This document shows positions 1 to 64,000 of a DNA stretch of 64,000 nt, piece by piece. Below the pieces are notes generated by a model. It was not told where the DNA came from. It saw nothing but the letters and a program-made list of their open reading frames with translations, and ran no database searches. This DNA is from Halomicroarcula saliterrae. Its GTDB lineage: Archaea; Halobacteriota; Halobacteria; Halobacteriales; Haloarculaceae. The first letter of the stretch is position 1, and each line of letters starts with the position of its first letter. Both the position numbers and the translations under genes were made by a program. The stretch is taken from assembly GCF_031624395.1 (NCBI RefSeq), contig NZ_JAMQON010000003.1:124001-188000 (forward strand), in the 5' to 3' direction.

Positions 1-563
1 CTTTCGAAGGCGAGCGGGCCAACGCAGACGCCATCGACGCGGTGCTGTCCGCCGTCGACGACGACGTGGGCGTCCAGCTGGGCGGGGGCATCCGGACCGC
101 CGACGACGCCGTCGCGCTGCTCGACCGCGGCGTCGACCGCGTGATTCTGGGGACGGCCGCCGTCGAGAACCCCGATATCGTCGCCGAGATAGCCGACGAA
201 CACCCCGACGGCGTCCTCGTCAGCCTCGACGCGAAAGGTGGCGAGGTCGTCGTCTCGGGGTGGACCGAGGGGACGGGGCTGGACCCCGCCGAAGCCGCCG
301 GCCGCTACGAGGAGCTCGGTGCGGCGGGCATCCTCTTTACCGATGTGGACGTGGAGGGCCAGCTAGAGGGGGTCCGGACCGACCCCGTCGAGCGGCTCGT
401 CGAGGCCGTCGACATCCCCGTTATCGCCAGCGGCGGCGTCGCGACCGTCGAGGACGTGGTGGCACTCGAAGCCGCGGGCGCGGCGGCCGTCGTCGTCGGC
501 AGCGCGCTGTACGAGGGCGAGTTCACGCTCGAATCGGCGATGGCCGCCGTCGAGGAGTCCTGA
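1..563 (+). CDS. hisA: HisA, ProFAR isomerase (5' end outside window)
   Basis: This is the C-terminal three quarters of the histidine-pathway isomerase that converts ProFAR to PRFAR in the cytoplasm. The frame is open from base 3 and about 187 residues are visible. Since the family is about 240 residues long, roughly 50 are missing upstream. The half-barrel phosphate sites are visible as GVQLGGGIRT and, near the end, VIASGGVATVEDV. The LFTDVDVEGQLEG stretch carries the expected catalytic Asp. HisF is similar in fold, but the GGGIRT and TDVDVEG contexts and the lack of HisF features favour HisA. The gene runs head-on into the GH97 gene with one base between the stop codons. Confidence 0.93.
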   Translation, partial: FEGERANADAIDAVLSAVDDDVGVQLGGGIRTADDAVALLDRGVDRVILGTAAVENPDIVAEIADEHPDGVLVSLDAKGGEVVVSGWTEGTGLDPAEAAGRYEELGAAGILFTDVDVEGQLEGVRTDPVERLVEAVDIPVIASGGVATVEDVVALEAAGAAAVVVGSALYEGEFTLESAMAAVEES

Positions 564-564
564 C

Positions 565-3500
565 CTACGCCAGCGAGACGAACGGCAGCGTCGCTTTCTC
601 CGAATCGGAGTACGCCAGCGCGTCGCGCTGGCTCGCGCCGTCGGGCGTGACGAGGTCCATCACCAGCGGCGCGTTGTCGACCGCGCCGGCTTTCGCCCCG
701 CCGAAGGTGTAGCCGCCGGCGGTCTCCTCGACCGACCGGAGCGAGCCGAAGTCCTCCGACTGGACCATCCCGACGAGCTCGAACTCGGCGGCGTCCCGCC
801 CGTCGAAGGCCTCGCGGTCGACCCCGAGCGTCACCGTGCCGGCGTCCCGGTCGGTCGAGACGTGCGGGACGACGGCGTTCCCGTCGTCGTCGAGCACCGG
901 GCCGCCGCTGGCGTCGACCAGACCGACGTTGAACCCGTCGACCCGGAGGCGGTAGTGCCACTCGTCCTCGAAGGTGACGTTCGCGCCGAGGTCGTCGAGG
1001 CTGGCGGTCGACCCGCCGGAGTTCTCGGGGTCCCGGAGCCAGCAGACGAACATTTGCGGCGAGAACCGGCCGCCGAAGGACTCCGTGAGGTTCGCCACCT
1101 CGAAGCTGTACCGCTGGAGGGTCGGCGTCTGGCTGACGGTGACCGAGCGCAGGTCGAACGCCCCCGCCTCGAAGTCGTCGGCCGTCGGGTAGGTGTAGGC
1201 ACCGGGGCCGTCGTCGTCGCCGGCGGGGTCGTCGATGGTCGCGACGGTCGCCGGGGGCTGGACCGCCACCGTCTCGCTCGACAGCACCGTCCCGTCGCCG
1301 CGGCGGACGGTCACGTCGTACTCGCCGGGCGAGTCGAGGGTGTACTCGAAGGGGACGGTCACGTCCGTCGCGTTCGGCGGGAGCCGGACGTTCGTCCGCG
1401 TCACCACCTCGTCGTCGACGAGCAGTTCGACCGGCGTCCCGCCGACGAAGGCGCTGTCGTTGTCGCCCGTGGCGGTGACGAACGGCTCCTGAACGAACGG
1501 CTCCGCGTCGACGGACACGTCGAACGACTGGGTCGGGCGCTCGTACTCGGGGAGGTCGTTGATTTCGCCGCCGCGAGCGCGACGGAACCGCACGGCCGTC
1601 CCGCCGCTGCCGACCATCGACGCGAGCAGCGTCGTGCTCGGGTCGACGACGGCCTCCGTGACGCGGACCGCGGTCGGGTCGGTGCCCGCGTCGACGCCGT
1701 CGGTGTAGATTTCGGCGACGTACTTCGGTCCCTGCGGGCCGCGACCGTTGCCGTTGCCACGGCCGTTCCCCGGGCTGAGAAAGTCGAGCGACACGTCGAT
1801 AGCGCGGCCCGCTTCGTCGGTCATCGCGCCGAGGAACCACTCCTCGCCGGACCGTCGGGCCGTGACGGTGTAGTCGCCGATTTCGGCGTCGACGACGGTG
1901 GTGTCGTCCCACCCGCCGGCGGGCACCGCTTCGAGGAAGGCGAACTCGGACACCGGGTCGAAGTTCTCGTTCGCGGGCGTGTACCCCTCGTAGTCGGCCG
2001 GGACGGGCGAGGGCTCGCCGGTCTCGGTGACGGCGACGGTGTTGAGGTTGAACCCGCCCACGTCGCCCTCGAAGCCCGCCCCCGAGTCGTCGTACTGCAG
2101 TTCGACGGCGACGGTGTTGTCGCCGGCCGACAGCGACACCGTCGTCGTGAACACGTCCCACTGGTCCCAGTAGTCGGTGAAGCCGGGCTCGATGGTCGTC
2201 GCTTCCCCGTTCACCCGGAGCGTCGCCTGCGGGCCGCCGTTGTCGATGACTCGCTGGGCGTTCTCCCCGGGCGCGCTGCCGTAGCGCAGGTGGAGGTCGT
2301 ACTCGCCCGTCGCCGGCACGTCGGTCACGGTGAACGAGACCGAGGCGCCCGACGCCTCGCGGTTCGGGTCGACGGGGACGTAGTGGGCGCCGAAGGCGTT
2401 GCGCCAGTCGTCGGCCGTAATCATCCCGTCCAGCTCGCCCGACTGGGCCTGCAGGCACTGGCCGACCTCGAACTCGGGGCTGACGTAGGCCTCGATGCGG
2501 TCGGCGAGCATCTGGAGCCCGGCGTGGTAGGTCGGGTACATCGCCAGTTGCTTGGCCCGGGTCGTCCGGATGCGCCCGCCCGTCGAGTCGTTGAACGTGA
2601 TATCGAAGATGCCGGGCTGATAGCTCGTCGGCCCCGCCAGCATACGGGTAAAGGGCAGGGTGACGTGGTGACCCTCCCCGACGTCGGAGCCCAGCGCGCC
2701 GAACCCGTCGTACTCCTGGGCCTTGACCACTTCAGTCGCGGCCAGATTGGGGTAGGTGCGCCGTTTGCCGGTCGGTTTGTCCGACTCGTGGCGCTCCAGC
2801 AACTGGCGGTTGGCAGCGCCCTCTTTGGCGACCAGCTCGTGGTGGTTGACCGCCAGCTGGCTGTGGTGGTTGTGCGACGCGGTGGTGCCGTCGCCCTCGA
2901 AGCCGAGGCCGGGGTTGGAGACGTAGCCCGTCTTGATAGAGCGAATGTCCTCGGCCTCGTAGCCGGCGAAGATGCCCGCCGATATCTGTGACTCGTAGTT
3001 GACGATGTTGCCGGCCGTCTCGTTGTGCATCGTCATCTCGGCGGCGGGGGAGAGCGACTGCCCGAAGTCGGTCACCTCCGAGACGTCGAAGTCGGGCGTC
3101 GAGCCGTCGACCCCGAACTCGAAGGCGGCACCGCCCGGCCCGGGGAACGTGTCCCAGCCCTCGTCCCACCCCTCGACGAGGACGCTGTCGACGGCGTTGT
3201 CGCTGGCGAACCGGAGGTAGCGTTTCATCCGTTCGGTGCGCGCGCCGTGGATGTACGTCGCGGGGTTGTCGCCGCTGGCCGCGACCGCGCTGTCGCTCTT
3301 GTACTCCCAGTTGGCGCTGCCGGCTATCATCGTCCACCAGATGCCGACGTACTTCTTGGGCGTTATCCACTCCGTGTCCGGCTCCCCGTCGACCGTCGGG
3401 AGGACCGACTCGTCGACCTCGTCGTTGAGCAGCGGGATGAGCGACGACTCCAGCAGCTCCCCCGGGGAGTCCCCGACCTGTACCGTCCGCCACGGCGTGA

Positions 3501-4410
3501 CGTGGGGGACCTGTGCCGACACCTTCGTCCCGTCGGGGAGCGGCGCCAGTTCGGCCGAGAAGTCGGTGCCGCCGTCGCTGTCGGGGGACAGCGAGAGCGT
3601 CGCGTAATCGGTCAGGGCCGCCTCGTGGACGCTCAGATACACGTCGTCGGCGTCGACGGTAAACGGCGTGTGGACGCCCTCGCGGGTCGACGCGCCGCCC
3701 GGGGTCTGGGACTCGGTGCCCGAGGGGACCTCGCTCAGGGCGGTCTCGCTGTACTCGGCCTCGAAGCGGCCGGGCTCGTTCTCGGGCTGGGCGAAGCGGT
3801 TCTCGATCCACCAGCAGGTGTAGTCCTCGGCGAAGTCGAAGGCGGTGTTCTCCGAGGCGACGACGAACCGGTCGTCGCCGTCGCCGAAGTCCTCGGAGAA
3901 GACGAAGCGAAAGCCCAGCCCGTCGTCGAACACGCGGAGTTCGAGGGTCGCCGCCCGCCCCGGTTCGGCGTCCTCGGCGAGGCCGACGCGGAGCGAACGG
4001 TAGTCGGCACGGACGCTGTCGTACTGGCCCCAGAGCGGGTCCCACGCTTCGGTCGCCGTCTCGCGCTCGGTGCCGGTGACACTGAGGGGGGCGCCGTCGC
4101 CGTCGCTGCCGGCCCCGAAGGGCTGCTGTTTCTGGAAGTCGAAACCGAGCGCGGAAGAATCGAGGTAAGTCGTGTCGTCGACGGCGACGCTGTACGTCGG
4201 GGCGCCGTCGCTCACGTCGACGGTGACCGCAATGTGACCGTCCGGCGACGTGACGGTCTGTGTGTCGGAGTCGTCGCCCGAGTCGACCTGGGCCGCCGTC
4301 GCCGGCTCGACCGCCCGGGAGAACGCCGCGGCAGCGAGCAGGGAGCTGACGCCGCCGAGGAACGAGCGACGTTTGTACTCTGAACTGGGGGAAAGTTTCT
4401 CGTCGGACAT
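565..4410 (-). CDS. Secreted GH97-family glycoside hydrolase, multidomain
   Basis: A 1281-residue exported glycosidase, probably acting on alpha-glucosides or alpha-galactosides as GH97 enzymes do. The N-terminus has a twin-arginine signal (KRRSFLGG, then an Ala-rich stretch). A GH97 N-terminal beta-sandwich spans about 50-335. The catalytic barrel spans about 340-645, with VEGWDEGWDTF near 410, IKTGYV near 492 and KPTGKRRTYPN near 543. A CBM6/35-like beta module is inserted at about 655-800, before the GH97 C-terminal domain (about 815-945). A CARDB-like Ig fold (about 960-1050) and a glucodextranase-C/DOMON-like domain (about 1060-1281) follow. Gly in IKTGY, where retaining members carry Asp, suggests an inverting enzyme; this is inference. 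A TATA-like AT-rich stretch lies at 4437-4455. The neighbouring TrmB and MFS genes suggest a sugar-use module. Confidence 0.85.
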   Translation of the reverse strand: MSDEKLSPSSEYKRRSFLGGVSSLLAAAAFSRAVEPATAAQVDSGDDSDTQTVTSPDGHIAVTVDVSDGAPTYSVAVDDTTYLDSSALGFDFQKQQPFGAGSDGDGAPLSVTGTERETATEAWDPLWGQYDSVRADYRSLRVGLAEDAEPGRAATLELRVFDDGLGFRFVFSEDFGDGDDRFVVASENTAFDFAEDYTCWWIENRFAQPENEPGRFEAEYSETALSEVPSGTESQTPGGASTREGVHTPFTVDADDVYLSVHEAALTDYATLSLSPDSDGGTDFSAELAPLPDGTKVSAQVPHVTPWRTVQVGDSPGELLESSLIPLLNDEVDESVLPTVDGEPDTEWITPKKYVGIWWTMIAGSANWEYKSDSAVAASGDNPATYIHGARTERMKRYLRFASDNAVDSVLVEGWDEGWDTFPGPGGAAFEFGVDGSTPDFDVSEVTDFGQSLSPAAEMTMHNETAGNIVNYESQISAGIFAGYEAEDIRSIKTGYVSNPGLGFEGDGTTASHNHHSQLAVNHHELVAKEGAANRQLLERHESDKPTGKRRTYPNLAATEVVKAQEYDGFGALGSDVGEGHHVTLPFTRMLAGPTSYQPGIFDITFNDSTGGRIRTTRAKQLAMYPTYHAGLQMLADRIEAYVSPEFEVGQCLQAQSGELDGMITADDWRNAFGAHYVPVDPNREASGASVSFTVTDVPATGEYDLHLRYGSAPGENAQRVIDNGGPQATLRVNGEATTIEPGFTDYWDQWDVFTTTVSLSAGDNTVAVELQYDDSGAGFEGDVGGFNLNTVAVTETGEPSPVPADYEGYTPANENFDPVSEFAFLEAVPAGGWDDTTVVDAEIGDYTVTARRSGEEWFLGAMTDEAGRAIDVSLDFLSPGNGRGNGNGRGPQGPKYVAEIYTDGVDAGTDPTAVRVTEAVVDPSTTLLASMVGSGGTAVRFRRARGGEINDLPEYERPTQSFDVSVDAEPFVQEPFVTATGDNDSAFVGGTPVELLVDDEVVTRTNVRLPPNATDVTVPFEYTLDSPGEYDVTVRRGDGTVLSSETVAVQPPATVATIDDPAGDDDGPGAYTYPTADDFEAGAFDLRSVTVSQTPTLQRYSFEVANLTESFGGRFSPQMFVCWLRDPENSGGSTASLDDLGANVTFEDEWHYRLRVDGFNVGLVDASGGPVLDDDGNAVVPHVSTDRDAGTVTLGVDREAFDGRDAAEFELVGMVQSEDFGSLRSVEETAGGYTFGGAKAGAVDNAPLVMDLVTPDGASQRDALAYSDSEKATLPFVSLA

Positions 4411-4620
4411 CGACCGTCACGACGCGTGAACGTTACTTATTAATTGGCATATATTTGATGCGACACGCTCAAAAGTTAACGCCAGTTACGTGCAAAAATA
4501 AAGTTTGCCTGACATTTCAGGGACGGTGACCGTCCCGGAGACCAGGTGGTCCCGTTTCAGGGTGGCTCCGCTCGCGGTGCGACTGTTCCACGGCTCACCG
4601 CGTTCCCTCGTTTCGCCTCG

Positions 4621-5682
4621 CTACCCCTCGTACAGCGTGACCGACCGCGCCCCGTACCCCTCGTAGAACGGCCCGATACCGCCGCCGGCGTTGCCCGCGG
4701 CGAGTCGGCCCTCCGGCGTCTCGAAGACGAGGCTGTTCTCCATCGGGAAGTCGTTCGTGGGGTCGCCGACGAGGTTCTGGCGGACCTCGACCACGGGGAC
4801 CCGTTCGTAGCGGCGCTCGGTGTCGGCATCGAGGTCTTCGAGCGTCACGTCGGCGAGCAGGTCCCGGCCCGCGTCCCGGTGGAGCGCGGCGTTGGTGGCG
4901 GCGGTCCGCAGGTGGTCGTACGTCGCCGGGAGCCCGTCGGGCTCGGTGACGTGACACACCTCGCCCATCGGCCAGAAGTTGGCGACGGCGTTGCCGAAAA
5001 AGCCGCTTGCCACCTCGCGCTGGGAGAACGAGAGCGCGTACTCGCGCCCGTGGCGGCCGGCGAGGATGTCGTGGGCGCCCAGCAGTCCGGTACGCTCGTC
5101 GACGAGGACGTGCACCGGCGGGGCGGCGTCCCACGTCCGGACCACGTCGGCACACCCGCTCCAGTCGACGGCGTCCGCCGAGAGCGGCGAGACGGCCAGG
5201 AGATAGACGAACACGCCCCGCTCTCTGGCCGCCGCGAGCGCGCCTTCGAGGCGGGCCAGCTCAGGTTCGGGCAGCACGAGCAGCGCCTCCCGTCGGGCGT
5301 CGGCGAGATACCGCTCGGTGCGCTTGCGGACCGTCGCCCGGGAGTGGACGACCTCGACCGCCGGGCCGTCGTCGTCGGGCGTCGTGTAGAGACGCTCGAC
5401 GCTGTCCCGTAGCTCGTCTAGCCGCGTGGTGAACGAGCCCAGCGCCTCCCCGGGCGGGCGCGCTCGGATGACAGTCGGACTGGCCGTCTCGTCTATCGTC
5501 ACCAGCCCCCGCTCCCTGAGCTCCTCGGCGAGCTCGTAGACGTACCCCTGTGAGACGTCGGCCGCCCGCGAGACCTCGCCGGTCGTCGCCGCGCCGGCCC
5601 GGAGGACAGCCAGATACGCGTCTATCTCTTTCCCGGAGAGTCCGAAGGCCCCCAGATGGTCACGTACGGTGTCCGCAGACAT
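4621..5682 (-). CDS. TrmB-family sugar-responsive transcriptional regulator
   Basis: A predicted DNA-binding regulator of 353 residues with the TrmB layout. A winged helix lies at about 5-75 (LSGKEIDAYLAVL, then VSQGYVYELAEELRERGLV). A short coiled stretch follows, then a C-terminal sugar-binding region that includes ALLVLPEPELARLEGAL and the TrmB C-terminal domain to the end. The start used gives MSADTVRDHL. An upstream ATG at 5709 would add nine residues but falls inside the AT-rich promoter/operator. The gene is divergent from an MFS permease and sits upstream of the GH97 gene on the same strand. TrmB proteins in Halobacteria control sugar metabolism, so it probably senses a product of that system. 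Confidence 0.87.
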   Translation of the reverse strand: MSADTVRDHLGAFGLSGKEIDAYLAVLRAGAATTGEVSRAADVSQGYVYELAEELRERGLVTIDETASPTVIRARPPGEALGSFTTRLDELRDSVERLYTTPDDDGPAVEVVHSRATVRKRTERYLADARREALLVLPEPELARLEGALAAARERGVFVYLLAVSPLSADAVDWSGCADVVRTWDAAPPVHVLVDERTGLLGAHDILAGRHGREYALSFSQREVASGFFGNAVANFWPMGEVCHVTEPDGLPATYDHLRTAATNAALHRDAGRDLLADVTLEDLDADTERRYERVPVVEVRQNLVGDPTNDFPMENSLVFETPEGRLAAGNAGGGIGPFYEGYGARSVTLYEG

Positions 5683-5687
5683 GGTCG

Positions 5688-5715
5688 AATATTGTGTGAC
5701 TACATACAAAATATT
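5688..5715. promoter_or_regulatory. Candidate operator between trmB-like and MFS genes
   Basis: An imperfect palindrome in the 60-base divergent intergenic region. The outer arms AATATT (5688-5693 and 5710-5715) match exactly, and TGT/ACA also match at mirrored positions inside. The right arm lies in the AT-rich stretch (ACAAAATATTTTT) that would be the TATA region of the MFS promoter, so a protein bound here could control both genes. That TrmB is the binder is inference. Confidence 0.45.
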
Positions 5716-5742
5716 TTTCCACTAGCGCGCAGATGCCCACGT

Positions 5743-6951
5743 ATGAGCGAGTCCTCCGCCACGCGCCCGCCGGAACGGCAGGTCAGCGAGGAGACAACGA
5801 CTGACCGGTCCGGTCGGCGGTGGTGGACGGTGGCCATCTTCGCCTACATCACGCTGGAGGGTGCCGGCCTGCAGATGCGTGGCGCGGTCATCCCGGCGCT
5901 GCGGCGGAGCTTCGAGGTGCCCGAGTGGCAGCTGGGGCTGGTCGCGCCCGCCGGGACCGTCGGCTACGTGCTCGCCGTGGTGGTCGTCGGGGCCGTCGCG
6001 GGCCGGCTCGACACGAGACGGCTCCTGCTGGTCGGCATCGTCGGCACCGGCGCGGGCATTCTGGTGATGGGCGTCGCCCCCTCCTTCGCCCTCTTCCTCG
6101 CGGCGCTGCTGGGCCGGGGCCTGTTTACCGGCGTCGGCCGGGGGACCGACCGGCCGCTGCTCTCCCACCTCTACCCCACCCAGCGCGGCCGGATCTTCGG
6201 CTTCTACGACATGATGTGGGCGGTCGGTGCGACGGCCGGGCCGCTGCTCGTGGCCGCCGCGGTCGCCGCGGGGAACTGGCGGCTGGCCTACTACGCACTC
6301 GGGCTCGCCTTCGTCCCGGTCGTCGCGCTCGCCCTCTGGCTGCCGACGCCGGAGATCGAGAGCGGCGACGACCCGCTGGACTGGGCCGAACTGCGCCGCA
6401 TCACGCGCCAGCCGGCGGTGCTGACGATGGCGGTCGCGCTCTTCCTCTCGACGGGGTTCGAGGGCGGGCTGTTCACCTGGGTGACCACCTACGCGCAGGG
6501 GCGCCTGCCCGGCTCGCTCGCGACGGCGTCGCTGTCGGTGATGCTGGCGGCCTACATCCCGGGACGGTTCGCCTCGGGCTGGCTCTCCGAACGCCTGGGC
6601 TACGTCCGTCTGGCCGTCGGGCTGGTCGGGCTGACCGTCCCCGCCTTCGTCTACACCTTCTTCCTCGCGGAGGGGTACGGCCTGCTCGTCGGCCTCTTCG
6701 CCATCGGGCTGGCGCTCTCGGGGATGTACCCGACGCTGCTGGCGTACGCGACGGAGGCGGTGCCCGAACACAGCGCGCCGGTCAACGCGACCGCCGCCGT
6801 CACGAGCGCCGCCGGTATCGCCGTCGTCCCCGCGATGATGGGATTCGTCATCAGCGACACCGGCGTCGCCGGGGCGATGCGGCTGCTCGCGCTCCCGCTC
6901 GCCATGCTCGCACTCGTGCTCTCGTTCGCGCTGTACCGACGGGTGCGGTGA
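5743..6951 (+). CDS. MFS permease, probable sugar transporter
   Basis: A 402-residue major facilitator with about twelve hydrophobic segments. The loop between helices 2 and 3 reads AGRLDTRRLLLVG. The second half repeats the pattern with ASGWLSERLGYVRLAVG. The start MSESSATRPP is chosen because the reading upstream (MVTYGVRRHG) crosses the promoter and the trmB coding region. The nearest visible similarity is to general sugar/metabolite MFS permeases. Its substrate is not readable from sequence. Divergence from a TrmB regulator next to a secreted glycosidase suggests uptake of the released sugar. Confidence 0.8.
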   Translation: MSESSATRPPERQVSEETTTDRSGRRWWTVAIFAYITLEGAGLQMRGAVIPALRRSFEVPEWQLGLVAPAGTVGYVLAVVVVGAVAGRLDTRRLLLVGIVGTGAGILVMGVAPSFALFLAALLGRGLFTGVGRGTDRPLLSHLYPTQRGRIFGFYDMMWAVGATAGPLLVAAAVAAGNWRLAYYALGLAFVPVVALALWLPTPEIESGDDPLDWAELRRITRQPAVLTMAVALFLSTGFEGGLFTWVTTYAQGRLPGSLATASLSVMLAAYIPGRFASGWLSERLGYVRLAVGLVGLTVPAFVYTFFLAEGYGLLVGLFAIGLALSGMYPTLLAYATEAVPEHSAPVNATAAVTSAAGIAVVPAMMGFVISDTGVAGAMRLLALPLAMLALVLSFALYRRVR

Positions 6952-7144
6952 GTGACTGCTGCGGACTGTGCACTGCTCAGGCTGTCAGATGTAGTCGCTA
7001 CTCGGGCCGGTGTGCTGTACACAGTGCGCATTTCTCGCAAGGTACTATCCTTAGCTCAAGCCGGTCAGTACAGAGCTTGAGTCTATCGTGGAGTGAAACA
7101 CCGGAGAATCTGCGTCTGAGTTCCTCTGTTACACGTGGTTACGG

Positions 7145-7324
7145 TTAGCCAGATGAGACGACGTACATCCCGAGAAGTGTAGCGGAGATTCCCACCAGTG
7201 CAGCAGGAATTTGGAGTCCGTCAATCCAGAGCATTGCACCGACCAAATACCCGAGCATCACGGCGAACGTTGCCGACCACTGCCATGACCACCATCCCTG
7301 CCCTGCCGCCGGACTTTTGCTCAT
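7145..7324 (-). CDS. Small two-helix membrane protein, unknown function
   Basis: A 59-residue open frame starting MSKSPAAGQGWWSWQW. Two clear hydrophobic segments (about 19-35 and 39-57) are separated by a short Asp-containing turn (WIDGLQIP). Function is not recognised. Support for a real gene is the clean two-helix hairpin design, no internal stop, and an AT-rich TATA-like stretch (AATATTATTT, minus strand) about 35-45 bases upstream of the ATG. It faces the MFS gene across a 193-base gap that holds a CTCAAG/CTTGAG inverted repeat at 7055-7081. Codon usage is less GC-biased than its neighbours. Confidence 0.55.
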   Translation of the reverse strand: MSKSPAAGQGWWSWQWSATFAVMLGYLVGAMLWIDGLQIPAALVGISATLLGMYVVSSG

Positions 7325-7713
7325 ACTACGCAGATTATCGTGTCGGTACGAAATAATATTTCCATTGAGACACCGGACACGCTATGGTATACCATTTATA
7401 GAAAGTGCGAGGCGAAAACCCACGGCTTTAGCCGTGGGTAGCTCAAACTCGCCCCACGCTGAGCAGCTGATACAGCGAAACACGTCTGGAGCAAACGAAA
7501 TCACTACGCTGACTACACTCTCTGTATCGGTAACGCCGGTACTGACGGCGGTCGAGTAGTTGGTGTGGGAACTGCAGCAAACAGGGGCGTGTACGTCACG
7601 CCAGCGTTGGCAACCGTTCGAGCCGAGACCTCCGGAAGCTCGCACGCCGGATAGGTCGCTCGATAGCTCGGTCGAGCACGGCCGTCGAGAGGGAGGCCCG
7701 TGGCCCCAGCGAG
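7325..7713. other. Intergenic region with palindrome and IS-like hairpin
   Basis: About 390 bases with no convincing gene. It holds the promoter of the 59-residue membrane protein (minus strand), a perfect 12-base palindrome ATGGTATACCAT at 7384-7395, and a strong hairpin at 7418-7439 described separately. Open frames across it read as low-complexity or out-of-bias sequence with no family resemblance that I recognise. It may be the scar of a lost mobile element. Confidence 0.4.
7418..7439. repeat. Strong hairpin resembling IS200/IS605 element end
   Basis: Perfect 9-base arms ACCCACGGC and GCCGTGGGT enclose TTTA. This CCCACGGC/GCCGTGGG hairpin is of the type found at the right end of haloarchaeal IS200/IS605 (TnpB) elements. 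No tnpA or tnpB reading frame is present beside it, so if the origin is right it is a remnant. A plain terminator is the alternative. Confidence 0.4.
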
Positions 7714-7932
7714 TCACTCCCGGGGTTCGTGTCCGGTCGGGCTGTCGGGTTCGAGATGTTCGGTGAGCCACCCGAGGTCCGCGCCGTCTGTCGCGGGGCC
7801 GCCCTCGATAGCCGTGATGAGTTCGTCCGATGCCATCGCCGTCGTGTAGAGGTCACAGACCAGTCGCTTCAGTACGTCCGGGTCGTCGGGTAGGTCCTCC
7901 GGGTGGAGTTCCGCCGGGAGTTCGTCGCTCAT
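7714..7932 (-). CDS. Small acidic hypothetical protein
   Basis: A 72-residue acidic protein starting MSDELPAELHPEDLPDD. It has one likely helix (DVLKRLVCDLYTTAMASDELITAIEGG) and a Pro-rich polar tail. An in-frame ATG 63 bases further upstream would add a segment of different composition, so the MSDEL start is preferred. No family is recognised. It stands alone on the minus strand, and its acidity and codon bias fit a haloarchaeal gene. Confidence 0.5.
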   Translation of the reverse strand: MSDELPAELHPEDLPDDPDVLKRLVCDLYTTAMASDELITAIEGGPATDGADLGWLTEHLEPDSPTGHEPRE

Positions 7933-8107
7933 GTGCCCAGAGACGGATGGACAGGGCAAAAGGTTGGCGTCGACCGCGCCGTCGCTCGTGGTCACCGTCC
8001 ACGAGCGGCTCAGAGGAGGAACGAGCCGTTGCTCGAACCATAGTAGCCATTAAAAACCGGCGCACACCCGACCGCACTGTCGTCGTGCGGTCGGTGTGTA
8101 ACTCGTT

Positions 8108-8548
8108 TCAACTGGTAGTATAGCCGCTCCCACTGGTACCCACATCGTGTGCCCGCTCGACGGCCGCCAGCAGTTCCGCGCGGTCGTCACAGCCGACGAG
8201 ATGCGACCGACAGCTGCAGTCGGAACAGCCAAAGTCAGAAACGGCACCGCCCACAGCGTCGGCCAGCCGCCGGGCGACGGCACACTCGATGTCGGCGGTG
8301 GTCGTCACGACGCTGTCGACGCTGGTCGCGTCGTCGCCCAAGAGGTAGTCGATATGCCAGTGGCGGGCGTCGTTCTCGCCGCTCGCGACGGCGCGGTGGC
8401 GCTCGACGCGCGAAAAGCCGCCGGTGCCGAGTGCGCTCCCGGTGTAGGCGTACCAGCCCGCGGGGAAGCCGATTTCGCCCAGCGCGCCGACCTGGATGTG
8501 GCCGTCGCTTTCGCGTTCGATGACGAGCGTGTACGTCCCGCCGTCCAT
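8108..8548 (-). CDS. DUF123 protein (GIY-YIG-like fold)
   Basis: A 146-residue protein of the DUF123 family, small proteins related to GIY-YIG nucleases. It begins GGTYTLVIERESDGHIQVG. The family signatures AGWYAYTGSALG and HWHIDYLL are visible, as is a Cys-rich segment FGCSDCSCRSHL followed by VGCDD. The Y-x-Y-T-G-S stretch corresponds to the GIY-YIG tyrosines, and the Cys cluster may bind zinc. The biochemical role is unknown. It lies nine bases downstream of the 96-residue gene at 8558-8848, so the two are probably co-transcribed. Confidence 0.8.
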   Translation of the reverse strand: MDGGTYTLVIERESDGHIQVGALGEIGFPAGWYAYTGSALGTGGFSRVERHRAVASGENDARHWHIDYLLGDDATSVDSVVTTTADIECAVARRLADAVGGAVSDFGCSDCSCRSHLVGCDDRAELLAAVERAHDVGTSGSGYTTS

Positions 8549-8557
8549 GCGACAGCC

Positions 8558-8848
8558 TCAGCCAGTGATAGTGGGGTCGGCGCCGAACGGTCCGAAGCCC
8601 TCGATGCGGAACTCCCGGGAGTCCGTGCAGTCCTCGTTGCCGGCCGCCAGATCGCCCACGAGCCAGTCGAACGCGCGGCGGAAGTCGGCGTAGGGGGCGT
8701 CCTCGAACCGATCGAGGACGGCCGCCGCGGTGAGGTCCTCGTCGTACTGTTCGGCGAAGGCCTGGACGTTCTCCGCGGCGGTCTGTGCGAGGGCGGCGTC
8801 GGTCTCCTCGCCGAAGGCCTCGGCGAGTTCGTCGGTGAGGTCGGACAT
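8558..8848 (-). CDS. Conserved-looking hypothetical protein
   Basis: A 96-residue acidic protein starting MSDLTDELAEAFGEETD. It is mostly helical by composition and has a PYADFRRAFDWLVGDL stretch and a C-terminal EFRIEGFGPFGADPTITG. No domain is recognised. The start is the ATG that follows an unrelated-looking Arg/Trp-rich upstream extension. It is the first gene of a probable two-gene unit with the DUF123 gene, nine bases apart. It is divergent from the MFS permease at 9011. Confidence 0.6.
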   Translation of the reverse strand: MSDLTDELAEAFGEETDAALAQTAAENVQAFAEQYDEDLTAAAVLDRFEDAPYADFRRAFDWLVGDLAAGNEDCTDSREFRIEGFGPFGADPTITG

Positions 8849-9010
8849 ACGCGAGAGCACGCGCCGAAGCCACGTATGCGTTCTGGAACCGGGAAAGCGG
8901 GGTCCCCCGCCCGAGTCAGCGAGCCCCAGCCACGCCTCGAAGAGCGTCGTTTCCCAACGCTTTTGCACCGATTTGGCCTACCGAGAGCACACGGAGATGC
9001 GACGCACGTG

Positions 9011-10279
9011 GTGACCGAGCTGTCGAGTGCGCTGGATACGGTCGTCGACCGTGTCCGCGGCCAGCACGTCGTCGTGTGGGCCGTCATCACTAGCACGTTC
9101 TTCATCGGTTTCGGGGGCGGCGTGGTCTACCCTATCTTGCCCAACCTCGGCGCGGTCCTGGGCATCTCCCCGTTTCTCGTGGGGCTGATCCTCTCCGCCA
9201 ACCGGTTTTCGCGGCTGGTCGCCAACGCGCCGGCGGGTAACCTCGTCGACCGGCTCGGAACGAGAACGCCGTTCGTCGTCGGAATGGTCGTGCAGGCGTT
9301 TGCCACCGCCGGCTACGTGGTCGCGATGCTCGCGCCCGCCCCCGAGGCGTGGTTCATGCTCGCCCGGATCGGCTGGGGGGTCGGGAGCGCGCTCGTCTTC
9401 GCCACGGCCTACACTATCGCCTCGGACGTCAGCGACGGCGACTCGCGGGGCGCGAACATGGGCCTCATCAGGGGCGGCATCGTCTTTGGCTTCCCGGCGG
9501 GCGTGGTCGTCGGCGGCGTCGTCAGCGAGCTGAGTGGCACCGTCACGGCCTTTGCCGTCGCCACTGTCTTCGCCTTCGTCGCGAGCGCCATCGCGTACTG
9601 GGCCGTGCCGGAGACACACGTCAGCGACGACCGGAACCAGTCGGTCAGGCCGTGGGACATCAACACCAGTCTGCCGGCACTCACGGTCGGGGTAGTGAAC
9701 TTCGCCGTCTTCTTCGTCTACATCGGCGCGTTCTTCGCCACGCTCGTCCTCTTTCTGGACCAGACACAGCTGCGCGTGTTCGGGTTCGACGCGCAGGGCT
9801 CGTCGGGCATCTTCATGGGCGTCACCGTCGTCGCCGCCGGCCTCTCGATGTACACCGGCGGCTACGTCAGCGACCGCCAGGGGTCCCGCGTCCCGACGCT
9901 ACTGTTCTTTCTGGCCACCACGTCGCTGGGTTTCCTCCTCCTCGCCGTCGTCGAAAGCACCGCCGTCCTCGTCGTCGCCTGCGTGTGTATCGGCGTCGGG
10001 CAGGGCGGGACGAGCGGGCCGCTGATGGCGCTGCTCGCCGACCTCGTCCCCGACGCCCAGATGGGACGGGCCGTCGGGACGAACAACGTGCTCGGTGATC
10101 TGGGCGGCGGGTTCGGCCCCATCGTCACGCTGCCGCTGGTCGACACGCTCGGGTTCGACCCCATCTACGTCGCCTGTGCGACCCTGCCGCTGCTGGGCGG
10201 CGTCTGCCTGCTCGGCGGCGTCCGCCGGGAGACCGGCCGGTTCGCCCCGCGTGTGAGCGGTGGCGAGGACGTCGGCTAG
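9011..10279 (+). CDS. MFS transporter
   Basis: A 422-residue major facilitator with about twelve membrane segments. The first-half signature is AGNLVDRLGTRTPFVVG and the second-half equivalent is GGYVSDRQGSRVPTLL. The start is one of two adjacent GTG codons (9008 or 9011). A much longer open frame upstream is rejected because it covers the opposite-strand genes. A GTG start at 9011 lies about 35-45 bases after a CGCTTTTGCACC stretch that could be the promoter. The sequence looks like a drug/metabolite efflux-type MFS. The substrate is unknown. The rhomboid gene follows 86 bases later. Confidence 0.78.
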   Translation: MTELSSALDTVVDRVRGQHVVVWAVITSTFFIGFGGGVVYPILPNLGAVLGISPFLVGLILSANRFSRLVANAPAGNLVDRLGTRTPFVVGMVVQAFATAGYVVAMLAPAPEAWFMLARIGWGVGSALVFATAYTIASDVSDGDSRGANMGLIRGGIVFGFPAGVVVGGVVSELSGTVTAFAVATVFAFVASAIAYWAVPETHVSDDRNQSVRPWDINTSLPALTVGVVNFAVFFVYIGAFFATLVLFLDQTQLRVFGFDAQGSSGIFMGVTVVAAGLSMYTGGYVSDRQGSRVPTLLFFLATTSLGFLLLAVVESTAVLVVACVCIGVGQGGTSGPLMALLADLVPDAQMGRAVGTNNVLGDLGGGFGPIVTLPLVDTLGFDPIYVACATLPLLGGVCLLGGVRRETGRFAPRVSGGEDVG

Positions 10280-10364
10280 GGAGACGGAGAGTCGGCGTCC
10301 GAACAGCCGGACCGTCCCCGACTTCGGCCCGACCTTCTTGTACGCTGGCTGCCAACACTGGCGT

Positions 10365-10994
10365 ATGCGCGCCCTCCGACGCAGTCCGACGGTCGTGACG
10401 CTGACCGTCATCGTCGCCGTCTTCGCCTGCCAGCAGGTCGCCGGACTCCTCGGATGGCGGGGCCTGTTCGCGCTGTCGAACCCCCTGCTGGTGCGCCCGT
10501 GGACGCTGCTCACGAGCGTCTACGCCCACGCCGACGTCTCGCACCTGGTCGCCAACGCCCTCGCGCTCGCCTTTGCCGGCCTGCTGGTCGAGCGGCTGAC
10601 GACCAGCGCCCGCTTTCACGGCTTCTTCGCCGCCGTCGGGTCGCTGGCCGGGGTGACACAGGTCGCCGTCGTCGGGTTCGTCGGCCCGCTCGTCCCGGGG
10701 ATGCCCGCGAGCGTGACCGTACTGGGCGCGAGCGGGGCTATCCTCGGGCTCTTTGGCTACCTGCTCGGGGCGAACCGCCTCACCGAGTTGCTCGTGGCCG
10801 GCGTCGAACTCGCCCCGCGGCTCCAGCTCGCGCTCGGCGTGGCGCTGGCAGCGGTGATAACGCTCCTGACAGCTAATCCAGGTGCCGCGCTCGTCGCGCA
10901 TTTCACCGGCCTGCTGCTCGGCTTTCTCGCCGGTCGCGCGCACCTGCTCGCGCCGGGTGAGCGGTCACAGGAGCGACGGCCGACGGCGGAGTGA
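10365..10994 (+). CDS. Rhomboid-family intramembrane serine protease
   Basis: A 209-residue integral membrane protein with six or so hydrophobic segments. It shows the rhomboid catalytic set: HLVANALALAFAG after the second segment, the nucleophile motif LGASGAILGLFGYLLG with GxSG serine, and a His in the last helix (AHFTGLLLGFLAGR). These give the Ser-His dyad that cuts membrane proteins within the bilayer. The ATG at 10365 starts MRALRRSPTVV. It is probably monocistronic and is followed by the 21-base repeat array. Substrates are unknown. Confidence 0.85.
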   Translation: MRALRRSPTVVTLTVIVAVFACQQVAGLLGWRGLFALSNPLLVRPWTLLTSVYAHADVSHLVANALALAFAGLLVERLTTSARFHGFFAAVGSLAGVTQVAVVGFVGPLVPGMPASVTVLGASGAILGLFGYLLGANRLTELLVAGVELAPRLQLALGVALAAVITLLTANPGAALVAHFTGLLLGFLAGRAHLLAPGERSQERRPTAE

Positions 10995-11066
10995 CGCAGT
11001 CGTCGCTTCGAGGAATCTCGCTACGCCCGCTAGGCTCCGCGGGTCGCTACCCTCCCCGCGTCGATT

Positions 11067-11095
11067 CGAGGAATCTCGCTACGCTCGATTCCTCG
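11067..11095. repeat. Hairpin with 9-11-9 architecture at head of repeat array
   Basis: Arms CGAGGAATC (11067-11075) and GATTCCTCG (11087-11095) enclose an 11-base loop. The right arm belongs to the first unit of the adjoining 21-base tandem repeat, so the array seems to have grown from one side of this hairpin. A hairpin with the same 9-11-9 spacing and near-identical arms lies at 12000-12028, on the other side of the RNase H-fold gene. Confidence 0.65.
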
Positions 11096-11225
11096 CACGC
11101 TACGCTCGATTCCTCGCACGCTACGCTCGATTCCTCGCACGCTACGCTCGATTCCTCGCACGCTACGCTCGATTCCTCGCACGCTACGCTCGATTCCTCG
11201 CACGCTACGCTCGATTCCTCGCTAG
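11079..11225. repeat. 21-base tandem repeat array, about seven units
   Basis: Six identical 21-base units beginning CTACGCTCGATTCCTCG start at 11079, 11100, 11121, 11142, 11163 and 11184. A seventh at 11205 ends GCTAG instead of GCACG. The unit length is a multiple of three, so several frames stay open through the array and read as heptapeptide repeats (RYARFLA, HATLDSS); these are not taken as genes. The last unit contains the stop codon of the nuclease gene on the minus strand. Together with 10995-11078, this is all that the rhomboid-nuclease gap holds. Confidence 0.9.
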
Positions 11226-11956
11226 ATGAATACTTGCTCGTCCAGCCGCGTCGTCACCGTCTCGGCAAGTGTCTGCAGATTGACGGTGTCCTCGCGGTTG
11301 TAGGAGATGAGCGTTTCGAGCGACCCGTCCTGTCCCCGCTCGTGTTCGCGCCAGAGCCGCACCGCGTCCCGTCCCGAGATGTCGGGTCGGTCGCGCTCGA
11401 TGCCGATATCCTGTTCGACCTGCTTCAACCCGCCGGAGAGGCCGATCTTCTTGCAGGTGTACATGAGGTCCAGATGCGGGCGCTGGAGGTCGATATCGAA
11501 GTTCGCCTCGATGAAGGGGACGTCGAAGCGCTTGCCGTTGAACGTCACCAGCAGGTCGGCATCGGCGAAGGCCGCCCGGAGGTTGCCGGCGGTGAGGTCG
11601 TCGCCGGCGACGAGCGTCTCGGTCTCGCCGGCCTGGTGCAGGGAGACCGTGGTCACCTGATTGCGATGTTCGTCCAGCCCGGTAGTCTCGATATCGAAGA
11701 AACACGCCCGGTCCGAGAAAGTCTCGTAGAGGCGCCACTGCTCGCCGCTGGGGAACTGGCGGTCGAAGTACGCCACGTCGGCCGAATCGAGATACGACCG
11801 GCCCTCGCGGATGAACTGCTCGATTCGGTCGCCGCGTTTCCCGCCGACGACGCCCGGTTCGAACTCGTCCCAGTGGGTGACGCCCTGCTCCCAGATGGAC
11901 CGCTCGGTCTTCTCGCCGACGCCGTCGACCCCGATGAAACTGTTCTCGACGCGCAC
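11222..11956 (-). CDS. RNase H-fold (YprB-like) exonuclease domain protein
   Basis: A 244-residue protein with a DEDD-type 3'-5' exonuclease core. The first motif is CFFDIETTGLDEHRN (Asp and Glu ligands), the second LLVTFNGKRFDVPFIEANF, and the third LISYNREDTVNL with the last Asp. The N-terminal about 95 residues include VGEKTERSIWEQG, a helix-hairpin-like stretch. The GTG at 11956 is chosen because TTTACATA on the minus strand lies about 25-35 bases upstream, consistent with a leaderless transcript. Longer upstream frames run through a repeat-rich region. The substrate is unknown; a role in DNA or RNA processing is inferred from the fold. It is bracketed by hairpin repeats on both sides. 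Confidence 0.8.
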   Translation of the reverse strand: MRVENSFIGVDGVGEKTERSIWEQGVTHWDEFEPGVVGGKRGDRIEQFIREGRSYLDSADVAYFDRQFPSGEQWRLYETFSDRACFFDIETTGLDEHRNQVTTVSLHQAGETETLVAGDDLTAGNLRAAFADADLLVTFNGKRFDVPFIEANFDIDLQRPHLDLMYTCKKIGLSGGLKQVEQDIGIERDRPDISGRDAVRLWREHERGQDGSLETLISYNREDTVNLQTLAETVTTRLDEQVFI

Positions 11957-11999
11957 GCTATCCGGTAGTGGTGGGGGTGTATGTAAATTCGTCGGGTAA

Positions 12000-12028
12000 C
12001 GAGGAAGCGACCGAAGGGAGCTTCCTCG
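12000..12028. repeat. Hairpin with 9-11-9 architecture upstream of the nuclease
   Basis: Perfect arms CGAGGAAGC (12000-12008) and GCTTCCTCG (12020-12028) flank an 11-base loop. Arms and spacing closely resemble the hairpin at 11067-11095. The following 170 bases up to the zinc-ribbon gene contain no gene that I can support. Confidence 0.6.
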
Positions 12029-12199
12029 AAAGCGATGCGGGGCACGAAGTGACCCGCGGAGCACGGCGAACCGGCGAGTAGTAGTGAAGGGCCTCGAAGC
12101 GAGCTCGGCGAAGCGTACACGCCTCGACGGGCGCGGCCTACACCGCGTGGCCCCGCCGGCCACCAAGCGTTGAAGTGTTGCCGAACAAACCATTCTGCC

Positions 12200-12337
12200 A
12201 TGGCACTGTGCCCGCACTGCGACAGCGACATCACGGACTGGGCCAACAGAGTCGAGCGCGCGCCGGCCGCGAACGCCCCCATGGTCTGGTCGTGTCCGGA
12301 GTGTGACGCCGTTCTCGGTGTCACCGACCACGAGTGA
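12200..12337 (+). CDS. 45-residue zinc-ribbon protein
   Basis: A very small protein starting MALCPHCDSDITDWANR and ending with WSCPECDAVLGVTDHE. The two CPxC knuckles (CPHC and CPEC), about 28 residues apart, form a classic zinc ribbon. Such short zinc fingers are common in Halobacteria and often have regulatory or protein-binding roles; the role here is unknown. The ATG at 12200 follows a GAACAAACCATTCTG stretch that could hold its promoter. The Usp gene starts 45 bases after its stop. Confidence 0.75.
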   Translation: MALCPHCDSDITDWANRVERAPAANAPMVWSCPECDAVLGVTDHE

Positions 12338-12382
12338 GCGGCCAGCGAAACGCGGAACCGGCTGGCGCACACGGACAGTAGT

Positions 12383-12760
12383 ATGACCGAGTATCTCGTC
12401 GCCACGGCGTCGGTCCACGTGACGGCCGCCGCGGCGGACTACCTCCATGACCGAATCGACCCCGGCGAGGACAGCGTCGTCGTGGTCGGCGTCCGTGAAC
12501 CCGACCGCCACGACCGCGACGCCGGCGACGCGGCGAACGTCGCGCGGTCCCGGCTGGCGGCCGCGATGCCCGAGACGGCGCTCCGTGAGGGCGACCCGAC
12601 CGCGGAGCTGCTGGCGGCCGTCGAGGAACGGGACCCCGACGTCGTCGTCATCGGGGCCAACAGCGGGACTGACGGGGCAACGGGCGTCGGGTCGACGGCG
12701 ACGGCGCTACTGGCGCGGGCCGACCTGCCCGTCGTGGTGGTTCCGTTGCCCGACCTCTAG
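12383..12760 (+). CDS. UspA-family universal stress protein
   Basis: A 125-residue single-domain universal stress protein. It has VATASVHVTAAAADYLHD at the first strand-loop, DPDVVVIGAN at the fourth strand, and a Gly-rich loop SGTDGATGVGSTATALL before the final strand ADLPVVVVPLPDL. The Gly-rich loop corresponds to the family's nucleotide-binding motif. The protein is shorter than the usual 140-150 residues. It converges on the ParA-like gene, and the two stop codons share the bases CTAG (12757-12760). Confidence 0.8.
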   Translation: MTEYLVATASVHVTAAAADYLHDRIDPGEDSVVVVGVREPDRHDRDAGDAANVARSRLAAAMPETALREGDPTAELLAAVEERDPDVVVIGANSGTDGATGVGSTATALLARADLPVVVVPLPDL

Positions 12761-13485
12761 CCGAGGCTGTCGAACAGCCCAGACTCCTCGAACGTCAGTT
12801 CGAGGTCGACCTCCAGCAAGGCCTCGGTCGCGGCGGCGACGGCGGGGGCGAGCGGTGACTCCGGGTCGAGCGCGGCCGGGCCGACGGGGTCGGCCGCGGG
12901 GATGTCGAAATCGGTGTCGCTGACGGCGACCGCCTCCGGCGCGTCGGTTCGGGTGGCGAGGACAGCGTCGGCGGGGGCGTCGAGGTCCCGCAGCCGGCCG
13001 CGCTGTCTGGGGAGCAGGTCGACGCCGCGCTGGGTCGCGGGAGCGACGAGCGCGCGGCGCTGGGCCGTCGTGAGGAGGGCGACCGACTGGTTGGCCGCGA
13101 CCGGCGGGACATCGAGCAGGACGTGGTCGAACCGGTCGGCGGCGTCGGCGACCGCCGTCTCGAACGCCCGCGCCGCGTCGGGCGTCTTCGCGCGGGCGAG
13201 GCGCTCGAACGGCGCGTGGGCGGGACAGAACGCGACGCGGCCCGGAACGTCGTAGTCAGCGTCGTACAGCGCGTCCTGGAGGGCGGCGTCGCCGGTGACG
13301 ACGGCCGTGATATCGTCGGTGAGCCGACCGTCGACGTACGTCGCGAGCCCCTGCGTCCCGAAAGCGGCGTCCACGACGGCGACCGACCGGTCGGCCCGGG
13401 CGAGCGTCGCCGCCGTCTCGACAGCCGTTCGGGTCGTCCCGGCGCCGCCAGCGACCCCCACCAGTGCGAGCGTCGATATGACCAT
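12757..13485 (-). CDS. ParA/MinD-like protein with degenerate P-loop
   Basis: A 242-residue SIMIBI-class (ParA/MinD) protein. The start ISTLALVGVAGGAGTTRTA aligns with the deviant Walker A box. Both lysines of the usual KGGVGKT are missing: the signature Lys is Ala and the P-loop Lys is Thr. Other elements remain: VAVVDAAFGTQGLATYV at switch I and DHVLLDVPPVAANQSVALL at Walker B. It may bind nucleotide poorly or not hydrolyse it. A TATA-like CTTTTTATTTC on the minus strand lies about 25-35 bases upstream of the ATG, suggesting a leaderless transcript. It is divergent from the repeat lipoprotein gene. Confidence 0.75.
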   Translation of the reverse strand: MVISTLALVGVAGGAGTTRTAVETAATLARADRSVAVVDAAFGTQGLATYVDGRLTDDITAVVTGDAALQDALYDADYDVPGRVAFCPAHAPFERLARAKTPDAARAFETAVADAADRFDHVLLDVPPVAANQSVALLTTAQRRALVAPATQRGVDLLPRQRGRLRDLDAPADAVLATRTDAPEAVAVSDTDFDIPAADPVGPAALDPESPLAPAVAAATEALLEVDLELTFEESGLFDSLG

Positions 13486-13614
13486 ACAATACGTGGGTGT
13501 CGGCTCGAAATAAAAAGTTCAGTGCGGAACGGGAGTGGAAACGGTTATCTTCCCTATTAATAAGAATACTTATGATATCTTCAGTCGTACGGTACCCTCT
13601 ACTAAGAGAGTATC
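13486..13614. promoter_or_regulatory. Divergent promoter region, ParA-like / repeat lipoprotein
   Basis: A 129-base AT-rich stretch. On the minus strand a TATA-like element lies near 13508-13521 for the ParA-like gene. On the plus strand CTATTAATAAGAATACTTATG (13552-13573) offers TATA-like elements for the lipoprotein gene. An ACTCTCTTAGTAGAGGGT-type imperfect inverted repeat (about 13596-13612, read on the minus strand) sits just before the lipoprotein ATG. Confidence 0.5.
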
Positions 13615-15594
13615 ATGGCAGATAAACCGAATTTAGGCGCGTGGAATCGACGGCAGTTCCTCCGGGCGGCCGGTGTCACGACCGTGACCGGGATGCTCGC
13701 GGGTTGTGGCGGACTGACGAATCAGGAGTTCATCGCCGATAGGGTCGTCCTGCCGGAGGCCGACCAGCAGGCGCTCGACTTCGCGCCGCTGGTCGAGGAT
13801 ACCGAGCGCCGCACGTTCACCCGGTCGGTCGGCGGACAGGACGTGACGGCGACGGTCGAGAGCGCCATTTCGGTGTACGGCCAGACGGACCTCGAGCTCT
13901 CGTTTAGCGGCTCCGAAGGGGCGCTGCTGTTCCGATTCGCCGGCGGCGACGCGCCCTTCGAGGGCTCGCCCACCGACCGGCGCGCCGCGCCGGCGTCGGC
14001 GTTCGACACCGCCGGCGGCTATCTGCCCTTCCTCGACGGCGACGACACCGTCGACCCGGCCGGTATCGTGCTGTTCGCGCCGACGGACACCGACGGTCCC
14101 GTCGACGCGAGCCGGACACTGGCCGTGGCCCACCGTTCGGCGTTCGAGGGGAACGAGTCGTTCGCCGTCGCCGACGGCGGCGTGCTGTTCCCGGGCGACC
14201 AGTTCTTCCCGGGGAGCGACTGGTTCCCGGGGGCCGACTGGTTCCCGAGTGACAACTGGGTGATGCCCGGCGACAACGCGAGCGCGGATGTGGCGTTCTT
14301 CCCCGGGCCCGACGTAGACGCCGAATCCGCCGGCCCGTCGGGGACCGGCAAGACGATGTTCGAGGCGGGCCAGAAGGTCGAAGCCGAGTACGTCGCCGCG
14401 CCGGCCAGCGTGTTCCTCGACACTGGCGTCTCAATCACCGACCCGGACCGCGTGGCCGACGCGCTCGGGGTGGACCAGCGGCCCGTGGCCGAGCCCGCCG
14501 ACGCGGGCATCATCGTGTTCTCCGACCGCAAACGGGGCGTGCCGATGGCGTATTTCCCCGGCGACACGCTCTTTCCGGACGGGTACTTCTTCCCGGACGG
14601 CTACTTCGCCGGGGACCGGCAGGTGCTGTCGGCCCCGCTCGGCGAACTGTTCCCCGATTCGGCGTTCTTCCCGGACTCCGCGTTCTCGCCGGCCTACACG
14701 GAGAAGACACCGGCGCTTTTCTTCCCGGATTCGACCTTCGACGACGTGCCGGAGCCGTTCAGCGTCGTCGAATCGGGTTCGGAACTCCGGCCGGAGGAGG
14801 CGCTGCTGTTCTTCGGGGCCGACGGCACTGCGTTCCCGGACTCGACGTTCTTCCCGGACTCGACGTTCTTCCCGGACACGCTGTTTTTCCCCGACTCGGC
14901 GTTCTTTCCGGATTCAGCCTTCGCCACGATGGGAGCGACCACCAACCCGGTTGCCGGCGGCGACCTTCCGGAGGCGTTCCCGGACACGCTTTTCTTCCCG
15001 GACTCGACGTTCAGTCCCACGGAACTGCTCCACGTCCCCGGCGAGTTCGACCTCTCGGCCGACACCTTCGAGCGCGGAGGGACCACCGTCGCGCTCACCA
15101 CGGGCTCGTTCGACAACCTCAACGCCGACACCCTCGGCGGCGGGACGATAAGCGTCGGCGCGCTCAGTACGCCCGCGGCGAACGTGGCCGGCCAGTCGCT
15201 GAACCCGCTGGCTCGGCTCGGGCTGGCCGACCTCCTGACCAGCGACCAGGCCGAGTCGTTCCTCACCGCTGCCGGCGTCGGCGGCGGCGAGACCGTGAAC
15301 TGGGAACGCGGGCCCGAAAAGCTCTCCACGGTCGACGGAACGCTGCTGGACCGGGACGTGACCATCGAGACCCACGCCGGCATCGTCAGCGGTGAGACGC
15401 CGGACGCCACCTACCTCCACATGGCCCGGGTCGAGACCGACAGCAGCGTGGTCGTCACGACCGGCATCCAGAGCTTCGGCGTCGAGTCCACGGACAGGGC
15501 CTTCGCCGGGGCGGACGGCTACCTCACGGAGAGCGAACTCGAAGACGTCCGGTCGACGGTCGCGGGCGTCGTCGAGCGACTGGTCGTCCGCTAG
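13615..15594 (+). CDS. Tat lipoprotein with FPD-S/T-x-F repeats
   Basis: A 659-residue exported lipoprotein. The signal is NRRQFLRAAGVTTVTGMLAGC: a twin-arginine motif followed by a lipobox with Cys at about residue 31, so it should be lipid-anchored on the outer face of the membrane. Residues about 40-185 and 500-659 look like the two halves of a haloarchaeal lipoprotein domain (DUF6517-like; tentative). Between them, residues about 192-468 carry some 18 copies of an aromatic-FP motif. The densest run is six-residue units FFPDST/FFPDSA, with FFPGSDW-type variants earlier. No function is known. The region is acidic and aromatic, and it could form a repeated beta structure or a metal-binding surface. 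Its stop codon shares CTAG with the HIT gene. Confidence 0.75.
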   Translation: MADKPNLGAWNRRQFLRAAGVTTVTGMLAGCGGLTNQEFIADRVVLPEADQQALDFAPLVEDTERRTFTRSVGGQDVTATVESAISVYGQTDLELSFSGSEGALLFRFAGGDAPFEGSPTDRRAAPASAFDTAGGYLPFLDGDDTVDPAGIVLFAPTDTDGPVDASRTLAVAHRSAFEGNESFAVADGGVLFPGDQFFPGSDWFPGADWFPSDNWVMPGDNASADVAFFPGPDVDAESAGPSGTGKTMFEAGQKVEAEYVAAPASVFLDTGVSITDPDRVADALGVDQRPVAEPADAGIIVFSDRKRGVPMAYFPGDTLFPDGYFFPDGYFAGDRQVLSAPLGELFPDSAFFPDSAFSPAYTEKTPALFFPDSTFDDVPEPFSVVESGSELRPEEALLFFGADGTAFPDSTFFPDSTFFPDTLFFPDSAFFPDSAFATMGATTNPVAGGDLPEAFPDTLFFPDSTFSPTELLHVPGEFDLSADTFERGGTTVALTTGSFDNLNADTLGGGTISVGALSTPAANVAGQSLNPLARLGLADLLTSDQAESFLTAAGVGGGETVNWERGPEKLSTVDGTLLDRDVTIETHAGIVSGETPDATYLHMARVETDSSVVVTTGIQSFGVESTDRAFAGADGYLTESELEDVRSTVAGVVERLVVR

Positions 15595-16007
15595 AGCCGG
15601 ATTTCCGCGGCGATATCGTCCAGTTCGTCGTCGCTCAGGTCGGGGCGGTCGCTGACCAGCGCGTGGATGGGGCGACCGCCGTCGTCCGAAAAGCGCGGGA
15701 CGATGTGTGCGTGGACGTGGGGGACCTCCTGTCCGGCTTCCTCGCCGTTGTTGAACGCCACGGTACTGGCGGGCGCGTCGACGGCGCTCTCGGCCGCCGG
15801 CGTCAGCTCGTGCAGTGCGCTGAAGAGGGCGCGCCCCTCGTCGGCGGGGAGGTCGGCCAGCGACTCGTGGTGGTCTTTCGGGATGACGAGCGTGTGTCCC
15901 GGCGCGAGGGGGTTCGCGTCCAGGAAAGCGAGCACGTCGTCGCCCTCGTAGACCGTTCTGCTCGGGATGTCACCCGCGACGATCTGACAGAAGATACAGT
16001 CGTCCAT
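15591..16007 (-). CDS. HIT-family hydrolase
   Basis: A 138-residue histidine-triad protein. It starts MDDCIFCQIVAGDIPSRTVYE, has LAPGHTLVIPKDHHESL in the middle, and carries the active-site triad HVHAHIVPR. HIT enzymes hydrolyse nucleotide conjugates such as AMP-amino groups or dinucleoside polyphosphates. The CIFC at the N-terminus is often a zinc site together with a downstream His. The preferred ATG is at 16007; another ATG nine codons upstream would add MPAPAAPPT. It is a likely single-gene unit, convergent with the repeat lipoprotein. Confidence 0.9.
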   Translation of the reverse strand: MDDCIFCQIVAGDIPSRTVYEGDDVLAFLDANPLAPGHTLVIPKDHHESLADLPADEGRALFSALHELTPAAESAVDAPASTVAFNNGEEAGQEVPHVHAHIVPRFSDDGGRPIHALVSDRPDLSDDELDDIAAEIRL

Positions 16008-16191
16008 GGTCGGCGGTGCGGCCGGCGCGGGCATGAAAGTTTCTCCGGGAGCCACCGGACCGGCGACACATCGCGACGTGTCTCCGCAGAGACGCCGATT
16101 AGCGCGGACAGCTCCGAGCGGATAGACGCCGACGCCCCGGGCGGTGTCGGAAATGAAAATTGATTTAACACTCCGAGTGGCCGAATAATCT

Positions 16192-16530
16192 ATGCGAGAG
16201 TACATCTATCTCGCCGCTGCCATCGCGGCCGAAGTAACGGGTACTACCGCGCTGAAATTCTCGGACGGGTTCTCGGCACTCGTCCCGACCACTGTCGTAC
16301 TTGTCGCGTACATCGGCTCGTTTTACTTGCTCAGCCTCACGCTCCAGGAGCTGCCTATCGGGCTGGTGTATGCGACCTGGTCCGCAGTCGGAATCGTCGG
16401 GGCCGCCGCGATCGGGTTGGTGCTGTTCGACGAGACGGTCGACGTGGCCGGTGTCGCCGGCATCCTGCTCATCATCGCCGGCGTCGCCGTTCTCAACCTC
16501 ATGTCGGAGACGTACTCGCCCGCTGCCTGA
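16192..16530 (+). CDS. SMR-family (EmrE-like) small multidrug transporter
   Basis: A 112-residue four-helix membrane protein of the small multidrug resistance family. Glu14, in AAEVTGTTALKFSDGF, is the essential proton/substrate residue. The family motif LPIGLVYATWSAVGIVGAAAIG is present, split here by convention over helix 3. It exports cationic compounds in exchange for protons as a dimer. A TTTAA stretch at 16164-16168 lies about 25 bases before the ATG, so the transcript is probably leaderless. A GTGGCCGAATA motif lies between the two. It converges on the UbiA gene with 23 bases between. A link to that lipid-type cluster is possible but unproven. Confidence 0.85.
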   Translation: MREYIYLAAAIAAEVTGTTALKFSDGFSALVPTTVVLVAYIGSFYLLSLTLQELPIGLVYATWSAVGIVGAAAIGLVLFDETVDVAGVAGILLIIAGVAVLNLMSETYSPAA

Positions 16531-16553
16531 GGTCGACCCCGGAGGTCCGGTCC

Positions 16554-17441
16554 TCAGCTCAGAAGCAGCCAGAGACCGGGCACCATCAGGGGGATACCGA
16601 CGACGGCGTTGATCGTCGGGAACCACCAGTAGGCCCGTTCCACGTCGATGTCCTCGACCATGATGAACAGGTCGATCACCGGATAGAGAAGGAAGACGAG
16701 CGCCGCGGCCAGATGCAACTGAGCGAAGACGACGGCCGCGAGCAGCCAGCAGACGCCGGTGTAGACGAGTGATTTCCGTTTGCCCAGCACCGACGCGAGC
16801 GTCCGAACACCCGCTTTTCGGTCCGGGCCGATATCCGGGATGGCGGAGAAGGTGTGATACCCCATCGTCCAGAGCCAGAACCCGACGACACCACTCATCG
16901 GCGGGAACGAACCGGCGATAGTGATGTACGCCGCGATACCGGGCAGCAGGTAGAGCCCGTTCACGACCGAGTCGACGAAGGGTATCGACTTCAGCCGGAG
17001 CGGCGGTGCGCTGTAGGTCACTGTGAGGAACGCCCATCCCCCGAGTGCGAGCAACGCGACGGGTGATGTCGTCAGGAAAAACAGCGGCACCGCGAGGAGA
17101 CCGCTGAGCACGATCGCCGCCTTCACGCCCGGAGTGTCACGGAACGACTGCTCCTTGCCCTCCTCGGACTTTTTCGGGTTGTGTTCGTCGGTGTCCGTGT
17201 CGAAGGCGTCGTTGACCCCGTAGAGGAACAGGTTCCCCGGGACGAGGAAGTACACTGCGAACGCGATCGCGGCCGGTGACGTGAGGTCCGAGGCCGAACT
17301 CGCTCCGTAGATGAGTGCGAGCAACACTGGGCTGCCAAGGAAATGCCAGTAGCGGGGTCTGGATAGCCGGAAGAGGTATCCGAGCCGTGACTCCGCGGTC
17401 GGGACGATTCGCATCGGCTGTGTCTCTCTGTTTTCGCTCAT
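16554..17441 (-). CDS. UbiA-superfamily prenyltransferase
   Basis: A 295-residue integral membrane prenyltransferase with seven to nine hydrophobic segments. Both Asp-rich motifs that bind Mg-prenyl diphosphate are present: NDAFDTDTDEHNPKK at about 76-90 and DIGPDRKAGVRTLASVLG at about 200-217. The LSRPRYWHFLGSP start and the NDxFDxDxDxxNPKK form resemble haloarchaeal lycopene elongases of bacterioruberin synthesis. However, the usual crtD and cruF partners are absent here. It is the second gene of a probable unit with the upstream Lgt-like gene (97-base gap). A lipid, quinone or carotenoid acceptor is possible. Confidence 0.82.
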   Translation of the reverse strand: MSENRETQPMRIVPTAESRLGYLFRLSRPRYWHFLGSPVLLALIYGASSASDLTSPAAIAFAVYFLVPGNLFLYGVNDAFDTDTDEHNPKKSEEGKEQSFRDTPGVKAAIVLSGLLAVPLFFLTTSPVALLALGGWAFLTVTYSAPPLRLKSIPFVDSVVNGLYLLPGIAAYITIAGSFPPMSGVVGFWLWTMGYHTFSAIPDIGPDRKAGVRTLASVLGKRKSLVYTGVCWLLAAVVFAQLHLAAALVFLLYPVIDLFIMVEDIDVERAYWWFPTINAVVGIPLMVPGLWLLLS

Positions 17442-17538
17442 ATCTGTTGTTGGATTTGTAGCTTACACTGCGTGGCTGGTTGGTTCGCTGGCGCGTTCGG
17501 TGTGCTGACGACAGCACCACCGAGGCAGGGGAAGCGAC

Positions 17539-18381
17539 TCATAGCGGTAGTATGACCGGGTTCGTCTGGAACGAGAGCCCGACGAAGATGACGGTGAGTG
17601 CTGCGAGCGATACCCACTGTGCCTCGGATAGTGGCCCCCAGTTCGGCCGGGCACTCGACATCCTGAAGAAGTCGCTCAGGAACCGGTAACCGGTGTAGCT
17701 GAGGAGATACAGCGGCAGCGTCAGTCCGGTGACGCCCACGGCGAGGAGCCGCCACAGGAGGACGCCAAACAGCAGGAAGTTGAACGCCGCTTCGACGATT
17801 TGGATGGGGAACACCCGGCAGCCGGGGTTTTCGCCGGAGGAGAACGACTGACAGTTGCCGTCGTGGTCCGTGAAAACCTTGCTCGGGTATCGCACCCCGT
17901 ACTTCCAGGGAACACCGTAGCAACAGCCGCCGAGGAAACAGCCGACCCGGATGAACCCGAGCAGGACTGGGAGCTGCAAGCCGATGAGGTCCATCGTCGC
18001 GCGGAGGTCCACGCCCAGCGCGACGGCCGTTCCGATCCACACTGGTAGGACGTAGGCAAAGAGGTCCTGCAGGTACGACCGGGAGTCGATACCGAACAGA
18101 GCGCGCTTCACTCGCAGATATCCCACCTCGAAGGACACCGTCGTGAAGGCGAAGGCGGCGAGAAACCGGAGCCACTGCATCTGAGAGATGGACCCAGAGA
18201 ACAGTACCGCCATCGCGGCGACCAGGACGAGTCCGCTATCGAACAGGATGTGGTACGGATGTATCCCGAGTGTGTCGCGTGTATACTCGTGGACCGTTCT
18301 GAGCGCGTGTTCGATTCTGTTACTCGACGCTCGGCCTCGCTCGGGCGTGGACGATTCCGAGAGTTCATCAGCGGCGTTCAT
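17539..18381 (-). CDS. Lgt-like polytopic membrane protein
   Basis: A 280-residue membrane protein resembling bacterial prolipoprotein diacylglyceryl transferase (Lgt). The Lgt-type signature appears as FIRVGCFLGGCCYGVPWKYG near residues 142-162. It is followed by VFPIQIVEAAFNF in the place of Lgt's HPxQLYE, then YTGYRFLSDFFRMSSARPNW with an RF..DF.R pattern. The usual Asn of GRIGNFxNGE is replaced by Cys, and the HGG motif that supplies the Lgt catalytic His is not evident, so the same reaction cannot be assumed. It is probably transcribed with the UbiA gene downstream and is divergent from the methyltransferase. It could attach a lipid or prenyl group to a protein or headgroup; that is inference. 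Confidence 0.65.
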   Translation of the reverse strand: MNAADELSESSTPERGRASSNRIEHALRTVHEYTRDTLGIHPYHILFDSGLVLVAAMAVLFSGSISQMQWLRFLAAFAFTTVSFEVGYLRVKRALFGIDSRSYLQDLFAYVLPVWIGTAVALGVDLRATMDLIGLQLPVLLGFIRVGCFLGGCCYGVPWKYGVRYPSKVFTDHDGNCQSFSSGENPGCRVFPIQIVEAAFNFLLFGVLLWRLLAVGVTGLTLPLYLLSYTGYRFLSDFFRMSSARPNWGPLSEAQWVSLAALTVIFVGLSFQTNPVILPL

Positions 18382-18500
18382 TGTTTCGTCTTTTCGTCAG
18401 CTATATTATATTCTCTTCTGTCAGTAATATCTTTTTATCTGTTTTTCTATAGTAAATATTAGCTCAAAATGCTTTTGTTATAACAACCCGACGTGTACGT
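18382..18500. promoter_or_regulatory. AT-rich divergent promoter region of the lipid-type cluster
   Basis: A 119-base stretch that is far more AT-rich than the rest of the window, between the Lgt-like gene (minus) and the methyltransferase (plus). Several TATA-like stretches are visible (CTATATTATATTC near 18402-18414, TATAGTAAATATTAG near 18448-18462, TTTTGTTATAAC near 18474-18485). It probably drives both directions. The unusual composition may also mark a recombination or transfer boundary. Confidence 0.55.
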
Positions 18501-19154
18501 ATGGATGACAGCGCGACCGAACACGCACATCCGTGGTTCGCTGCGGTGTACGACCCAGTGACTGCGTGGGTCGAACGGCTCGTATTCCGGCGACACCGGG
18601 CGTATCTGACCGAGAATCTCTCCGGCCCCGTACTGGATATCGGGAGCGGCACGGGAGCCATGTTCTCACACTACGGTGACAAACTCGAATCGGGGGCGAC
18701 GACGGTCCACGCCGTCGAACCCGATCCGCATATGCTCGAACAGGCCAGAGAGAAGGCCACAGAGTCGGACGTGGACATCGAGTTACAGCGGGCGGCCGCC
18801 GAGTCACTGCCGTTTGCCGACGACACCTTCGACACCGTAATCGGCGCGCTGGTGTTCTGTACAATCGGCGACGCGGAACAGGCGCTATCCGAGATTCACC
18901 GTGTCCTGTCCCCAGACGGGGAGTTCCGGTTCTTCGAGCACGTCCGTGACACCGGCTGGCGACAGTCGGTACAGACCGCCCTCAACCCGGTCTGGAAGCG
19001 GGCTGTCGGTGGCTGTAACCTCGTCCGGGACACACAGCGGCTCTTCGCGTCGGGACCCGAGTTTGAAGTCGCCGAGTGCCAGCAGTTCAGGGACGGACTC
19101 GTTCCGGTGAACCCATTTATTCGTGGAGTGCTGTGCCCGACGAACGTGGGCTAG
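18501..19154 (+). CDS. Class I SAM-dependent methyltransferase
   Basis: A 217-residue Rossmann-fold methyltransferase. Motif I is VLDIGSGTGAMFSHYG, motif II the acidic end of VHAVEPDPHMLEQA, and later motifs are AAAESLPFADDTFDTVIGAL and EIHRVLSPDGEFRFFEHVRD. The C-terminal NPVWKRAVGGCNLVRDT pattern is common in UbiE/METTL7-like enzymes that act on lipid, quinone or thiol acceptors. The substrate is unknown. It lies between the Lgt-like and geranylgeranyl-reductase-like genes, so a lipid or isoprenoid substrate is a reasonable guess. Its stop shares CTAG with the reductase stop. Confidence 0.82.
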   Translation: MDDSATEHAHPWFAAVYDPVTAWVERLVFRRHRAYLTENLSGPVLDIGSGTGAMFSHYGDKLESGATTVHAVEPDPHMLEQAREKATESDVDIELQRAAAESLPFADDTFDTVIGALVFCTIGDAEQALSEIHRVLSPDGEFRFFEHVRDTGWRQSVQTALNPVWKRAVGGCNLVRDTQRLFASGPEFEVAECQQFRDGLVPVNPFIRGVLCPTNVG

Positions 19155-20518
19155 TATTTCGGCTCCGCTCCGGTAATCTCGTAGACGTCGGCCAGTATCT
19201 CGTCCCGCTCCGACTGCCAGGCCGGTAATCCCTCGGGATGGGACGGGTAGGAGAGATAGTGGTCTTTGAGCGCCTGGGCCTTCGATCGGACCTGCGAAAG
19301 CTCGTACAGTGTGTCCCAGTGCCCGACCGTCCGGAGCAGTATCTTGAGTTTACTCGCCAGACCGACGCTCGCGTCACCGGAGCTGAGGCCGGCCACCAGA
19401 GCTTCGCCCGGAATCGCGGAGACGATACCCGAGAGCTCGTCGACCGAGTTGGCACCGCCCCAGATGTTGTACAGGTCCGCCGCCGCGAACCGCGCCCCGA
19501 AGTCGGTCATCACCTCGTCGTTGTACTGCCAGAGCCGTTCCTCGCTGACATCGTCGGTGGTAATCGCTTCAATCGCCCTCTCAGTCGCTGCTACGGCCGA
19601 TTTCGCCGCTGCGACGATACCGCCGCCAGTGGTCGGATTGACGTGTGCCGCCGAGTCACCCGCCGCCACGAACCCGTCCGCGACGGCGGAATCGTACGGC
19701 CGCCGGGTCGGGAGCGCCGCGCCGAGCTTGTTTCGGACGGTCGCGTCAGCGAACTCGGGGCGGTTCTGCAGGTCGTCCTTGAGAATGTCGACGAGCGCCA
19801 TCGGGTCCTTGTTCATCTGGAATCCGAGCCCCGCGTTGATCTCGGTCCCGTCCCGCGGGAAGTACCACAGATACCCGAGACGCTCGGTCGGTTTGAACAC
19901 GAGCGAGTCCTGCCAGGGGACGGGGTCCGGCACGTCCAGTATCTCCCGGTAGGCCGAACAGAACTGCGAGTAGTCGACGTTCGTATCGAACGTCGACGCC
20001 GAGAACTCCCCCTTGTCTTGGAGGACCGAGAGCGCGCCAGCGGCATCGACCGTCACCGTGGCCTCGTATCTGGTCTGGACACCGTCCCGCACCGCGATGA
20101 CGCCCTCGACGCGGCCGTCGTTCTGCACCAGGTCGTTGACGACCGTGTCGAAGTGGATATCGGCCCCGAGCCGCTCCGCCTCCTCCAGAACGACCTCACC
20201 GTACCGTTTCCGGTCGATGACGACGCTGGACTCGTCGAACGGAATCTCCAGTGTCTGACCGTCGATCGGGTTCTCGAACCGCGCGCCGGTGATGGCTCGG
20301 TTCGTGAACGATTCCGACCGGAGGTAGTCGAGGTCCATGACGTCCGGCAGGCTGTGTTTGCCCTTTATCGCGTCCCCACAGGCTATCTCGCCCGCCTGAT
20401 CGCGCGACTTCCGTTCGAGGATTACTACGTCGAGGCCAGCAGCGGCCGCTTTCGCGGCCGCGAAGGCCCCGGCTGTACCACCACCGACGATTACGATGTC
20501 GAAGGAGGTCCGTTTCAT
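19151..20518 (-). CDS. Geranylgeranyl-reductase-family flavoprotein
   Basis: A 455-residue FAD-dependent reductase. The dinucleotide-binding loop is FDIVIVGGGTAGAFAAAKAA with a following LERK acidic/basic end. The family motif Y-x-W-x-FP appears as LGYLWYFPRD near 220, and the second FAD motif is GDSAAHVNPTTGGGIVAA near 285. Enzymes of this family saturate isoprenoid chains of archaeal ether lipids or of menaquinone side chains, or act in related reactions. The main archaeal lipid reductase of the genome may lie elsewhere, so this could be a specialised paralogue. It is in the cluster with a UbiA prenyltransferase and an Lgt-like protein. Confidence 0.82.
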   Translation of the reverse strand: MKRTSFDIVIVGGGTAGAFAAAKAAAAGLDVVILERKSRDQAGEIACGDAIKGKHSLPDVMDLDYLRSESFTNRAITGARFENPIDGQTLEIPFDESSVVIDRKRYGEVVLEEAERLGADIHFDTVVNDLVQNDGRVEGVIAVRDGVQTRYEATVTVDAAGALSVLQDKGEFSASTFDTNVDYSQFCSAYREILDVPDPVPWQDSLVFKPTERLGYLWYFPRDGTEINAGLGFQMNKDPMALVDILKDDLQNRPEFADATVRNKLGAALPTRRPYDSAVADGFVAAGDSAAHVNPTTGGGIVAAAKSAVAATERAIEAITTDDVSEERLWQYNDEVMTDFGARFAAADLYNIWGGANSVDELSGIVSAIPGEALVAGLSSGDASVGLASKLKILLRTVGHWDTLYELSQVRSKAQALKDHYLSYPSHPEGLPAWQSERDEILADVYEITGAEPKY

Positions 20519-20592
20519 TCGGTAGGCACCAGTTAGGAAAAAGTAACGTTCAGGGCAGCTAAAAGTCCATCGCAGTGGACCGGAACGGCAGA

Positions 20593-21672
20593 TTATGCCG
20601 GTTCACCGGCAAAGAACCGCTGATAGGCGGCCGGAAGGTCGTCAGACGGCGTCGCCGCCTCGGCGCGGGCCGAGATGTCGGTCTCGTTGTACGTGTGGAG
20701 ATAGAGGACGGTCTGCTGGTCCAGCGCCCGGGCGTTCCGCTCGCCGCGCAGGCCCGCGAGCGTCTTGGCGGTGTACGTGAGGTCGAGTTCGAGCCCACAG
20801 TCGGCGGCAGTCCGCTTCGCCCGCCGCGCTTCGGGGGTCACCTCCCCGTACCCGTCTCCGACGTAGCCGTCGACGATAGTTACGTCTTCGGCGGCGAAAC
20901 TCGGACTGTCGGGGACGCCGTGCTCCGCGAGGAGGTCGGCGGTGCGGTTGGCCAGTCGAGCGATCCGGTAGGAGTTCGCGAGGAGTCGCCCGCTGACCCT
21001 GACACCGAGCAGTTCGCTCTGTATCGACGCGAGGCGACAGCCCACTAACAGGCCGGCGAGCGTCCCGCCCGAACCCACGGCGACGACGATGACGTCCGGT
21101 TCCGGGAGCTCCCCGGCGTCTATCTGTCGGCGTAGCTCGAAGGCCGCGTTCACGTATCCGAGTTCGCCAACCGGCGAGGCGCCACCGGGGGGGATGTAGT
21201 AGAACGAGGGGTTCGGATGCAGCCACCGCGTCGCCTTCAGCCGGACCGCCTCGGCGGCGGCCCGTGGCTCGCTCGAAACGAGTTTCAGGTAGGGGTCGGT
21301 CGTGCTCACCGCTCGCAGGTTCTCCCGGACGTGGTCGGTGACCGGTTGCGGGAAGTGGACGATCTGCGGTCGGAGCGACTGCGCTCTCGCGTAGAGACAC
21401 GTCGCGAGCACGTGGTTACTGCCGATACCACCGCCGGTCCAGACGGTCGTACAGTTCCGCCGTTTGGCGTCACCGAGCAGGAACTCCAGTTTCCGGACCT
21501 TGTTGCCGCCGTACAGCTCGCCACTCTGTCCGTCCCGTTTCACGTACAGGTCGGGAACCCCCAGCGTGGCACCCAGTTCGTCGTATCGCTGGACCGGTGT
21601 CGGGAACGTCCCGAGGTCGACGTGTGGCAACTCGGCCCGGTCGGGCAGGAACTCGAACAAAGTGGCAGCCAT
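20593..21672 (-). CDS. PLP-dependent D-cysteine desulfhydrase / ACC-deaminase-like enzyme
   Basis: A 359-residue fold-type II PLP enzyme. The Schiff-base Lys is in the characteristic GELYGGNKVRKLEFLLG near residue 55. WTGGGIGSNHVLATCLYA follows and holds the carboxylate-binding loop. AVGSGGTLAGLLVG is the Gly-rich PLP-phosphate site. This pattern fits the 1-aminocyclopropane-carboxylate deaminase / D-cysteine desulfhydrase group, which release ammonia and a keto acid (and sulfide from D-cysteine). The substrate is not decidable from the sequence. It is downstream of the reductase start by 74 bases on the same strand, so it may be upstream in a shared transcript. Confidence 0.8.
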   Translation of the reverse strand: MAATLFEFLPDRAELPHVDLGTFPTPVQRYDELGATLGVPDLYVKRDGQSGELYGGNKVRKLEFLLGDAKRRNCTTVWTGGGIGSNHVLATCLYARAQSLRPQIVHFPQPVTDHVRENLRAVSTTDPYLKLVSSEPRAAAEAVRLKATRWLHPNPSFYYIPPGGASPVGELGYVNAAFELRRQIDAGELPEPDVIVVAVGSGGTLAGLLVGCRLASIQSELLGVRVSGRLLANSYRIARLANRTADLLAEHGVPDSPSFAAEDVTIVDGYVGDGYGEVTPEARRAKRTAADCGLELDLTYTAKTLAGLRGERNARALDQQTVLYLHTYNETDISARAEAATPSDDLPAAYQRFFAGEPA

Positions 21673-21795
21673 ATGCTACGTTTCCCGGCAGCGAGATATA
21701 ATTGTACTGGACAGACGACCGAAACCGAGTCGCGCCTCGCCGGAGAGCCGACTGGTAACAGCCGTCGACGCCGGTGCTGTGAGCCGTGTCGGCGC

Positions 21796-23127
21796 CTACT
21801 CGTCGGCCAGGTGGCCGGGCGTCCACTCGCCGTCGAACTCCCGGTGGGTAAAGGGCAGCGCGTCCTCCCCGGCGTAGCTGGCGACGAGCTGGCCGTCGCC
21901 TTCGAGGTAGTACTTGTAGGTCGTGAGACCTTCGAGGCCGACCGGACCGCGGGCGTGAATCTTGCCCGTGGAGATGCCGACCTCCGCGCCGAGGCCGTAG
22001 CGGTAGCCGTCCGCGAAGCGCGTCGAGGCGTTGTGGAAGACGCTGGCGGCGTCGATACCGGTCATGAACGTCTCGGCCGCGTCGGCGTCCTCGGTGACGA
22101 TGGATTCGGTGTGCTTCGAGCCGTTAGTGTTGATGTGGTCCACGGCCTCGATAGTGTCCGAAACGACCTTGATGGCCAGTTCGAGGTCGCCGTACTCCGC
22201 GCGCCAGTCGTCGTCGGTGACGGGGTCGACGTCGACGATATCGCGGGTGGCCGCGTCGCCCCGCAGCGTGACGCCTGCCTCGCGGTAGCGGGCGACGGCG
22301 CCCGGCAGGAAGTCGTCGGCGACAGCCTCGTTGACCAGCAGCGTCTCGACGGCGTTACACACCGCGGGGTACTGGACCTTCGCGTCGAGCGCGATGTCCT
22401 CGGCCATCCCCAGGTCGGCCGCCTCGTCGACGTAGACGTGACAGACGCCCTCGGTGTGGCCCAGCACCGGAATCTGGGTGTTTTCCTCGATGTAGGAGAC
22501 GAACTCCGAGGAGCCGCGAGGCATCACGAGGTCCACCATGTCGTCCATCGAAAGCAGGCGGTCGACCTCCTCGTGGGCCTCGATGAGCGTGGCCCACCCC
22601 TCGGGGAGGTCGGCGGTCGCCTCGACGACGGTCTCGTACAGCACGCGGTTGGACTCGCTGGCCTCGCTGCCGCCCTTCAGGATGACGGCGTTGCCCGATT
22701 TCAGGGCGAGCGCGGCGATCTGCACCAGCGCGTCGGGTCGGGACTCGAAGATGGTCCCGACGACGCCGATGGGGACCGACAGCTTGTACAGTTCGAGGTC
22801 CGCGTCGAGTTCGCGCGCGGCGAGTGTCTTCCCCAGCGGGTCCTCCTGTTCCGCGACGGACTCGACCATGCCCGCGATGCTTTCGAGCTTGCCCTCGTCC
22901 AGTTTGAGCCGGTCGACCAGCGCCTGCGTGTACTCGCCCTCGGCGAGCATCGCCTCGGCCGCCTCGACGTCCCGGTCGTTGGCCGCGAGAATCGCCTCGC
23001 TGTTTGCCCGGATAGCGTCCGCAATCTCGGCGAGGGCGGCGTCCCGCCGTGCTGTCTCGACGTTCGCGAGCCGAAGGGCGGCCGTTCCCGCCCGTTCGAC
23101 CTGTTCGTGCGTGGCAGTCTCAGTCAT
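21796..23127 (-). CDS. proA: Glutamate-5-semialdehyde dehydrogenase
   Basis: A 443-residue gamma-glutamyl phosphate reductase, the second step of proline synthesis, using NADPH in the cytoplasm. The catalytic Cys lies in [14 protein letters not shown]. Other ProA hallmarks are [36 protein letters not shown], and [22 protein letters not shown] near the C-terminus. Length is normal. It is the last gene of the proC-proB-proA operon and its ATG overlaps the end of proB by eight bases. Confidence 0.97.
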
Positions 23128-23953
23128 CTAGTCCACCGTTGATGGGGACGAATATTGTGCCCACCGATTCGGCGTCAGCGATTCGCGCCAGGACCCGCGG
23201 CTCGGCCGACCCCGCGATGACCGCCGGGATGCCGTGTTCGGACACGTCACGGGCGCCACGGACCTTGGTCTGGATACCGCCGAACCCGCCGGTCGAACTC
23301 GCGGTGACGACGTCCTCGACCTCGCCGTAGTTGCGACCGACGACCTCGATGCGCTCGGCGGTCGGATCCTCCTTCGGGTTGCCGGTGTAGACGCCGCCCA
23401 CGTCGGTCAGCGTCACGAGCAGGTCCACGTCGACGCCGATGGCGATAGACGCCGAAATCATGTCGTTGTCGCCGATTCGCAACTCTTCGGTAGCGATAGC
23501 GTCGTTCTCGTTGATGATGGGGACGATGCCCCACGAGAGCAGGGTCTCGACGGTGTTTCGGAAGTTCGTAAAGCGCTCGGGGTTGTCGAGGTCGTGTTCG
23601 GTGATGAGGATCTGGGCGACCTTGCGGTCGTACCGCTCGAAGCTCTCGGTGTAGCGGCGCATCAGGTGGCTCTGGCCGACCGTCGACAGCGCCTGGGACT
23701 CCTCGACGGTCCCGGTGTCGTGGCCGACCCGGCCGATGCCGGCCCCCACGGCACCGGACGAGACCAGCAGCACCTCTTTGCCCCGCGAGAGCAGGGCCTC
23801 GATGTCGTCGACCAGCTTGTCCAGCTTGGCGTCGTCGAGGTTCGACTCGTCGTCGGTCAGGGAGTTCGTGCCCGCCTTGACGATGACCCGCTCCGCGTCG
23901 GCCGCCAGCTGTCGGGTCGCCGCGAGCGTCTCGTCGGAGACCGGGTCACTCAT
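23120..23953 (-). CDS. proB: Glutamate 5-kinase, without PUA domain
   Basis: A 277-residue amino acid kinase that phosphorylates glutamate, the first step of proline synthesis. Visible features are [53 protein letters not shown] and the C-terminal GTGGFGG-type loop [17 protein letters not shown]. The bacterial C-terminal PUA domain is absent, as in many archaeal ProB proteins. It overlaps both proC (eight bases) and proA (eight bases), so translation is likely coupled. Confidence 0.96.
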
Positions 23954-24719
23954 CGTCGAAGTCGGCCGCCAGCTCCTTCGACCGGCGTTCGGCGGCGGCG
24001 ACGGCGTCCGTCATGGCCCCGTCGGCGTCGCTGTCCCAGAGGACTTCCATCCCTTCGATAGTCGTCCCGTTGGGCGAACAGACGGCGTCGATGAGCTCGT
24101 CGGCGCTGCGGTCGTCCTGCAGCACCGTCTCGGCGGCGCCTTTGAACGTCTGTGCGGAGAGGACCTGAGCCTCTTCGTGGTCCAGCCCGCCGGCGACGCC
24201 GGCCTCTGTCATGGCCTCGATGAGATAGAAGACGAAGGCCGGACCGCTGCCGTTGACCGCCGTGGCGATGTCCATCTGGGACTCCTCGATTTCGGCGAAC
24301 TCGCCGACGTCGTCGAGGAGCTCGCGGACCTCGTCGGTGATGTCGCCGGTCGCGGCGGCGGCCATATCGCGCGTCTCGGCCGCCAGGTTCGGCATGATTC
24401 GAACCACGCGAGCGTCGGTTCGGGCCTCGACGAACGCGGTCGGGACGCCAGCGGCGATAGTGACCAGCGTCTGGTCGGCAGAGAGGTCGAGCTCGTCGAG
24501 GACGGCCTCGACGATGTCGGGCTTGACCGCGACGAAGACCACGTCGGCCGCTGCCGCCCGCGAGATGTCGTCTGTGGTCTCGTCGGCGTAGTCGGCCACC
24601 GCTGCGAGCGCGTCCGGGTCCAGGTCACACGCGATTATCGTGTGGTTCCCGGCCTTCGACAGCCCCGTGACCAGCGCACTGCCCATGTTCCCGCAACCGA
24701 TGACGCTCGTATGTACCAT
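23946..24719 (-). CDS. proC: Pyrroline-5-carboxylate reductase
   Basis: A 257-residue NAD(P)H-dependent reductase, the last step of proline synthesis. The N-terminal dinucleotide loop is [32 protein letters not shown] and [17 protein letters not shown] follow, and the ProC signature region includes [15 protein letters not shown] and [13 protein letters not shown]. It is the first gene of the proCBA operon, with the promoter upstream of 24719 (ATGAAAACATAGTTAC stretch, minus strand). Confidence 0.96.
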
Positions 24720-24831
24720 TGTTCGTAGCTCAATACACGAGCGACGGAAAGTAACTATGTTTTCATTCCCGTTCCGGGGCGCACGAGGCCGGACACCGGT
24801 GCCGTGCTCCGACGACCGTCGACGGGACCGC

Positions 24832-25197
24832 TCAGCGGTCGTTCCAGGCTTCGAGCGCCTCGACGACGGGCATCTCCAGCCACTCGTCGCCGTCGAGGGG
24901 GAGTTCGCCGGCCGAGACCAGTCCGCGCTGTGGGTTGTACCGGACGAGGCCCGCAGCGGCCAGGGGCGGGATGTCCGCGTGGTGGAGCCGGACCTTGTTG
25001 CGGTCGACCTCGTCCATGGTCACGGTTTCGGCCGGTTTCTCCGCTTCGGCCGCGGCCAGTTCCGCGGCGAGCCAGCCGACGGGAACGGCCTCTGCGGCCC
25101 CGCTGACCCGGGCGAGAACGAGCCGGCGACGGTAGCTGCTGAGGAGGTCGAACGCGTCACCGAGGTCCCGGTCGGCGGTGGTCTGTGATATCTTCAT
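24832..25197 (-). CDS. DUF7344-like winged-helix protein
   Basis: A 121-residue protein with the layout of haloarchaeal DUF7344 proteins, which look like winged-helix regulators. It has an N-terminal DAFDLLSSYRRRLVLARV helix pair. The likely recognition region is VDRNKVRLHHADIPPLAAAGLVRYNPQRG, of the H-x-x-x-LxxxGLV type. The start is the ATG at 25197 (MKISQTTADR); a GTG one codon upstream is possible. It is alone between proC and the Bat-type sensor gene. Target genes are unknown. Confidence 0.65.
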   Translation of the reverse strand: MKISQTTADRDLGDAFDLLSSYRRRLVLARVSGAAEAVPVGWLAAELAAAEAEKPAETVTMDEVDRNKVRLHHADIPPLAAAGLVRYNPQRGLVSAGELPLDGDEWLEMPVVEALEAWNDR

Positions 25198-25271
25198 CAC
25201 CAGAGACGAAGCGACGCATCGATATCAACGGTGTACCGGAACAGTCCGGTAGCTGAGTGGTCAGGGTCGGG

Positions 25272-27902
25272 TCACGTCGGACCGGTCGTACCGGCGTCGA
25301 AATAGCCCGCGAACACCTTCGCCGAAGCGACCCGGAGGTGCTGGTGGAGCGTCGAGGTGGCGATATCCAGCGAGTCGGCCAGCTCCTCGCCGGTGGTCCG
25401 CCGGCGCGGCCAGTCGAAGTAGCCGGAGAGGTACGCGGCCTCGAGCACTGCGCGCTGGCGGTCGGTCAGCCCGAGGTCGGTTCCGTCGGCGGCCCAGACC
25501 GCCGGCGTCGTGCGTTCGACCTCGCGCCTCGCGTGCAGCTCGGCGTCGATACCGCGCTGTTCGAGCCGGTCGAGATAGGTCCGCACGTCGGTATCGAGCG
25601 TGACGTCGACGACGAACTGGGCGATACCGTTCTCGATAGTCCCGTCGTGAATCCAGCCGCCGGCGTCGAGCAGTCCGCTGATGGGGGTGTCGTGGTCGAC
25701 GCGCAGCTCCAGCAGCCGGTCGCTGTCGACCTCGACGGGGCGGAGCGTCTCGATACCGGGCACAGCGTCTACGGTTCGTTCGATATCGGTGACGGGGGTC
25801 CCGTCGACGTCGACGTACAGCAGGTACCGGCCCGCTTCGACGGGGACGATACCTTCGAGCCGCCACTGGCCGCCGACACGGTCGTTCAGCGCGGCGAGCG
25901 GTTCGACCCGGCTCGACACCGACAGCTCCAGTTCGAGGAACGCGTTCGCGTACAGCAGCCGCTTCGTCTGGATGGCGTCGATGGCCTTTCCCAGGAGCCG
26001 GCCGAGCTCGGCGAACACGGCACCGTCACGCCGCCCGAACGCCTCCTCGTGGGTCGAGCCGACGGTCAACACGCCGTAGACGGCGCCGTCGTGCTCGATG
26101 GGGATAGCGCCGATGGTCCGAAGGTCGTGGTCGGCCGCGAGTCGGCGAAGCGGGTCGGGGTAGGTCGGGTCGGACTGGAGGTCCGCCAGGACCGTCAGAG
26201 CGTTCGTTTCGCTCGTGCGCCGGAGCGCCGATTCGACGCAGGTCGCTCCGTCTCTGCGGAGCGTGTCACGCAGGCGTTTCGAGACGCCGGCGGTGTACTC
26301 CACCTGGTGCTCCTCGGCGGCCGTGAGCCGGGTCGTCATCGCGACCGGGTAGCTCTCGGCGGTCACGAGCACGTCACAGACGGCCGTCTCGATAGTCTCC
26401 CGGTCCGTCGCGCCGACGATGGCTCGATGGACGCGCCGGATGAGTTCGTTGACCTCGTCGAGCCGCCCGAGCTCGTCGCGCTGGGCCGCCAGCCGCTCCT
26501 CGTCGGCCTTGCGCTCGGTGATGTCCCGGAGCGCCGAGAGGTGCAGGCCCGGCGCGATGTTCGACGTGGCCACGAAGTCCGTCACGCGGCGCTCCCCGTC
26601 CGACCGCACGAGCGGGAACTCCCCCCTGAGCGTGCCCGTCTCGATGAAGCGCTCCCACGCCGCCGCCACGTCGTATCCCGGCGGGGCGAAGTCCGCGACG
26701 TTCCGGCCGACCAGTGCCGTCTCGTCGAGCCCGTAGAGGTCACAGGCGGCCTCGTTGACGTCGAGATACGTCCCCTCGTCGTCGGTGAGCACCAGCGCGT
26801 CGAGCGTCCCCTCGAAGACGGCGCGAAAGCGCTGTTCGCTCGCCGTGAGCTCCCGTTCGTACCGTTTGCGCTCGGTTATCTCCTCGAAGGTGACGATGAC
26901 CCGTTCGATGTCGCCGTCCGTGTCCAACAGCGGCGCGGCGCTGACCGAGAGCCAGAGCCGGGTTCCGTCAGCCCGCCGGAGCGACATCTCCGTCCCGAAC
27001 GTCGCCGTGCCGGTACGCAGGACGACGTTGAGCGGGAACGCCTCGTCGGGAAACGCCTCGCCGTCGGGGCCGTAGGCGTCCCACATCGGTTCGTCCAGTA
27101 TCTCGCCGACCAGCTCCTCGCGGTCGACGCCGAGTATCTCCTCGGCACGCTCGTTGAGCCGGACGAACCGGCCGTCGGGCGCGTGGACGGCGATGCCAAT
27201 CGGGCTCACCCGGAGGAGCTGCTCGGTCAGGTCCCGTTCCTGCCGGAGGTCGGTCTCCTGGGCCAGCCGGTCGGTGATGTCCCGGAAGTAGACCGAGAGC
27301 CCGGTCGGCGAGGGGAAACACCGGACCTCTAGTTGCTGGTCGGCCGGCTCCCAGTACCACTCCAGGGTCTCCGGCTCCTGTGTCGCCAGCGCCCGCTCGA
27401 ACGTCCGCTGGATCTGGGTCCCCTGCAACGCGGGAAACACCTCCCAGATGACCTCGCCGAGCAGGGCCGCCCGCGGCGTGTCGAGCAGCGCCAGGGCGGC
27501 GTCGTTGGCGTAGCTGTATCGCCAGTCCGTGGTCAGCGCGACGACGGCGTCGGTCACGCGGGAGAGCACAGTCCACAGCCCGAGCTGCTCGTCGTCGACA
27601 CGCTGACAGCGGTAGGTCGTCACGTCCGGGCCGGGAACGGTCTCGGCGGTGACGTCGAGCAGGCGGGGCTCGCCCTCGGCTGTGGTCGTCGTCAGGCGCT
27701 GGCTGACGGGCACGGTCCCGACCGGCGGCGGGTCGGGAACGGTCGGGCCGAACAGCGACTCGACGGTGGTGAGGTCCATGGGTTGCCGCCCCAGCACGTC
27801 ACTGGGAGCGGACGCCCAGGCGATGTCCCCGCGGGAGTCGGTCAGCAGCACACACTCCGGAACGGCGTGGTCGACGGTTGGCGTATCGATATCTGAATGC
27901 AT
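25272..27902 (-). CDS. Multi-PAS/GAF sensor with Bat-type HTH domain
   Basis: An 876-residue predicted cytoplasmic sensor-regulator. Four PAS-like segments lie at about 10-90, 105-215, 225-345 and 350-470, the last three ending in DITDRLA, EEITERKRY and DITERKADE. A GAF domain lies at about 490-650, with IGAIPIEHDGAVYGVLTVGS. A Bat-associated region spans about 660-800, and an HTH_10 helix-turn-helix fills the end (LTDRQRAVLEAAYLSGYFDWPRR, then ADSLDIATSTLHQHLR). There is no histidine kinase domain, so it is a one-component regulator like the bacterioopsin activator. Signal and targets are unknown. It is divergent from ileS. Confidence 0.88.
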   Translation of the reverse strand: MHSDIDTPTVDHAVPECVLLTDSRGDIAWASAPSDVLGRQPMDLTTVESLFGPTVPDPPPVGTVPVSQRLTTTTAEGEPRLLDVTAETVPGPDVTTYRCQRVDDEQLGLWTVLSRVTDAVVALTTDWRYSYANDAALALLDTPRAALLGEVIWEVFPALQGTQIQRTFERALATQEPETLEWYWEPADQQLEVRCFPSPTGLSVYFRDITDRLAQETDLRQERDLTEQLLRVSPIGIAVHAPDGRFVRLNERAEEILGVDREELVGEILDEPMWDAYGPDGEAFPDEAFPLNVVLRTGTATFGTEMSLRRADGTRLWLSVSAAPLLDTDGDIERVIVTFEEITERKRYERELTASEQRFRAVFEGTLDALVLTDDEGTYLDVNEAACDLYGLDETALVGRNVADFAPPGYDVAAAWERFIETGTLRGEFPLVRSDGERRVTDFVATSNIAPGLHLSALRDITERKADEERLAAQRDELGRLDEVNELIRRVHRAIVGATDRETIETAVCDVLVTAESYPVAMTTRLTAAEEHQVEYTAGVSKRLRDTLRRDGATCVESALRRTSETNALTVLADLQSDPTYPDPLRRLAADHDLRTIGAIPIEHDGAVYGVLTVGSTHEEAFGRRDGAVFAELGRLLGKAIDAIQTKRLLYANAFLELELSVSSRVEPLAALNDRVGGQWRLEGIVPVEAGRYLLYVDVDGTPVTDIERTVDAVPGIETLRPVEVDSDRLLELRVDHDTPISGLLDAGGWIHDGTIENGIAQFVVDVTLDTDVRTYLDRLEQRGIDAELHARREVERTTPAVWAADGTDLGLTDRQRAVLEAAYLSGYFDWPRRRTTGEELADSLDIATSTLHQHLRVASAKVFAGYFDAGTTGPT

Positions 27903-28123
27903 TGTCTCGCGACGGCGCGCGGGCGAACGCGCCGATCATCGTTGGTACAGGTTCAGTGCACCAGCCGCTATACTATCACTGGTATTACACAGTATCCGAC
28001 ACGTAGCCGGACACCGACCCGGGAGTAGCTGCCTCCGGAGCGGCCGTGTGCCGGTGCAACGGCGACAGCACGGTCGGCGGGGCAACCGAGTCCCCTTTAA
28101 TCCCGGCGGCGAATGTCCCCGGT

Positions 28124-31100
28124 ATGGAACGGTTCGCCGCGGTCGACGACCAGTACGACCCCGAGGCGGTCGAGTCCGGGGTCTTCGATTTCTGGGACGC
28201 CGTCGACGCCTACGAGCAGACCAAGCAGCACCGTGCCGACGGGGAGGACTTCTTCTTCGTCGACGGGCCGCCCTACACCTCCGGGGCCGCCCATATGGGG
28301 ACGACGTGGAACAAGACGCTGAAGGACTGCTACATCCGCTATCTCCGGATGCAGGGGTACGACGTCACCGACCGGCCGGGCTACGACATGCACGGCCTGC
28401 CCATCGAGACCAAGGTCGAGGAACGGCTGGACTTCGAGAACAAGAAGGACATCGAGCGCTTCGGCGAGGAGAACTTCATCGAGGAGTGCAAGGCCTTCGC
28501 CAACGAGCAACTCGACGGACTACAGAGCGACTTCCAGGACTTCGGCGTCTGGATGGACTGGGACGACCCCTACAAGACGCTCAGCCCGGAGTACATGGAG
28601 GCCGCCTGGTGGGGGTTCCAGCAGGCCCACGAGCGCGGGCTGGTCGAACAGGGGCAACGCTCCATCAACCAGTGTCCCCGCTGTGAGACCGGTATCGCCA
28701 ACAACGAGGTCGAGTACCACGACGTCGGCAAGCCCTCGATCTACGTGAAATTCCCCCTGAGCGACCGCGAGGGGAGCCTCGTCATCTGGACGACCACCCC
28801 GTGGACCATCGTCGCCAACACCTTCGTCGCCGCCGACGGCGACCTCGACTACGTCGGGGTCGACGCCACGAAAGACGGCGAGACGGAGCGCCTCTACGTC
28901 GCCGAGCCGTGCATCGAGGGCGTACTGAAAGCCGGCCGCTACGACGACTACGAGGTCGTCGAGGAACTGACCGGCGAGGATCTGGTCGGCTGGCAGTACG
29001 ACCATCCGCTCGCCGAGGAAGTCCCCGACCACGCCCAGGGGGAGGGCGCCGGGCAGGTGTACACCGCGGAGTACGTCGAAGCCGATAGAACGGGGCTCGT
29101 CCACTCCGCGCCGGGCCACGGTGAGGAGGACTTCGAGCGCGGGCAGGAGCTGGGGCTGGACATCTTCTGTCCCGTCGGCGGCGACGGCGTCTACACCGAC
29201 GCGGCCGGCAAGTACGCGGGCACCTTCGTCCGCGACGCCAACGACGAGGTCATCGCCGACCTCGACGCGAACGGCCACCTGCTCTCCAGCGAACAGGGCC
29301 ATACGGTTCGAGAGGGGCAGTGCTGGCGCTGTGACACGGACATCGTCCGCATCGTCACCGACCAGTGGTTCATCACGGTCACCGACATCAAGGACGAGCT
29401 ACTTGCGAACATCGAGGACAGCGAGTGGCATCCCCAGTGGGCCCGTGACAACCGCTTCCGGGACTTCGTCGAGGACGCGCCGGACTGGAACGTCTCCCGG
29501 CAGCGCTACTGGGGCATCCCCATCCCCATCTGGCTTCCCGAGGACTGGAGCGGCGATATGACCGACGCTATCGTCGTCGGCGACCGCGAGGAGCTGGCCG
29601 AGCGCGTCGACCAGGACATCGACCCCGAGTCCGTCGACATCCACAAGGGGACCGTCGACGAGCTGACGATTACCGAGGACGGTACGACCTACAGCCGCGT
29701 CGGCGACGTCTTCGACGTGTGGCTCGACTCCTCGGTCGCGACGTGGGGCACGGTCGACTATCCCCAGGAGACGGACGCCTTCGAGGAGCTCTGGCCCGCC
29801 GACCTCATCATGGAGGCCCACGACCAGACGCGTGGCTGGTTCTGGTCACAGCTCGGGATGAGCACCGCGGCGACCGGCGAGATTCCCTACAAGGAGGTGC
29901 TGATGCACGGCTACGCCAACATGCCCGACGGCCGCGGGATGTCCAAGTCGAAGGGCATCCTCGTCGACCCCCACGAGGTCATCGACGAGCACGGTCGGGA
30001 CCCGATGCGGCTGTTCCTGCTCTCCGTGACCGCCCAGGGCGAGGACATGAACTTCTCGTGGGAGGAGACCGGCGAGATGCAACGGCGGCTCAACATCCTC
30101 TGGAACGTCGCCCGGTTCCCGCTACCGTACATGCGGGCCGACGATTTCGACCCGAACGAGACGACCGTCGAGTCGATGCGAGCGGCGCTCGAACTGGTCG
30201 ACGAGTGGGTGCTCTCGCGGCTGCAGACGGTGAAGACCGCGATGACCGAGCACATGGACGACTACGAGAACGACAAGGCCGTCGGCGAGCTGCTCGATTT
30301 CGTCGTCGAGGACGTCTCGCGGTTCTACATCCAGGTCGTCCGCGAGCGGATGTGGGAAGAGGAGGACAGCGACTCCAAACAGGCCGCCTACGCGACGCTG
30401 TATCGCGTACTGGAGGAGGTCGCGGCACTCTTTGCTCCCTTCACCCCGTTCGTCGCCGAGGAAGTGTACGGCTCGCTGACCGGGGAGACCGACCACCCGA
30501 CGGTCCACATGTGCGACTGGCCAGAGCCCGTCGACGACCTCCACGACCCCGCGCTGGAGGACGAGATCGAGGTCGTCCGCGAGGTCGAGGAGGCCGGCTC
30601 GAACGCCCGCCAGCAAGCGGAACGCAAGCTGCGCTGGCCCGTCACGCGCGTCGTGGTCGACGTCGCTGGACAGGGTCCAGCGGGCAGTCAGACGGGGTCT
30701 GACGACAGCGACGACGTGGCCGACGCCGTCCGGAGCCAGTCCGAAGTCGTCGCCGACCGGCTCAACGCCCGCGCCGTCGAGGTCGTCGGCGCCGACGAGC
30801 AGTGGGGCGAGCTCCACTACTCCGCCGGGGCCGACATGAGCGAGCTCGGCCCCGCCTTCGGCGACGACGCCGGCCGCGTGATGAACGCGATGAACGAGGC
30901 CAACATCGACACGCCGTCCCTCGATACCCTCGAAGGGAGCGTCTCGGACGCGCTCGGCGAACCCGTCGAGCTGACCGAGGAGATGGTGACCTTCCGCCGG
31001 GAGACGCCCGACGGCGTCTCGGGGACCGAGTTCACGGCCCTCGACGGCGGCGGGACGGTGTACGTCGACACCGCCCTCACCGAGGACATCGAGAGCGAGG

Positions 31101-31366
31101 GGTACGCACGGGAGGTCATCCGCCGCGTCCAGGAGATGCGAAAGGACCTCGAACTGGATATCGAGGCCCGTATCGTGGTAGACCTCGCTATCGAGGACGA
31201 GCGCGTGGACGCGCTGGTTCGAGAGCACGAAGCCCTCATCAAAGAGGAAGTCCGAGCCGACGAACTCGACGGTGTGGAGGACGGCCACCGCAAGACCTGG
31301 GACGTGGAAGGCGTGGAGATGGAGATCGCGATTGCGCCTGTGGCAGCTGCGGAAGCGTCCGACTAA
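28124..31366 (+). CDS. ileS: Isoleucyl-tRNA synthetase
   Basis: A 1080-residue class I synthetase charging tRNA-Ile. The HIGH-like motif is in PYTSGAAHMGTTWNKTLKD, and the KMSKS-like motif is DGRGMSKSKGILVDP. Zinc-type Cys pairs appear in NQCPRCETGIANNEV and GQCWRCDTDIVRI. Between them lies the editing (CP1) domain with VIWTTTPWTIVANT. The C-terminal anticodon-binding region is of full length. The ATG at 28124 is preferred over an upstream frame that reads MCRCNGDST, because it begins with the usual MERFAAVDDQYDP. Its stop is directly followed by the 61-base repeats. Confidence 0.97.
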   Translation: MERFAAVDDQYDPEAVESGVFDFWDAVDAYEQTKQHRADGEDFFFVDGPPYTSGAAHMGTTWNKTLKDCYIRYLRMQGYDVTDRPGYDMHGLPIETKVEERLDFENKKDIERFGEENFIEECKAFANEQLDGLQSDFQDFGVWMDWDDPYKTLSPEYMEAAWWGFQQAHERGLVEQGQRSINQCPRCETGIANNEVEYHDVGKPSIYVKFPLSDREGSLVIWTTTPWTIVANTFVAADGDLDYVGVDATKDGETERLYVAEPCIEGVLKAGRYDDYEVVEELTGEDLVGWQYDHPLAEEVPDHAQGEGAGQVYTAEYVEADRTGLVHSAPGHGEEDFERGQELGLDIFCPVGGDGVYTDAAGKYAGTFVRDANDEVIADLDANGHLLSSEQGHTVREGQCWRCDTDIVRIVTDQWFITVTDIKDELLANIEDSEWHPQWARDNRFRDFVEDAPDWNVSRQRYWGIPIPIWLPEDWSGDMTDAIVVGDREELAERVDQDIDPESVDIHKGTVDELTITEDGTTYSRVGDVFDVWLDSSVATWGTVDYPQETDAFEELWPADLIMEAHDQTRGWFWSQLGMSTAATGEIPYKEVLMHGYANMPDGRGMSKSKGILVDPHEVIDEHGRDPMRLFLLSVTAQGEDMNFSWEETGEMQRRLNILWNVARFPLPYMRADDFDPNETTVESMRAALELVDEWVLSRLQTVKTAMTEHMDDYENDKAVGELLDFVVEDVSRFYIQVVRERMWEEEDSDSKQAAYATLYRVLEEVAALFAPFTPFVAEEVYGSLTGETDHPTVHMCDWPEPVDDLHDPALEDEIEVVREVEEAGSNARQQAERKLRWPVTRVVVDVAGQGPAGSQTGSDDSDDVADAVRSQSEVVADRLNARAVEVVGADEQWGELHYSAGADMSELGPAFGDDAGRVMNAMNEANIDTPSLDTLEGSVSDALGEPVELTEEMVTFRRETPDGVSGTEFTALDGGGTVYVDTALTEDIESEGYAREVIRRVQEMRKDLELDIEARIVVDLAIEDERVDALVREHEALIKEEVRADELDGVEDGHRKTWDVEGVEMEIAIAPVAAAEASD

Positions 31367-31549
31367 CACGAGCCCGACCAGCGGGAGGGCTCGAACCGAG
31401 TGAGCGGTGATAGCGGAGCCGCGAGCACACGAGCCCGTCCAGCGGGAGGGCTCGAACCGAGTGAGCGGTGATAGCGGAGCCGCGAGCACACGAGCCCGTC
31501 CAGCGGGAGGGCTCGCACCGAGCGAGCGGTGACAGCGGGGCGACGCTTG
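31367..31549. repeat. Three tandem 61-base repeats downstream of ileS
   Basis: Units begin CACGAGCCCG at 31367, 31428 and 31489, one base after the ileS stop. Units 1 and 2 are nearly identical (one base differs in the first 20). Unit 3 is degenerate after about 30 bases. Each contains GAGCCC and GGGCTC arms around a short loop, and CTCGAACCGAG, so each can fold as a hairpin. The arrangement could act as a terminator or RNA-end stabiliser. It is not coding. Confidence 0.85.
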
Positions 31550-31818
31550 CACCGGGGACCAGCACCGACCGGGTCGTTCGGATTCGAAGGCAGTCCCCGT
31601 CGTCTTTTGCACGTTTTCCAAGAAGTGGCGAGCAAACGCCGCGGGCGACCCCGCCGGTGAACACGTATCGGGTGACCCCCCGCCATAACGTTCGTTTTTC
31701 AATAGACAAGATTTTTTATTTGCCCAATCATCCAAGCAGGTAGAGAGATGCTATCAGAATGGTCGCGTTCTACCTGTAATAATGGACGCTCAGGCGATAC
31801 GGCGGAGCGGGGTCGTCC
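31550..31818. promoter_or_regulatory. nasA1 upstream region with leader inverted repeat
   Basis: About 270 bases with no gene. A TATA-like AAGATTTTTTATTTG lies at 31708-31722. Downstream, CAGGTAGA (31737-31744) and TCTACCTG (31769-31776) form a perfect 8-base inverted repeat with a 24-base loop, probably in the mRNA leader. TGGACG at 31783-31788 resembles the motif seen upstream of nirA and amt, but one copy alone is weak evidence. The CDS begins at a GTG at 31819. Confidence 0.45.
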
Positions 31819-33873
31819 GTGAGCGACTGGGTCCCCACGACGTGCATGCGGTGTGCCGTCGGCTGTGGCCACATGCAGCGGGGCGCCGACATCGGGTACG
31901 GTATCGATATGGTGCGGGGTGACGCCGCCCATCCGGTGAATCAGGGGCTGGCCTGTGCGCGTGGCATCCAGGAGAGCCGCGACCCGGACGGCAAGTGGCT
32001 CACGCGGCCGCTCGTCAGGGACGACGGCGAGCTCCGGACGACCACGTGGGATGTCGCGCTCGCGCGAGCGACCCAGGGGCTGCGCGAGGCCCACGCGAAC
32101 GACCCCGACAGCGTCGCCGTGCTGGGCAGCGGCCAGCAGACCAACGAGGCGGCCTACGCGCTGGGGAAACTCGCCCGCGGCGGGTTCGGGACGCGCAACT
32201 ACGACGCGAACACGACGCTGTGTATGGCCAGCGCAGTCACCGCCTACTACCAGGCCTTCGGCAGCGACGCGCCGCCGTGTACGTACGACGATATCGAAGA
32301 CGCCGACAGACACGTCGTCTGGGGGGCAAACCCCGCCGTTGCCCACCCCGTGATGTTCCGCTGGATAAGCGAGGCCGCCGAGGAGACGGAGCTCATTACC
32401 GTCGACCCGGTCCGGTCCGAAACCGCCGAGAACAGCGACCACCACGTCGCTCCCGAACCGGGGAAGGACCTCGCGTTCGCCCGGGCGATTTTCGCCCGAC
32501 TGGTCGAGACCGACCGGCTCGACCACGATTTCATCGTCGACGCCACGGACGGCTTCGAGGAGCTACTCGCGACGCTGCCGACGGCCGAGGAAGCGGCCGA
32601 CGACGCCGGCGTGTCGATGGACGATGTCGAGTTGCTGGCCGACGCGATGGACCACCGGGCGCTGCTGTACTGGGGAATGGGTATCAATCAGCACGTCCAG
32701 GGGACCGAGACCGCACGCGCGCTCGTGGACCTCACGCTCGCGACGGGGAACCTGCGGCCCGGCGCCGGCCCGTTCTCGCTGACCGGGCAGGCCAACTCGA
32801 TGGGCACTCGCATCTGCTCCTCGAAGGGGTCCTGGCCCGGGCAACGGTCCTTCGGCGACCCGAACCACCGACAGCTCGTGGCCGACGAGTGGGGCGTGCC
32901 GGTCGACCGCCTGCCCGACGACACCGGCCCCGGCCCGGTCGGGATGCTCGAAAACGGGCCCGACGCGGTGTGGGCCGTCGCCACGAACCCGGTCGCCGGG
33001 ATGCCCGACGCCGACAGCGCCCGCGACCGGCTCGAAGACGCCTTCGTCGTCGCACAGGACGCCTTCCACACGGAGACGACCGAGCTGGCCGACGTGGTGC
33101 TACCGGCGGCGACGTGGGGCGAGAGCGAGGGGACGACGACGAACATGGAACGGACCATCTCGCGTGTCCGCGCCGCGACCGAGGTGCCAAGCGGCGTTCG
33201 GTCGGACCTCGACATCATCGCGACCGTCGGCTCGCGGCTGTTCCCCGGGCTGTTCGAGAGCACCTCGCCGGACCCGAGCGACGTGTTCGACGAGTTCGCT
33301 GGCCTCACCGAGGGAACCGTCGCCGATTGTTCGGGTATCAGCTACGAGCGGCTGGACGAGGGGCACGCGGTCCGCTGGCCGGCCCCCGACGCCGACAGTT
33401 CGGGCGGGTACCGCTACTACGACGACGGGTCGTGGTCGTTCCCGACCGCGACCGGGAACGCCCAGTTCTCTACCGGTCGCCAGCAGAAGCTCCCCGAGCC
33501 GACCGACGGCGACTATCCGCTGACGCTGACCACGGCCCGCGAGGCCGACGGGTACAACACCGGCGTCCGCTCCCGGAGCGGCGCGCCCGGTGAACTGGTC
33601 GCTCGCATCCACCCGGACACGGTCGAGCTTCACGCCGACCGCATCGTCCGGGACCGACTGAGCGTCGTCTCCCGCCGCGGCGACGCGACAGTCCGCGTCG
33701 ACCGCGACGAAGGGGTCCCCCGCGGCGTGGTCTGGCTCCCCATCCACCACCCGGCCACCAACAGGCTCACGCTCCCGGAGCGGGACCCCCAGTCCAGCGA
33801 GCCCCACTTCAAGCAGTGTGCCGTCAGACTGGTCGCACCCGAGACGGAGCTGCCGCCGGCGACGGCCGACTGA
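31819..33873 (+). CDS. nasA: Molybdopterin oxidoreductase, assimilatory nitrate reductase NasA (copy 1)
   Basis: A 684-residue bis-MGD molybdoenzyme of the NasA type, reducing nitrate to nitrite in the cytoplasm. The N-terminal [4Fe-4S] ligands are Cys9, Cys12, Cys16 and Cys46 (TTCMRCAVGC, GLACARG). The Mo-ligand Cys is in NTTLCMASAV. Other cofactor-binding stretches are VLGSGQQTNEAAYALGKLA and SLTGQANSMGTRICSSKG. There is no C-terminal BFD/Fe-S extension as in bacterial NasA, so ferredoxin is a likely donor. The start is the GTG at 31819. It converges on an MFS porter and has a paralogue, nasA2, at 35559. The pair differs substantially in sequence. Confidence 0.9.
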   Translation: MSDWVPTTCMRCAVGCGHMQRGADIGYGIDMVRGDAAHPVNQGLACARGIQESRDPDGKWLTRPLVRDDGELRTTTWDVALARATQGLREAHANDPDSVAVLGSGQQTNEAAYALGKLARGGFGTRNYDANTTLCMASAVTAYYQAFGSDAPPCTYDDIEDADRHVVWGANPAVAHPVMFRWISEAAEETELITVDPVRSETAENSDHHVAPEPGKDLAFARAIFARLVETDRLDHDFIVDATDGFEELLATLPTAEEAADDAGVSMDDVELLADAMDHRALLYWGMGINQHVQGTETARALVDLTLATGNLRPGAGPFSLTGQANSMGTRICSSKGSWPGQRSFGDPNHRQLVADEWGVPVDRLPDDTGPGPVGMLENGPDAVWAVATNPVAGMPDADSARDRLEDAFVVAQDAFHTETTELADVVLPAATWGESEGTTTNMERTISRVRAATEVPSGVRSDLDIIATVGSRLFPGLFESTSPDPSDVFDEFAGLTEGTVADCSGISYERLDEGHAVRWPAPDADSSGGYRYYDDGSWSFPTATGNAQFSTGRQQKLPEPTDGDYPLTLTTAREADGYNTGVRSRSGAPGELVARIHPDTVELHADRIVRDRLSVVSRRGDATVRVDRDEGVPRGVVWLPIHHPATNRLTLPERDPQSSEPHFKQCAVRLVAPETELPPATAD

Positions 33874-33948
33874 GACAGGTGGGAGCTGCCGTCCGGGGTC
33901 GACGCCAGCCGGAGATACTCTACAACAATCCGTACGAGAGGGCGGGAG

Positions 33949-35262
33949 TCACCCGTCGGCCGGGGCCGCCTCCGCGGCGGTCGTCGGCTGCGTGCGGTAG
34001 AGCCGTTCGGAGAGCGCGACGGCGACGAACGCCAGCGCGACGAAGACCAGGAAACCGGTGGCGTACCCTTCGCTGCCGTAGGTATCCACGAACAGTCCCA
34101 GCACCGGCGGGACCACGAAGCCGCCGAAGGCGCCGAGCCCGCCGACGAGCCCGGAGGCCCCGCCGACCGCTTCCGGGACGTATTTCGGAACGAGCTGGAA
34201 CACCGCGGCGTTGGCGACGCCCATTCCGACCGCGACGAGCACCGTCGCACCGAGGGCGATGTTGTACTCCCGGCTGACGACGAGGGCGCCGGCGCCGACG
34301 GCGACGAGGAGGAAACTGCCGGCCGCCGTCAGTTCGCCACCGATCCGGTCGCTCATCACGCCGCCCGGAATCCGGACGAGCGCCGCCAGCAGGGTGAAGG
34401 CCACCGCGGTCAGGGCCCCGGCCGACTGGACGTCCATGCCGTGGACAGTCGTCCAGTAGGAGGGAAGCCACACCGTGAGCGCGAGAAAGCCGCCGAAGGA
34501 GGTGAAAAACAGCGCGACCAGCACCCACGTCCGGCGGATGCGGGCGGCCTCGCGGACGGAGGCGAAGGCGTCGCCGCCGGGGAACAGCTCCTGGCCGTGG
34601 TCGGCGGCGCGTGCTCTGCTCGTCTCGGCGTCCACGCCGGCCGCCCGCAGCTGGAAGTACGGCGGGTCGACCGCGTACCGGGCGAACGCCAGCGTCCCGG
34701 CGACGAGGAAGCCGAACCAGACGAGATACGCCGTCGTCAGTCCGAGCGCGGCCAGGGCGACCGGGAGCAACAGCGTGAACAGCCCCGGCGAGCTGTTGCC
34801 GAGCCCGGCGTACACCGCGAGCACGGTCCCCTGCGTCTCCTTCGGATACCAGTAGGCGGTCTGTGTCGTCCCCACGGAGAAGACGGCGATGCCACAGCCC
34901 GAGAGCGCACCACAGAGGAACACGAGCGGGTACAGCTCCATCGTCAGCCCGCCGGGGTAGAAGACGGTCAGCAGCAGCGCGAGTCCGGCCATCCCCGCGA
35001 TGGAGAGCCCGAGCAGGACAAGAAACGGCCGCCGCGGCCCGACGTCGTCGACCCACGCGCCGAAGGGGATACGCAGCAGCGAGCCGGTCAGTTGGGGCGC
35101 GGCGACGAGCAGGCCCAGCGCCAGCCCGGACAGCCCCATCGCCGACTCGAACTCGGTGGCGACGGGGCCATAGAGCACGACGCCGGCGAAGCCGATGAAA
35201 AAGCCCAGTGTCGCGGACGCCAGCCCTCGCCGGGGGGTTCCGCGAATCTGTCGGTCGTCCAT
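33949..35262 (-). CDS. MFS nitrate/nitrite porter-like protein (copy 2)
   Basis: A 437-residue MFS protein that resembles the NNP (NarK/NrtP) branch. Features include IPFGAWVDDVGPRRPFLVLLG at helix 2-3, the nitrate-signature-like YAGLGNSSPGLFTLLLP, and GGLGAFGGFVVPPVLG in the second half. The start MDDRQIRGTPRRG is preferred; an upstream ATG would extend into the AT-rich promoter. It is downstream of nasA2 on the same strand, 296 bases away. Nitrate, nitrite or another anion could be the substrate; the nasA context favours nitrate. Confidence 0.75.
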   Translation of the reverse strand: MDDRQIRGTPRRGLASATLGFFIGFAGVVLYGPVATEFESAMGLSGLALGLLVAAPQLTGSLLRIPFGAWVDDVGPRRPFLVLLGLSIAGMAGLALLLTVFYPGGLTMELYPLVFLCGALSGCGIAVFSVGTTQTAYWYPKETQGTVLAVYAGLGNSSPGLFTLLLPVALAALGLTTAYLVWFGFLVAGTLAFARYAVDPPYFQLRAAGVDAETSRARAADHGQELFPGGDAFASVREAARIRRTWVLVALFFTSFGGFLALTVWLPSYWTTVHGMDVQSAGALTAVAFTLLAALVRIPGGVMSDRIGGELTAAGSFLLVAVGAGALVVSREYNIALGATVLVAVGMGVANAAVFQLVPKYVPEAVGGASGLVGGLGAFGGFVVPPVLGLFVDTYGSEGYATGFLVFVALAFVAVALSERLYRTQPTTAAEAAPADG

Positions 35263-35558
35263 ACAGGTCGCGGTTCCGCGATACCCAATATATTTCCGAT
35301 ATGAGACGGGATTAGCCGCCATTAGCCACGATAAGGTACAAAATATTCAAAATATAGCCACCTTCAGCAATCAAACGGTCATAAAATATCTGCGGGCGAG
35401 GCCGGCCACGCTGCCGGCCGTGTGGCCGGCGAGACGGTCTGGGCCCAAGGCAGCCGAATTCCGTCGAACTGTTACAGCCGGAAGTGTCAGAGAGAACGGC
35501 GCAGCGTATTGCTGGATTGGCCGACTCCGGGGGTCGGCCCAGACCACAGCAGTCCCTC
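35263..35558. promoter_or_regulatory. Region between nasA2 stop and the downstream porter
   Basis: A 296-base gap on the minus strand. Next to the nasA2 end lies a GC hairpin (35401-35430, described separately) that may end the nasA2 transcript. Nearer the porter are AT-rich stretches with TATA-like elements (minus strand AATATATTGGG near 35282-35292 and GAATATTTTGTACC near 35336-35349), suggesting that the porter has its own promoter. No open frame is supported. Confidence 0.4.
35401..35430. terminator. GC-rich hairpin, possible terminator
   Basis: Perfect 9-base arms GCCGGCCAC (35401-35409) and GTGGCCGGC (35422-35430) with a 12-base loop that itself contains GCCGGC. On the minus strand it is followed, about ten bases on, by a T-rich stretch (ATATTTTATGACC). 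It lies about 130 bases past the nasA2 stop. An operator is the alternative. Confidence 0.35.
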
Positions 35559-37649
35559 TCAGTCGGTGGTGCCGGTGTGTGGGAGGCCGCTGCGGGTGAC
35601 CGTCGAGGACGTGTCCGGCGACGACAGGCGGACGGCGCACTGCTTGAAGTTGGGCTCGTTGGAGTCGGGGTCGACGGCTGACAGGGTCAGTTCGTTGACC
35701 ACGGGGTGGTGGACGTCCATCCAGATAGCGCCGGTCGGGACGCTGTCGTCGGGGGCGAGGTCGACGGTGACGGCGGCCCGCCGCGACTCCACGATGGTGC
35801 GTCCGCGGTCCAGCAGGTGGACGTACTGGCCGGCGGTCTCGGGGTGGATGCGCGCGCTGGGGACGTCGCCGGTCTCCTCGCGGGTCCGGACGCCCGTGTT
35901 GTAAGCGTCGGGCCGTCGCCCGGTCGTCAGCACGAGCGGGTAGGTCGCGTCGGTCGGCTCGGGCACCCCGTCGTAGCTGGCCGTCGAGAGCTGTGCGCGC
36001 CCGGAGTCGGTCGGGAACGACCACGACCCCTCGTCGTAGTACCGATACCCGCCCTCGCTCGTCCCGTCTGGCGCCGGCCAGCGGACGGCCAGCTCGCGGT
36101 CCAGTCGGTCGTAGCTGATGCCCGAGCAGTCCGCCACGGTCCCCGCCGTCAGCTCGCGTATCTCGTCGAACACCCCCTCGGGGTCGACCGGCGGCGCCTC
36201 GAACAGCCCCGACTCGATGCGGTTGCCCACCGCGGCGATGATGTCGAGGTCCGTGCGGACGTTGTCGACCACGTCGCTCACTGCCGTCACGCGGGAGACG
36301 CGCCGTTCCATGTTCATCGTCGTCCCCTCGGTCTCCCCCCACGTCGCCGCCGGCAACACCACGTCGGCGTGTTCGACCGTCTCCGACCGGAACGCGTCCT
36401 GGACGACCAGGAACACGTCGTCCAGCGCGCGGGCGACGTTCGTGGCGTCGGGCATCCCCGCGACGGGGTTGGTCGCGACCGTCCAGACGGCGTCGATGTG
36501 GCCCCGGTTTATTTCGTCGACGATGCCCACGGGCCCGGGCCCGGTCGACGCCGGGAGCCGACTCAACGGGACGTCCCACGTCTCGGCCATCTCGGCGCGG
36601 GCGTCTTCGTCGGTGAAGGGGCGCTGGCCGGGGAAGGTCCCCTTCGAGGAGCAGACGCGCACCCCCATCGAGTTGGCCTGCCCGGTCAGCGAGAACGGGC
36701 CGCTACCGGGGCCCATGTTCCCCGTCGCCAGACAGCAGTTGATGAGCATCCGCGCCGCGTCCGTGCCGTGGGTGCTCTGGTTGACGCCCATCCCCCAGTA
36801 CAGCAGCGTCGGGGACTCGAAGGCGGCGGCGATTTCCTCGACCGTCTCGACGTCGACGCCGGCGGTCTCGGCGGCGGCGTCGACGGGCGGCAGCGAGTCG
36901 ACCAGCGCCTCGTACCCGTCGGTGTTGGCGTCGACGAACTCGCGGTCGACGCGGTCGGTCTCCACCAGTCGGGCGAGGACGGCCCGCGCGAGTTCGAGGT
37001 CGGTTCCGGGCTCGACCTGGACGAAGGTGTCCGCGTCGGCGGCCGTCTCGCTTTTCACCGGGTCGACCACGACGAGACGGCCGTCGGCCGCGCTGTCGAG
37101 TATCCACCGGTACAGCACCGGGTGGGCCGCAGCCGGGTTCGCGCCCCAGACCAGATGCGTCTCGGCTTCGGGGATGTCGTCGTAGGTCGGCGGCGGCGCG
37201 TCGCTGCCGAAGGCGTCGTAGTAGGCGGTGACCGCGCTGGCCATACACAGCGTCGTGTTCGCGTCGAAGTACGTCGTCCCGATGCCGCCGCGGGCGAGTT
37301 TCCCCAGCGCGTAGGCCGCCTCGTTGGTCTGCTGGCCGCTGCCCAGCACGGCGAGGTTGTCCGGGTCCTCGGCGATGGTCCCGATGAACTCCGCCGCGAC
37401 GACGCCGAGCGCCGTCTCCCACGAGGCGGGTCGGAGGGTGTTCCCCCGCCGGACCAGCGGCTCCGTGAGCCACTCTCCCGCCGGGTTCTCCGTCTCCCGG
37501 ATGCCGCGCTCGCAGGCGAGCCCGTTCGTCGCCGGGTGGTCGTAGTTGCCCCGGACCTTGTCGACGCCGTACCCCCTGTCGACGCCGCGCTGGTGCTGGC
37601 CACAGCCGACCGCACACCGCATACACGTCGTCGGTTTCCACTGTGTCAC
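35559..37649 (-). CDS. nasA: Molybdopterin oxidoreductase, assimilatory nitrate reductase NasA (copy 2)
   Basis: A 696-residue paralogue of the enzyme at 31819. It keeps the four Fe-S cysteines (Cys9, 12, 16 and 46), the Mo-ligand context NTTLCMASAV, VLGSGQQTNEAAYALGKLA and SLTGQANSMGVRVCSSKG. The C-terminus is FKQCAVRL followed by a Ser/Thr-rich tail. The start is the ATG giving MTQWKPTTCMRCAVGC. It is probably co-regulated with the porter at 33949 or with narK at 38216, which is divergent from it. Whether both NasA copies reduce nitrate is unknown. One could use another substrate or serve a different condition. Confidence 0.9.
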   Translation of the reverse strand: MTQWKPTTCMRCAVGCGQHQRGVDRGYGVDKVRGNYDHPATNGLACERGIRETENPAGEWLTEPLVRRGNTLRPASWETALGVVAAEFIGTIAEDPDNLAVLGSGQQTNEAAYALGKLARGGIGTTYFDANTTLCMASAVTAYYDAFGSDAPPPTYDDIPEAETHLVWGANPAAAHPVLYRWILDSAADGRLVVVDPVKSETAADADTFVQVEPGTDLELARAVLARLVETDRVDREFVDANTDGYEALVDSLPPVDAAAETAGVDVETVEEIAAAFESPTLLYWGMGVNQSTHGTDAARMLINCCLATGNMGPGSGPFSLTGQANSMGVRVCSSKGTFPGQRPFTDEDARAEMAETWDVPLSRLPASTGPGPVGIVDEINRGHIDAVWTVATNPVAGMPDATNVARALDDVFLVVQDAFRSETVEHADVVLPAATWGETEGTTMNMERRVSRVTAVSDVVDNVRTDLDIIAAVGNRIESGLFEAPPVDPEGVFDEIRELTAGTVADCSGISYDRLDRELAVRWPAPDGTSEGGYRYYDEGSWSFPTDSGRAQLSTASYDGVPEPTDATYPLVLTTGRRPDAYNTGVRTREETGDVPSARIHPETAGQYVHLLDRGRTIVESRRAAVTVDLAPDDSVPTGAIWMDVHHPVVNELTLSAVDPDSNEPNFKQCAVRLSSPDTSSTVTRSGLPHTGTTD

Positions 37650-38215
37650 GGTCGCGTCTCCCGCGGGGCGAGCGGGCGCGCACCGACGAGGACCCCCGGA
37701 GACCGTCGGTTCGCCCGCACAGCTCCGTTGCTCGCTGGTAATTGATATTCGGGCATTTTTCTGACCCAGATAGATACAATGTTGTTTGAGAGGGCGAATA
37801 ACCTTTCGGTTGGACGAATATTAGCGCGGAGATTTGTCAGTACAGCCAGCTGGCCTCTGTAGCGCCCGCCACGGTCGGTGTCGCGATACACCGGAACGAC
37901 ACAACCTTCGCCAGGAGCGGGCGAACCGGCCCACGCGCCCCGTGGCGCGGCGACCCGTTGACACTGTCCGCCTGCCTGCGGAACTTTTCCACGATTGGAA
38001 AAAAACGCCGTCTGCGCCGACGGCTGCGCGACCGTATTGGTGAGTCGTCCGCCGACCAGTTCCTAATTTTAGATTTGTAAACGATTATGGTTATATGGTC
38101 GTGGATTGTCGTATGAAACCGAAGCAATGTGCCTGAACGTATTCGAGAATGGGCTTAAAGTTCGTGAAGTACAAATAGCCAACAGTGAGTCGGCCACGTC
38201 CCCGGAGGTGAGAGC
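37650..38215. promoter_or_regulatory. Divergent nasA2 / narK control region
   Basis: A 566-base region with no supported gene. Near nasA2 it contains AT-rich stretches (ATTGATATTCG near 37741, GCGAATAACC near 37793) and the motif CGGTTGGACGAAT at 37807-37819, which closely matches CGGTGGACGAAT upstream of nirA. Towards narK, AATTTTAGATTTG and GGTTATATGG (38067-38098) are TATA-like. A TGGAAAAGTTCCGCAGGC-type purine-rich minus-strand segment near 37976-38000 is unexplained. The length suggests control sites rather than a simple promoter pair. Confidence 0.45.
38204..38210 (+). promoter_or_regulatory. Shine-Dalgarno of narK
   Basis: GGAGGTG ends five bases before the ATG at 38216. Strong Shine-Dalgarno sites are uncommon in this mostly leaderless-type genome. 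This one fixes the start at [10 protein letters not shown] rather than at the Met five codons later. Confidence 0.75.
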
Positions 38216-39535
38216 ATGGGACTGATCAGGATGACGAAGTACCGGACGCTGCTGCTCGCGACCATCGGGTTCAACTTCTCGTTCCTGATATGGTTCTCCT
38301 TTGCCCCCTTCACGGGCGGGATGGCCGAGGAGTTCAACCTGACGACGGCCCAGATCGGTATCCTCGCCAGCTCGGCCATCTGGATGGCCCCCTTCGGCCG
38401 GATGCTGACCGGCTGGCTCTCCGATAAGTACGGTGCGCCCACGATATTCGCCATCGTGCTCGCGTACGTCGGCGTGTTCTCGATAGCGAGCGCGTTCGCG
38501 CAGAACTACAGCGTGTTCTTCGTGACCCGGCTCATCGTCGCGACGGCCGGCATCACCTTCGTCATCGGCATCCAGCACGTCGCCGAGTGGTTCGAGGAGG
38601 AGAACCTCGGGCTGGCGGAGGGCATCTACGCCGGCATCGGCAACGCCGGGGCCGCGGGCGGGGCGCTCATCCTCCCGCGCGTGTTCGGGACCGACTGGAG
38701 CGGCCCGCTGTTCTCGACGAACTGGCGCGCCGCCTTCTTCTACACCGGCATCGTCTCCATCTTCCTCGCGGTCGCCTACTACACCCTCGGCGAGGCCGCA
38801 AAGTCCGAGGCGAAGCGGGAGGCGACCAAGAGCAACACCAGCTTCAAGGACTGGCTCCACACGGCGACCCGCTACGGCACCGTCGTGCTGGCGGTCGCGT
38901 ACATCATGTCCTTTGGCCTCGAACTGTCGATGAACGGGTGGCTCGCCACCTACTACCGCGAGGCGTTCAACCAGGACAACCTCGTCATCGCGAGCACGTT
39001 CGCCGCGACGTTCTCCATCGCGGCCGGCCTGCTCCGCCCCATCGGCGGCTACGTCAGCGACGTACTGGCTCGCAAGGAGAAGAACATCCTGCCGGTGTTC
39101 AAAGGTCGCTACCGCGAGCAGTGGACGTTCGTCTCGCTGTGTTTCATCGTCGTCTCGATGTTCGGCATGACGCTCGCCGGACTCTCCGGCGTCGTGATGA
39201 ACGCCGTCATCGTCGGCTTCCTCGTCGGGACCGCCTGTGCCTTCGCCGAGGGCGCCATCTTCGCGCAGGTGCCCGCGATGTTCCCCGACAACTCCGGGTC
39301 GGTCGCCGGCGTCGTCGGCGGTATCGGTACCGTCGGCGGTATCGTCTACCCGCTGGTGTACGCCGCGCCGTTCCTGTCGAGTCTCCACATCGGCTACGCC
39401 ATCGTCGCCGCGTCGATGATTCCGTTCGTGCTGCTGGCCGCGTGGGTGTTCCAGCCCAACGTCGCGGAAGTCGCGAACACCAGCGGCTTCATCGGCGGCT
39501 CTAGCGAGCCCAGCGCGGCGACGAGCGACGACTGA
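38216..39535 (+). CDS. narK: NarK/NrtP-type nitrate/nitrite transporter
   Basis: A 439-residue twelve-helix MFS protein of the NNP family. Diagnostic stretches are [19 protein letters not shown], the nitrate-signature loop [21 protein letters not shown] in the first half, and [17 protein letters not shown] in the second. [13 protein letters not shown] precedes the first signature. It imports nitrate or exchanges nitrite. It is divergent from nasA2 and preceded by a good Shine-Dalgarno. Compared with the porter at 33949 it is the better match to known nitrate transporters. Confidence 0.88.
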
Positions 39536-39777
39536 GTCCGCGGTCGGTTTTCCGAGGACGGAACACCGTCTCCCGACCACAATCTACAAGCGGACGCGTA
39601 GTAGACAGCGCGCTGACAGCCGCGGTGGGTGAGGGATATCCCGAGCCGCCGGCGTCGGGCTCTTCGCCCGCCGTGGCGAGGCGGCGACACGACGGCGGCT
39701 CCTGTCGCTGATGGGTGCTGCCGTGCTGGCTCCCGACGTCGGGTCGTCGCCCGGGGACGCCGAGGCGTCGTGACCGA

Positions 39778-40632
39778 CTACAGTTCCTCGGCCACGACCG
39801 GCGCGGCGCTGACCTCGCTGACGGCCCGTTCGACGGTGTCGGTGCCGTAGACGGCGTCGACGCCGGCGACCGACAGCTTCGTCAGCGCGTTGCTGGCGAG
39901 CATCGGGTGGACGCAAGTGACGAAAATCCGGTCCGCGGCCCGCTCGTTCAACACTTCGATGGACTCGCTCATCGTCGAGCCCGTCGCGATGATGTCGTCG
40001 GTCAACACCACGTCCCGCCCCTCGACGGTGGCGTCGCTGGGAGTGATATCGACGTCGCCGCTGTCGTAGTCCCGATTCTTGACGAAGTGGTCGGTCTCGC
40101 CGGTCCCGTAGGCGTCCCGGACCGTCCGGGCCAGTTCGATAGCGCCCTCGTCCGGCGAGAGGAAGAGCGGGTCCGAGAGGTCCGCCGGGAGCGGGTCGGC
40201 CAGCACGCGGGCGGCGTCGACGTTCGTCGCCGGCACGTCGAAAAAGTCACACACGGCGGGCTCGTGTGGCGTGACCGTGATGACGCGGTCGGTGCCCGTC
40301 GAGATGGCCCGGGCCATCGCCCGGGAGGAGACCGGCTCGCCCGCGCGGAAGGCGGCGTCCTGACGGGCATAGCCCATGTATGGCAGGACGGTGACGACCT
40401 CGCTGGCACCGGCCTCGCGCACGGCGTCCTGGAGCTGGAGCAACTGGACGTGCGCGTCCGAGTCGACCGTCGAGGCGACGACGACCGCCCGTTCGTTGTC
40501 GACGGCCTCGGGCACCCGGACGACGTGCTCCCCGTCGGCGAATCGTTCGTACTCGACCCGTCCGAGCGGCTCGTCGGCCGCCTCGGCAAGCGCCACCGCA
40601 AACGCCTGTGTCTCCGCGCCGGGGATAATCAT
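39778..40632 (-). CDS. prs: Ribose-phosphate pyrophosphokinase
   Basis: A 284-residue PRPP synthetase making PRPP from ribose-5-phosphate and ATP for nucleotide, histidine and tryptophan synthesis. Features are YERFADGEHVVRVPEAV, LPYMGYARQDAAFRAGEPVS (ATP-binding loop), TVTPHEPAVCDFF and the PRPP-binding motif VVLTDDIIATGSTM. The length suits the short archaeal form. The start MIIPGAETQAF fits the family. It is minus-strand and downstream of the HVO_0234-like gene by 130 bases, which hold its own likely promoter (GGTTTAGCCCG, minus strand). Confidence 0.95.
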   Translation of the reverse strand: MIIPGAETQAFAVALAEAADEPLGRVEYERFADGEHVVRVPEAVDNERAVVVASTVDSDAHVQLLQLQDAVREAGASEVVTVLPYMGYARQDAAFRAGEPVSSRAMARAISTGTDRVITVTPHEPAVCDFFDVPATNVDAARVLADPLPADLSDPLFLSPDEGAIELARTVRDAYGTGETDHFVKNRDYDSGDVDITPSDATVEGRDVVLTDDIIATGSTMSESIEVLNERAADRIFVTCVHPMLASNALTKLSVAGVDAVYGTDTVERAVSEVSAAPVVAEEL

Positions 40633-40762
40633 GTGCGAGGGGTTATCGGCCGGGCTAAACCACTTTTCGATTCACGGGCTAGCGATCGCGTAGTGAGTCT
40701 GTGGGCAGGAGACGAACGTCATGAACAGCCAAAAGCCCCACCCACCACCGGCAGAACCGCTC

Positions 40763-41605
40763 TCACGCCACCGCGACGCCGACCACTTCGGGGACGCCCA
40801 GCGACCGGGCCCGCCAGCCGCCGCGGCCGTCGGCCGTCGCGTCATCGGCCGTGTCGACGAGGAACGTACCGTCCTCGGTGATGGCGTGGGTATCCTGGCC
40901 GTAGGTCACGTCGACGACCCGCTCGCGGACCGGGAGGTCACAGGGCTCCCAGTGGGGGTCGGGGCTGGCGCCGCCGTGGTCGGCCAGTTCGTACAGGGTG
41001 TCGGCGTCCGCTGCATGGACCCGAGCGCCGTCGGTGGCGACGACGCCGTGCGCGCCCGACCGGACGATTGCCCAGTTCTCCCGGGGGCCGACGGTTCCCT
41101 CCTGGGCGTCGCGTTTGTACAGCCCGTCCGCGGTGGCGGCGAAAGGGCCTGCCACGTCGGCGGCGTCGTGCAGTCCGAGATACGCGCAGCCGGGCAGGCC
41201 GTAGACGCCGTCGGCGGCCGCGACGAGGTCGGCGGCCAGCGCCCGCACGTCGTCGACGGTCCCCATCTCCCACCACTCGCCGTCGTCGTAGCGGGCGACC
41301 CGCCCCTCGCCAGCAGCCACCAACCCGTCGGCGTCGTAGCCGACGGCCGTCGCCGGACCGAAGCCCGTCTCCGCGAAGCCGTCCGCCGTCGAAATCAGGA
41401 CCGACTCCTCGGTGGCGACGGCTATCTCGCCGTTCGCACCGGCGATGTCACGGGCCGAACAGCGCTCGGCGAGGCTGAACCGGCCGATCTGCCCGCCGGC
41501 AGTCTCGACCCGGGTGACGCCCAGCCCCGAAGCGACGTAGGCGTGGGTCTCCGGGCGAGTCTGGCCGTACATCCGCTTCTCGGACAGCGAGATGTCGTCG
41601 CTCAT
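40763..41605 (-). CDS. HVO_0234-family beta-propeller-like protein
   Basis: A 280-residue protein built of repeated short blades such as [25 protein letters not shown]-type strands (positions about 70-95), [12 protein letters not shown], and [13 protein letters not shown]. It resembles the haloarchaeal HVO_0234 beta-propeller family, whose function is unknown. It starts [15 protein letters not shown]. Its ATG overlaps the hemL stop by four bases, so it is co-translated with hemL. This is why a role near tetrapyrrole synthesis is possible but unproven. There is no signal peptide, so it is cytoplasmic. Confidence 0.65.
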
Positions 41606-42939
41606 ATCGCCGTCTTGTAGGCCTCCAGGGTCTCCTCGATGTCCGCGTCGGTGTGGGCGTCACAGACGAACTGGGACTCGAACTGGTTGGCGGTGAGGAA
41701 GACGCCCTGTTCTTTCATCGCGGGCCAGAACAGCCGCTCCCACCGTTCGGTCTCGGCCTGTGTCACGTCGTGACCGTTCTTCGGGCAGTGGTCGTAGCGG
41801 GAGCACTCCTCGCGTTGCGTACAGCCGGCCTCGCAGTGGCCCTCGAAGCTGTCCGGTGCATCGCGCGTGAAGACGACCTTGAACATCGAGTCCGTCCCGA
41901 CGACGGTGTACTCGGGGGCCCGATCTTCGAGGATGTCCTGCAGACCCGACCGCAGGTCTTCGGCGAGCCCGTTGACGCGACTGTACACGTCGTTCTCGGC
42001 CACGTACCGCAGCGTCTCCAGCCCGGCGGCCATGCCGACCGGGTGGCCCGAGTAGGTGCCGGACTGGAACACGTCGCCGGCGGGCGTGAACTGCTCGATT
42101 ATCTCGCTTTTCCCACCGACCGCCGCGACCGGGAAGCCACCCCCGACGATCTTCCCGAAGGTGGTGATGTCGGGGTCGATGTCGAACTTGCCCTGAGCGC
42201 ACTGGAGCCCGCCGACGCGGAAGCCGGTGATGACCTCGTCGAAAATCAGCAGCGAGCCGTGGTCGTCACACAGCTCCCGCAGGGTCTCGTGAAAGCCCTC
42301 GACGGGGTGGACGATGCCGTAGTTGCCGAGGATGGGTTCGGTGAGGACGGCGGCGATGTCGTCGCCGTGTTCGGCGAAGAGCTCGCGGGCGGCCTCGCGG
42401 TCGTTAAACGGGATAGTGAGAGTGTGCTCGGCGAAGCTCTCGGGGATGCCGGGGCTGGACGGGGCGGTGTGGTCGCCCTCGCCCTCGACGAGCGTGGACT
42501 CCTGGGCGCCGTGGTAGCCGCTCTGCATCACGACGATCTTGTCGCGACCGGTGTAGCCGCGGGCCAGACGAACGGCCGAGACGGTGGCCTCGGTGCCGGA
42601 GTTGACGAAGCGGGTCATCTCGACGCCGGGGACGTGGCGGGCGACGAACTCGGCGAGTTCGACCTCGACCTCCGTCGGCGCGCCGTACATCGGCCCCTCG
42701 GCGGCGTGTCGCTGGACTGCCGACTGGACCGACTCGGGCATGTCGTGGCCCAGCAGGAGCGGCCCGTACCCCATCACGTAGTCGATGTAGCGGTTGCCGT
42801 CGGCGTCGATGACGTGGCCGCCGTCGCCCTTCTGGACGAAGAAGGGGTACGGACGGACGGCCCGCACCGAGGAGTTGACGCCGCCGGGCATCACCGACAG
42901 CGCCCGGTCGTAGAGCGCACGTGACTGCTCGTGGTTCAT
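41602..42939 (-). CDS. hemL: Glutamate-1-semialdehyde 2,1-aminomutase
   Basis: A 445-residue PLP enzyme making 5-aminolevulinate from glutamate-1-semialdehyde. Its features are [53 protein letters not shown], and the Schiff-base Lys in [18 protein letters not shown]. An insertion near residues 367-384 has four cysteines spaced C-x3-C-x5-C-x5-C ([19 protein letters not shown]), which could bind zinc or an Fe-S cluster. The start [13 protein letters not shown] is supported over an in-frame upstream extension through promoter sequence. It is divergent from nirA, and heme/siroheme precursors are needed by NirA. Confidence 0.95.
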
Positions 42940-43295
42940 ACCGCCGGGTTGGGTGCCGGGGTGAAAGAAACTGTTGGGTCGCCCGACGCGGGCGGGCCCG
43001 CCCGGTGGAAATCGGGCGGACGACGACCGAGAACGACGGGAGCCACCACCCGAACATCGGTGGACGAATGTCTGCCCGACCCCCCGTTCGGTGGAAGATG
43101 GGCAATACCGACCCGAGTCGCCCCACGGACCGGACCGGATTTGGGGATTGTCAGCATCGGTGGCCGAATAGCCGTATTTGTTAAGGATTAGGCTTATCAG
43201 CGCACAGACTGACGCGTTTGTACGAGAGATGCACGACATACAAGCCAAAATGGAGAATGAAATCAAACAAATCTTAATTCACGACGGGGTCTCCG
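42940..43295. promoter_or_regulatory. hemL / nirA control region with four repeated motifs
   Basis: A 356-base divergent region. A shared CGGTGG core occurs four times on the plus strand: CGGTGGAAATCG at 43003-43014, CGGTGGACGAATG at 43058-43070, CGGTGGAAGATG at 43089-43100 and CGGTGGCCGAATA at 43158-43170. Some copies have short inverted flanks (CCGCCC/GGGCGG, ACAT/ATGT). Just after the last copy is a TATA-like TTTGTTAAGGATTAGG (43177-43192). A second AT-rich stretch, AAACAAATCTTAATTC (43265-43280), is closer to the nirA ATG. No gene is supported. Confidence 0.55.
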
Positions 43296-45062
43296 ATGGC
43301 GAATAAGAAAGAGGACATCAAGGGCGAGCTGTACGGCGACGAAGTCCGGGAGAAGATAGAGGAGTTCGCCGAAAAGGGGTGGGACGCTATCCCCGAGGAC
43401 GAGCACGACGAGTGGTTCTCCCGGTTCAAGTTCTGGGGCGTGTTCCATCATCGGGGCGGACAGGAGTCGTACTTCATGATGCGGCTAACGAACTGCGGCG
43501 GCGTCCTGGAACCGGGACAGCTACGGGCCATCGGCGAGGTGGCCGAGGAGTACGCCAGCGGCCCCGTCGACAACCCCGAGTTCGGCGACGCGTGGATCGA
43601 CTTCACGACCCGCCAGTCGGTCCAGCTCCACTGGCTCAAACTCGAAGACATCCCGGACATCTGGGACAAACTCGAAGGCGTCGGTCTCACCTCCCGGTCG
43701 GCCGGCGGCGACACGATGCGCAACATCTCGGGCTGTCCGGTCGCGGGCAAGGGCGAGGAGTACATCGAGTCCCGCCCCATCCTCGACGAGATTCAGGAGA
43801 CCATCCGCGGGGACGACGAGCTCTGTAACATGCCCCGGAAGTTCAACATCTCCGTGTCGGGCTGCAAGCAGGGGTGTGCGCAGGACGCGATCAACGACAT
43901 CGGCCTCGAACCGGCCCACAAGTTCGTCGACGGGGAGGAGGTCAAGGGGTTCAACGTCCGCGTCGGCGGGGGACTGGGCGGCCGCGAGCCGCGCAACGCC
44001 CGCCCGCTGAACCTGTTCATCGAGCCCGAACACGCCGTCGAGACGGTCCGCGAGTTCGTCGAGTACTACCACGAGAACGGCAACCGGACGAACCGGTCGA
44101 AAAACCGCGCGCGCTTCTTCGTCGACGAACACGGTACCGAGAAAATCCGCGAGGACCTCGACGAACGGCTCGACTTCGAGTTCGAGACCGCCGGGACGGA
44201 CTTCCGCGGCGAGTACACCTACAACGCCGGCAAGAACACCGAGTTTGGCGCCCACGACCACGTCGGCGTCTACGACCAGAAAGACGACAAAAACTACGTC
44301 GGCCTCTCCGTGCCCGTCGGCCGGCTCCCGGCCGAAGACGTCGTCAAACTCGCCGATCTGGCCGACGCCTACGGCTCCGGCGCGGTGCGACTCACCCGCC
44401 GACAGAACCCGCTCATCATGGACGTGCCGGACGGCAACCTGGCGAACCTGCTCAACGAGCCGTTCCTCGAGAAGTACTCGCCCGAGCCGAACCCGTTCAC
44501 GCAGGGCGCGGTGGCCTGTACCGGGACGGAGTTCTGCTCGCTGGCGCTCACCGAGACCAAAGCCCGGATGGCGCGGATGCTGCGCTGGCTGGGCGACAAC
44601 GTCGAGCTGCCAAGCGACGTCGACCGCATCAAGATGCACTACTCGGGCTGTACCGCCGACTGCGGCCAGGCCATGACCGGCGACATCGGGCTGCAGGGGA
44701 TGCGCGCCCGGAAAGACGGCGAGATGGTCGAGGCCCTGGACGTCGGCGTCGGCGGCGGCATGGGCGAAGAGGCGGAGTTCACCGAGTGGGTCCGCCAGCG
44801 CGTCCCCGCCGACGAGGTGCCCGGCATGATTCGGAACATCGCCGAGGCCTACGCGGCGCTGCGTTCGGAGGGCCAGACCTTCAGCGACTGGGTCGCCGCC
44901 ACCGGCCACGAGACCCTCGTCGAACTCGCCGAGCCCGAAGAGGTCGAGGGATACGAGGACCCCTGCCTCAACGACGCCAAGCAGTCGTGGTACCCGTTCG
45001 AGGACGGCGAGAGCCCCGCGCCCACGGACGCCAGCGGCGAACCGCTCTCGGCGGACGACTGA
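43296..45062 (+). CDS. nirA: Ferredoxin-nitrite reductase
   Basis: A 588-residue siroheme and [4Fe-4S] enzyme reducing nitrite to ammonium. Cluster/siroheme cysteines are Cys408, Cys414, Cys452 and Cys456, in VACTGTEFCSLALTETK and HYSGCTADCGQAMTG. Two nitrite/sulfite reductase ferredoxin-like half domains are visible, with LVTRLTRRQ-like sites represented by DFTTRQSVQLHWLKLEDI and YGSGAVRLTRRQNPLIMDV. It could act on sulfite, but the nas context favours nitrite. The ATG at 43296 starts MANKKEDIKGELYG. A 31-codon ORF follows two bases after the stop. Confidence 0.94.
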   Translation: MANKKEDIKGELYGDEVREKIEEFAEKGWDAIPEDEHDEWFSRFKFWGVFHHRGGQESYFMMRLTNCGGVLEPGQLRAIGEVAEEYASGPVDNPEFGDAWIDFTTRQSVQLHWLKLEDIPDIWDKLEGVGLTSRSAGGDTMRNISGCPVAGKGEEYIESRPILDEIQETIRGDDELCNMPRKFNISVSGCKQGCAQDAINDIGLEPAHKFVDGEEVKGFNVRVGGGLGGREPRNARPLNLFIEPEHAVETVREFVEYYHENGNRTNRSKNRARFFVDEHGTEKIREDLDERLDFEFETAGTDFRGEYTYNAGKNTEFGAHDHVGVYDQKDDKNYVGLSVPVGRLPAEDVVKLADLADAYGSGAVRLTRRQNPLIMDVPDGNLANLLNEPFLEKYSPEPNPFTQGAVACTGTEFCSLALTETKARMARMLRWLGDNVELPSDVDRIKMHYSGCTADCGQAMTGDIGLQGMRARKDGEMVEALDVGVGGGMGEEAEFTEWVRQRVPADEVPGMIRNIAEAYAALRSEGQTFSDWVAATGHETLVELAEPEEVEGYEDPCLNDAKQSWYPFEDGESPAPTDASGEPLSADD

Positions 45063-45064
45063 CC

Positions 45065-45160
45065 ATGCACGGCACCGAAACGCCCGACCAGCAGTCGGAA
45101 CCGACGGCCGAACACGTCCAGGAGGTGGCCTACGACGCAGCGCCGGAACTCATCGAATAG
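45065..45160 (+). CDS. 31-residue peptide ORF after nirA
   Basis: An acidic 31-residue ORF, MHGTETPDQQSEPTAEHVQE then VAYDAAPELIE. It begins two bases after the nirA stop (TGACCATG). The acidic composition and codon choice match haloarchaeal coding sequence, and the spacing suggests co-translation. No family or function is recognised. It could be a regulatory or partner peptide of NirA, or an artefact. Confidence 0.4.
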   Translation: MHGTETPDQQSEPTAEHVQEVAYDAAPELIE

Positions 45161-45203
45161 CGATGACACGCGGCCCCCGGCCCGAAGCCGGAATCCCGAC
45201 GTT

Positions 45204-45252
45204 CGGTAGAGCGAAGCTCTACCGCAACCCATCAGAAATCTTCGATTTCTGA
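45204..45252. repeat. Two adjacent 9-3-9 hairpins with complementary triloops
   Basis: Hairpin 1 has arms CGGTAGAGC (45204-45212) and GCTCTACCG (45216-45224) around GAA. Hairpin 2 has arms TCAGAAATC (45232-45240) and GATTTCTGA (45244-45252) around TTC. Both are perfect, 21 bases long, seven bases apart, and their loops are complementary. They could be a terminator pair or a repeated mobile palindrome. The rest of 45161-45399 holds no supported gene except the cupin promoter. Confidence 0.7.
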
Positions 45253-45399
45253 GGACGGCACTGCTCGTGTCCAACACTGCCGTCAGCGCGGAGCGCCGAC
45301 GATGTTCGCCTCGTCGGTTCGTCTTTTTCGACCGGTGGTACGACACTCGGTAGCGTGTCATGGGTTGTCTATATCCCCGCCGGCGAGAGATATTTCAGT

Positions 45400-45903
45400 A
45401 TGGCAACCAGTCCAGCGCCAGGCGGGGAACCGACAGTACTGCGCGCCGAGGACGGTGAGGCGCTCTGGGCAGTGGGGATACTGATGGTCGTCAAGGTCGA
45501 CGCCGGACAGACCGACGGCGCGTACACCCTCGTCGACCACACGGCCCCGGCGGGATACGAGACGCCCTACCACGTCCACCACCGGGAGGACGAACTGTTC
45601 TACGTTATCGACGGCCGACTGGAGTGTCTCCACGGTGAGGACGCCCAGAACCGAGTGCGAGCGGAGCCACACGACACCGTCGTGCTCCCGCGGGACGTGC
45701 CCCACGGCTTCCGCGTCGTCGGCGACGAGCCGTGTCGCATGGTCGTGCAGGTGACGCCGGGCGGACTGGAGGAGCTATTCAGAAGCGTCGGCGAGCCCGC
45801 GCCGCGCCTGGAGACGCCGCCACCGGGCGAGCCCGACGCGGCGGCACTGGCCGAAGCGGCCGCCGAATACGACCTCGACATCCTCGGACCGCTGCCGGAG
45901 TAG
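45400..45903 (+). CDS. Cupin-domain protein
   Basis: A 167-residue single-cupin protein similar to quercetin-dioxygenase-like cupins. Metal ligands are probably the His residues and Glu in YHVHHREDELFYVIDG (motif 1, G-x5-H-x-H-x3-4-E type) and a His in VVLPRDVPHGFRVVG (motif 2). The C-terminal tail is Pro-rich and then helical. The start MATSPAPGGEPTVLR is chosen because a GAGATATTTCAGT stretch just upstream could be the promoter, and an in-frame TTG or GTG upstream crosses it. The substrate is unknown. Confidence 0.78.
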   Translation: MATSPAPGGEPTVLRAEDGEALWAVGILMVVKVDAGQTDGAYTLVDHTAPAGYETPYHVHHREDELFYVIDGRLECLHGEDAQNRVRAEPHDTVVLPRDVPHGFRVVGDEPCRMVVQVTPGGLEELFRSVGEPAPRLETPPPGEPDAAALAEAAAEYDLDILGPLPE

Positions 45904-46020
45904 CTACACCGGGTCGGCAGCGACGTCCGTCTCGGGGTCGATACCACGGACGAGTTCGACGGGAGTCGTCTCGTCGGGTTCGCTCTGTCCGCCTGCCTCG
46001 AAACGCCAGTTCCAGGTGTC
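45904..46020 (-). pseudogene. Coding-like 38-codon fragment without start
   Basis: The minus strand reads DTWNWRFEAGGQSEPDETT then PVELVRGIDPETDVAADPV before a TAG stop. Composition and third-position GC bias fit a real haloarchaeal protein C-terminus. An in-frame TGA lies directly upstream (46021-46023) and no start codon exists. It may be the end of a decayed gene, or chance. It directly abuts the cupin stop and sits between the cupin and the ACR3-like gene. Confidence 0.25.
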
Positions 46021-46037
46021 TCAGTGGTCCGAAGCCG

Positions 46038-47030
46038 TCAGTCCGCAGGAGCTGACCGGGCAGGGGCGTCGGGAACCAGATACCCCGGAACGACCCGCGT
46101 GAGGACCACCATCCCACACAGTTCGACGAGGGTCTGTGTCACGACGACGGCCGGGGCGAGCGCGTATCCTGCTGGCAGCGCGAGCGCCAGCGGCAGCACG
46201 ACCAGCGAGTTTCGCGTCACCGAGGTGAACAGGAGCGCGCGGCTCTCTCCGACGGCCATCCCGAGCCCACCGGTCACGAGTCGCGCGAGCAGCGGCATGA
46301 TAATCAGGAAGGCCACGTACACCGGTACGACGGCAGCTATCTGGTCGACGGACGCCCGAACACGGGGCAGCTGGGAGGCGATGACGACGAACAGCGTCAC
46401 ACCCATCATCGGCACCGGGAGCCATCCCATCGACTCCTGCCAGCCCTCGCCACGAGCGGACCGCTCGGCCCAGTACTCGGTGGCCCAGGCGAGTGAGAGC
46501 GGCAGGGCGATGATGACGACGAACGCCTCCACGAAGGGACCGGCTTCAATGAACTCGGCGACCCGCTGGCCCATGAACAGCCAGAGATACAGCGGGAGCA
46601 CGAGCAACTGGACGAGCATCAGCGCCGGCGTCGCGGCGGTTATCTGCTCGGCGTCGCCGCCCGCGAGCTCGGTAAAGGTGATGACGTAGTCGATACAGGG
46701 CGTCAGCAACACCATGAACACCCCGACGAGGACCACCGGGTCCTGTGGGAGAAAGCGGGTGAGAGCGAACACGACGACCGGGACGACGAGGAAGTTCATC
46801 CCCAGCGCCGCGAACATGAACCGCCCGTTCCGGAACGCACGCCGGATGCGGACAAACGGTATCTCCAGAAAAGTGACGTACAGCAGCACCGCCAGAACGG
46901 GGTTGATGAGCGGTTCCAGCGCGGTGGTGGCAGTCGGTCGCCCGACAGCGAGCCCGACGGCGGCGAGGACGGCGACCGCGTAGAGGGCGACCTGATTGTG
47001 CTGGATCCACTGTTTCGAGAGGCGTGTCAT
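46038..47030 (-). CDS. ACR3/BASS-family permease (arsenite or anion efflux-like)
   Basis: A 330-residue membrane protein with about ten hydrophobic helices. The ACR3-type pattern is visible: LLTPCIDYVITFTELAGGDAEQ, with the conserved Cys after a Pro, and VVVTQTLVELCGMVVLTRVVPG, with a conserved Glu in a late helix. ACR3 proteins export arsenite, and the wider bile-acid/sodium symporter (BASS) superfamily has the same fold. No arsR or arsC lies beside it, so arsenic resistance is a guess. The start MTRLSKQWIQHNQ is preferred over an upstream ATG that adds a non-membrane, non-conserved extension. Confidence 0.75.
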   Translation of the reverse strand: MTRLSKQWIQHNQVALYAVAVLAAVGLAVGRPTATTALEPLINPVLAVLLYVTFLEIPFVRIRRAFRNGRFMFAALGMNFLVVPVVVFALTRFLPQDPVVLVGVFMVLLTPCIDYVITFTELAGGDAEQITAATPALMLVQLLVLPLYLWLFMGQRVAEFIEAGPFVEAFVVIIALPLSLAWATEYWAERSARGEGWQESMGWLPVPMMGVTLFVVIASQLPRVRASVDQIAAVVPVYVAFLIIMPLLARLVTGGLGMAVGESRALLFTSVTRNSLVVLPLALALPAGYALAPAVVVTQTLVELCGMVVLTRVVPGYLVPDAPARSAPAD

Positions 47031-47130
47031 ACTCCACCTGTCGCCGTCATCGGATAGGACCGGGTTCGGGACGGCCACAGAACTGCCTTGCCATGCTCTA
47101 CCGGAGATGGCGGCGGGCGGCCATGGTACC

Positions 47131-47772
47131 TTACACCAGGTCGTCGGCCTGCGTATCGGCGACGACGTCCGTATCGAGGTCGATACCCTGGATGAGCGCC
47201 ACGAGGTCTTCGAGTTCGGGGAACGTGTAGACGGTCATCCCGAGGTCGCCGTCCTCGACGGTTATCTGGGAGTCGATGACGAACACGAGCTCGGAGTCGG
47301 GCCAACCGCCCATCTTCTCGATGATGCCGGCGGCGGGCCCGAGCACGAAGTTCGGGGTGCCCATGTCGATGGTCGTATCCAGCACGTTCGCCCAGCCGTC
47401 GATGAACGCCGAGGTCATGATGTTGCCGATCTCCCCCATCGCGGAGCGCTCCATCTCCGAGAAGCCCTCGGCGTCGGCGTCCCCGCCCATGCCGCCCAGC
47501 ATCGCGCCCGCCAGACGCTTGCTGTCGGCCGGGTCGAGCATGAACAGGACGTAGCCGTAGGGCGGTTCGTTCAGCTCGACGTAGATGCCGACCTGCCTCT
47601 CGGTGCCGATGTGTGTCGTCACGTCGTCGATGTCGAGAAAGTTTATCTGGGACGTGTGGACCGAGGCGTTCAACCCCGTGAGCTGCCCGAGGTGGTCCGC
47701 GACGGTCCCCGACCCCTCTTTTGCCATCTGGTTGAAGAGGTCGAGCTTTCGCACGTCGACTTGCAGGCCCAT
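47131..47772 (-). CDS. cheC: CheC-family chemotaxis phosphatase
   Basis: A 213-residue CheC-like protein. The two pseudosymmetric halves are visible: the first active-site-type motif is SEMERSAMGEIGNIMTSAFI near 104-123, of the [DS]-x3-E-x2-N kind that CheC/CheX use to dephosphorylate CheY-P. The second half shows a weaker copy. No cheA, cheY or archaellum genes are in the window, so it works with components encoded elsewhere. It is minus-strand, about 110 bases from the lrp gene. Confidence 0.88.
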   Translation of the reverse strand: MGLQVDVRKLDLFNQMAKEGSGTVADHLGQLTGLNASVHTSQINFLDIDDVTTHIGTERQVGIYVELNEPPYGYVLFMLDPADSKRLAGAMLGGMGGDADAEGFSEMERSAMGEIGNIMTSAFIDGWANVLDTTIDMGTPNFVLGPAAGIIEKMGGWPDSELVFVIDSQITVEDGDLGMTVYTFPELEDLVALIQGIDLDTDVVADTQADDLV

Positions 47773-47881
47773 ACGCCATCGAACGGGTCGATTGGCTTAA
47801 TCCCACCGCCGGCGTGGGGCCGTTGGAAACGGAGAACACTGTGGCCGAAGGGCCACAGGGGCTGTCGGCGTCGACCGACAG

Positions 47882-48340
47882 TTACTCGCCGGTGTCGTCC
47901 ACCGGGAACTGTTCGTGCTCGCGGACCGTGTTCAACACGACCGACGTGGAGGCAGTGCGGATATCAGGGTCGGTCAGCAGCTCTTTGATGTGTGCGTTCA
48001 TCTCGCCGGTGTCGCGGAACTTCCCGACGGCGACGATGTCGTGGCTGCCGGTCACCTCGTACACCGCGACCATGTTGTCGAGGTCGCGGAGGCGTTCCGT
48101 CACGGTCTTCAGCCCGCTACCATCGACCGACAGCTGGAAGACGGCAGTTACGTCGTACCCCAGCGCCTCGTAGTCGACGCGAGCAGTGTACTCCTCGATG
48201 ACGCCGGAGTCGACCAGCTGGTCCATCCGTCGCGAGACCGTCGTCGCGGCCACGCCGGTCTCGGCGGCGACATCGCGGGCACTCGCCCGACCGTCCCGGA
48301 GCAGGGCGTTCACCACCTGTCTATCGATATCGTCGACCAT
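47882..48340 (-). CDS. Lrp/AsnC-family transcriptional regulator
   Basis: A 152-residue regulator with an N-terminal winged-type HTH (VDDIDRQVVNALLRDGRAS, then VAAETGVAATTVSRRMDQLV) and a C-terminal RAM ligand-binding domain (VAVYEVTGSHDIVAVGKF, then SVVLNTVREHEQF). Lrp proteins sense amino acids or similar ligands. It sits ten bases downstream of glnK on the same strand, so it is probably in the amt-glnK-lrp transcript and may regulate nitrogen genes nearby. That regulatory role is inferred from position. Confidence 0.9.
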   Translation of the reverse strand: MVDDIDRQVVNALLRDGRASARDVAAETGVAATTVSRRMDQLVDSGVIEEYTARVDYEALGYDVTAVFQLSVDGSGLKTVTERLRDLDNMVAVYEVTGSHDIVAVGKFRDTGEMNAHIKELLTDPDIRTASTSVVLNTVREHEQFPVDDTGE

Positions 48341-48350
48341 CGCCCGCCGC

Positions 48351-48707
48351 TCAGACGGCCTCGGGACCGGTCTTGCCCGTTCGGACCTGGTAGGCGTCGT
48401 CGACCGGGAGGACGAAGATCTTGCCGTCGCCCTTCTCGCCGGTGTGGGCGCCATCTGCGATAGCCTCGACGACGTCGTCTGCGGGGATGTCAGCGACCAC
48501 TGTCTCGATTTTGACCTTCTGGTGGAGGTCGACGACGTACTCCTCGCCGCGCCACTGGCCCTTCTTCGCGGGCTGGGAGCCACGGCCGGAGACGTTCGTC
48601 ACTGTCAGCGAGGGGGCACCGACTTCCGCCAGTGCCTGTTTCACGTCGCCGAGCTTGTCGGGACGGACCATTGCAACGACCATCTTGATTTCGTTTTCGT
48701 CAGTCAT
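48351..48707 (-). CDS. glnK: PII nitrogen-regulatory protein
   Basis: A 118-residue PII protein. It has the expected [20 protein letters not shown] start, T-loop [18 protein letters not shown] with the Tyr that is uridylylated in bacteria, and the B-loop [20 protein letters not shown]. It binds ATP, ADP and 2-oxoglutarate and blocks the ammonium channel. It overlaps the amt gene by eight bases, the usual GlnK-Amt pair. The start [13 protein letters not shown] is the only plausible one. Confidence 0.96.
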
Positions 48708-50004
48708 CTTTGGAACCTCGAGTCGCTTCGATATCTTCGGTCATGATACCACCGTCGGCGACGACGCTGTCGCCGGAGCCGAACTCTGGGTAGGTCTCGA
48801 CGCCGTGTTCGCTGACGTCCAGGCCTTCCTGCTCGTGTTCGGGCGTGACGCGGGCCTCGCCCATGGCCTTGAGCGCGTACCAGATAACCGCCGTCGCGGT
48901 CAGCGTCCAGCCGCCGATGACGAACACACCGAACGCCTGAGCGATGAACGCACCGCCGACGTTACTGACGACGCCGGGGGCAGCGACGAACGGGTACAGC
49001 AGGGTTCCCAGCACGCCCGCGCTCCCGTGGACCGGGAACACGGCACAGACATCGTCGATGTTGAGTTTGGTTTCGACGAACTTGAACACGATGGGGAGCT
49101 GTGCGCCCGAGAGGATGCCGACGACGAACGCACCCCACCACGCGGTCGTGTGGGGAATCGCCGTGATACCGACCAGCCCGGCCAGCAGGCCGTTGGCGAC
49201 GTACAGCGTGTCGACCTTGCCCGTCTGGAACCACGCGACTGCGCCGGCGGCGATAGCGCCCATCGCCATCGAGATAGTCGTCGTCATCGCGACGCGGCCG
49301 AGCTGTTCGGCCATGAAGGTACCGTCGCCGCCGTAGATGGCGGAGGTGCCGACGTTGAAGCCGTACCAGCCGAAGGCGAGGACGAGCGTCCCGAGCACGG
49401 CGAAGGTCATCGAGTGGCCGGGGATGACGTTCGCGGAGCCGTCCTCGTTGAACCGGCCCATCCGCGGGCCGAGGATGGCTGCGGCGGTCAGGCCGGCGAT
49501 GCCACCCATGCCGTGAACGATCATGCCGCCGGCGAAGTCAGCGAACGCGTAGCCGGTGACGATCTCGACGAAACCGGTCTCGCTGGCGCTCCAGGTGAAG
49601 CCGATGACGACGGGGTAGATGACCGCCGCCAGCAGGATGGTGTAGGTCACGTACGCACGGAGCTTCGCGCGACCGGCCACCGCCCCGGAGACGATGGTCG
49701 CGGCGGTCATCGCGAACACCGCGCCGTAGAGCCAGTCGATCCAGCCGAGCCCGCTGGCCATGTAGGCGGCGGCCCAGTCGGCGCCACCGACGACCGAGGC
49801 CACGCCCGAGCCGATGAGGAAGAACACCGTCACACCTATCGACCAGGTGAGGAGGTTCTTCGTGAGCTGGTTCGCGACGTTCTTCGAGCGCACCTGTCCG
49901 GCTTCCAGCATCGCGAAGCCGGCGTGCATGAAGAAGATCAGGAACGATACCATCAGTATCCACGTGTAGTTCAGCGCTTCCGTGCTTGCTTGGAGTAGTA
50001 CCAT
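48700..50004 (-). CDS. amt: Ammonium transporter Amt
   Basis: A 434-residue channel-type ammonium transporter with eleven membrane segments. Pore features include the twin His sites, [17 protein letters not shown] and [14 protein letters not shown], plus the family signature [12 protein letters not shown]-terminal cytosolic tail (about 50 acidic residues) is typical for GlnK docking. It overlaps glnK by eight bases. The promoter seems to be CGATAAAGTT (minus strand, 50043-50052) with a TTGGACGTTCAA site next to it, so it is likely repressed or activated by a regulator binding there. Confidence 0.96.
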
Positions 50005-50483
50005 GATTTGTATCAGTGTGTCTCTATTGCGGTTGAACGTCCAACTTTATCGGCGCGAGCACCAACTTCGTCAAGTCGTTCACGGAGAAATCTCTGGCAA
50101 CACCACTACATAAGGATTTGGTTTACGATATTCCGAATTTAGACATTACAGTGGTCGAACGTCCAGATTACCACATGATATAATGGATATAAGGTTGTTC
50201 TCCGTCAAGAAATTCGGCATCTCTCTCTCCGCATTCTGGACGTTCGTACACCCGGATTCCGGGGTTGTGAGGCCATAACGGGGTGTTTTGCCTGCGCGCG
50301 CACCCCGGAACCGCCCGTGTGGCCCGACACCGACGGTCGAACCCCGGAGAGACGGTCGTTTCGGGGGGCAGATACCACAATCAGCGAATCGGGGAGCGGC
50401 TGTGACAGTTACTTCTTGCAGTTCTGCACCGAACCCCCGGTAAAAATTTACGTTCGGACTGTCGGCCGTGTCGCCACGGGGCC
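50005..50483. promoter_or_regulatory. amt upstream region with three GAACGTCCA motifs
   Basis: A 479-base region between amt and the hemB 3' end, with no supported gene. Motifs are GGTTGAACGTCCAA at 50031-50044, GGTCGAACGTCCAG at 50153-50166, and CTGGACGTTCGT at 50236-50247 (inverted copy). The first lies between the minus-strand TATA-like CGATAAAGTT (50043-50052) and the amt ATG. Between copies the sequence is AT-rich, with further TATA-like stretches (near 50130-50190). A short palindrome CCCGGATTCCGGG is at 50251-50263. Confidence 0.55.
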
Positions 50484-51464
50484 TCAGAGCCGGTCGGCGA
50501 TGTCCTCGGCGAAGTAGGTGAGAATCAGGTCGGCGCCGGCCCGTTTGATAGAGAGCAGCGACTCGTAGGCAACTTCCTCCAGCTGGAGCCACCCCTTGTC
50601 GGCGGCGGCGTGGAGCATCGCGTACTCCCCGGAGACGTTGTAGGCCGCCACGGGGTGGTCGTGGTCCCGGCGGACCTGCGAGACGATATCGAGATAGGGG
50701 AGCGCGGGCTTGACCATCAGCACGTCCGCGGCCTGGGAGACGTCCAGTTCGACCTCGCGGCGGGCCTCCCGGGCGTTCGCGGGGTCCATCTGGTAGTGCC
50801 GGCGGTCGCCGAACTCGGGGGCGCCGTCGGCGGCGTCGCGGAAGGGGCCGTAGAAGGCCGACTCGAACTTCGCGGCGTAGCTCATGATAGGCACCTCCGT
50901 GTGGCCGTCGTCGTCCAGCGCCCCGCGGATGGCGCCGACCATCCCGTCTATCATGCCCGAGGGGGCGACCATGTCCGCGCCCGCACGCGCGTGACTGACC
51001 GCGATGTCGCCGAGCAGGTCGAGCGTCTCGTCGTTGCGGACGGTGAGGTCGGGCTCCGACCGGGCGTGGTCCTCCAGCAGGCCGCAGTGGCCGTGGCTCG
51101 TGTACTCACACAGGCAGACGTCCGTGATGACGTAGGCGTCGGTCGCCTCGGTGATGCGCCGGACCGCGTTCTGGACGACGCCGTCCTCGGCCCAGGCCCG
51201 GGTCCCCCGCTCGTCTTTCGACTCGGGGATGCCGAACACCATGACGGCCTCGACACCGGTCGCCAGTATCTCCTCGACGCGGGCGACGCTCTCCTCGACG
51301 GGCACCCGCTCGTGGCCCGGCATCGTCTGAATCGGGACCCGCTCGTCGGTCGTCGCGTCGACGAACACCGGCGCGATGAGATCCGACGCCGATACCTCCG
51401 TCTCCCGTACCAGGGGCCGCACGCCGTCGGTTCGGAGCCGGCGTGGGCGACGTGTCATATCCAT
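50484..51464 (-). CDS. hemB: Porphobilinogen synthase (5-aminolevulinate dehydratase)
   Basis: A 326-residue enzyme condensing two 5-aminolevulinates in heme and siroheme synthesis. It has the Zn-type motif TDVCLCEYTSHGHCG, catalytic Lys in MSYAAKFESAFYGPF, and second Lys in LMVKPALPYLDIV. The start MDMTRRPRRLR matches the usual haloarchaeal N-terminus better than upstream Met codons. It is divergent from the DedA gene. With hemL at 41602 it makes two tetrapyrrole genes close to nirA and amt. Confidence 0.95.
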   Translation of the reverse strand: MDMTRRPRRLRTDGVRPLVRETEVSASDLIAPVFVDATTDERVPIQTMPGHERVPVEESVARVEEILATGVEAVMVFGIPESKDERGTRAWAEDGVVQNAVRRITEATDAYVITDVCLCEYTSHGHCGLLEDHARSEPDLTVRNDETLDLLGDIAVSHARAGADMVAPSGMIDGMVGAIRGALDDDGHTEVPIMSYAAKFESAFYGPFRDAADGAPEFGDRRHYQMDPANAREARREVELDVSQAADVLMVKPALPYLDIVSQVRRDHDHPVAAYNVSGEYAMLHAAADKGWLQLEEVAYESLLSIKRAGADLILTYFAEDIADRL

Positions 51465-51549
51465 GTCCGGGTGTGTGGCCTTGATGGCCATGAACCCACC
51501 GCTCACCGGGGCACAACACATATACCTCTGATGTCACTTGTTTGAACAG

Positions 51550-52188
51550 ATGGGAGCCGACGCCCCGGAGCCGTCCGCGCGTGGCGCTGTCAGAGCGCTC
51601 GCCGAAGACTACGGGCTGTTGGTCGTCGCCGCGCTGTTCGCCGTGCTCGGCGTCGCCGGCATCGCGCTGTACGCCTTCGGCGACGCGGGCGACGCCGAGT
51701 CGTTACTGCGTCGCTACGGGCTGGTCGCGCTGCTGTTCGTGTTCGTGCTCGAAGGGGCGATGTTGCTGTATTTCGCGCCCAGCGAGGCGCTCGTCCCGGC
51801 GGCGGTGACCGTCCTCGCCCGGACCGAAAGCGGGTACGATATCCCGACCGTCGCGGGCATCCTGCTCGTCGCCGTCACCGGGGCCACCGCGGGCCAGACC
51901 ACGCTGTTCCTGCTGGCCAGGCGCGGCGGCCGGCAGTGGCTGCTGGACAGACCGTGGTTTCGCGTCGACGAGGCTCGACTGGACCGCTTTGGCGACGTGT
52001 TCGACACGTACGGGGTGGTCGCGGTGCCGGCGAGTAACACGCTGCTTTTCACCCGCGGCATGTTGACCGTGCCGGCGGGCGTGGCGGGCATGACGACCCG
52101 GCGGTTCGCCGCCCTCTCGGCGCTTGGCACCCTCGCCTTCGAGCTACTGCTGGCTGGGGGCGCTATCGGCGTTCTGGAACTGCTCTAG
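51550..52188 (+). CDS. DedA/VTT-domain membrane protein
   Basis: A 212-residue membrane protein with four to six hydrophobic segments. The VTT/DedA region includes LYFAPSEALVPAAVTVLA, TGATAGQTTLFLLARRGGRQW, and VPASNTLLFTRGMLTVPAGVAGM, the family's re-entrant-loop Pro/Arg features. DedA proteins are linked to membrane lipid (polyprenyl-phosphate) or proton-driven transport; the archaeal role is unclear. The start MGADAPEPSARG (ATG at 51550) is preferred over the TTG at 51538. Its stop overlaps the opposite lipoprotein's stop at CTAG. Confidence 0.78.
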   Translation: MGADAPEPSARGAVRALAEDYGLLVVAALFAVLGVAGIALYAFGDAGDAESLLRRYGLVALLFVFVLEGAMLLYFAPSEALVPAAVTVLARTESGYDIPTVAGILLVAVTGATAGQTTLFLLARRGGRQWLLDRPWFRVDEARLDRFGDVFDTYGVVAVPASNTLLFTRGMLTVPAGVAGMTTRRFAALSALGTLAFELLLAGGAIGVLELL

Positions 52189-53120
52189 GCGTCCTCGTAG
52201 TACTCGTCTGCGGCCCGTGTCCCGGTGATGATACCCTTGCGGCCTTTCTTCTCGTAAGCGATATCGCCGACCGTCGCGAACGGCGCGGACGACCCGCCGG
52301 TGCCGTCGTCGTTGGCCTCGACGTAGGCCCTGAGCGCGTCGATGTCGACGTCCTGTGGGCTGTCGTAGACGTAGACCCACTTCTCCGCGACCGTCCCCCC
52401 GTCGAACGTGCTCGTCGACCCCTCGGCCACCAGCCCCTCGTACCGACCGCTCTCGGCCTCGACTCCGCTGGCGTCGTCCCTCGTCGCCCCGCTGACGAAC
52501 GTGGCCGTGCCGAGTTCGTCGACGAGGGTCTGCATGTCCTCGCTGGCCTCGGCGTAGCGGGTCACGTCACCGGTCTGTGCGTCCAGCACCGCCCGAACGC
52601 GGGAAGCCGGGTCGACCGGGTCGCTGGCGTACCTGTCGACCCGCGAGACGACCAGTGTGCCGTCGGTGACACCGAACACCGTCCGGCCGTCCGCGTCGTG
52701 ATACAGCGTGGACCCCTCGTACTCGTCGCCCTGGCTGTAGCCCGCGTCTTCGAGGTCCGAGACGGCGTCCGAGCGCGTGAAATCGGCGGTGACCACGTCG
52801 GCCGAGTCGACGGCGACGGCGCTCGTGGCGTCCGCCCAGTCCAGGCCGACGGGCCGCCACGTCCTCTCGAACACGGTGGGCTCCCCGCCGAGGGTCTCTC
52901 TCTGGGAAGCGAGGCGCTCCAGATCGTAGTAGTCGAACCAGTAATGCTCAGCGGCCCCGATGGCACCCGGTTTCGGCAACCACTGCGTGAACGCGCCGGT
53001 GTCGTCGCCGCCGCCGGAGAACAGGCTCGAACAGCCGGCAGTGGTGCCCGCTGCAGCGGCGCCCGCAGCCGCGAGGCCCCGTCGGAGCAGCGTTCGTCTG
53101 GGCAGCGGACGGTCGGACAT
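52185..53120 (-). CDS. Tat lipoprotein, unknown function
   Basis: A 311-residue exported lipoprotein with signal LPRRTLLRRGLAAAG then AAAAGTTAGCSS: a twin-arginine-like start and a TAGC lipobox. The mature part begins with an SGGGDDTG linker. It contains no domain that I recognise. Features include a GEEYEGST-like region near 125 (QGDEYEGSTLYHDADGRTVF) and repeated acidic beta-strand stretches, so it is probably an extracellular surface protein. A transcript starting just upstream of 53120 diverges from the CMI4-like gene. Confidence 0.7.
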   Translation of the reverse strand: MSDRPLPRRTLLRRGLAAAGAAAAGTTAGCSSLFSGGGDDTGAFTQWLPKPGAIGAAEHYWFDYYDLERLASQRETLGGEPTVFERTWRPVGLDWADATSAVAVDSADVVTADFTRSDAVSDLEDAGYSQGDEYEGSTLYHDADGRTVFGVTDGTLVVSRVDRYASDPVDPASRVRAVLDAQTGDVTRYAEASEDMQTLVDELGTATFVSGATRDDASGVEAESGRYEGLVAEGSTSTFDGGTVAEKWVYVYDSPQDVDIDALRAYVEANDDGTGGSSAPFATVGDIAYEKKGRKGIITGTRAADEYYEDA

Positions 53121-53208
53121 AGACGGGGGAATCGCTGCCAGCTAGTTCACCCTTGTGGTTCAGCCCACCAAACAGATATATACCTCGGCGACGGTTATTT
53201 CCTGTCTG

Positions 53209-53829
53209 ATGGACGAAAAGACCGAACAGCTGCGGGAGATCTTCATCGACGTCTCCGGCGAGGAGTCGGTGACGGAGTCACAGGCCGAGGGCCCCGGCTC
53301 GCTGACCGACACCGACGAGGAGCGCGTCGATGAACGCCTCCGAGCGGTCGTCTCGCGCATGCGCGAGCGCTACGAGTTCCGGACGGCGCTCTCCGACGCG
53401 GCACTGGTGACGCTGGTCCGGGGGTTCTACGCGGGTCGGGGGGACGACGAGCTCGCCGCGGAGCTCGGGGTCGACGAGTCGGCTATCGTCGAGGCACGAC
53501 TCGACCTGCATCTCCTGCGGGAGTCCGACGACGACGCCGACTTCGACGCGGCCGCGTTCCGCCGCCGGGTGGTCGGCGAGGACCCCGCCGACGAGGAGCT
53601 GGCCGCGGCGTTCGACGTCGACGCCGGGACGGCGGCCCGCTACCGCCGCGTGGTCGCGGCCGAGGCCGAGGCCCGGCAGGTGAGCTACCGCTTCACCAGC
53701 GAGTTCGAGGACGCGCTGGCCGAGGCCGGGCTCTCGACCCGGATGACCGCTGCCGTTCGGGAAACTGGGCTGGACGAGGCCACCGAAGACATCGACTCGC
53801 TGGACTCGGACGCCGACGTCTCGATGTGA
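53209..53829 (+). CDS. Conditioned-medium-induced protein 4-like
   Basis: A 206-residue acidic protein starting MDEKTEQLREIFIDVSGEES, which I associate with the haloarchaeal CMI4 family (conditioned medium induced). It contains two or three predicted helical HTH-like stretches (RGFYAGRGDDELAAELGVDES, and DPADEELAAAFDVDAGTAARY). No enzyme motif is visible. A DNA-binding or sigma-like role is suggested only by that pattern. The ATG at 53209 follows an AGATATATACC stretch, a good TATA region (53174-53184). Confidence 0.7.
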   Translation: MDEKTEQLREIFIDVSGEESVTESQAEGPGSLTDTDEERVDERLRAVVSRMRERYEFRTALSDAALVTLVRGFYAGRGDDELAAELGVDESAIVEARLDLHLLRESDDDADFDAAAFRRRVVGEDPADEELAAAFDVDAGTAARYRRVVAAEAEARQVSYRFTSEFEDALAEAGLSTRMTAAVRETGLDEATEDIDSLDSDADVSM

Positions 53830-53888
53830 GCGGCCGGCGGCGTCGGTCCGGCGAACGTTTTTGACCCATCGCGGGACCAGCCCGGCAC

Positions 53889-54548
53889 ATGGCCGACCAC
53901 ACCTTCCGCGAGCTCGAAACCGCGGCGTACTGTCCGCGAAAGCTCTACTACCGCCGCCGGGACGGCCCGCCGGACGTGCCCGAGGAAATCGCACAGATTC
54001 GACGGCTCGCCCGCGACTACGAGCGGTTGCTGGCCGACGACGCGGCGCTGCTGTCGGCCCCTATCGAGCCCGACCCGACGACCGTCAGAGAGCGGTTGCG
54101 GGCGGCCAGCGACCGCATCGAGGCGTGGGACGCGGTGGTCGACCCGGTCGACACCGACGTGTATCTCGCGGGCAAGGACGCCCGCGGTATCGCTCACAAG
54201 CTCGTCGGGACCGACGCGGGCGCCGTCCCCTCGCTGGTGTTCGCCGGTCGTCCACCGGAGACGGGCGTCTGGGAGCCCCAGACCGTGCGGCTGGTCGCGG
54301 CCGCCAAGGCGCTGTCATGGGAGCGCGAACGGTCGGTCGAGCGAGTGTTCGCGGAGTACCCGGGCTACGGCGTCGTCCGCGAGGTCGAGGTGACGGCGCG
54401 ACGGGCGGGCCTCTACCGCCGGGCGCTGCGCACGGCCGAGAGCATCGACGGCCCGCCGGGCCGGGTCGACAACGACGCGAAGTGTGACCCCTGTGAGTAT
54501 CGCGACCAGTGTGGCGTCAGAACGCGGTCGCTGCGGTCGTTACTCTAG
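53889..54548 (+). CDS. Solo Cas4/RecB-like protein with apparently degenerate nuclease core
   Basis: A 219-residue protein with the Cas4 cysteine plan: one Cys near the start in ETAAYCPRKLYYRRR and three near the end in AKCDPCEYRDQCG (C-x2-C-x5-C), enough for a [4Fe-4S] cluster. In Cas4 the nuclease residues lie between them. Here the corresponding GKDARGIAHKLV and PSLVFAGRPPETGVWEPQTVR region lacks the expected D and E-x-K, so nuclease activity is doubtful. There are no cas1, cas2 or repeats nearby. It overlaps the sua5 stop at CTAG. It may be a DNA-repair or scaffold protein. Confidence 0.7.
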   Translation: MADHTFRELETAAYCPRKLYYRRRDGPPDVPEEIAQIRRLARDYERLLADDAALLSAPIEPDPTTVRERLRAASDRIEAWDAVVDPVDTDVYLAGKDARGIAHKLVGTDAGAVPSLVFAGRPPETGVWEPQTVRLVAAAKALSWERERSVERVFAEYPGYGVVREVEVTARRAGLYRRALRTAESIDGPPGRVDNDAKCDPCEYRDQCGVRTRSLRSLL

Positions 54549-55159
54549 TTCGCTTCGAGCCAGCGTTCGACGGCGTCGGCGTTTGCGCCGCGGCGGTGGA
54601 CGGTGCCCGCCGCGACGTCCACCACGGTCGAGCCCGTCCCGCCGGTCTCGCCGCCGTCGAGTACCACGGCCGCCGCCTCGGTGATGGCGTCCAGTTCGTC
54701 TACGGTCGTGGCGCTCGGGTTCCCCGAGACGTTCGCGCTCGTCGCCGTCAGCGGCGCGACCGCTTCCAGCAGGGCCAGCGCCACGAGATGGTCCGGAACG
54801 CGGACGCCGACGCGGGGTGCGCCGTCGGTGAGTGCGTCGGGGACCGACTCGCGACGCTCGGCGACGACCGTCACGGGCCCCGGGAGGAACTCGCGCATGA
54901 ACGCCTCCTCGCGGTCGGTCGGGTCGACGTAGTCGAGTGCGCTGTCCACGTCCGGCACCGCGAGCGAGACGGGCTTGTCACGGGAGCGCCCCTTGGCCTC
55001 GAACAGCCGCTCGATGGCGTCAGGGTCGGTGGCGTCGGCAGCCAGCCCGTACACCGTCTCGGTCGGGTAGACCACGAGCGCACCCTCGCGTATGGCTGTG
55101 GCCGCGTCGTCGATGTCCTCCGCCGCGTCGAACGCGCCCGGGTCGATATCGTCGCTCAC
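54545..55159 (-). CDS. Threonylcarbamoyl-AMP synthase (Sua5/YrdC)
   Basis: A 204-residue single-domain YrdC/Sua5 protein that makes threonylcarbamoyl-AMP for tRNA t6A. Motifs are LVVYPTETVYGLAADATDP, AKGRSRDKPVSLAVPDV, PGPVTVVAE, and PLTATSANVSGNPSATT. The GTG start at 55159 overlaps the redoxin stop by four bases, so it follows that gene in one transcript. The extra domain of long Sua5 proteins is absent. Confidence 0.92.
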   Translation of the reverse strand: MSDDIDPGAFDAAEDIDDAATAIREGALVVYPTETVYGLAADATDPDAIERLFEAKGRSRDKPVSLAVPDVDSALDYVDPTDREEAFMREFLPGPVTVVAERRESVPDALTDGAPRVGVRVPDHLVALALLEAVAPLTATSANVSGNPSATTVDELDAITEAAAVVLDGGETGGTGSTVVDVAAGTVHRRGANADAVERWLEAN

Positions 55160-55671
55160 AGCTGTGCTTCGACGTCGTCGTAGTCGGGGAAGGCGGGCCA
55201 CTCCTCGCCGACCCACGCGTACTCGATAGTGCGGTCCGAGTCGAGGACGAAGACGGCGGGGCGTGGCTCGGCGACGCCGGCCATCCCGTCGAGGGCCATG
55301 TCGATGCCGTAGGCCTCGGCGATGCCGTTTGCCGGGTCCGAGAACAGACGGGCCTCGCCCGCGACGCCGCGCTCGTCGAGGAGGTCCTTGTGGGCGTACG
55401 GCGTCGAGATAGAGCACCCGACCACGGTCGCGTCCTCGTGCCAGCCCCGGTCGCGGACCTCGTTCCAGAGGTACGTCGCCGGGAACGCCCCGTCCATGGC
55501 GTGGAACACGAGGACCACGGGGTCGTCGCTCTCGGCACAGACCGCCGACAGCGAGGTGTCCTCCCAGTACTCGTCGTTCACCAGCGGTCGTGTGAAGTCG
55601 GGGGCCTGGTCGCCCGCCTCGGGGTGGTCTGCCGGACCGAGTTCCACCACGTCGAAGCCGAGCTCGACCAT
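55156..55671 (-). CDS. Redoxin (peroxiredoxin-fold) protein without usual peroxidatic Cys
   Basis: A 171-residue thioredoxin-fold protein of AhpC/TSA shape. The start GDQAPDFTRPLVNDE and the later FVLDSDRTIEYAWVG are typical. Where peroxiredoxins have a T-x2-C motif, this one reads LVFHAMDGAFPATYLW, with no Cys. The two remaining Cys (SAVCAES and VVGCSIS) are not at the catalytic place. A non-peroxidase role is therefore likely. It is the second gene of a glutaredoxin-redoxin-sua5 unit, with one-base and four-base overlaps. Confidence 0.78.
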   Translation of the reverse strand: MVELGFDVVELGPADHPEAGDQAPDFTRPLVNDEYWEDTSLSAVCAESDDPVVLVFHAMDGAFPATYLWNEVRDRGWHEDATVVGCSISTPYAHKDLLDERGVAGEARLFSDPANGIAEAYGIDMALDGMAGVAEPRPAVFVLDSDRTIEYAWVGEEWPAFPDYDDVEAQL

Positions 55672-55952
55672 CAGGCGGCCCCCGGTTCGGTGTTCGCGCC
55701 CTCGCTTCCGTACGTCCGCTCCAGATACGCGACGATGTTCGCGCTCTCGCTCATCGTGACGCCGGTGCCCTCGTCGACGATAGCGGGGACGGTCCGCTTG
55801 CCGGTGAGTCGCTTGACCACGTCGCGCTCTGAGTGCATCGGTTCGACGAACCGCGAGCGGTAGTCCAGGCCCAGTTCCTCGAGTACCCGGACGACCCGCT
55901 CACAGAACGGACAGGCCTGCAGGCGGTAGAGTGTAATCGATGGCTCGCTCAT
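55671..55952 (-). CDS. Glutaredoxin-like protein
   Basis: A 93-residue thioredoxin-fold protein with the redox motif QACPFCERVVRVLEELGL and the cis-Pro region KRTVPAIVDEGTGVTMSESANI. It resembles glutaredoxin and the N-terminal domain of glutathione transferases. Halobacteria use gamma-glutamylcysteine rather than glutathione, so its partner is probably that thiol or a protein. It is the first gene of the unit with redoxin and sua5. Confidence 0.88.
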   Translation of the reverse strand: MSEPSITLYRLQACPFCERVVRVLEELGLDYRSRFVEPMHSERDVVKRLTGKRTVPAIVDEGTGVTMSESANIVAYLERTYGSEGANTEPGAA

Positions 55953-56043
55953 ACGGCTACGCTATGGCGGAGACGCCCCTAAGCGCTTCGCCGTCCGAAC
56001 CATGACAAGGCTTAATCCCCGGCGATGACAACTCCGACCGTTG

Positions 56044-57414
56044 ATGGCCCTACCCATCGCGTTCGAGTCGTCCCTGGCCTTGCAGACGTTCGATATCGTC
56101 GGCATCGCCGTCCCGGAGAGTGCCGTCCTCGGCGGCGGCATCGTCACAATAATTCTGCTCATCGTCCTCTCGGCGTTCTTTTCGTCCTCGGAAATCGCGA
56201 TGTTCTCGCTCCCGGCCCACCGGACGGAGGCGCTGGTCGAGGACGGCGTGCCGGGCGCCAAGACGCTCAAAGCGCTCAAGGCCGACCCCCACCGGCTGCT
56301 CGTGACCATCCTCGTCGGCAACAACCTCGTCAACATCGCGATGTCCTCCATCGCGACCGGGTTGCTGGGCTTTTACCTCTCGCGGGGCCAGGCCGTGCTG
56401 GCGGCGACGTTCGGCATCACCGCCATCGTCCTGCTCTTTGGCGAGAGCGCCCCCAAGAGCTACGCCGTCGAGAACACGGAGTCGTGGGCGCTGCGGATAT
56501 CGAAGCCGCTGAAGTTCGCCGAGAAGGTCCTGCTCCCGCTCATCCTCTTTTTCGACTACCTGACCCGTATCGTCAACAGGATAACCGGCGGTCGCTCGGC
56601 CATCGAGACCTCCTACGTCACCCGCGAGGAGATTCAGGACATCATCGAGACGGGCGAGCGCGAGGGCGTTCTGGACGAGGAGGAACGCGAGATGCTCCAG
56701 CGCACGCTCCGGTTCAACGACACCATCGCCAAGGAGGTGATGACCCCCCGCCTCGATATGACCGCCGTCGCGAAGGACGCCCCAGTGCGCGAGGCGCTCG
56801 AAACGGCCATCCAGAGCGGCCACGCGCGCCTGCCCGTCTACGAGGGGAGCCTCGACAACGTCATCGGCGTCGTCCACATCCGCGACCTCGTCCGGGACCT
56901 GGACTACGGCGAGAAGTTCTCCGATGAGATCGTCCTGGCGGATCTCATCGAGCCGACGCTGCACGTCCCCGAGTCCAAGAACGTCGACGACCTGCTGACC
57001 GAGATGCGCGCCGAACGGCTCCACATGGTCATCGTCATCGACGAGTTCGGCACCACCGAAGGGCTCGTGACGATGGAGGACCTCACCGAGGAGATCGTCG
57101 GCGAGATTCTCGAAGGCGAGGAGGAAGAGCCGATCGAGTACATCGGCGACGATACGGTCACCGTCAAAGGCGAGGTCAACATCGAGGAAGTCAACGAGGC
57201 GCTCGGCCTCGAACTGCCCGAGGGCGAGGAGTTCGAGACCATCGCCGGCTTCATCTTCAACCGCGCGGGCCGACTTGTCGAGGAGGGCGAGACCATCACC
57301 TACGAGGGCGTCGAAATCCGCATCGAACAGGTCGAGAACACCCGCATCATGAAGGCCCGAATCGTCAAACTCGACGTCGAGGAAGACGAGGCCGAGGAAG
57401 CGCAGGTCGAATGA
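56044..57414 (+). CDS. CNNM/CorC-type membrane protein (DUF21-CBS-CorC)
   Basis: A 456-residue protein: N-terminal DUF21/CNNM transmembrane domain of three or four helices (ILLIVLSAFFSSSEIAMFSL, then ILVGNNLVNIAMSSI and LFGESAPKSYAVEN), a CBS pair at about 205-340 (VMTPRLDMTAVAKD, then TTEGLVTMEDLTEEIVGEI), and a C-terminal CorC/HlyC domain (VTVKGEVNIEEVNEALGLEL). Such proteins handle Mg2+ or Co2+, or regulate ion transport. The start is the ATG at 56044 or the TTG one codon earlier. Confidence 0.9.
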   Translation: MALPIAFESSLALQTFDIVGIAVPESAVLGGGIVTIILLIVLSAFFSSSEIAMFSLPAHRTEALVEDGVPGAKTLKALKADPHRLLVTILVGNNLVNIAMSSIATGLLGFYLSRGQAVLAATFGITAIVLLFGESAPKSYAVENTESWALRISKPLKFAEKVLLPLILFFDYLTRIVNRITGGRSAIETSYVTREEIQDIIETGEREGVLDEEEREMLQRTLRFNDTIAKEVMTPRLDMTAVAKDAPVREALETAIQSGHARLPVYEGSLDNVIGVVHIRDLVRDLDYGEKFSDEIVLADLIEPTLHVPESKNVDDLLTEMRAERLHMVIVIDEFGTTEGLVTMEDLTEEIVGEILEGEEEEPIEYIGDDTVTVKGEVNIEEVNEALGLELPEGEEFETIAGFIFNRAGRLVEEGETITYEGVEIRIEQVENTRIMKARIVKLDVEEDEAEEAQVE

Positions 57415-57528
57415 CACGGCCGTCTCTCGGTCGGGCAGTGCCAGTAGTTCTCGCCGCTCGATAGACAGTCGCTAGAACGTGTGACCGGCGCCGCAAGCAG
57501 GACCGGTCGGACGGAGAGCTAGCAGTGT

Positions 57529-58728
57529 TCAGGCGAGCGTATCGACGGCGAAGAAGACGCCGTACGAGAGCGCGAAGGCGAGCACGAGCGAGCCGAGCCA
57601 CGCCAGTACGGTTTTGCCCATCTTGCCGCGGCTCACTTCGCCGTCGCCGGCGGCCGCGCCGGAGCCGACGATGGCCGAGACGATGATTTCGTTGAAGGAG
57701 ACGGGGAGCCCGAAAAACACCGCGGTCTGGGCGATGATGAAACTCGGGATGAGCGCGGCGATAGAGCGCCTGGGGCCCAGCGAGGAGTAGTCCTGCGCGA
57801 TGGCCTTTATCATCCGCGGGGCGCCGGTCCAGGAGCCGATAAGCAGGCCGAGACCACCGAAGAGCAGGACGCCGGTGATTGGGACGACCGACGCCGGCCC
57901 CGAGTCGAGCAGCGGGAGCAGCGGACCCAGTGCGAGCCCGACCTGGCTCCCGCCCGCCGAGAACGCGACCAGGCCGCCGAGCACGAGCAGGAAGTGGCGC
58001 TGCCCGGCCGCGGTGTCGTTTCGCACGTCCCGGTAGAGCAGGCCGCCGCCGAGCAGCGCCGCCAGCAGCGTGACGACGGCTATCGTCGGCAGTATCGGCG
58101 TCCCGAGCGCCCGTCCGACCGCTCGCGCGACGGAGGCCTGCTCGGAGCCGGGCGCGAGCAGGACGAAGCGGACGTTCGCGAGCAGCCCGGCGACGAGCGC
58201 GCCCAGCAGCGGGACCACGACGTCTTCGGGGACGGACTCGTGACGAAGCGACCACGCCGTCGCGTAGGCGATGCCGCCGCCGACGAAGGGCACCGCGACC
58301 CACAGCGAGACGATTTCGACGTACTTCGCCGTGGCGGGCTGGCCGCCCATCGCCAGCCCGACGCCGACGACGGCGCCGGTGACGGTGAAGGCCGTCGCTA
58401 TCGGGTAGCCGGTGAAGATGCCAAACGCCACGAGCAGGGCCGCCGTCACGAGCGCGACGATAGCCGCTATCGCGGAGAGACCGCCGCCGTCGGGGAACAG
58501 TACTAACCCGCCACCGACGGTCTCGGTGACGTTCGCGCCCTGTAACACCGCGCCGGCGAGCCCGAGGATGCCGACGAAGAACCCGGCCCGCATCACCGAG
58601 ATAGCGTTGGCGCCGACCGCCGGCGCGAACGGCGTGGACCCCGAGGAACCCGCCCCGATTGCCCACGCCATGAACAGGCTCGCCGCGGACGCTACGATGA
58701 GCGTCACCAGCACACTCGTCGCTACCAT
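57529..58728 (-). CDS. PiT-family inorganic phosphate transporter
   Basis: A 399-residue membrane protein with about eleven hydrophobic segments and the two inverted PiT repeats. The first repeat is near FAPAVGANAISVMRAGFFVG (GxN-type signature) and the second near GGSQVGLALGPL and PVSFNEIIVSAIVGSGAA. It imports phosphate with protons or sodium. A sulfate/phosphate variant cannot be excluded. It is convergent with the CNNM gene. Confidence 0.88.
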   Translation of the reverse strand: MVATSVLVTLIVASAASLFMAWAIGAGSSGSTPFAPAVGANAISVMRAGFFVGILGLAGAVLQGANVTETVGGGLVLFPDGGGLSAIAAIVALVTAALLVAFGIFTGYPIATAFTVTGAVVGVGLAMGGQPATAKYVEIVSLWVAVPFVGGGIAYATAWSLRHESVPEDVVVPLLGALVAGLLANVRFVLLAPGSEQASVARAVGRALGTPILPTIAVVTLLAALLGGGLLYRDVRNDTAAGQRHFLLVLGGLVAFSAGGSQVGLALGPLLPLLDSGPASVVPITGVLLFGGLGLLIGSWTGAPRMIKAIAQDYSSLGPRRSIAALIPSFIIAQTAVFFGLPVSFNEIIVSAIVGSGAAAGDGEVSRGKMGKTVLAWLGSLVLAFALSYGVFFAVDTLA

Positions 58729-58853
58729 CTACACCGGCGTTTGCCCTTGCCACCAATGAGCCTACCGTTCGCCGCGTCGGCCATCTCCAGTCGAAGCGGA
58801 GGGGTATGCGGCTGTATGCCACGGAGCGGTCGGTGACCGGTGACAGCTCTGGC

Positions 58854-58865
58854 CCAACATGTTGG
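58854..58865. promoter_or_regulatory. Perfect palindrome CCAACATGTTGG
   Basis: A perfect 12-base palindrome about 40 bases upstream of the ATG of the membrane protein at 58903. It lies near the region where a promoter would sit (though no clear TATA is visible), so it might be a dimeric regulator's operator. The divergent PiT gene starts at 58728. Confidence 0.35.
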
Positions 58866-58902
58866 TCAAACGCTGAACCCGTCGGCGGGGTTTCACTGCG
58901 GT

Positions 58903-59361
58903 ATGCGACGCACCGACGACCCGCCGGCGAGAGAGACGACGGACCGCCCCACTGTGACACGTGCCGTGGCTGTGACGGCCGCGCTTTCGACGCTGCTTGG
59001 CCTCGCCCACCACGTCGACCACGTCGTCAGGGGGAACCACGTGGGCTGGCCCGTGACGGGGCAAGTGAACCCATTTACCTACAGCCTCGCAATCTACCCG
59101 TTCGTCGCCGTCGGGCTCTATCTGACGGTGACCGGGCGCGTCGGCAACCGGTACTGGGCCGGCTTTTTCGCCTGCAGCGCGGCCATGCTCGCGTACTTCC
59201 ACGTGAGCCCGTGGGCCATCGAGCCGCCGGGCGACGTGATACTGCCCTACGCCGACCCGACCGCGGGCTATCTCGCCTTCGCCGTTCTGCTCGCTCTCAT
59301 CGCGTCGGTCACGCTCGGCTCGCTGTTCGCGGCAGTGGCGTGGTCCCGGGAGACGGCATGA
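58903..59361 (+). CDS. Hypothetical four-helix membrane protein
   Basis: A 152-residue membrane protein with four hydrophobic segments (VAVTAALSTLLGLAHHVDH, LAIYPFVAVGLYLTVTG, GFFACSAAMLAYF and YLAFAVLLALIASVTLG). A His-rich spot, LAHHVDHVVRGNHVG, follows the first segment and could bind metal. No family is recognised. The start MRRTDDPP is preferred over a longer frame that includes the palindromic promoter region. Confidence 0.65.
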   Translation: MRRTDDPPARETTDRPTVTRAVAVTAALSTLLGLAHHVDHVVRGNHVGWPVTGQVNPFTYSLAIYPFVAVGLYLTVTGRVGNRYWAGFFACSAAMLAYFHVSPWAIEPPGDVILPYADPTAGYLAFAVLLALIASVTLGSLFAAVAWSRETA

Positions 59362-59478
59362 CCGATGCCCGAGCGCGGCGGCCGGCCGGGTGCGGGCGAC
59401 GAGCGGCCGGACGTTTATTCCGGACCGGAGCCAACGGACAGCAGAGATGGTCCCACGACGAGGTCCGGAGGGAGCGCC

Positions 59479-60117
59479 GTGATACGGGCGCGCTTCCGGC
59501 TTGCGCTCCGGGAAGGGCTGTGGGTCACAGCGGTGTCCACGAGGTTCCCGGACGCGACGCTCCGGTTGCTCACGGGCGTCCCGATGGGGGACCGAGCGCT
59601 GGAACTGGGGGAGGTTCGGGCCGACGACCCCGACCCCGTCGTCGAGGCCATCCGAACCCATCCCGACATCACCGACTACGAGGCGCTCTGGACCGGCGAC
59701 GGGCGGGCCCTCGCGCAGTACGAGGCCGTCGAGCAGGGGCTCTACGAGTTTCTCTGGGCGTCCTCGTTGCCGCCGGAGTTCCCCATCCTCGTCGAGAACG
59801 GCGTCATGGAGTTCGACCTGACGGCGACCCGGGACCAGTTCGAGGCGTTCGGGGCGTCACTCGACGCGGGCGACCACGACTACGAGCTGCTGTCGGTCGT
59901 CCACGCGGCGGACGGCGGCGGCCCGCTCACGGAGCGCCAGCGCGAGTGTGTCACCGCGGCGCTCCGGCTGGGCTACTTCGAGGTCCCGCGGCGGTGTACC
60001 CTCGCCGAGGTCGCCGACGAACTGGACGTCGACAAATCGACCGCCAGCGAGACCATCCGTCGGGGCACGGCCCGCGTGATGGGACAGTTCCTGCTGGGCG
60101 ACGACCGACGGGAGTGA
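59479..60117 (+). CDS. Bat-type HTH transcriptional regulator
   Basis: A 212-residue regulator with a C-terminal HTH_10 domain: LTERQRECVTAALRLGYFEV, then EVADELDVDKSTASETIRRG. The N-terminal about 130 residues are a bacterioopsin-activator-type sensing region. The GTG at 59479 (VIRARFRLALREG) is preferred since a TATA-like GTTTATT at 59413-59419 lies upstream of it; an ATG at 59365 would place the promoter inside the gene. Targets are unknown. The 67-residue membrane gene at 60170 lies 52 bases downstream. Confidence 0.8.
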   Translation: MIRARFRLALREGLWVTAVSTRFPDATLRLLTGVPMGDRALELGEVRADDPDPVVEAIRTHPDITDYEALWTGDGRALAQYEAVEQGLYEFLWASSLPPEFPILVENGVMEFDLTATRDQFEAFGASLDAGDHDYELLSVVHAADGGGPLTERQRECVTAALRLGYFEVPRRCTLAEVADELDVDKSTASETIRRGTARVMGQFLLGDDRRE

Positions 60118-60169
60118 GACGCGGGCACGACGTGGAGTCGGCGGTCGCGCGACCGGACGGTGGTGTGTC

Positions 60170-60373
60170 GTGAGCCGACTGTGGCGGCGCTCGACCCACC
60201 GGCTGGCCCATCTGGTGCTGGCGGTCGCGCTCGGCGCGTTCGTCTACTCGCCGCTGCGGACGGACCCGACAGCTGTGCTCGCCGTGCAGGTCGGCCTGTT
60301 CCCGCTGCTGGCGCTCTCCGGACTGTTGCTGTGGAAAGGGGCGGCGCTACGACGCCGATTCCGCGGCCGGTGA
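60170..60373 (+). CDS. Small two-helix membrane protein
   Basis: A 67-residue protein starting with GTG, reading MSRLWRRSTHRLAHLVLAVA. It has two hydrophobic segments (about 12-27 and 36-55) and an Arg-rich C-terminus (LRRRFRGR). No family is recognised. Its position downstream of the HTH gene suggests co-transcription. It may be a regulated partner or an unrelated small membrane protein. Confidence 0.5.
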   Translation: MSRLWRRSTHRLAHLVLAVALGAFVYSPLRTDPTAVLAVQVGLFPLLALSGLLLWKGAALRRRFRGR

Positions 60374-60448
60374 GGTCGGCGGCCTATCGCCGCCCGCCCG
60401 GGAGCGTCCGTAGAACGGCGAGACGAGTGCAGCGACGGGCCGGCCGTC

Positions 60449-61159
60449 TCAGTTGGTCTTCGGGTCCCGTTCCTCGCCGGGTTCGACGGCGTCGACGCCC
60501 TCGGCGGCCTCGACCGCCTCGGTCGTCTTCTCGGTGTCGACGTGCCAGCGGTCGACGTCGGAGTCGTAGTCGGCCAACTGGTTCGAGACGCGCAGCTTCA
60601 GGTCGTCGTCGTTGACGTTGACCTCGAAGACGTACTCCGGGTCGTCCTCGTCGCCGATGCGCCGGAGGTTCGCACTGACCAGCGGGTTGTCGAAGTAGTA
60701 CGGGGCGATCTGGGTCATCACGTTGCGGTAGACGGTGTCCTCGACCTTTCGCAGCGCCTTCCGACCGGCCGAGTCGGCCGCGCGGGCGACGTAGTCGACC
60801 GACTCGCCCCACTTGTCGATGGCCTCGTCGGGCTCGTCGAGGTTCTCGTAGGACTCGGTCAGTTTCTCGCCGGCCTTCTGGAGGTCCTCGTCGGGTTCCT
60901 TGCCGGCCTGCTCGCCCTTCCCCTCGTCGATGCTGGCCTGTTCGGCCGTCTTCTCGTTGACGTCCTCGTCGAGCCGTTCGTGGGTCTTCGGTCGCCACTC
61001 GTCGAACTCCTCGAGAGCGTCGTCGTCGATGTCGGTCGCGACTTCGTCGTCACCGAGGAGCTCTTTCAGTGCCTGCGTGATGCGCTCGCCGTGTTCGACC
61101 ACGTCGACCCAGCCGCCGTGTGTCTTGAATCCAGAGACGCTCTCTTCGATATCTGCCAT
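60449..61159 (-). CDS. DUF5828-family-like acidic protein
   Basis: A 236-residue, very acidic, largely helical protein starting MADIEESVSGFKTHGGWVDV, which I link to the haloarchaeal DUF5828 family. A long charged region (about 45-115) looks like coiled coil. A beta-rich end with YFDNPLVSANLRRIGDEDDP and VNDDDLKLRVSNQLADYD follows. Function is unknown and there is no signal peptide. Confidence 0.6.
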   Translation of the reverse strand: MADIEESVSGFKTHGGWVDVVEHGERITQALKELLGDDEVATDIDDDALEEFDEWRPKTHERLDEDVNEKTAEQASIDEGKGEQAGKEPDEDLQKAGEKLTESYENLDEPDEAIDKWGESVDYVARAADSAGRKALRKVEDTVYRNVMTQIAPYYFDNPLVSANLRRIGDEDDPEYVFEVNVNDDDLKLRVSNQLADYDSDVDRWHVDTEKTTEAVEAAEGVDAVEPGEERDPKTN

Positions 61160-61410
61160 TGTAGAAGGTGCGAACGGTGTAGTACCGTGTGTCTTTCTGT
61201 TACCGCTCGCAGTGGTTAAACGTTTCCGCCGGGCGTGTTCGGGGACTGCGTCTCAGATGGTGTCCGGGAACTGCGCTGGTGATTTCCCGATGTCGACCGG
61301 GCGCGACAGCGGGCGCGGACCCGCGTCGACTGGGCGCTGTGGCCACCGGCAGGTCGGGGAGCCGGCGGCAGTTTGTTCCCCTTATCAGTGTCGCGCACCT
61401 ACGTTCGACG

Positions 61411-62103
61411 ATGCCATCCGCACTATTCGTCGTCAGCGAGGAAGGCTACTGGGGCGAGGAATGTATCGAACCGCTCACGACACTCACCGACGCGGGCGTC
61501 GACATCGAGGTCGCGACGCCCAGCGGCAGCCCGCCGGTCATCGACGAGCGCTCCGTCGACCCCGAGGAAGTCGGCGAGGAGACGGCCGAACGCTGCATCT
61601 CGGTCCACGAGAACGACGAGCGGCTCAACGACCCGTCACCGACCGCGCAGGTCGACGCCGTCGACTACGACGCCGTCGTCTTCCCCGGCGGCCACGGCAC
61701 CGAGTGGGACGTGAATCAGGACCGGGACGCGCGTCGGCTGCTGCGCGACGCCGTCGCCCACGAGGACGGGACGGCGCTGGTCGTCTGTCACGCCGTCGGT
61801 ATCCTCGCCTTTACCCGGACGAGCACCGGCGACTTCCTCGTCGACGGCCGCTCGGTCACCGGCTTCCCGAACGAGTGGGAGGAGGGTATCGTCGACGACA
61901 ACGGCGTGATGCCCGACGGCCGCAAGCTCCCCTACTGGGTCGAGGACGAAGTGATAGCCGCCGGCGGTGAGTGGGACGCAGAGCTCGACGACGACACCAG
62001 CGTCACCGTCGACGGCGACCTCGTCACGGCCCGGGGCCCGCCCTCCTCGGCCGAGGCCGCCCGGACGCTGCTCGACGAGCTCGGTGTCGAGCAGCCGGCG
62101 TAA
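61411..62103 (+). CDS. DJ-1/PfpI-family protein (Hsp31-like)
   Basis: A 230-residue class I glutamine amidotransferase-like protein. The nucleophile elbow is ALVVCHAVGIL (Cys in G-x-C-H type), a Glu in GYWGEECIEPLTTL is the expected acidic partner, and VVFPGGHGTEWDV is the GGHG oxyanion loop of Hsp31-like members. Possible roles are glyoxalase III, deglycase or chaperone. The ATG at 61411 follows the CTTATCAG promoter-like stretch. Confidence 0.85.
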   Translation: MPSALFVVSEEGYWGEECIEPLTTLTDAGVDIEVATPSGSPPVIDERSVDPEEVGEETAERCISVHENDERLNDPSPTAQVDAVDYDAVVFPGGHGTEWDVNQDRDARRLLRDAVAHEDGTALVVCHAVGILAFTRTSTGDFLVDGRSVTGFPNEWEEGIVDDNGVMPDGRKLPYWVEDEVIAAGGEWDAELDDDTSVTVDGDLVTARGPPSSAEAARTLLDELGVEQPA

Positions 62104-62228
62104 CCAGCCGACAGCGGTCTACCGCGTTCGGCTCGCGGCCGCATCGGGGCCCGAGTCACGCAGTAACGCCCCCGAAACCGCCTATAAGCTGTTTGTAACT
62201 TTCTCGCCGGCTGGATAATTGTGAGCAC

Positions 62229-63236
62229 ATGTCACGCAGAACGACACGGCGGCGGTTACTGCGGCTTACCGGCCTCGCTGGTGTCGCCGCGCTGGCAGGT
62301 TGTGGCGGAAACGGTGGGTCGGGCGGTGGCGGTGGGAACCGGCTCTCCTGGCACGCTGGGGGGACCGGCGGGACCTACTTCCCGCTCTCGAACGAGTTCA
62401 AGACCGTCGTCGAGGGCCGGACCGACTACACGCTGAACGTCCAGTCAACCGGCGCGAGCGTCGAGAACGTCGGTAACCTCGCCAGCGGTGACGCCGACTT
62501 CGCGCTCATCCAGAACGACATCGCCTCCTTCGCGAAGAACGGCACCGGCATCGACGCCTTCGAGGGGAGCCCCGTCGAGAGCCTGCGGGGCGTCGCGACG
62601 CTGTACCCCGAGACCATCACCATCGTCACGCTGGGGAGTACCGGCATCACGCAGATGTCGGACCTCTCGGGGGCGACCATCAACACCGGCGACCTCGGGT
62701 CGGGGACGCAGGTCAACGCCCTCCAGATTCTGGACGCGGTGGGTATCAGCGACTTCACCGAGCAGAACGCATCCTTCTCGCAGGCGGCCGACCAGCTTCG
62801 CAACGGCGACATCGACGCTGCGTTCGTCGTCGGCGGCTGGCCCGTCGGCGCCATCGAGGACCTCGCGAACACCAACGACGTCGTCCTCGTCCCCATCGAG
62901 GGGCAGAACCGCCAGTCAGTCAAAGACGCCGCGTCGTGGTTCTCCGACGACACCATCCCGGCGGGCACCTACACTGGCGTCGAGCAGGCTGTCGAGACGG
63001 TCGCGGTGCAGGCCATGATAGCCACGCGGGCGGGGATGGCCGAGGCGACGGTCCGGGAGGTGACCGCGGCCATCTTCGACAACACGGGCGAGCTCACCAT
63101 CAAGACCGACTTCATCACGAAGGACAGCGCTCAGGACGGGATGTCCATCGAGCTCCACCCCGGCGCCGCGGCGTACTTCGGCACCGGGGCAGGCACCGGC
63201 ACCGGCACTGCCACTGGCACCGGCATGGGGAACTGA
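62229..63236 (+). CDS. TAXI-type TRAP transporter solute-binding lipoprotein
   Basis: A 335-residue binding protein. The signal is RRTTRRRLLRLTGLAGVAAL then AGCGGNG: a twin-arginine start and a lipobox Cys. The mature domain shows the TAXI pattern WHAGGTGGTYFPLSNEF, SGDADFALIQNDIASF and LGSGTQVNALQILDAVG. It binds a carboxylate such as glutamate or another organic acid. The end is a low-complexity Gly/Thr run. It is the first gene of a TRAP operon with the DUF1850 and permease genes. The start region includes GAGCACATG. Confidence 0.9.
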   Translation: MSRRTTRRRLLRLTGLAGVAALAGCGGNGGSGGGGGNRLSWHAGGTGGTYFPLSNEFKTVVEGRTDYTLNVQSTGASVENVGNLASGDADFALIQNDIASFAKNGTGIDAFEGSPVESLRGVATLYPETITIVTLGSTGITQMSDLSGATINTGDLGSGTQVNALQILDAVGISDFTEQNASFSQAADQLRNGDIDAAFVVGGWPVGAIEDLANTNDVVLVPIEGQNRQSVKDAASWFSDDTIPAGTYTGVEQAVETVAVQAMIATRAGMAEATVREVTAAIFDNTGELTIKTDFITKDSAQDGMSIELHPGAAAYFGTGAGTGTGTATGTGMGN

Positions 63237-63250
63237 CCGCGGGCGCCCAC

Positions 63251-63733
63251 ATGCCCACCGCCCGCACCGTCGCACTTGCCGCCGTCGCACTGGTCGCACT
63301 CGCGGCCGCCCCGGCCGTGCCGACCGGACGCGCCCTCGTCGTCGCGGACGCCGAGACCGGCGAGGCCTACCTGCAAACGCCGGTCGAGAACGGGACCGCC
63401 GTCACCCTCGCGTACACCCACAGCGTCGAGAAGACTCCGGTCAGAGACGTCTACGTCGTCGACGGCGACCGCCTCGTCGCCGCGAGGATGACCTTCGAGT
63501 CCTACGGCTGGGGGTTACCGAGTCGCGCGAACGTCACGCGAGAGGACGGCCGCTTCGTCTCCGACCCGTCCGGGGCCTACCAGCGCATCACCGTCGCGCC
63601 CGGCGACGTCGCCGGCCACAGGCTGCGCGTGGGGAATCGGAGCTACGACCTCGTCGGCCTGACCGACGAGCGCTCGGTCGATATCCACATCACCCGGCGG
63701 TCGGCGGTCGCGGCCGCCGCTGACTCACTATGA
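63251..63733 (+). CDS. DUF1850 protein
   Basis: A 160-residue secreted or membrane-anchored protein with an N-terminal hydrophobic signal (VALAAVALVALAAAPAVP). It contains the DUF1850 core: VTLAYTHSVEKTPVRDVYVV, then RMTFESYGWGLPSRA. DUF1850 genes regularly lie between TAXI binding proteins and TRAP permeases, as here, and are thought to support the transporter. It overlaps the permease start by four bases (ATGA). Confidence 0.85.
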   Translation: MPTARTVALAAVALVALAAAPAVPTGRALVVADAETGEAYLQTPVENGTAVTLAYTHSVEKTPVRDVYVVDGDRLVAARMTFESYGWGLPSRANVTREDGRFVSDPSGAYQRITVAPGDVAGHRLRVGNRSYDLVGLTDERSVDIHITRRSAVAAAADSL

Positions 63734-64000
63734 CTGGCACACACACCGACGACGACCCGCCAGCCGAATCGGACGATCAGGAAGACGTCGAGGAGATGCT
63801 CCAGGAGATAGAGCGGCGGCGGTCGCTCCAGGGCGTGGCGGCCGTGACAGTCGCCGTCGTCGGCATCTCCTTCTCGCTGTTCCAGATGTGGCTCGCCGCG
63901 AAGGGGTTCGTCCTCTCGGTGACACTGCCCGGCCTCGGCCGGTTCCAGCTCGCGGCGCTCCAGTTGCTCCAGATAAACGCCGTCCACGTGGCCTTCGGAC
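63730..64000 (+). CDS. TRAP transporter permease, 5' part (cut by window end)
   Basis: The first 90 codons of a membrane protein starting MTGTHTDDDPPAESDDQEDV. After an acidic cytosolic start and a short coiled stretch (VEEMLQEIERRRSLQGV), the first hydrophobic helix (VAAVTVAVVGISFSLFQMWL) and the start of the next are visible. Position after TAXI and DUF1850 genes identifies it as the fused TRAP permease. The 3' end is not in the window. Confidence 0.8.
   Translation, partial: MTGTHTDDDPPAESDDQEDVEEMLQEIERRRSLQGVAAVTVAVVGISFSLFQMWLAAKGFVLSVTLPGLGRFQLAALQLLQINAVHVAFG

Follow-up and report, generated by a model that had tools for sequence, protein, structure and literature searches.

Six genes lie between the HIT gene and proA of Halomicroarcula saliterrae, and the question that they raise is whether they form one lipid-modifying pathway or are a collection of unrelated genes. 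Among them are a UbiA prenyltransferase, a reductase of the geranylgeranyl reductase (GGR) family and a protein similar to Lgt. Lgt is a bacterial enzyme that attaches lipid anchors to proteins. An earlier note, written from the sequence alone, had proposed that the whole set could constitute a single new pathway, with quinone maturation as a rival. Here, we examine the identity of the genes, the origin of the block and the company that each gene keeps in other genomes. The term window denotes the whole 64-kb stretch of DNA that was analysed.

Layout and origin of the block

The features of the block are collected in Table 1. The six gene families and the positions given for them in the earlier note could be reproduced, as open reading frames are present there and match the corresponding family models. 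A chance cluster of open reading frames was also considered, and is ruled out by the family matches.

Table 1. Features of the block between the HIT gene and proA (window coordinates).
Feature	Position	Strand	Family match or remark
SMR-family small multidrug transporter	16192-16530	+	PF00893 100.7 bits
UbiA prenyltransferase, PRK12875 family, diverged LyeJ paralogue	16554-17441	-	PF01040 88 bits
Lgt-like membrane enzyme, GCCYG type	17539-18381	-	PF01790 66.2 bits
AT-rich divergent spacer, Lgt-like/methyltransferase	18382-18500		30% GC
Class I SAM-dependent methyltransferase	18501-19154	+	PF08241 80 bits
GGR-2 subfamily isoprenoid reductase (flavoprotein)	19151-20518	-	TIGR02032 205 bits
Fold-type II PLP enzyme, D-cysteine desulfhydrase/cysteate lyase-like	20593-21672	-	PF00291 122.6 bits
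Non-conserved segment (island), HIT to proA, 5.75 kb	~16048-21796		DNA similarity to relatives breaks off

The Lgt-like gene is followed by the UbiA gene on the same (-) strand after a gap of 97 bp, and the PLP enzyme gene by the GGR gene, also on the (-) strand, after 74 bp; each of these pairs is likely to be a transcription unit. The methyltransferase gene is divergent from the Lgt-like gene, and is convergent with the GGR gene, whose end it overlaps by 4 bp. The AT-rich divergent spacer in the middle of the cluster is indeed unusual, since only 15 of the 63,882 windows of the same size (119 bp) in the 64 kb have a lower GC content, and the flanking regions are near 67% GC. TATA-like stretches can be read from the sequence ca 25 nt upstream of the start codons of both the Lgt-like gene and the methyltransferase gene, and we infer that the spacer likely holds leaderless archaeal promoters for the two.

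A DNA search covering 32 genomes of the genus, the source genome included, found the HIT gene and proA-proB-proC to be conserved, and no second copy of the segment in the 31 other genomes. The similarity to the relatives stops at ca 16047 and resumes at ca 21797. In one relative (G385), the interval between HIT and proA consists of a single uracil-DNA-glycosylase (UDG)-like gene, named by eye from the sequence, and in another (G299) it is shorter than 100 bp. The closest copy of the UDG gene elsewhere in the source genome is just 43% identical, which means that the ortholog is gone. The synteny shows that the UDG gene between HIT and proA has been replaced by the island.

The island genes have GC3 values of 0.76-0.83, compared to 0.88-0.91 for proA, proB and proC. 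No convincing direct or inverted repeats were found at the island ends and no tRNA within the 64-kb window, and among the plasmids searched the island is matched over at most about a fifth of its length. The island lies on a contig of 508 kb, in an assembly with 100% completeness and 4.75% contamination. Since the GGR, the UbiA and the methyltransferase are haloarchaeal in character, it is unlikely that the island is an assembly chimera. The different histories of the six genes point to a horizontally acquired, species-specific cassette, and the absence of the block from every other searched genome argues that this cassette is accessory rather than a conserved pathway.

Some other features of the window can be mentioned here. 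A perfect tandem array of seven copies of a 21-bp unit (CGCTACGCTCGATTCCTCGCA) is located at 11077-11222, and a 61-bp tandem repeat (2.8 copies, 96% matches) at 31366-31538. At 13615-15594, a Tat-type protein is encoded. It has a lipobox-like motif (TGMLAGCGG), its gene contains numerous 18-bp repeats encoding FPDS/FFPD motifs, and its C-terminus is also preserved next to the HIT gene of one relative in the genus.

The Lgt-like protein

The score of the Lgt-like protein with PF01790 is well above the curated cut-off of 24.9 bits, while a phmmer search against the PDB gave no match. The AlphaFold2 model of the protein, calculated together with 58 bacterial relatives, has a pLDDT of 77. The best Foldseek match of this model is E. 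coli Lgt (5AZB), with a Z of 17.0 and an rmsd of 3.9 over 234 residues. It is the only strong one, as the next match has a Z of 7.2.

The residues were then mapped onto an E. coli Lgt reference sequence that had been checked against PDB 5AZB. The residues Y26, R143, Y235, R239 and R246, reported to be essential in E. coli Lgt (PMC4728403), correspond to Y43, R145, Y229, R233 and R240, respectively, and G145, G154, Q199 and E202 (E. coli numbering) are also kept. E243 is replaced by an aspartate (D237), the HGGL arm and an equivalent of H103 are missing, and the Lgt signature GRLGNFINGE is altered, with N146 and E151 changed to Cys and G142 to Ile. Mutants of R143, R239, R246, E243, H103 and E151 in the E. 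coli enzyme fail to complement (PMC4728403). An Lgt fold and pocket are thus shown for the island protein at the level of a predicted structure.

It is important to point out that bacterial relatives of the GCCYG type likewise lack H103 (Tyr) and E151 (Cys), and that a GCCYG-type protein is the sole PF01790 match in some of the searched genomes (G727, G730 and G733, the completeness of which is not stated). The missing H103 and E151 do therefore not prove a loss of Lgt activity. The profile with which the genome contigs were searched for Lgt relatives came from an alignment including one made-up bacterial-style row, which served to broaden its reach. The bacterial relatives obtained in this way are a sample of those present, and the invariant Cys pattern among them is partly circular. 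In several Clostridia (L039, L042, L049, L059, L064, L076 and L102; ca 9.1-10.4 kb), the GCCYG-type paralogue is often preceded by a gene for a small DUF4190-like membrane protein on the same strand.

Within the Halobacteria, a full-length Lgt-family match is found in one of 391 genomes, which is the source genome itself, and a search across the phylum (393 genomes) gave no further match above the cut-off. Weak PF01790 matches below the cut-off in G246, G417 and G705 were dismissed. In another haloarchaeal family, a search found a single intact relative (38% identity). It comes from an incomplete genome, G716, in which the neighbouring genes encode a sulfatase-like protein and a transporter of the MFS type. 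In the tree, this protein and that of the island form one branch (100/98), whose long stem arises within the LGG subgroup of Firmicutes paralogues, a placement that calls for caution about long branches. A fragment in G276 (L010 1456-1752), corresponding to 98 residues of the C-terminus, is perhaps the remnant of a decayed gene. A scan of genome contigs with the single protein found no relative, and no Lgt match was obtained among plasmids. According to reviews, archaea have no Lgt homologues (PMC12186497, PMC2945643); given the proteins in this genome and in G716, such statements need a footnote.

As to its neighbours, Lgt lies beside UbiA or GGR in no other searched genome, and in the ca 80 bacterial Lgt-like loci neither the island UbiA nor the island GGR has a recognisable relative.

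The prenyltransferase, the reductase and the remaining genes

The island UbiA scores 362.6 bits with the PRK12875 model (cut-off 205), and the two Asp-rich motifs ascribed to it previously are both present (NDAFDTDTD at residue 77, and DIGPD). The LyeJ of the source genome itself is encoded at C1:1244709, within crtD-lyeJ-cruF, and is 52.7% identical to the island enzyme. In the tree, the latter is grouped with non-LyeJ copies (96/99), although the branches are long and caution is needed. Among the matches listed, nearly every haloarchaeon has one LyeJ-type copy with about 46-55% identity, no other copy in 292 genomes is more than 55% identical, and only the source genome has three copies of the LyeJ-type UbiA family.

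The GGR is above the TIGR02032 cut-off of 158.8 bits, and keeps the equivalent of the catalytic Cys47 and, as YLWYFP, the cavity motif YxWxFP, which are known features of GGR enzymes (PMC10821996). With the model for the haloarchaeal DGGGPL reductase (NF041385) it reaches 52.1 bits, compared to a cut-off of 700. Copies of GGR-2 with ca 58-68% identity occur in roughly 125 of 391 Halobacteria, and the 29 best of these loci are flanked by ordinary, varied neighbours, with the exception of the Haloferax larsenii-type locus. In a genus relative, a match to the core GGR gene (G295 C1:1174472-1175830) has an in-frame TAG stop.

On the H. larsenii plasmid pHl5678-1, a LyeJ-like UbiA is located 2.3 kb from a GGR that is 67% identical to that of the island. 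On contig C5 of the source genome, another LyeJ-like UbiA is located 0.8 kb from a GGR of the DGGGPL-reductase type (694 bits, cut-off 700). The plasmid and C5 clusters are homologs, so that they and the island amount to two independent events. Among the non-LyeJ relatives that were examined, the copy in Halomontanus has no GGR alongside. The genome of H. volcanii has five GGR-type genes (PMC10821996), and from this number and ca 4,000 genes per genome the chance that a GGR falls within five genes of any one locus can be roughly estimated at ca 1%. The pairing of UbiA and GGR therefore looks real. This is the part of the earlier lipid-gene idea that gains support, as the pairing is found again in a further type of cluster, of which there are two examples; as one pathway of the whole set, the idea is not supported by conservation.

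The recurring cluster on C5 (L126 7419-14070) and on the H. larsenii plasmid (L119 7989-14576) comprises three UbiA genes, a purine-type phosphoribosyltransferase, a SnoaL-like protein, an alpha/beta hydrolase and a GGR, and the GGR subfamily differs between the two versions.

Homologues of the methyltransferase with ca 50% identity are found in 76 of 197 Halobacteria, the source genome included. In one haloarchaeal family they are ca 10-20 kb from LyeJ, which looks like lineage synteny and was left uncounted. The description of the PLP enzyme as D-cysteine-desulfhydrase-like can be kept at the level of the general PALP family, but not at that of the subfamily, since the score with TIGR01275 is 172.9 bits, below the cut-off of 289.4. 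A search of 196 other Halobacteria gave no match to this enzyme at E<=1e-30, its best plasmid matches are bacterial (43% in Streptomyces), and the protein is less acidic than the neighbouring ones. The SMR gene, like the methyltransferase gene, is common, with ca 68-75% DNA matches elsewhere in genus relatives.

Possible functions and comparison with known systems

The reading of the whole set as one new pathway fails the test that the earlier note had set for it, because the genes are scattered in relatives and the segment is absent from the 31 other genus genomes. Adjacency in other Halobacteria was the check that had been suggested: the Lgt-like gene is present in 1 of 391 genomes and the PLP gene in 1 of 197, and the remaining genes have unrelated neighbours elsewhere. 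The single-pathway idea is unsupported by conservation.

What we tentatively favour is that the accessory cassette which replaced the UDG gene has a core that tailors isoprenoid membrane lipids, together with passengers. The LyeJ-like UbiA would attach an isoprenyl group to a lipid acceptor, which may be an isoprenoid or another lipid, and the GGR-2 would saturate isoprenoid double bonds by means of a host electron carrier. The Lgt-like protein would use the conserved Arg/Arg pocket to take a lipid-glyceryl group from a phospholipid and pass it on to a nucleophile, which may be a cysteine thiol. The methyltransferase, the PLP enzyme and the SMR transporter are more likely to be passengers than steps of the pathway.

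A mosaic of unrelated accessory genes at an insertion hotspot, with no common pathway, is a serious possibility. The distribution and the neighbours elsewhere differ from gene to gene, the lower acidity and the bacterial plasmid matches of the PLP protein are in line with it, and a shared function is not required, since the parts may have arrived in successive insertions. However, three of the six genes encode lipid or isoprenoid enzymes, the combination of a LyeJ-like UbiA with a GGR recurs in another cluster type, and there are two same-strand pairs with short gaps. Our best guess is lipid tailoring by part of the cassette, which we place only a little ahead of the mosaic.

Another option considered, which we find rather unlikely, is that a bacterially acquired Lgt-type enzyme, adapted to ether isoprenoid lipids, makes an unusual isoprenoid lipid anchor and attaches it to proteins or small thiols with the help of the accessory prenyltransferase and reductase. 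It is unlikely, too, that the Lgt-like protein provides a second way of lipidating lipoproteins beside the AliA/AliB route, the other genes being incidental. The predicted fold and the retained catalytic pocket would be consistent with such a role, and the genomes in which a GCCYG-type protein is the sole match suggest that proteins of this type may be genuine Lgt enzymes. On the other hand, the HGGL arm is missing and E151 is replaced, and there is no evident need for such an enzyme, since in haloarchaea the lipidation of lipobox proteins proceeds without Lgt (PMC2945643, PMC12186497).

Carotenoid tailoring, where the UbiA would be a second lycopene-elongase-like enzyme and the GGR-2 and the methyltransferase would modify the carotenoid, is quite improbable. 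The PRK12875 membership and the identity to the LyeJ of the same genome fit, but the island contains neither crtD nor cruF, the UbiA is outside both the crtD-lyeJ-cruF synteny and the LyeJ clade and groups with copies outside carotenoid clusters, and the Lgt-like protein is left unexplained. Least probable is menaquinone maturation by prenylation, methylation and side-chain saturation: quinone members exist in the UbiA, methyltransferase and GGR families and haloarchaeal membranes are menaquinone-rich (PMC10821996), but the quinone reading of the earlier note finds no specific support, as the UbiA is in the LyeJ family rather than MenA/UbiA proper, the methyltransferase reaches 60.9 bits with the UbiE/MenG model TIGR01934 (cut-off 158.35), and the MenJ model gives 49.6 (cut-off 700).

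Lipid tailoring by part of the cassette remains the reading that we tentatively prefer. The island points to a recurring, unstudied pairing of LyeJ-like UbiA with GGR enzymes. It also places a protein with a predicted Lgt fold in one haloarchaeon, and a second such protein is present in another haloarchaeal family. The island protein keeps the proposed lipid-transfer pocket and has lost the His103 arm. It thereby offers a test of which parts of Lgt are needed for lipid transfer, and of whether ether lipids of archaea can serve this fold as substrates.

With bacterial Lgt (5AZB) and the GCCYG-type paralogues of Clostridia, the island protein has in common the predicted fold, the multi-TM layout, the equivalents of R143, Y235, R239, R246, Y26 and G154, and the RxGCFLGGCCYG motif. 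It differs from bacterial Lgt in its archaeal host, in the missing HGGL motif, and in having Cys for E151 and N146 and Asp for E243. Its identity to bacterial Lgt and the GCCYG type is 24-30% over the whole alignment, and only the G716 protein shares its long branch.

The island UbiA resembles the lycopene elongase LyeJ in family, Asp motifs and sequence identity, whereas LyeJ sits in a carotenoid cluster and the island copy outside one, grouping with non-LyeJ copies. Similarly, the island GGR shares the TIGR02032 family, Cys47 and YxWxFP with the haloarchaeal geranylgeranyl reductases, but represents a second subfamily, unlike the DGGGPL reductase of NF041385. The pHl5678-1 cluster (GGR, three UbiA, phosphoribosyltransferase, NTF2/SnoaL-like protein, alpha/beta hydrolase) also has a LyeJ-like UbiA and a GGR-2 within a few kb; it carries other genes in place of the Lgt, methyltransferase and PLP genes. 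Finally, judged by its description, the archaeal AliA/AliB route of lipobox-protein lipidation possibly shares chemistry with the Lgt-like protein. That route was described for an archaeon said to have no Lgt homologues (PMC12186497), whereas the island carries an Lgt-like protein.
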